IMG/VR virus record: IMGVR_UViG_3300025769_001069
Coordinates: 1 to 20,711 of that record
Source of the DNA: a virus
Strand: one strand, 5' to 3'
DNA: 20,711 nt
The notes under the pieces were generated by a model that was given only the letters and a program-made list of their open reading frames with translations, did no database searches and was not told where the DNA came from. Positions 1-20,711 of this stretch are shown one piece after another; position 1 is the first letter of the stretch, and the number at the start of each line of letters is the position of its first letter. A program made the translations under genes and the position numbers.

Positions 1-160
1 TGTTAGATTGTTCACGTGCGCTTTTTAAAGAACCTTCTTTAGCAGCCAATACTTCTAGCATTAATTTGTTTTGATCGTGTGCTTGCTGAGATTTAATCGC
101 TAATAGTTTGGCAAAGAAGCCAAGTGCGATAGGAATAATATGTTGTAGAATAGTCATCAT
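1..160 (-). CDS. Small hydrophobic/coiled protein, partial at the left edge
   Basis: This frame opens with two Met codons (160 and 157) and stays open to the window edge, giving at least 53 residues. The first 20 or so residues are hydrophobic with a lysine (IIPIALGFFAKLLAI). A polar, Gln/Glu/Lys-rich helix follows, with segments such as HDQNKLMLEVLAAKEGS. The layout suggests a membrane-anchored helical protein. Proteins with this opening are common just after the tail fibre in marine podophages and usually lack a known function; a holin-like or other lysis-cassette role is possible. It begins 7 bp after the stop of the preceding gene. I see no good Shine-Dalgarno (SD) sequence, so it may depend on translational coupling. 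The C-terminus lies outside the window. Confidence 0.6.
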   Translation of the reverse strand, partial: MMTILQHIIPIALGFFAKLLAIKSQQAHDQNKLMLEVLAAKEGSLKSAREQSN

Positions 161-167
161 TGAACAA

Positions 168-350
168 CTATAACCTCATAAACCATGAAAAAAATTTCTT
201 AACAACAGTCTGTAACAATACGACGCATCGATGGACGAGGCTTTTTGTTTTTTTCCATATCCAATTCCATATCTTTTCGTACTCTGTCGCTACGTATGCG
301 ATCAATAGGGTCAGAATTATTAAGCCTATCAACGCTAGTATTATTTCCAT
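168..350 (-). CDS. 60-residue single-span membrane protein with a cationic aromatic tail (holin/pinholin candidate)
   Basis: The product has one strong membrane segment at residues 2-20 (EIILALIGLIILTLLIAYVA). A tail of about 38 residues follows, rich in Trp, Phe, Lys and Arg, which could form an amphipathic helix on the membrane face. The start is well supported: GGAGG lies 6 bases upstream of the ATG. It sits between another small membrane protein and the partial gene at the left edge, downstream of the tail fibre, where T7-like phages keep their holin (T7 gene 17.5). A holin or other lysis-timing role is therefore reasonable, but no family-specific motif is visible. An overlapping frame at 199-429 lacks a comparable ribosome site and was not chosen. 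Confidence 0.65.
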   Translation of the reverse strand: MEIILALIGLIILTLLIAYVATEYEKIWNWIWKKTKSLVHRCVVLLQTVVKKFFSWFMRL

Positions 351-362
351 GTTCTTCCTCCA

Positions 363-536
363 TTATAAATGTAATGTTGACATGACTACGGCTACCACGA
401 TAGCACCGAAGCCAGCCATGATTCCCCATATTAGTTTGTTAAGCATTGTCTCGATGCGATCAAGGCGTTTATGTATTGTGCTATAGCGCTCCGCACAAAG
501 CTTTTCGTGGGCCACTAATTCTTCATGCGGAGTCAT
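363..536 (-). CDS. 57-residue protein with one C-terminal membrane span
   Basis: This short gene reads from the ATG at 534-536 to TAA at 363-365. Residues 1-35 are charged and helical (for example HEKLCAERYSTIHKRLDRIE). Residues ~36-53 form a membrane span (LIWGIMAGFGAIVVAVVM). A soluble helix ending in an RIExML-type stretch before a C-terminal span is a common design among small phage holins or haemolysin XhlA-like proteins, so a membrane or lysis-accessory role is plausible. An in-frame ATG at 540-542 exists, but AGGA would then touch it directly. From the ATG at 536 the AGGA lies 6 bases upstream, so I take this start. The gene overlaps nothing and is 12 bp from its downstream neighbour, whose SD lies in that gap. 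Confidence 0.65.
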   Translation of the reverse strand: MTPHEELVAHEKLCAERYSTIHKRLDRIETMLNKLIWGIMAGFGAIVVAVVMSTLHL

Positions 537-542
537 AGTCAT

Positions 543-546
543 TCCT
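543..546 (-). promoter_or_regulatory. Ribosome binding site deciding the 57-residue protein's start
   Basis: On the minus strand AGGA is followed by ATGACT and then ATG. The AGGA directly abuts the first ATG (542) but is correctly spaced, at 6 bases, from the second ATG (536). This favours the second start. The site overlaps the TAG stop of the upstream gene, which suggests coupling. Confidence 0.5.
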
Positions 547-784
547 AGCTAGCCAAAACTTTTTCGTCTTGGGTTAAAGATGTTTTAAGTCGTGTAACAA
601 ATATTTCTTTGCCAGCATGTAGCTGGTCTAAGTTGAAGGCCATCTGTCCAATCTTGCGTTCTAGATCAGCAACATGATTAAGCAGTATGACCTGTTCTTG
701 ATTGAAGTTGTCAATGTTATATTCTTGTTCGTCAATGGTAATCACGTTTTTATTATCATTGGTTTCTTTTTTGTTTTTAGCCAT
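545..784 (-). CDS. Small DUF6447-like phage protein
   Basis: This 79-residue protein has a charged, Asn/Lys-rich start and then the short motif ITIDEQEYNIDNF. A helical half follows, spanning a run of residues that includes LLNHVADLERKIGQMAF, and it ends in a Lys-containing helix. The pattern 'ITID-x-x-E-Y-x-ψ-x-x-ψ' followed by a coiled helix ending in a 'TRLKTSL'-type tail is what I know from short marine-phage proteins grouped as DUF6447, whose function is unknown. AAGGA lies 7 bases before the ATG. It lies between the 87-residue fibre-adjacent gene and the small membrane protein genes. No membrane span or catalytic motif is seen. The family assignment is from memory of the pattern. Confidence 0.7.
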   Translation of the reverse strand: MAKNKKETNDNKNVITIDEQEYNIDNFNQEQVILLNHVADLERKIGQMAFNLDQLHAGKEIFVTRLKTSLTQDEKVLAS

Positions 785-810
785 GATAGTTTCCTTATGT
801 AAAATTAAAG

Positions 811-1074
811 TTATGCTGTGTATGCTTCTCCAGCAGTTACAGCAGCGTTAGCAGCAGTCATATCTTCGCTAGTCCAATAGTCTTTTGCTAACATAATCTT
901 GAGGTGTGCAACATTGCGATCAACACAATCTTGTTTTTCCTCTGATGATTCTTCAGTCATTGCATTACCAGCAATCACATCGTTAATTAAATCAACAGAG
1001 TGTCCCATTGCTGTATAGTGTTGTGCAATTTCCTCTGCACTAGGTACGTCTAATACTACATTATCTTCTGCCAT
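811..1074 (-). CDS. Conserved small acidic protein following the tail fibre
   Basis: This 87-residue protein is acidic and mostly helical. Its C-terminal half has a clear pattern: CVDRNVAHLKIMLAKDYW, then TSEDMTAANAAVTAGEAY. Proteins with the 'RNxxHLxIMxAKDxWTxEDMxxxNAAIxAG' pattern are frequent next to tail-fibre genes in marine phages and have no established role. The position suggests a fibre-associated accessory or virion component, which is inference. Its ribosome site, AAGGAG, lies inside the last codons of the fibre gene, 7 bases before the ATG, and only 2 bases separate the fibre stop from this start. Translation is thus likely coupled to the fibre. Confidence 0.7.
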   Translation of the reverse strand: MAEDNVVLDVPSAEEIAQHYTAMGHSVDLINDVIAGNAMTEESSEEKQDCVDRNVAHLKIMLAKDYWTSEDMTAANAAVTAGEAYTA

Positions 1075-1076
1075 GT

Positions 1077-4000
1077 TTATTCTCCTTTTATAGCATTGAT
1101 TTCAGTTTGTAAAGCCTCTACTTTCGCAGAGAGTTCTTTGACAGCATTGACTAGATACCAAGTCATGTTGTCTGGGTCTACTCGTAATGCACCAGTAGTT
1201 TCTTCTTTTACCATATCAGGTAAAACTTCTTGTATCTCTTGAGCAATCACACCAAGCTGTGTGCCTTGTTTATCAATTACACTTTCCTTAGGCAAGTCTG
1301 TAACTTCATCTTTAGTTCTATATTCAAAGTTTTTAACTTGTACTTGTTTAATTGCATCAAGACCAGTATTATTATCTACAATGTTTTTCTTGAGCCTTCT
1401 ATCAGATACAGTAGCCCATGATGATGAATTGTTACCTTGATAAACACTACCGCCAGTACCACCAGCAACAATATATCCTGTATTAGAACCTTTACCTGCG
1501 CCACCATTAGCAGCACTTAGCATAAATTCCCCAGTAACACCAGAGCCAGATGCTGCAGCACCATACCCAACATAAGTATTAAAACTACCAGTGGTTAATG
1601 TACTACCAGCTGACTGCCCCAGAGCAATATTATATTGACCTGTGGTAACACTTGGCATAGTATTCCCACCAAAAGCCATATTCTGAATTCCTGTGGTGTT
1701 GTTTTTTAATGAATCATATCCAACAGCAGTATTCCATACAATTGCAGAGCCTGTATTATTAAAACTTTGTAATGAGCTAGTACCTATTGCTACTAATCTT
1801 TGTCCAGTTGTATTAAGATATAAAGCTCTGTAGCCAATAGCAAGGTTGTGACTACCAGTCGTGTTTCTTGAACCAGCTCCAGCACCAATAAATGTTAATC
1901 TACCACCTGTTGTATTACTATGACCAACAGCATATCCAGCACCGCTTTCAAGAGGCCCTATAAATGTATTTGATTCGCCTGTAGTGTTGTTTTGTCCAGC
2001 AGCCATACCCACAGCACAATTGTTTTCTGCAGTATTATCATACAATGCCTGATAACCCACTGCTGTGTTATAATTTGCAGTGGTGTTGGAGTAAAGGGCT
2101 TGTTTACCTAAAGCAGTGTTTCTTATTCCAGTATTATTATATAGGGCTTGGTAGCCAACAGCTGAATTATCATCTGCAGTGGTGTTAAAGTAGAGGGCGT
2201 TATAACCAACAGCTACATTAGAACCGCCTGTAGTATTAGATGTTAATGCGGCACGACCAACTGCTGTGTTGTAGTTACCTGTCGTATTATTATGTCCAGC
2301 AAGATAACCAATAAAATGACCATATAAACCTGTGGTTGAATCTTCACCAGCACCATAACCTATAGCAACCATTTGGTTGTTAGTATAAGAATAACCAGCT
2401 CGATGACCTATAGCCACATTACGTTCACCAGTTGTAAGTCGTAGTGCGTAATGACCAACGGCTACATTAAAATCACTAGAGACATTATCTGCTAAAGCAA
2501 CATTACCGATAGCAACATTAGAGTCACCACCTGTATTATCTTCTAATGCTCTATTCCCAATGGCTGTATTGTTAAATCCAACTGTATTGCTAGATAAAGA
2601 TTGATAACCTACAGCTGTGTTTTCATATCCAGTAGTGTTAGATTCTAGTGCTTCACGACCTATAGCTACATTATTATTGCCACTTGTATTAGAAAGCATC
2701 GCTTCAAAACCCACTGCTGTATTATTATCAGCTGTATTAGCTGCTAATGCTTGTTTACCAACAGCTGTGTTTGCTCCTCCAGTTGTAGCAGAGCTTAACG
2801 CCTCAGAACCAACTGCTGTATTACTTGAGCCTGATGTAACTAATACTCCAGCATTATATCCAACAGCAGTGTTGTCATTAGTTGTAGAATTTGCCAATGC
2901 TTGATAACCTACAGCTGTAAGTCTTGCTCCTGTTTGATTATCATATAACGCTTGATACCCAACAGCAGTATTATTAAATGCAGTGGTGTTGGAGTAGAGG
3001 GCTTCTCTACCTAATGCTGTATTATAATTACCAGTGGTGTTGGAGTAGAGTGCAGTGTATCCTAATGCGGTGTTATATGAGCCTGTTGTGTTTGATTGAG
3101 CTGCACTACGACCTATAAATACATTCTGCGTTCCTGATGTATTGTCTTGACCAGAGCCTTGACCAAGTGCAGTGTTGTTTGGAGCTGTGTTGTTTAATAA
3201 AGAGTGGAATCCTACAGCAGTATTGTATCCAGCACTTGTATCTGAATATAATGCTTTATAACCAACAGCGGTACTATTTGTACCAGTCGTATTACTATAC
3301 AATGACTGATAACCAACAGCTGTGTTGTTAGATGCAATGGTGTTACTTGTTAATGCTTGCATACCAACAGCTACATTATTGCTTCCTGTAGTATTTGAAA
3401 ATAAAGAATGTCTGCCAACAGCGGTATTTTCAAGACCTGAAATATTATTAAACATAGATGATTTTCCAACAGCAGTGTTCCAATATCCTGTTGTAGTGTT
3501 TCTTAAAGCATTAGCACCAAGTGCTGTTTGGTCATTTCCAGTAGTTATGCTTAATAGTGCATTAATACCTAAACCTGTATTATTAGATAAGCTGCTTGCA
3601 CCTTTACCTACAGTGAGTCCGTTGATGGTGGCATCTGTAGAGAATGTTTGTGCTGCGGTAAATGTTTGTACGACATCTAGTTTTGCTGTGTCTGCATCGT
3701 ATGCTTGGACTGTTGAACCAATGTCTGAATCAAGTACAGCATCTGATCCAAGAGCTGTATTCACGTCAGCAGCAGATAAAGTGACTGCACCTGTTCTAGT
3801 ATTGAATGAGGTTACCGCACCAGATGCAGTAAAAGCAGCTGCGTCCCATGCACTACCTGTCCATACATAAAGTTGATCACCTGTTGTGTTCCAATATAAA
3901 GCACCTGTGAGTAATGCATCACCATCATTATCTGTAGCGGGTGCAGAAGCCTTAGCTCCTAGATAACGATCATCAAATGAGTCATAACTAGCAGCAGCAG

Positions 4001-5216
4001 CGGCAGCTGATGCAGCAGCAGCAGAAGAAGATGTTGAGTTAGAAACAGTTAGCCAAGTTGATCCTGTATAAACATACATATCATTAGCAACAGTATTAAA
4101 ATACAATGCACCTGTAACGAGAGCATCGCCATCATTATCAACAGTTGGCGCTGAACTTTTCTGTCCTAAATATCTGTCATCAAAATCATCATATGAGGCA
4201 GCAGCAGCCGTTGCGCTATTGGAAGCATCACTTGCGTAGGTAGCCGCAGAAGTTGCACTTGACCCCGCAGAGGTTGCTGATGAAGCAGCAGCCGTTGCAC
4301 TTGTTGATGCATTGCTTGCACTTGTAGCCGCAGCACTTGCTGAGGTAGATGCATTTGTGGCTGAGGTTGAAGCAGACGATGCGCTTGATGACGCAGCACT
4401 TGCTTGTGTAGTAGCCGTTGTAGCACTCGTTGCAGCATTGCTTGCTGAGGTTGATGCAGAGGTTGCGCTCGTAGCGGCAGCGGTAGCACTTGATGCAGCG
4501 GCAGTTGCACTTGAAGCGGCAGCAGAAGCTGAAGAAGCCGCAGAAGCTGCGTCTACAACTAAATCCCATTTAGCGTAATCAGCATTACTTGTAAGTGGTA
4601 ATGAACCTGATGATGTATGTGATGTTAAACAAATATAAATGTTGTCATTGGTTGTATCTTTAACAATATCTAATTGAACATAAGCTGTGCTTGCTGCCCA
4701 ATCACCACGCCAGTTACCCACACTCTGCACAGCTGTTGGATTACCATCAGAATCAAATGATAAAAATTTATTCGCACGTGTTGTATTAACAGGTAAAACC
4801 ATGTCAACTGTGGTTGGATCAGTATTAGGCGCGCGTAATGATCGATCAGCTTGTTCTTGTACTTGCTGAACAAAAATAGTTTGACTATCAAATTCATCAT
4901 TAAGAGAGGTAGCAAAGAGTGGGCCACCAGTAGTAAAGTCTGTTGATCTCTCAATAGTTCTATCACCAATAATGGTAATACGATCAGAAGCAGTAGGTGT
5001 GCTAGGAACATTAGTGCCTACAACAATCGTGACAGAACCTGTGCCATCACCATTGATGGTAACAGTATAGTCTGTCGTAAGTGTCAGTTCAGTTGTATTA
5101 AAATAAACAGCAATATCAGTTTGTGCAAGCACCTCAAATGCAAATGCATATGGGCCTACACCTGATGAGCCTGTGTATACTATACGTCTAGTGGTTGATG
5201 AGATGTCTATAGCCAT
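1077..5216 (-). CDS. Tail fibre: T7 gp17-type head, heptad stalk, about 40 short repeats and S74 chaperone
   Basis: This 1379-residue protein is predicted to be the receptor-binding fibre. Residues ~1-165 match the T7 gp17 virion-attachment domain (RRIVYTGSSGVG near the start, DRSLRAP near residue 128). Residues ~168-220 form a small Trp/Tyr/Cys module (WAASTAYVQLDIV) like a carbohydrate-binding module. Residues 224-342 are 17 unbroken Ala/Ser/Thr heptads. Two copies of an ~50-residue FDDRYLG module follow (341-390 and 410-459). From ~546 to ~1231 there are about 40 units of ~17 residues, consensus NTAVGYQALYSNTTG. Residues 1271-1379 are a Peptidase_S74 intramolecular chaperone beginning SDRRLKKNI. 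Ser1271 and Lys1276 sit where the autocleavage dyad of this family lies, so the chaperone is probably cut off after trimerisation. AGAGGA precedes the ATG. T7 gp17 is 553 residues, so this fibre is far longer. Confidence 0.93.
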   Translation of the reverse strand: MAIDISSTTRRIVYTGSSGVGPYAFAFEVLAQTDIAVYFNTTELTLTTDYTVTINGDGTGSVTIVVGTNVPSTPTASDRITIIGDRTIERSTDFTTGGPLFATSLNDEFDSQTIFVQQVQEQADRSLRAPNTDPTTVDMVLPVNTTRANKFLSFDSDGNPTAVQSVGNWRGDWAASTAYVQLDIVKDTTNDNIYICLTSHTSSGSLPLTSNADYAKWDLVVDAASAASSASAAASSATAAASSATAAATSATSASTSASNAATSATTATTQASAASSSASSASTSATNASTSASAAATSASNASTSATAAASSATSAGSSATSAATYASDASNSATAAAASYDDFDDRYLGQKSSAPTVDNDGDALVTGALYFNTVANDMYVYTGSTWLTVSNSTSSSAAAASAAAAAASYDSFDDRYLGAKASAPATDNDGDALLTGALYWNTTGDQLYVWTGSAWDAAAFTASGAVTSFNTRTGAVTLSAADVNTALGSDAVLDSDIGSTVQAYDADTAKLDVVQTFTAAQTFSTDATINGLTVGKGASSLSNNTGLGINALLSITTGNDQTALGANALRNTTTGYWNTAVGKSSMFNNISGLENTAVGRHSLFSNTTGSNNVAVGMQALTSNTIASNNTAVGYQSLYSNTTGTNSTAVGYKALYSDTSAGYNTAVGFHSLLNNTAPNNTALGQGSGQDNTSGTQNVFIGRSAAQSNTTGSYNTALGYTALYSNTTGNYNTALGREALYSNTTAFNNTAVGYQALYDNQTGARLTAVGYQALANSTTNDNTAVGYNAGVLVTSGSSNTAVGSEALSSATTGGANTAVGKQALAANTADNNTAVGFEAMLSNTSGNNNVAIGREALESNTTGYENTAVGYQSLSSNTVGFNNTAIGNRALEDNTGGDSNVAIGNVALADNVSSDFNVAVGHYALRLTTGERNVAIGHRAGYSYTNNQMVAIGYGAGEDSTTGLYGHFIGYLAGHNNTTGNYNTAVGRAALTSNTTGGSNVAVGYNALYFNTTADDNSAVGYQALYNNTGIRNTALGKQALYSNTTANYNTAVGYQALYDNTAENNCAVGMAAGQNNTTGESNTFIGPLESGAGYAVGHSNTTGGRLTFIGAGAGSRNTTGSHNLAIGYRALYLNTTGQRLVAIGTSSLQSFNNTGSAIVWNTAVGYDSLKNNTTGIQNMAFGGNTMPSVTTGQYNIALGQSAGSTLTTGSFNTYVGYGAAASGSGVTGEFMLSAANGGAGKGSNTGYIVAGGTGGSVYQGNNSSSWATVSDRRLKKNIVDNNTGLDAIKQVQVKNFEYRTKDEVTDLPKESVIDKQGTQLGVIAQEIQEVLPDMVKEETTGALRVDPDNMTWYLVNAVKELSAKVEALQTEINAIKGE
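1524..3581 (-). repeat. Array of about 40 fibre repeats, 17 codons (51 bp) each
   Basis: Hand alignment of fibre residues ~546-1231 gives about 40 consecutive units. Most are 17 residues, several are 16, and a few carry insertions (for example the unit containing GPLESGAGYAVG). The core is N-T-A-V/I/L-G followed by an Ala/Leu position and N-T-T-G. The small-residue/Gly pattern resembles YadA/Hep_Hag adhesin head repeats, which form trimeric left-handed beta-rolls. That structural analogy is inference. Confidence 0.85.
3840..3989 (-). repeat. Second copy of a 50-residue fibre module
   Basis: Fibre residues 410-459 begin SYDSFDDRYLG, contain DNDGDAL and TGALYWNT, and end with YVWTGSAW. They align over their full length with the copy at 4047-4196. 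An Ala-rich spacer separates the two copies. Confidence 0.8.
4047..4196 (-). repeat. First copy of a 50-residue fibre module
   Basis: Fibre residues 341-390 begin SYDDFDDRYLG, contain DNDGDAL and TGALYFNT, and end with YVYTGSTW. The module directly follows the heptad stalk. The partner copy is at 3840-3989. Both look like small beta modules that are recurrent in marine phage fibres; their function is not known to me. Confidence 0.8.
4191..4547 (-). repeat. 17 tandem Ala/Ser/Thr heptads (21-bp period) in the fibre stalk
   Basis: Fibre residues 224-342 divide without a break into 17 seven-residue units such as TAAASSA, TSASTSA and SNAATSA. Nearly every unit ends in Ala, and Ala is very frequent at the third position. 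A strict seven-residue period with small residues at fixed positions fits an alanine-packed trimeric coiled coil acting as a stalk. The DNA is GC-richer than its surroundings because of the Ala codons. Confidence 0.8.
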
Positions 5217-5247
5217 AATTTTCCTCTATAATGTTTTTACTTTATAA

Positions 5248-7689
5248 TTAATCTGGTGTCAATGCTTCTAAGTCTGGAGCGCGTTTAGGTAATGTTCGTC
5301 CTGGACTCCACCAATATTTCTGCTTATTTCTTCTTTCCCTACGTCTTGCATTGCGTTTTATAGCCCCCTTAAGGTTAGGATCAATAGCTATAGCTAATTG
5401 TTCTAGCCCTAGCCTATTAAATGCTAAGTGTCCATACCATAATGTTTGTCCAGGAGTATATTTTCTTAACAATGAATATAGTTCATAGCTAAAGTTTGTA
5501 TCTTCACCATGAGCCATATCATATAAGTTGCCAAAAGTTAAACCCATAACATCTGTTGTAGCATCAAAACCTGGGCCAAAAATATTTGTGCCATACCCTT
5601 GAACTGTGTTAGTAAATATATCACCTAAGAAACCTACGCCGCCACCACGCGTAAATGCTTTTCCCCAAAACTCAGCATTAGTCATATCTTCTGGATCACG
5701 ACCTCTTGCTAAGTTATGAAGCTGCTCTGATATAGCCCCAAGCATTGTTGCCATGCCAATAAATTTAGTAACATTAATAGCCTTAGCCGCATTATGTCCA
5801 AACTCCATACCAAAGTGTTTAGTTCTTGGAGTAGCCTCTTTAAATAATCTGTATAGATATTGAATGACGACTGATACAGAAAAGTTTTTAAACATAAATG
5901 CAGTTCTTGTTAGCTCGCCTCCAATCGTTCCCCTAGGTTCTGCGCCATACATTTTGGCTGTCGTTTTAATATTACCTACGATAACAGCATCATTTTGTAA
6001 GTTGCTTATCATCTGTAGGTAGCGCGTGCCAATATCCATATCAAGCTCATCAATTTCTTTATAGCGTAAATATTTTAATCCTTGAAACTCTTTTGTTTTG
6101 GCCTGACTTATAACACCCCAATTTTTATCTAAACCATAAGTTTTTAATGTTTGCTGAAACATGGGATCAAGCTCATCAAAAGATTTACCTAATTGTTTGC
6201 CAGCATAAATCATAAACTCTTGAGCAAATGCAGCGCGCCCACCATCAGTAAATGCTGATAGTCCAGAAGCTCTAATTACAACATCAGACAATATTTGCGA
6301 CCAAGCTGGGCCAGCTACCTCACCAGCAAACTTGGCTTTTTTTTGAGCAAAATCAAGCATGTTGTCAAAGATCACACCGCTTTCAAGCAAAAATTGTTTT
6401 CTATCTTCAGCGCCAACAAACTTAAATATGTTTTTAATGTGTCTTGATATGGCTGATTTTTGCTTCATACCGACACGCATAGCGGTATTCATTTGTGTAT
6501 TAAAATCACCTAGCGCTGATAACACAGCGCCACCAAGATAAACGGCTGTAAAAGTATTTCGAGTTGCACTTGCAATGTCTGCAAATAATTGATGATCAGT
6601 TAATAATTGTCTGCGTTTAAATACGTCATAATGGTTTTGAATATTTGTGAGTGGAGTAGTTTTAACTGTACCATCTTTTCTGTGAGCATCGTTCATTTTG
6701 CTAACTAACATATTGAGTGTCTGTTGTGGCTTAGGCCCTAAGATATGTAACTCTGCAATATCACGTGACATTTGGTCAATATAATTAATCATACTAATAG
6801 TAATATCGCCATCACCAAATTTATTATGATACTTTAACCATGCCTCGCCATCTTTAAATTGTAAGATGCGATGCTGTGACATTGTTTTTGACCAAGCTCC
6901 TTTGCGATTACTATATCCGCCATTAGAGATAGAGTCATAAATATCATTGAGTAATGTTTCAAGTTTTAATGGAGTAATAGGCTGCCCTGTATCAAAATCA
7001 ACCATACGGTCAGTAGCAAGTAATGGCTGAATAAACTCTTTCCACTCATCAACGCCACCTTTAAGATTGCGCAACTTTAATTGTGAATGTGTTTGTGGTA
7101 AGTAATGTTCAAGTTTAGGAATATGCGCGCCTTGTCTATTTTTTTCTAATCTTAAAAATTCAGCTACCTCTTTCCATGCTTGCGCTAATATTTTAGCATC
7201 AGCATTTTTACTTTCTATTCCCCAAATTTCTTTGACAACGTCTTGTATGTCAACGTTATTTTTGCCAACACCTTGCATGCCAGAACCTCTCGCGCCAAAC
7301 AAACCACGCTTGCGGTATTGCATAACAAACTTATTCATCATACCAATACCACGCTTGCGGATAGCTTCTGCATAATTTTCTAGATTAAGATGCCTCATAT
7401 ATCCTTGAGGATCAGGAGCAATAAGGTTTAAAATGCCATCGCCCCAACGACCATTACCTTCAACAAACTTTTCAATATCAAGAAGCCTGGTTGCAAAAAC
7501 TTTAGCAGCCCTTAAGTTATCTGCCTTCTTAATTTTTTGCATAACAGTTAATGCTTTTTCTGTAGCCTCAACAGCTTGGTCAGTTGCACCACCAAACTTC
7601 AGTAAATATTGTTGATAAAGCTCTTGGCCTTGAGCCTTTTCTTCATCACTAAATTTACTGTTATTAGTTATGCAATCAAAATTTTTCAT
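5248..7689 (-). CDS. Large internal virion (ejection) protein, T7 gp16 C-terminal-like by position
   Basis: This 813-residue, mainly helical protein lies just before the tail fibre, the position of T7 gp16. The probable role is ejection into the cell envelope to help form the DNA-translocation channel. Around residues 590-613 there is a TRTAFMFKNFSVSVVIQYLY stretch, reminiscent of the FK-SFP-like segment common near the end of large phage internal proteins. Hydrophobic helices follow (KFIGMATMLGAI), and the C-terminus is strongly basic (RNARRRERRNKQK). No transglycosylase motif is seen, unlike the N-terminus of T7 gp16. A TTG codon two codons upstream could extend it, but AAGGA lies exactly 6 bases before this ATG, and the ATG overlaps the upstream TAA as TAATG, so I chose the ATG. 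Confidence 0.8.
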   Translation of the reverse strand: MKNFDCITNNSKFSDEEKAQGQELYQQYLLKFGGATDQAVEATEKALTVMQKIKKADNLRAAKVFATRLLDIEKFVEGNGRWGDGILNLIAPDPQGYMRHLNLENYAEAIRKRGIGMMNKFVMQYRKRGLFGARGSGMQGVGKNNVDIQDVVKEIWGIESKNADAKILAQAWKEVAEFLRLEKNRQGAHIPKLEHYLPQTHSQLKLRNLKGGVDEWKEFIQPLLATDRMVDFDTGQPITPLKLETLLNDIYDSISNGGYSNRKGAWSKTMSQHRILQFKDGEAWLKYHNKFGDGDITISMINYIDQMSRDIAELHILGPKPQQTLNMLVSKMNDAHRKDGTVKTTPLTNIQNHYDVFKRRQLLTDHQLFADIASATRNTFTAVYLGGAVLSALGDFNTQMNTAMRVGMKQKSAISRHIKNIFKFVGAEDRKQFLLESGVIFDNMLDFAQKKAKFAGEVAGPAWSQILSDVVIRASGLSAFTDGGRAAFAQEFMIYAGKQLGKSFDELDPMFQQTLKTYGLDKNWGVISQAKTKEFQGLKYLRYKEIDELDMDIGTRYLQMISNLQNDAVIVGNIKTTAKMYGAEPRGTIGGELTRTAFMFKNFSVSVVIQYLYRLFKEATPRTKHFGMEFGHNAAKAINVTKFIGMATMLGAISEQLHNLARGRDPEDMTNAEFWGKAFTRGGGVGFLGDIFTNTVQGYGTNIFGPGFDATTDVMGLTFGNLYDMAHGEDTNFSYELYSLLRKYTPGQTLWYGHLAFNRLGLEQLAIAIDPNLKGAIKRNARRRERRNKQKYWWSPGRTLPKRAPDLEALTPD

Positions 7690-10142
7690 TAACAATCCTT
7701 AAGTTCTTTAATAGCTTTTTCGTCACCATCTAAATCTTTAACCATATCATCAAATGATTTTTGCGATATAACTACGCCATCAGCAGAGGTTTCTACAAAC
7801 ATTTTTTCTTGTTTAATATTTTCATACCCACTTGATTCTAATTCATCAAACTGGTCTTTAACGTCAGTAGCTAATGCTTCTATCTCTGCATCTAGACTTC
7901 CGTCTGTGGTGTTGTCATATTTGGCGAGCTGTTCTGGGCCATTTTGGTCTGCGTATTTTGATGCTGAATTATTCGTCGTCGCAACATCATCAGCGAATCC
8001 AAGTTGGCTAGCTGATAACCTAGTGTAAGCGCTTGATGAAATTCGCTCTTGGACAGCCCGTTGAAATTCTTTAATTCCTTGCGCGAGGTCGATCTCTCCT
8101 CTAGCGAATTTTCTGGAAATTGCTGTAAGGTCATCGGCGATGTCTCCAGCATGGTTTGCGTTGTATTTGATCGTTTCGATGATTTGGCCATATAAATCCT
8201 TTCGTTGTGCATTGTTAAGTTTATCAAGTTTGTTGCCAAACTTTTCAATTAAATCTGAATCATTAACTAAAGTTGTTAATACTTTTTTATTAGCGTTCAT
8301 GCTTGATAATGTGCTAGACAATATCTTTGATCTTTCCTTAAATAAAGTTTCAGCAATCATATCGTCCGCAAACAATCCAGCTTGATCTACTTCTTTAAAT
8401 CCAGCTAATGCTGCTTGAGCTACAATGCTTTCAGCTTCTATTAAATTGTCAGGTTTAGTTTTCATAAGCAAGTTTAATACTGCAATCTGCTCATCTCTCC
8501 CAGAAACATAGTTTCCTACAAACTGTGCATAACGCTCTGGCACTAATCCTTTATTAACTATATCAAGCGCATCATCAGATAACTTGCTTAAGCCTAAACC
8601 ATATTGTCTTAATTTGCTTTTAGGCGGCAACATTCTATTTAAAGTATCTGGATTCATTTTAAATACTTTAGCAGCATCAACTGCTGTGCCTGATCCTTCT
8701 GCAATATTCTTGGCAGCAGCTAATGTTCTAACAGTATTAACTTGAAATCCATCTTTAGCGTCATAAACCATTGCTATAATTTTAGGTTTTGGCCCTTTAT
8801 AATTTTTATCACCTTTAAGTCGCTTAGCTAAATTAACGCGTTGATGTCCATCGGCTACAACATATTTTCCTTTTTCATTTTTGTATAATACAGCAATACC
8901 AGCAAAGGCTTGATTCCACTCTTGCACACCCTTAAGTGTTTCTAGCATGCCCAACTCATCAGCGCCACCTTTAAACTGAAATGTCTTAGCATCTATCTCA
9001 ATATCATCAGGCTCAACAATAGCGATTTGCATATGATGCTGGTCGTGATACAGCTCGTCTAAAATTTTAACCTGTTCGTCTTTAGGTAGTTTTGAAAAAT
9101 CATCATTAGCAACCGCCTCTTTGGCTTTGTTTAATTTAGCAATAAAGCTTGCATCATTAGGATCGTTAGCATTAACATTATGCTCAAGCGTTGCATTATT
9201 AACGTCATCGAGTAATACTCCACTATCAGCATCAGCATTGTCTTTTGATGCTATTATTTTTGGATTACCAACCTCATCAGACACTTGCTTAGATTTATAC
9301 TCAGATAACTTATTAATAATGTTTTTCTTTAATACATTAGATGCGCCAGGCAATTTAATAAGTGTCTCCATAAGCAGCCCTAAAGCAAATGAACCGCCTC
9401 CAGCAGCTACAAGGTTATCTCTATATTGTGTATCGCCATAGTCTATGCCTAATTGTTTATATAAATCTTTAACATCATCTTGTATATATGCTTCAGCTCC
9501 TACACCAGCAGCTACATCAATAAGCAATCTAGAAAGCATGCCTGAGCCGTAAGTAGCTTGAAACGGGATTGATGCAAGCACAGCCCCTACGTTAGCAGGA
9601 TCAGTTGCAGCCGCACCAAAACTACCTCCCATTGATGCAAACCAATCGCCCCAGCCGTGCGTTCTTTCTTCAGCATACAGTGTATTTTCTCTAATCTTAT
9701 TGGCTTCAGCTACAAGCATTTGCTGTAGTTTCATTGGCGTAAAATCACGCACTTCTGATTCTGGATCAAATAAATCTAAATTTTCCCCTACAAAAGAAAC
9801 AATAGCGTCTATGTCTTTATCAAATCGTTCTGTTTGGCTCAGGCCATCATACGGATCGGGAACGTCATATCCAGCAATACTAGAATAAATGTCTGCCTCA
9901 CCGCCCATAGAGGCTGTTGGCGCATCAAGATGATAGGCTGGATTAGCAAACTTTTTACCTGTAACTTTATAAATCTCATCTACAATAGGCTGTAAAATTT
10001 TTTGATTAATTTGGTATTCAGAATCAGATCGATTTAAAAAATATTGATCATCATAAAACGCATCAAACTGGTCAGCCTCACCAGCGGGCAAGGTTTGCGC
10101 CTCAGTTAATTGCTTTGAGTAGTCTGATATAAACTTTCCCAT
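7689..10142 (-). CDS. Internal virion protein with embedded ParB/Srx-like domain
   Basis: This 817-residue protein lies between the gp15-like and gp16-like ejection proteins, with TAATG overlaps at both ends, so it is probably a virion or ejection protein. The N-terminal ~160-270 region has small-residue hydrophobic helices (DPANVGAVLASIPF, GGSFALGLLMETL), typical of large internal proteins. Residues ~372-480 resemble a ParB/sulfiredoxin-fold domain: a QIAIVEPDDIEID strand region, a Lys/Tyr-rich strand, then VVADGHQRVNLAKRLKG. Asp431-Gly432-His433-x-Arg435 is the DGHxR signature used by this fold for nucleotide or phosphate binding. The C-terminal part is helical. Known ParB-fold proteins include CTPases, nucleases and virion-delivered antirestriction factors such as those related to P1 DarB. 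The activity here is not established by sequence reading. Confidence 0.8.
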   Translation of the reverse strand: MGKFISDYSKQLTEAQTLPAGEADQFDAFYDDQYFLNRSDSEYQINQKILQPIVDEIYKVTGKKFANPAYHLDAPTASMGGEADIYSSIAGYDVPDPYDGLSQTERFDKDIDAIVSFVGENLDLFDPESEVRDFTPMKLQQMLVAEANKIRENTLYAEERTHGWGDWFASMGGSFGAAATDPANVGAVLASIPFQATYGSGMLSRLLIDVAAGVGAEAYIQDDVKDLYKQLGIDYGDTQYRDNLVAAGGGSFALGLLMETLIKLPGASNVLKKNIINKLSEYKSKQVSDEVGNPKIIASKDNADADSGVLLDDVNNATLEHNVNANDPNDASFIAKLNKAKEAVANDDFSKLPKDEQVKILDELYHDQHHMQIAIVEPDDIEIDAKTFQFKGGADELGMLETLKGVQEWNQAFAGIAVLYKNEKGKYVVADGHQRVNLAKRLKGDKNYKGPKPKIIAMVYDAKDGFQVNTVRTLAAAKNIAEGSGTAVDAAKVFKMNPDTLNRMLPPKSKLRQYGLGLSKLSDDALDIVNKGLVPERYAQFVGNYVSGRDEQIAVLNLLMKTKPDNLIEAESIVAQAALAGFKEVDQAGLFADDMIAETLFKERSKILSSTLSSMNANKKVLTTLVNDSDLIEKFGNKLDKLNNAQRKDLYGQIIETIKYNANHAGDIADDLTAISRKFARGEIDLAQGIKEFQRAVQERISSSAYTRLSASQLGFADDVATTNNSASKYADQNGPEQLAKYDNTTDGSLDAEIEALATDVKDQFDELESSGYENIKQEKMFVETSADGVVISQKSFDDMVKDLDGDEKAIKELKDC
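7696..7700 (-). promoter_or_regulatory. Ribosome binding site fixing the start of the 813-residue protein
   Basis: AAGGA sits in the last codons of the upstream gene and is 6 bases from the ATG at 7687-7689. It is adjacent to an alternative TTG at 7693-7695, too close to serve it. It supports the ATG start and the TAATG coupling. Confidence 0.6.
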
Positions 10143-12517
10143 TACTGCATGAGCCTAATGGTTTCAACCTCTGGCATTATATCTCTATTATCAAATCTCT
10201 TGCTTGCATACTCATCAAGCCCTGGATTTTTAGCTAAAATTAATTCATATAAATTAGCCATGTCGATGTAAATTGGATTGCCGTCTGGATCACCAAAAGC
10301 TAATTCTTCGTTGCCAAACAATCTAAATATTTCGCCAGACAACATAGCTTTGGTGTTATCAACAAATTTAAGGTTGCTAGTAACAAATTGATCATAAGAA
10401 TATGGCTGACTACCACGTCCTATATTTTCTATATTATTACCATCACGATCTACTAGGTTTGCTTCAATATCCTCTATTGTTGCAAATCTAAATAAATTAT
10501 CTTCAAAATCATCACGTTTAATGTTGGAAGGTATAGCATGTTTTACTCCTTTATATTCAACAATACCTCCATACTCGCCTTGTTGTCCAGCAGCTAATTT
10601 AAGCGCTTTTTCATACAGGTCAGTATCAAACTCATCAAAGTCTTTTGTTTTTAAAGCATAATAAATTTTAATTGCTGATTCAGTAACAATGCCACGTTCA
10701 TTTTGCGTAAAAGCATCACCTAAAACATCAGCTTCAGTTGTTCTCATGTCTGACGTTTCCATTACATATTTAGCTTTATCACCAGCAACGCCTAAATCTA
10801 TAAGGTTGCCAACGGCTAATAACTCACTAGCTTCCATGCTTGGATTTGGCGATCTCATAGCATCATTCATTAAGTTACCAATGTGCGCTAATGAAGTATT
10901 TTTTTCGCCAAGCTCTTGGAATATTTGATATGAATTACCGCCAAACGTATCAACTAAATACCCAGCATATTGCATTTGTTGCCCTACTTTTTCTGTCGGT
11001 GTCAGGCTGGGTGTTTGTGTGATTTGATTAAATTGATTGCTATAATAACTAACTTCTTCTTTGCTAAATAAATTAGCATTAGCTAGTCCAAAATCTTCAG
11101 CAAATTTTTCTACAACAGCTTTTCGTTTAGCAATCTTACGCGCCATACCATCTCGATACTCTGGATCAATAAGCATATTAGAGTCTACATATAGTGGCTC
11201 AATTTCTGATTTGTATTTAATATTTTTCTTAAGGTATTCAATAGGAGTTTCTTCTATTTCCTTAATAACTTGTTTTCTCATCTTATCAGCATGCTGCAAT
11301 ATAGCATCTTCATAGATAGTATTTTGTTCACCGCCATATTGTGTTTGTATTTTTGTCATAGCTGCATCAAAACCAGCTTCGTTATAAGGCGAACTAGAAT
11401 ATACAACTTCATTAATTAATTGCTTACCAAAAATAATGTCAGCTTGAATTTGTTGTTTGTCGTCAAAATCATATCCAGACAGTTGTGACAAATCAGTCAA
11501 GTTTCCATTGCTAACAGTTTTATCCATCTCTGATAATGAAAATGTTAGTGTTTTGTTTGATACGCTAGAACTAATTTCTAGTTTTTCCATTGCTGTGCTA
11601 ACAGCAGATTGTAATGAGTTTTGTCTATCTGGTAATAAATTAGCAAAATAATTTGTGTAGCGGCCAGCCTTAGTTTCATTTTGCATTATTCTTTCAACTT
11701 CTTCTTTAGAGGCTCCAGCAGCAAAATACTCTTTAGCAATTTGATCAGCAACAGCTGCTTCTTCAACTTTATCTAATTTACTTCTAAATGCGTTCATGTT
11801 TTCTGTTTGTTTGCCAGTAATAGCAAACGCATCAAACGCGTCTTCCTCAAGCATATCTCGATGAGCTAGTAATAAGGTTGGATCGGTATTGTTATAAACA
11901 AATTGAGTGTAATTTTTAGCACCAGCAGTAATAAATTTATCAACAGTAAATTGCGCTTCTTTTTCTGCTCGATCACCTAACTCTTTTAAAATAGCTTTAT
12001 AGTTTGTTTTTGTGTAAGTTGTTGCAGAAGTTTGGAACTTCATGCCTTCATCTGGATCTATATTAAATACAACATTAGCATAGCCTTTTGTAGGAGCTTC
12101 TAATTCTGCTCGTATTTGTTGTGGATCAGTAATCTTTCCTTCTTTAACTTGCTGTAATACATTTTGTTGATGGTTTTCTAACTCACCTAGCAAATCAATA
12201 CGTGATTGATGTCCATACATTTTTTTAAGCGTTTTATTGTATGTTTTGCCGCCTTGTAAAAATTGATTAACAGCACTTTCACCATTACGCTCTGCATTTT
12301 GATAGTCTTTAATTGATAGTGGGTTATTAATACTAAACTCAATACCTTTTTCGATGGCGTATTTTCCAGCTTCTTCTGCCGTATAAGCTGTCAATTGATC
12401 TAACATAGACTGCATAGATTTACTTGCCGTAATTGCAGCATCTATATTTTCTGTGCCAGCCATAGGCACACCTTCGGTTAAATACTTTTGCCTTTCATAT
12501 TTGGGTAATTCAGCCAT
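10142..12517 (-). CDS. Internal virion protein, T7 gp15-like
   Basis: This 791-residue protein is close in length to T7 gp15 (747) and sits directly after the gp14-like gene, matching T7 order 14-15-16. It is almost entirely predicted helical and rich in Glu, Gln, Asn and Lys, with no signal peptide and no obvious enzyme motif. A Gln/Glu-rich helical stretch near residue 115 (ELENHQQNVLQQVKEGKI) is typical of core-forming internal proteins. The expected role is part of the internal core that is ejected and lines the channel across the periplasm. Family assignment rests on position, length and composition more than on a diagnostic motif. The start overlaps the upstream stop as TAATG; the nearest GGAG is about 12 bases away, so coupling is likely. 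Confidence 0.75.
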   Translation of the reverse strand: MAELPKYERQKYLTEGVPMAGTENIDAAITASKSMQSMLDQLTAYTAEEAGKYAIEKGIEFSINNPLSIKDYQNAERNGESAVNQFLQGGKTYNKTLKKMYGHQSRIDLLGELENHQQNVLQQVKEGKITDPQQIRAELEAPTKGYANVVFNIDPDEGMKFQTSATTYTKTNYKAILKELGDRAEKEAQFTVDKFITAGAKNYTQFVYNNTDPTLLLAHRDMLEEDAFDAFAITGKQTENMNAFRSKLDKVEEAAVADQIAKEYFAAGASKEEVERIMQNETKAGRYTNYFANLLPDRQNSLQSAVSTAMEKLEISSSVSNKTLTFSLSEMDKTVSNGNLTDLSQLSGYDFDDKQQIQADIIFGKQLINEVVYSSSPYNEAGFDAAMTKIQTQYGGEQNTIYEDAILQHADKMRKQVIKEIEETPIEYLKKNIKYKSEIEPLYVDSNMLIDPEYRDGMARKIAKRKAVVEKFAEDFGLANANLFSKEEVSYYSNQFNQITQTPSLTPTEKVGQQMQYAGYLVDTFGGNSYQIFQELGEKNTSLAHIGNLMNDAMRSPNPSMEASELLAVGNLIDLGVAGDKAKYVMETSDMRTTEADVLGDAFTQNERGIVTESAIKIYYALKTKDFDEFDTDLYEKALKLAAGQQGEYGGIVEYKGVKHAIPSNIKRDDFEDNLFRFATIEDIEANLVDRDGNNIENIGRGSQPYSYDQFVTSNLKFVDNTKAMLSGEIFRLFGNEELAFGDPDGNPIYIDMANLYELILAKNPGLDEYASKRFDNRDIMPEVETIRLMQ

Positions 12518-13179
12518 TAGTAAGGTGCTCCATAACTTTGATAGCTCGGACTAACATTTCTAAAGTCTGGCCCAATATCATAATCAGGTAATGCGGCATT
12601 GCCTCCGTAAAGATCAGAATATTCACTACCATATAATTGTGTTTGTGTTTCATATCCTCTATATCCATCAACGGTGCTTACAGCTTCTGGATCACCTGGA
12701 ACAAATGTTTCACCCATAATGTATGCAGCAGAGCCCAAACCTTTTAAAAATCCAGCAAATCCAGATGACTCATAATAATCAGCAGAATCATTAAGTATTT
12801 GTGCTTGAATTTCGCCAAATGTTTTAAAACGTTGCTCTTGTGCGCGTAAGTTCATTAAGTCTGAGCCTAAGTTACTTTCATTGTATTGGGCCACAACAGC
12901 TGCCGATCCACTAAATGGATCAATATTCCCAGCAGCCCCACGAGCTAACAATGATGCTGCAACTCTTTGTTGTTTTTTTGCCAGTTCTACACCTTGTTGC
13001 CTAGCATTTAATGCTTTTACATCAGCCTCTAACTGTGTTTGTTTTGCCTTAAGACGACTTGCGCTAGCAGCATACAATCCTTGTTGCCAAGATTGTAATC
13101 CACTTGCTACAGCTGAAACAGCACTAAATACACTTAAATAAGGTTTTGCAGCGGTATAAGCTGCCATTACGGTTTCCAT
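12517..13179 (-). CDS. Internal virion protein B, T7 gp14-like
   Basis: This 220-residue protein (T7 gp14 is 196) directly follows tail tubular protein B, as gp14-type genes do in many podophages. Residues ~5-35 are small-residue helical with hydrophobic patches (YLSVFSAVSAVASGLQSW). A long Ala/Gln/Lys helix follows (ARQQGVELAKKQQRVAASLL), then GAAGNIDPFSGSAAVVAQYN, which resembles the 'G...dp.sGS...v...' turn seen in gp14-type proteins. The C-terminal 50 residues are Gly/Tyr/Ser-rich and probably flexible. The expected role is forming an outer-membrane pore component after ejection. The ATG immediately follows the upstream TAA, with AGGAGA inside the last upstream codons. Confidence 0.8.
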   Translation of the reverse strand: METVMAAYTAAKPYLSVFSAVSAVASGLQSWQQGLYAASASRLKAKQTQLEADVKALNARQQGVELAKKQQRVAASLLARGAAGNIDPFSGSAAVVAQYNESNLGSDLMNLRAQEQRFKTFGEIQAQILNDSADYYESSGFAGFLKGLGSAAYIMGETFVPGDPEAVSTVDGYRGYETQTQLYGSEYSDLYGGNAALPDYDIGPDFRNVSPSYQSYGAPY

Positions 13180-15156
13180 TTATCTCTCCTGTGTTACAGC
13201 TACTTTATATTCTAAACCAAGTAACGTCATTTTTAATGGCGAGCTTTGCGTTACTGTTATTTGTCCTTCTGTATTATAACCTCTAATACCATTTAAAGTC
13301 TTTGTTCCTGTAAATTCTGGAACAGCAACATCTAAAGCTCCAGCCCCTAAACTACGTATAGGTACTAAGTTGTCATTAATAACTATGTTTTGTGTGTTGT
13401 ATAACAAAGCATTAACTTCAACAATACGTTTTTTCTTGGCAATTCTTGTGCCTGTAGCTACTTTAACGTTTAAAGGCATTGTTTTAATTTGAACGTCAAT
13501 AGGCAATCCAACCTCAGAAGATGTCGTAGGTGGATTTACAAATGTCACAGCGCTATCGGCTGTTTGGTCTAGCTCAACATAACCATCAGAAATGACATTG
13601 ACAGTTGCGCCATCAATGTGTGACATATCTAAGCTAGTTGCTGTTGTGCCTTGTTTAGCACAATCTGTTAAATAATTATCATCAAAGACCTCTACATAAT
13701 ATTTATCAACACCATTGTCATCTCTCTTAACAACTGTATAAATATCAGTTAGATCAACACCTACATCAATATATGAACCTACTGTTGTCCATTCTGAAGG
13801 AGCAATAACATTTTGTAATCTTAATAATGAAAACACGGCAATAGAACCATCGTCTTCATTTACAATAAGTAATAAATCATTTTCATCTGTAGCAACTGCT
13901 CGACGCAAATCCATGCTCTTTGGATTTTTTAATAAATGACCAGCTAATAAAGATATTTTAGAAGTTATGTAAGTTAATTGTGTATCAGAGTAAGCAATTT
14001 CAGATAACGCCTTGCCTTGTCTTTGCACAAACAATATGCCTGATTCTAATTGCTTAACACGCACGCCTTCTCTTGTGCCGTTACGTGATGTAGATGACAA
14101 GAAAAAGTCTGAAGGTGTAATCGGTGTTAACCCTTCTTGCGGAACATAGAACTCACCACCCGTAGTAAATACTTGAAGATCACGACCACTAATAATATCA
14201 ACGATAGCATTAAAAGTATTAGTATCAAGAGTAGCTTCAACAGCGTCATCGTCTAGTCCTTCCACAGCTTCAAAGTCAAAATATAATCCAACCTTAGAAC
14301 CCCATATAGTTGACGGACGATCACGTGATCCGCCAAAAAATAAACGTCCCTGATGGAATGTAACAGATCTTGGCCAACCACGTGTTGCAGACCACACAGC
14401 CTCATATCCCGTTTCCAACTCCCAGTCACCGCTTGCAATAGCTGAGGTGTCAAAGAAAGGAAATTCAGTTACTGCATTAACTACGGTAGTGCTTACATAT
14501 TCAACAATTTTTGCTCGCCCTTGAGGTGAAGCATTAATGTATTGTCCAACGTGACCACTATTAAATACAGCTGAGCCAGCAGTAAGCGTTACCTTCCCAG
14601 TTACATCGCTTGGTGTTAATGTTGTAGCTGGATTGCTTGTAGATAATGTAAATGCGTATTTAGGTGTAGAGTCAAATGTTATATTTGAAATAGTCCATGA
14701 GCTATCTGAGCCTCCACGAACAATCTTAATTGGTCGAAAATCATAATCCACAATAATTAACGTATCAGCAGATTGAGTCCAGCACATATGTTCTAAATGA
14801 GAACCAGTTAAACTATATCCTGTTGTATCTAGATAATCATTTCCTGATCCATTAATATTAGTAATAAGAACTTTGTCTTTGTAAACATACATTCTGTTGC
14901 TTGTAAAACACAACATATAGCTGTCTTCAACAGAAAATTCAAACGCTACAAGGCGCACGCCATTAGCTGGAGTGCCTCCTATTTCATTAATAAATTTTGA
15001 TCCTGGTCGTCGCTTAACGCCACCTTGAGGCTGGCAAATAACATTTTTAGCTGTTTCTAATGCGTTATCATAAGCCTTTAAATCAACACGCGCTCTAACT
15101 AATGGATCAAGCTCACCCGTTGTAAAATTAGTTTGAATTTCTACAAAGCGAGCCAT
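13180..15156 (-). CDS. Tail tubular protein B (T7 gp12-like nozzle)
   Basis: This 658-residue protein is predicted to form the distal nozzle of the short tail. The N-terminus is diagnostic: FTTGELDPLVRARVDLKAYD, then CQPQGGVKRRPGSKFI (residues ~11-56), the pattern shared by gp12-type proteins. Later segments such as TFHQGRLFFGGSRDRPSTIW and repeated beta-rich stretches agree with the beta-propeller build of this family. T7 gp12 is 794 residues, so this version is shorter, like many environmental homologues. It overlaps the tail tubular A gene by one base (TAATG), with GAGG 5 bases before the ATG, and is followed without a gap by the gp14-like gene. Confidence 0.92.
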   Translation of the reverse strand: MARFVEIQTNFTTGELDPLVRARVDLKAYDNALETAKNVICQPQGGVKRRPGSKFINEIGGTPANGVRLVAFEFSVEDSYMLCFTSNRMYVYKDKVLITNINGSGNDYLDTTGYSLTGSHLEHMCWTQSADTLIIVDYDFRPIKIVRGGSDSSWTISNITFDSTPKYAFTLSTSNPATTLTPSDVTGKVTLTAGSAVFNSGHVGQYINASPQGRAKIVEYVSTTVVNAVTEFPFFDTSAIASGDWELETGYEAVWSATRGWPRSVTFHQGRLFFGGSRDRPSTIWGSKVGLYFDFEAVEGLDDDAVEATLDTNTFNAIVDIISGRDLQVFTTGGEFYVPQEGLTPITPSDFFLSSTSRNGTREGVRVKQLESGILFVQRQGKALSEIAYSDTQLTYITSKISLLAGHLLKNPKSMDLRRAVATDENDLLLIVNEDDGSIAVFSLLRLQNVIAPSEWTTVGSYIDVGVDLTDIYTVVKRDDNGVDKYYVEVFDDNYLTDCAKQGTTATSLDMSHIDGATVNVISDGYVELDQTADSAVTFVNPPTTSSEVGLPIDVQIKTMPLNVKVATGTRIAKKKRIVEVNALLYNTQNIVINDNLVPIRSLGAGALDVAVPEFTGTKTLNGIRGYNTEGQITVTQSSPLKMTLLGLEYKVAVTQER

Positions 15157-15770
15157 TAATACCTCACATCAATAAGTGAAAAGTCCTGTATTGCATTAGT
15201 GGGTTGTCCTTGTCCGTCAATTGTCATGGCAGTTCTCATATAGCCACCACGACCATTTTCTCCAGGAGTTCCTTGAGTGATAACACGCCAATAGTCAGAT
15301 CTGTCTAATTGGTCTGTAATAGGAATGGCTAAATGCCAAGCCATTTGATATTTCAATAATTGAACAAAAAAATGTGGGAGCGCATATTCTGGTACATTAT
15401 ATTGATAATCTACATAAACTTTTTCATAGTTTGTTAATATTTTGCTGCCTTGAATTGTATAATCACGCCTTGGCTGTGCATAGGTAGAATCTGTATCATA
15501 GACAGCTCGTGGTCTGCCAATAATGTCTGATGGCAGTTGATATTCATATTTGTATTCATTAGCTGGAGTTGTAATAAGTCTTGACAGTTGAACTTTCTTA
15601 AATGAAAAAGACCACGGATAAGTGGCCATTGTTTTTATTTTAATGTCTGGATAAAGACGATCACACGTATTTGCTTCGTCAGTTCCTTCTGTAAAAGACG
15701 AAATTGGATTTGCACCTAACATTAAGAGTGCATCAGAACATATTTTAATATCGGTATCACCAGTTGCCAT
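15156..15770 (-). CDS. Tail tubular protein A (T7 gp11-like head-tail adaptor)
   Basis: This 204-residue protein (T7 gp11 is 196) should form the ring that joins the portal to the nozzle. It shows the typical opening 'I-C-S-D-A-L-L-M-L-G-A-N-P-I-S-S-F' (residues ~10-26). The CDRLYPDIKIKTMATYPWSF helix and loop (36-55) follow, then a conserved LP-x-D beta region (QLPSDIIGRPRAVY). It is the first gene after a GC-rich hairpin and has GGAG 7 bases before its ATG. It is followed by tail tubular protein B with a TAATG overlap, the usual pairing. Confidence 0.93.
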   Translation of the reverse strand: MATGDTDIKICSDALLMLGANPISSFTEGTDEANTCDRLYPDIKIKTMATYPWSFSFKKVQLSRLITTPANEYKYEYQLPSDIIGRPRAVYDTDSTYAQPRRDYTIQGSKILTNYEKVYVDYQYNVPEYALPHFFVQLLKYQMAWHLAIPITDQLDRSDYWRVITQGTPGENGRGGYMRTAMTIDGQGQPTNAIQDFSLIDVRY

Positions 15771-15794
15771 TCATTATCTCCAAATGTGCAAATA

Positions 15795-15816
15795 GACGGG
15801 AGCATACACCCCCGTC
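15795..15816 (-). terminator. GC-rich hairpin between capsid and tail genes (T-phi-like position)
   Basis: The minus strand reads GACGGGGG, a TGTATG loop, then CTCCCGTC. This gives an 8-bp stem with one G-T pair and a 6-base loop, followed by TATTTGC. The strong stem stands out in AT-rich DNA. The T-tract is poor, so termination is probably partial. It lies after the capsid/decoration genes and before the adaptor gene, as T-phi does between T7 genes 10 and 11. An RNA-processing or stability role is an alternative. Confidence 0.5.
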
Positions 15817-15833
15817 ACATTGCATTTTACTAC

Positions 15834-16115
15834 TTAGTCAGCGTCAGCGACTGATAATGCTGTACCATCAGATACGTCAACAACGCCAGAAGCATTAGAA
15901 AGCACAGTAACTAATGTTGATGTAGGAACAGAAGCGTCCCATACATGAATTAAGTCACCTACTTTTAATACTGTATGTGCATCATTAAAGTAACCTGATG
16001 TATTAATATCAGCAAGAGCATCAGTACCAGGTGCTGTATAACTCCACATCTGAGGAGCATTACCAGCTTTAGACTGACCACCGATAGGCTGTAGGTTGTC
16101 TTTTGAGTAAGCCAT
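15834..16115 (-). CDS. Small decoration-like virion protein following the capsid gene
   Basis: This 93-residue protein begins MAYSKDNLQPIGGQSKAGNA and continues with a W-S-Y and GYF pattern (PQMWSYTAPG, SGYFNDAH), then VGDLIHVWDA and a Thr/Ser/Val-rich beta end (VVDVSDGTALSV). I recognise this as a short beta-rich protein repeatedly found beside phage major capsid genes and often labelled structural or head decoration/fibre. A capsid-surface role is inference from position and pattern. It has a strong ribosome site (AAGGAGA, ~7 bases before ATG), starts 17 bp after the capsid stop, and is the last gene before the hairpin. High expression together with the capsid protein is therefore likely. 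Confidence 0.75.
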   Translation of the reverse strand: MAYSKDNLQPIGGQSKAGNAPQMWSYTAPGTDALADINTSGYFNDAHTVLKVGDLIHVWDASVPTSTLVTVLSNASGVVDVSDGTALSVADAD

Positions 16116-16132
16116 TATAATCTCTCCTTATC

Positions 16133-16975
16133 TTAAGATTCACGACATGTGAGTTGAACAATACCCTCAGCATCGATAGCAACCGCAGTAGCAGAAAGAA
16201 GTGTATTCACAAGGAATGAAGTCTTTTCTGGTACGTAGTTGATTTCTGTGCGAGGCGCGATACCTTCAGCATAGCCCATTGAGTCTTTGTGGAATGCCCA
16301 GATTGTTCTGTCTAAAGAACCATCAATAGCAAGACCACCCTCAGAGCGATCACCTAATACATGGAATTTAAAGCCTAAGAATGTATCTACTTCACCAGAT
16401 ACTAAAGCTTTAACTGTATTGTAATCAGATGATGTTACAGCTGTTTCTGAAAGTAAAGAAGCTAATGAGTTAGCATGGATAACCATATGACGATCCTGTG
16501 GAGGAACGTTACCTTTATCCAATAATTTTTTAGCTTCACGTAGTTTAGCTACGTTTAAGTTTGTATCAGTACCACCAATGTCATTAGAAACTGTTAATGA
16601 TGTTGATGATGCTGTAAGTGCATCAAGAATAAGTTGATCTTGTCTACGACCGATTGCGTTCGCTAAAACTTGAACGAGCTCTTGTCTTTCGTCAAAATTA
16701 ACTTTTTGTTGCATAAAGATGTCAGAATACTCAGCAGCATTCCAATCTTCAAGTGTTGCAGTTACTTGTGAAAAACTTACATTAAGTGGAGTAACGTCAG
16801 TTTGTGGTACACGAAGTGTAGCTGAACCTTTACCTACTTTAGGGAATTTCACAACTTCGCCCTCAACGCCGCGTCTCATGCGTGTAGCACCAACTAATTG
16901 TGATTTAGCTTGGTACGCCTGTTTAACTTCGGCATCAAAGAGCGTAACAAAAGCATTAGATAAACCAATAGCCAT
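16133..16975 (-). CDS. Major capsid protein
   Basis: This 280-residue protein lies between the scaffold and decoration-like genes, the place of T7 gene 10. The sequence has the features of an HK97-fold coat: an N-terminal helix (LSNAFVTLFDAEVKQAYQA), GVEGEVVKFPKVG, a beta hinge with VSFSQVTATLEDWNAAEYSD, and FDERQELVQVLANAIGRRQD (the long spine helix region). Later come a P-domain-like HMVIHANSLASLLSE and a C-terminal beta tail. T7 gp10A is 345 residues, so this coat is compact. A strong AAGGAG lies 6 bases before the ATG, and a structured 173-bp leader precedes it. I saw no frameshift signal for a gp10B-like extension at the end of the gene. Confidence 0.9.
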   Translation of the reverse strand: MAIGLSNAFVTLFDAEVKQAYQAKSQLVGATRMRRGVEGEVVKFPKVGKGSATLRVPQTDVTPLNVSFSQVTATLEDWNAAEYSDIFMQQKVNFDERQELVQVLANAIGRRQDQLILDALTASSTSLTVSNDIGGTDTNLNVAKLREAKKLLDKGNVPPQDRHMVIHANSLASLLSETAVTSSDYNTVKALVSGEVDTFLGFKFHVLGDRSEGGLAIDGSLDRTIWAFHKDSMGYAEGIAPRTEINYVPEKTSFLVNTLLSATAVAIDAEGIVQLTCRES

Positions 16976-17148
16976 GTTATTCTCCTTATAGAAATTAATA
17001 AAAAATTAATCGCTTAGGTATGCCAGAGAGTCTGGGCCACGCTTGCTATTTACGATAGCCAACCGACAAGATTACTTGTGTCAAGGGTTGCAGACGCAAT
17101 ATGCCTTGCTCTTTTTTTACCACAGAACAAGGCACGATGCAATGATTA
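16976..17148 (-). promoter_or_regulatory. Structured 173-bp leader of the major capsid gene
   Basis: This is the only long intergenic gap. In minus-strand order it holds a 7-bp stem TGCCTTG/CAAGGCA with an A-run in its loop (17102-17134), ACAAG-TAAT-CTTGT (17066-17079) and GCTAT/ATAGC (17045-17059). A CCAGA/TCTGG stem (17023-17035, extended by one G-C pair past a bulge) and an ATTAAT/ATTAAT inverted repeat (16994-17010) follow, then the ribosome site. It probably carries a late promoter and/or mRNA processing or stability elements for capsid expression, like the phi10 region of T7. No specific phage-RNA-polymerase promoter could be identified. Confidence 0.5.
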
Positions 17149-17940
17149 TTAGGCAAATACCTGTGCAAAGTATCGCTCTACTTTTTGCCTAAATGCTGGA
17201 TCAGTTTTATATCTAGGATCACCAACCATAGCATATACTTCTTCTTTGCTAGGCATATCACCATCAATAGTTGTTTCTAAAGGAACACGGCCTTCGTAAG
17301 ATGCTCTTAATTTTTCCAAAGCAGAGATGCCACGCGCTGTGCCACCCATAATTTTAAATTCTTCAAAATCATCTTTAGTCCATATTCCTTTTTGAACTAA
17401 ATTACCAGCCCATTTAACCATGCCATTAATACGTGCATCAGCATTAGGGCCAAGTGATTTTCGTTCTTCATCAAGGTTAATTTCGTAAGTTTCTTGCTCC
17501 TGACTAGCCATATCAACAATATTACTTACAAGAGAGTCTAATGCTCCTTGGCTAATATTATTTTCTCTAGCCCACTCTAATACATGACTCCTAACAGGAT
17601 CATCTTCTGGAGTGTTACCAAAAGCAGCAACGTCATACTTACCATTTTCTGGCGCTTTATGCTTGCCTTGAGAGATTTGTTTGCGTAAATCTTTCCAAGA
17701 TTTGACGAGCGCTTGCTCATCTTTCTTGTCATCTTTAATAAAGTTTTCTGGCCACCATTCTGGAATAGGATTTTCAGCATCTTCTAATGCTTGCAATTCT
17801 TTTGGATCACGATGGTCAATTTCTACTTGTTGCGGATTGTCTGAGCTGGCTTCCTCAACTTCTGGTGTTGCATTATCGAGTAGGCCAGTTGCTTCTTGAG
17901 TTTCCTCTTGAACACTAGGCTCGATTGCTTCTTCGCTCAT
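17149..17940 (-). CDS. Capsid assembly scaffolding protein (T7 gp9-like)
   Basis: This 263-residue acidic protein sits between the portal module and the capsid gene, the standard scaffold position. T7 gp9 is 307 residues. The first ~60 residues are Glu/Gln/Asp-rich and probably disordered. Next comes IPEWWPENFIKDD (58-70), followed by a Lys/Asp helix (ALVKSWKDLRKQIS) that is the usual entry motif of podophage scaffolds. A helical middle and a C-terminal DPRYKTDPAFRQKVERYF follow, the coat-binding-like helix. The role is inferred as guiding prohead assembly and leaving before packaging. AAGGA lies 7 bases before the ATG, which overlaps the upstream stop (TAATG). Confidence 0.88.
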   Translation of the reverse strand: MSEEAIEPSVQEETQEATGLLDNATPEVEEASSDNPQQVEIDHRDPKELQALEDAENPIPEWWPENFIKDDKKDEQALVKSWKDLRKQISQGKHKAPENGKYDVAAFGNTPEDDPVRSHVLEWARENNISQGALDSLVSNIVDMASQEQETYEINLDEERKSLGPNADARINGMVKWAGNLVQKGIWTKDDFEEFKIMGGTARGISALEKLRASYEGRVPLETTIDGDMPSKEEVYAMVGDPRYKTDPAFRQKVERYFAQVFA

Positions 17941-18203
17941 TATAGTTTCCTTGCTCTAATTAACCTTGCTTCTAAATCCTTAATGACACTATTCTGTCCT
18001 TCACGATAAAATGCGTAACTAGGATCGCTTCCTGGCAAGGCAACAGGTTGCTCAACAACTGCTTCGCGCAGCCATTTCATTAATTTTTCACCATCTTCAG
18101 TTCCTAATACTCTTAGTGTAAGACGGTCTAGATCATCTTTTTTTTGATTAACGTCAGCTATTTCAAGAGGTAATGCTGACTCTAAATCTTCCCAGCCAGC
18201 CAT
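17940..18203 (-). CDS. Bbp19-like small structural protein
   Basis: This 87-residue protein contains LRVLGTEDGEKLMKWLRE (residues 30-47) and DPSYAFYREGQNSVIKDL (60-77). A 'F/L-x-T-x-D-G-x-x-ψ-x-x-x-L' stretch followed by 'D-P-x-x-A-x-R-E-G-Q-x-S-V' is the pattern I associate with the Bbp19-like domain of Bordetella phage BPP-1 and similar podophages, usually encoded between portal and scaffold/capsid genes. Function is unknown, probably head assembly. GGAG lies 7 bases before the ATG, two bases separate it from the portal stop, and its own stop overlaps the scaffold start. The assignment is from pattern memory and moderately sure. Confidence 0.7.
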   Translation of the reverse strand: MAGWEDLESALPLEIADVNQKKDDLDRLTLRVLGTEDGEKLMKWLREAVVEQPVALPGSDPSYAFYREGQNSVIKDLEARLIRARKL

Positions 18204-18205
18204 AA

Positions 18206-19792
18206 TTATTCTCCTTGTGCTTGTGCAACAGCAGCAGTAGCAGCTTCTTGTGCCATTTCTGGATTAGCTTCAGCAGCTTGCTCTGCCATAGCCATCATTT
18301 GTTGTTGCATCATCATTCGCTCTATTTTAGTATTTAAAATGCGCCCAGGGATATTTAAGTGTTCTGCAATGAAATCCATCATCTCGTCAACCTTAAGAAC
18401 AGTCATACCTTGTTGCCCTGATGCTTGTGCAATTTGTGCAAATTTTAATACATTTTCTACATCTTCCATTGATTGTGCTTGTGCAAGTGGCGATACAGGT
18501 TGTATTTTAATTTCAAGACCATTAACTTTAAGTGGTAAGTTTATTAAACCTTTTTGATCCATAACTTGTAATATCTTAGTTACAACTGGAATCATAGTTT
18601 CGTTAATAAGACGCCCAAAAGCAGAACCTAAGTTTTGAGCAAGCTCTTTCATTCGCTCAACTACTTCTGTTGCAGAGCGAGCTGACATATTATCTGGCGG
18701 CAATGATTCGTCAAGTAAAATACGTTTAATATTCATACGAAGATCATTCATAATAAGTTGTGATACATTAAAATCGCCTGATCTTGGTAATGCTTTTAAA
18801 GACTCACCTTGTGGCCCGCCATTGCGCGCTACAGGGATAATTGCTCCTGGCATAATTTTAACGGTATTAGGATTAAGAACACCATCATCGGCAGCGGTAT
18901 AAACGCCAGAAATAGATAATGACGCATTTTTTAATACTAACTCAATCGTTTTATTAAGTGTTTTAATATCTGGTAATGCAGTAATCAGCGGGCCTCTGCC
19001 ATAAATCTCACCAGCCACTTTAGCATAACGTGATACTACCCAAGGGCTAATCTCTGAACGTCTATAAACTAATTCTGTTTTACTTTCTTTGTGTATTAAA
19101 TGATAACAAAAATCACCACGTTTAGGATCAAGAATTGTAGCCTCGATGAGCTCAACATCTTCTGTAGGTTTTTGATCAATTTTATCTTGCAATTCTTTAG
19201 GTATTTTAGCGTCTGGCCATTGACGCTGTATTGATTCGCCTTTAATACGAACACGTCTATAAACATTATCTACCTGACCATCAGCACCTTCTTCAAAAGC
19301 AACCAGGTATTGAGGAACTGGAATAAAGTTAATAGGATTGACATCATCACCTGGTTGCACCATCATAACGGCTGTGCCCACACATAAATCAAGCAAGAAC
19401 TCACCAATAGCAATATCAAAGTTAGATTGCTTAAGCGTTGAAAATAATTTATTAGAATATACATCAAGCGCTCTTTGAGCTTCTTGTTTTCTATCCATAG
19501 GAATGTCTGTGCCTGGCTCAAGTCTGCACCAATTTCTTTGTGGAGGGAAAATGCCAGACTGCATGCGGTTAGCAAATCGTTGTGTAGAATTGATTGCAGT
19601 TGAATCAAATACGCGATTCATTTTCTTTTGACCGCCTACCCCGCCTTCCCAATAACCATCATATAAATTACGCTGAGGCAACGCAAACTCATATGCTTCT
19701 TCATATAAATTTCTAAAATCTTCTTTTTTTCTTAAAGCTGTCTCATGTCTTTTTAAAACATCTTGAGCTGATAATCTCATCATGGCTACCAT
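18206..19792 (-). CDS. Portal (head-to-tail connector) protein
   Basis: This 528-residue protein (T7 gp8 is 536) forms the dodecameric vertex for DNA packaging and ejection. Supporting motifs are an N-terminal 'Y-E-E-A-Y-E-F-A-L-P-Q-R' helix (30-41), then VFDSTAINSTQRFANRMQSG and IFPPQRNWCRL (61-91). Also present are GEFLLDLCVGTAVMMVQPG and SRYAKVAGEIYGRGP, all characteristic of the head-tail connector family. Residues ~490-528 form a Met/Gln/Ala-rich helical tail. The start overlaps the upstream stop (TAATG) with GGGGAAA just before it; Met4 and Met5 are less favoured alternatives. Gene order portal, small protein, scaffold, coat agrees with the call. Confidence 0.93.
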   Translation of the reverse strand: MVAMMRLSAQDVLKRHETALRKKEDFRNLYEEAYEFALPQRNLYDGYWEGGVGGQKKMNRVFDSTAINSTQRFANRMQSGIFPPQRNWCRLEPGTDIPMDRKQEAQRALDVYSNKLFSTLKQSNFDIAIGEFLLDLCVGTAVMMVQPGDDVNPINFIPVPQYLVAFEEGADGQVDNVYRRVRIKGESIQRQWPDAKIPKELQDKIDQKPTEDVELIEATILDPKRGDFCYHLIHKESKTELVYRRSEISPWVVSRYAKVAGEIYGRGPLITALPDIKTLNKTIELVLKNASLSISGVYTAADDGVLNPNTVKIMPGAIIPVARNGGPQGESLKALPRSGDFNVSQLIMNDLRMNIKRILLDESLPPDNMSARSATEVVERMKELAQNLGSAFGRLINETMIPVVTKILQVMDQKGLINLPLKVNGLEIKIQPVSPLAQAQSMEDVENVLKFAQIAQASGQQGMTVLKVDEMMDFIAEHLNIPGRILNTKIERMMMQQQMMAMAEQAAEANPEMAQEAATAAVAQAQGE

Positions 19793-20520
19793 TAGATTTC
19801 CCCGTAACTAAATAAATTTTGTTTATAGATGCCAGCATCTTTTGATAAAGGCTTAGGTTTAACTTTTGTTTTTGGAAACACATTTTTATTAGCTCGTGTG
19901 TGTGAAGTCCAATTGTCAATATAAATTTTAGCTGATTTTTGATTTCCATCTTTAAAATCCACAATTTCACCCGCTAAATATTTACTTAAATTTGTAGCGC
20001 CACTATTGTGCCCAAACGCTAAATACCCCATTTGCCCAACAAGGTTAGTGTTCATAAATTTTTCTTTACCTTTTTGCCTTAAATATTCACTATTGCCTGT
20101 CATAAATCTATAGTTGCTAATTGTAAATCCAGCAAATAATTGTTCTTGTAATAAATGATCATTTAAAAAGGCCTCTCTTGCTTTAGATGTATGTCCTGGA
20201 TTTTTAATGCCAAAATTTCTTGCGCCAGATTCTTTAGCATCAGCCCCTAATTGGTAACGACCATCATAAGCATTATTGCTACCGCCTTGTTTTTTATAAT
20301 AAGGTGCATACCTTGCATATTCTGTTTCAAACTTATTGCCTTGAGATTCACGATAGGCAATCGAATTACGATACAAATCCCATTGAGCTTTGTTTAAACC
20401 AAGGTTTTCTTCGACAAACTTATAAACATCACCCATGCCTTCCATTGTTTTTGTGTCATTTTTTTCCATTGTAAATCCTGTGAACAGTATATAAATTAAT
20501 AGGGCCAAAATAAATTTCAT
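19792..20520 (-). CDS. Lysozyme/lytic-transglycosylase-like protein with N-terminal hydrophobic segment
   Basis: This 242-residue protein is predicted to cut peptidoglycan. The SLT/lysozyme-like core shows IAYRESQGN (Glu58, likely catalytic) and NNAYDGRYQLGADAKESGAR (84-101), the Y-D-G-x-Y-Q-L/M-G loop of phage-type transglycosylases. LAFGHNSGATNLSKYL follows near residue 170. Residues 2-16 (KFILALLIYILFTGF) are hydrophobic and could be a signal or signal-anchor, but there is no clear cleavage site. The first ATG (20520) has little SD. Met18 (20469) has AGGA exactly 6 bases upstream, so a shorter 225-residue cytoplasmic or virion form is possible. It may be the endolysin, or a separate carrier of the activity found at the N-terminus of T7 gp16. 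It overlaps the portal start by one base. Confidence 0.82.
   Translation of the reverse strand: MKFILALLIYILFTGFTMEKNDTKTMEGMGDVYKFVEENLGLNKAQWDLYRNSIAYRESQGNKFETEYARYAPYYKKQGGSNNAYDGRYQLGADAKESGARNFGIKNPGHTSKAREAFLNDHLLQEQLFAGFTISNYRFMTGNSEYLRQKGKEKFMNTNLVGQMGYLAFGHNSGATNLSKYLAGEIVDFKDGNQKSAKIYIDNWTSHTRANKNVFPKTKVKPKPLSKDAGIYKQNLFSYGEI
20476..20479 (-). promoter_or_regulatory. Internal ribosome binding site in the lysozyme-like gene
   Basis: AGGA followed by TTTACA and ATG (20467-20469) would start translation at Met18, just after the hydrophobic N-terminal segment. The upstream ATG at 20520 has no comparable site. This supports a second, signal-less product. Confidence 0.45.
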
Positions 20521-20523
20521 GCA

Positions 20524-20711
20524 TTATTCATTCCAACTTAATATAATCTCAGCAGCATGAGCATTGTTCTGAGTATCTGCATTGGTTAATCTAAACAAGT
20601 AAGTCGTGAGTCCTTTTAATATTAAATTGTTACCACCAGCCTCACCTCCACCGCCTTTTTTACCAAGACCCCCTGTTAAAATTTCTTGCAATACTAAGGT
20701 TCCTAATGAAG
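20524..20711 (-). CDS. C-terminal part of an unidentified, probably beta-rich phage protein, partial at the right edge
   Basis: An open frame runs from the right edge to TAA at 20524-20526, leaving 62 residues. It has a Gly/Lys-rich loop (TGGLGKKGGGGEAGGNN) and then a beta-like end (LILKGLTTYLFRLTN ... AEIILSWNE). The 'GGxxLxLKxxTxYLFRLTN' end followed by a final W-x-E resembles C-termini of some phage structural proteins that I cannot name with certainty. It has no start in the window. Its stop lies 3 bases before the lysozyme-like gene's first ATG, so both are probably in one transcript. The absence of any stop in 62 codons and the non-random composition support a real gene. Confidence 0.65.
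   Translation of the reverse strand, partial: SLGTLVLQEILTGGLGKKGGGGEAGGNNLILKGLTTYLFRLTNADTQNNAHAAEIILSWNE

Follow-up and report, generated by a model that had tools for sequence, protein, structure and literature searches.

A predicted ejected protein of a marine short-tailed phage carries a ParB-type domain in an exchangeable effector slot

Why would a phage protein that is probably ejected together with the genome carry a DGHxR motif of the ParB/sulfiredoxin (Srx) type, and what could such a domain do in the infected cell? This question is raised by a stretch of viral DNA of 20,711 nucleotides (IMG/VR record IMGVR_UViG_3300025769_001069), which we refer to as the window. A first-pass annotation, made from the letters alone, had placed DGHxR at residues 431-435 of an 817-residue protein and had assigned positions 8702-9029 to a ParB/Srx-like domain. 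The motif is present (ADGHQR; 8838-8852) within the context VVADGHQRVNLAKRL (residues 428-442), and the assigned span corresponds to residues 372-481, the predicted ParB N-domain. The protein and its neighbors are organized as follows:

7689-10142, minus strand: ejection-slot protein with a predicted ParB core, 817 residues, epsilon15 gp16 slot (open reading frame, slot kept in relatives, N-terminal homology)
9108-10142, minus strand: conserved helical ejection N-terminus, residues 1-345 (hmmsearch with an N-terminal profile, predicted helices)
8702-9029, minus strand: predicted N-domain of the ParB/Srx nucleotide-binding type, residues 372-481 (AlphaFold2, Foldseek, VIA, invariance)
8838-8852, minus strand: motif D431-G432-H433-Q434-R435 (translation of the open reading frame)
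8393-8690, minus strand: predicted helical DNA-binding (helix-turn-helix, HTH) domain of the ParB/Noc type, residues 485-583 (match to 6y93, collinear ParB profile alignment)
8037-8392, minus strand: predicted long-helix domain with GN.L and RKGP.SDAL motifs, residues 584-702 (conservation, predicted helices)
7689-7808, minus strand: conserved C-terminal tail, residues ~779-817 plus stop codon, predicted beta hairpin and acidic helix (model, conservation)
5248-7695, minus strand: phrog_684 virion protein, epsilon15 gp17-like (PHROG E 1.6e-132)
10142-12517, minus strand: upstream ejection-slot protein, 791 residues, epsilon15 gp15 slot, cysteine-free (open reading frame, slot)

Within the 817-residue protein, hydropathy marks a hydrophobic segment at about residues 244-262. 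The N-domain spans QFK (389-391), DGHQR and the start of KNIAEG (478-483), with strands predicted at 372-376, 381-383, 417-421, 427-431 and 455-461. The only cysteine is C817, the last residue (codon 7692-7694); the phrog_684 protein, which probably starts with the ATG at 7689, likewise has a single cysteine, Cys6 (MKNFDC; codon 7672-7674). A Pfam search found no further domain beside the ParB core, the tail motif had no match elsewhere in the cassette, and the N-terminal module, searched as part of a larger model, returned no convincing fold match. Farther along the window, positions 1077-5216 encode a 1379-residue fibre with many NTTG..NTAVG-type repeats, whose C-terminal DRRLKKNI stretch, as read from the sequence, resembles intramolecular chaperones. 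An identical 817-residue protein is encoded by IMGVR_UViG_3300025759_000479 (L001, L006; 29331 bases), so that the virus can be traced beyond the window.

Searches of Pfam, NCBIfam and PHROGs with the 817-residue protein gave no significant named ParB match, and PDB sequence searches returned nothing relevant. At the cut-offs of TIGR00180 and Pfam ParB_N the window protein did not match, and the best relative reached 16.5 bits compared to the required 58.45; a TIGR00180 search of the window's own record was also negative. An AlphaFold2 model of residues 350-725 (pLDDT 89.2, pTM 0.82) was built from alignment A2 of 55 non-redundant relatives with about 29-39% identity, which also underlies our conservation counts. 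With this model, the top Foldseek matches in the PDB were Noc/ParB chains only (E 1e-5, probability 1.00), and a full-length model gave identical top matches. VIA-align returned Z 9.2 for Myxococcus xanthus ParB with CTPgammaS, Z 9.0 for PadC and Z 6-7 for sulfiredoxins; Z scores in the range of 7-9 are of moderate strength, and large rmsd values occur in several cases, perhaps owing to a different angle between the two subdomains. The Noc DNA-binding domain alone (6y93) aligned to model residues 135-234 with Z 7.8 and 3.4 Å over 96 of 105 residues. A profile alignment with chromosomal ParBs was weak (E 0.05, single target), yet collinear, placing DGHQR over AGERR (GERR) and KNIAEG over ENLQRE, followed by the HTH.

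As the fold matches cover both domains, the protein appears to hold both ParB domains rather than an Srx-like one alone. The ParB/Srx fold of the first-pass annotation thus stands, with DGHxR in the expected place, but the HTH-type domain that follows had been missed. We are nearly certain that the middle of the protein has the ParB/Srx fold. According to the model, this middle is a divergent ParB that consists of a nucleotide-pocket N-domain, an HTH DNA-binding domain and a conserved helical bundle (residues 584-702), in which G636, N637 and G666 are invariant among the relatives. A mistaken fold assignment, with DGHQR arising by chance, is extremely improbable: all curated models did stay below threshold, but the model is of high confidence, its top matches across both domains are exclusively ParB proteins, and the relative in phage P-SCSP1g matches TIGR00180 weakly but collinearly (E 0.0055) and has weak PHROG matches to ParB. 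One PHROG hit needs a comment. phrog_21, named 'portal protein', matches only residues 381-677 of the window protein; as its match to the ParB family is confined to the ParB-type region (~1013-1330 of 1362), the name is probably misleading here.

We then asked how strictly the putative pocket is kept. Q389, G432, H433, Q434, R435, A439, N479 and D489 are invariant in all 55 relatives, and position 391 is always Lys or Arg. One of our two search patterns itself contained GHxR, which called for an ascertainment control. The other, independent pattern was matched by 28 of 79 loci; GHxR occurs in all 28, 17 of which miss the GHxR-containing pattern. In addition, the relatives in phage isolates, found by plain tblastn, carry GHQR or GHNR. 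The conservation of G432, H433 and R435 among homologues (55/55; control 28/28) is accordingly not a product of the search. From order and spacing, Q389-F-K391 may be the equivalent of the ParB Q-P-R motif.

The Glu of the ParB GERR motif is catalytic. At this position all 55 relatives have His, and at the box III position before the invariant N479, where ParB has Glu, 47 of 55 have Lys. The canonical CTPase residues of ParB/Noc, the GERR Glu and the Glu-Asn pair of box III, are therefore not found as such in the window family, and ordinary CTP hydrolysis should not be assumed. His at the position of the GERR Glu is not disqualifying, since a plasmid-type ParB found by TIGR00180 (L136) reads GHRR. 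Nevertheless, judged from these residues, use of CTP by the domain is doubtful. Compared to the Noc/ParB CTPase clamps (Spo0J, Noc, KorB; PDB 7nfu, 7bnr, 6sdk), the window protein would thus share the fold, the order of N-domain and HTH, and the positions of G-x-x-R and the box III Asn. It differs in the His in place of the GERR Glu, in the Lys that most relatives have for the box III Glu, and in its setting inside an ejection-slot protein of a phage; it also stays under all ParB sequence thresholds. The HTH region shows hardly any excess of basic residues (12 Lys and Arg versus 11 Asp and Glu).

The ParB family to which the window protein belongs is widespread and unannotated. We found 338 relatives in IMG/VR and 35 loci in GTDB genomes, many of them alphaproteobacterial. 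Among isolates, tblastn identified relatives in Ruegeria phage 45A6 (3912 aa), Dunaliella viridis virus SI2 (792 aa), Nohivirus S31C1 (1484 aa) and 17 Prochlorococcus P-SCSP1 phages (2563 aa in P-SCSP1g), every one annotated as hypothetical; in the P-SCSP1 papers we found no proteomics on the ParB protein. In nearly all short-form loci, the gene is flanked by nozzle/gp14-type genes on one side and the phrog_684 gene on the other; homologues of the latter occur, among others, in epsilon15 (gp17), phiV10, VP2 and pelagiphages. Homology assigns the slot to epsilon15 gp16, whose place is between those of gp15 and gp17. With a profile built on residues 1-345, hmmsearch finds (E 2e-26 to 1e-6) the slot proteins of VP2, K296, Vibrio 1.182, Tr60_Ab31, HTVC203P, Greip and Skadi-1, and the ParB profile matches none of 14 isolate slot proteins. 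This homology to slot proteins lacking this ParB indicates that the ejection N-terminus is conserved and the middle can be exchanged. As far as sequence comparison goes, the slot protein is modular, with a conserved ejection N-terminus, a middle that is this ParB, a DdrB-type ParB or neither, and a conserved tail.

The neighbors had been described as gp15-like and gp16-like in the sense of phage T7. This holds for their position, but not by homology: hmmsearch with the ParB and partner profiles gave no match to T7 gp14, gp15 or gp16, a level below which distant homology is possible, and the sequence evidence makes the slot epsilon15 gp16-type and not T7 gp15/gp16. The statement that T7 gp15 and gp16 have no such domain agrees with the profile search. 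Epsilon15 gp16 and gp17 occupy the same slots and share the homologous partner (phrog_684), but no ParB domain is detected in epsilon15 gp16.

What else can fill the slot? In Acinetobacter phage MD-2021a it holds a DdrB-ParB (PF18763) in a protein that also matches SLT weakly, and two alphaproteobacterial genomes have a DdrB-ParB in the slot, beside a phrog_684 homologue. The DdrB-like family shares with the window family this slot and a late-gene, virion-structural context. Membership of the window protein in DdrB-ParB was considered but is not supported: PF18763 matched P1 DdrB at 2.1e-39 but neither the window protein nor four relatives, and hhalign of the window family against a shallow DdrB profile gave no match. 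DdrB relatives carry an SGNGR-type motif in the alignment, as opposed to DGHQR, whose role SGNGR may play. Two versions of the ParB/Srx fold thus seem to have entered the slot, DdrB by published description and the window family by its predicted fold. P1 DdrB, like the window protein as placed by its gene context, is a virion-associated protein with a ParB/Srx-superfamily domain; it was detected in virions with 39 peptides and is listed as aiding addition of DarB to the capsid (PMC9024508). The first-pass comparison with P1 DarB-type proteins needs correction accordingly, as the ParB-bearing virion protein of P1 is DdrB and not DarB (PMC5512222; PMC9024508), and the window domain lies outside the DdrB-ParB family by sequence.

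In the window protein, the ParB core stands alone between ejection N-terminus and tail. C-terminal to the core, 12 of 23 longer ParB proteins hold a zeta-toxin domain, two ART-PolyVal and one RelA_SpoT. The zeta-toxin-type cargo, e.g. in L009, L010 and L015, is a toxin-like load in a predicted ejected protein. Giant relatives have LPD37, LPD38, MuF_C, ART, helicase, methyltransferase and acetyltransferase domains, the set known from the polyvalent proteins that Iyer et al. described (PMC5512222). In these long relatives, LPD37, LPD38, MuF_C, ART-PolyVal, helicase and methyltransferase domains surround the same ParB core, whereas the window protein does not combine several effector domains.

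A second feature of the slot protein is its single cysteine at the very end. A cysteine lies within the last six residues in 35 of 36 complete non-redundant relatives shorter than 1700 aa, where 0.24 would be expected from composition, and is nearly always the sole one in 753-1538 residues. In the protein that follows, the first cysteine is residue 6 or 7, and 34 of 35 such proteins have exactly one; their start was set by an MSFxxC-type motif, a choice that favors a neat position but leaves the count unbiased. Both terminal cysteines are present in all 35 ParB loci in which both proteins were seen, with exactly one in each protein in 30 on a stricter reading. Overall, the lone cysteine of the slot protein sits 1-8 residues from the C-terminus and that of its partner near the N-terminus, and extra cysteines are rare. 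By comparison, among 167 other open reading frames of at least 300 aa in these loci, a single cysteine fell into the last eight residues in none and into the first twelve in three.

The same pair occurs beyond the ParB family. In epsilon15, the sole cysteine of gp16 is C629, six residues from its C-terminus, and that of gp17 is C5. The pair was found in 14 of 14 further phages, namely epsilon15, phiV10, Tyrion, YeP5, VP2, K296, Vibrio 1.182, HTVC203P, Skadi-1, Greip, Tr60_Ab31, HB2107, Acinetobacter MD-2021a and MT835618; a later search for partner homologues yielded mostly phiV10-like near-duplicates, which we did not count as independent. The DdrB-ParB slot proteins (L326, 3923-6202; L325, 2420-5743; L227, 2279-5140) also bear a C-terminal cysteine. 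In S31C1, C1484 is the last residue and the next protein, missed by the partner profile, has C3. Prophage loci, searched with a partner profile without the N-terminus, mostly agree, and the exceptions are degraded or unclear (e.g. L312, L313, L315). An overlapping nucleotide (start) signal was considered as cause of the terminal cysteines and ruled out, as the spacing of the two genes varies from -20 to more than +1000 nt, with one gene in between in MD-2021a.

Complete proteins longer than 1700 aa behave differently: five of six are cysteine-free and none has a cysteine near the C-terminus. Several incomplete giants are cysteine-free as well, but L067 has five and L071 seven cysteines. Within the sequence stretches covered, the giants have no neighboring phrog_684 gene. 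T7 gp15 and gp16 are cysteine-free, and so is the very large, ejected virion RNA polymerase of the N4 type, for which passage through tail and periplasm has been given as the reason (PMC3715699, PMC2784036). The latter is unrelated to the window protein in sequence and has no terminal cysteine pair. Taken together, the conserved slot, the epsilon15-type N-terminal homology and the depletion of cysteines make ejection of the 817-residue protein likely.

Against the N4-like absence of cysteines as background, a lone cysteine at each of the facing ends suggests a disulfide between consecutive ejection proteins. Judged from the positions, such a bond probably joins the C-terminus of the slot protein to the N-terminus of its partner; we found no report of disulfides in ejection proteins among the open-access papers searched. 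In its broad form, the idea would be that many kinds of short-tailed phages eject a pair of consecutively encoded proteins in covalently linked form, with a variable effector (ParB, DdrB-ParB, zeta toxin, ART or none) disulfide-linked to a conserved carrier and set free by reduction in the cytoplasm, while the giants use a single, mostly cysteine-free polypeptide. We consider this general scheme about as probable as its opposite.

Terminal cysteines also occur in other virion proteins. In gp14-like small ejection proteins, the sole cysteine is often residue 2 (T7 gp14, epsilon15 gp14, phiV10, YeP5, Tyrion, P-SCSP1g; loci L214, L215, L216, L221, L222 and L005), although those pelagiphages and Vibrio phages that we checked lack it. 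In the group of the major capsid protein (window 16133-16975), 10 of 11 relatives have a cysteine at most six residues from the C-terminus. Both cases speak for a different reading, in which the cysteines form no joint and each is kept for a reason of its own (homodimer disulfides, contact with the portal or a third protein, a terminal motif), their pairing being incidental. We regard this as rather unlikely, because the cysteines occupy the facing termini of proteins encoded one after the other, are rarely accompanied by further ones and co-occur in every locus that shows both proteins, because most giant relatives without a separate partner are cysteine-free, and because the variable spacing, once with an intervening gene, argues against a nucleotide signal.

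Our best explanation overall, to which we give an even chance, is that the window encodes an ejection-slot effector with a ParB middle, disulfide-joined to the next protein, whose ParB part binds the entering DNA. The 817-residue protein would be packaged in the virion and would exit the head together with the DNA or ahead of it, forming one unit with the protein encoded at 5248-7695. The disulfide between its C-terminal cysteine and the N-terminal cysteine of the partner would probably hold this unit together, forming in the virion or the periplasm and being broken in the cytoplasm, where the ParB part would arrive. There, ahead of all gene expression, it may bind the incoming phage DNA like a nucleotide-dependent clamp. 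Binding of nucleotide and of DNA on the entering genome is the most likely role of the ParB part, by which it may protect, condense or nick DNA, signal or, as the first-pass annotation also suggested, counter defence; DNA binding taken by itself could go either way, and CTP-driven clamping, the most speculative element, is improbable.

Two other functions have to be weighed. The domain could be a nucleotide-regulated DNase or nickase delivered early against host or rival DNA, as has been suggested by Iyer et al. for ParB domains of the DdrB-like kind (PMC5512222). Other ParB/Srx proteins (Osa, ParB-methylase) are reported DNases (PMC5512222), and both DdrB-ParB and toxin-like cargo fill the same slot in other phages; however, the ParB-type DNA-binding domain points to binding rather than cutting, and DdrB-ParB is not detectably the same family, so that we hold this to be unlikely. 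Marginally better, but still improbable, is a structural or assembly-related role, in which the domain loads or orders ejection proteins in the head and the pocket is vestigial or a packaging switch. The listing of P1 DdrB as an aid to DarB addition, with its 39 peptides (PMC9024508), and the acceptance of proteins without a detected ParB by the slot would fit such a role, but the pocket residues are kept in 55 of 55 relatives, beyond the needs of a scaffold, and the domain is dispensable for the slot.

In this marine short-tailed phage, a predicted ejected protein has a ParB domain, as modelled, in a swappable effector slot. Proteins that enter with the phage genome act ahead of any response by host or phage gene products, and a widespread, unannotated ParB family at the ejection slot is a candidate for early protection or handling of the entering DNA. 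From the paired lone cysteines, a simple rule may be drawn for the coupling and, perhaps, the release of ejection proteins, a rule open to direct testing in the epsilon15-type phages already in laboratories.
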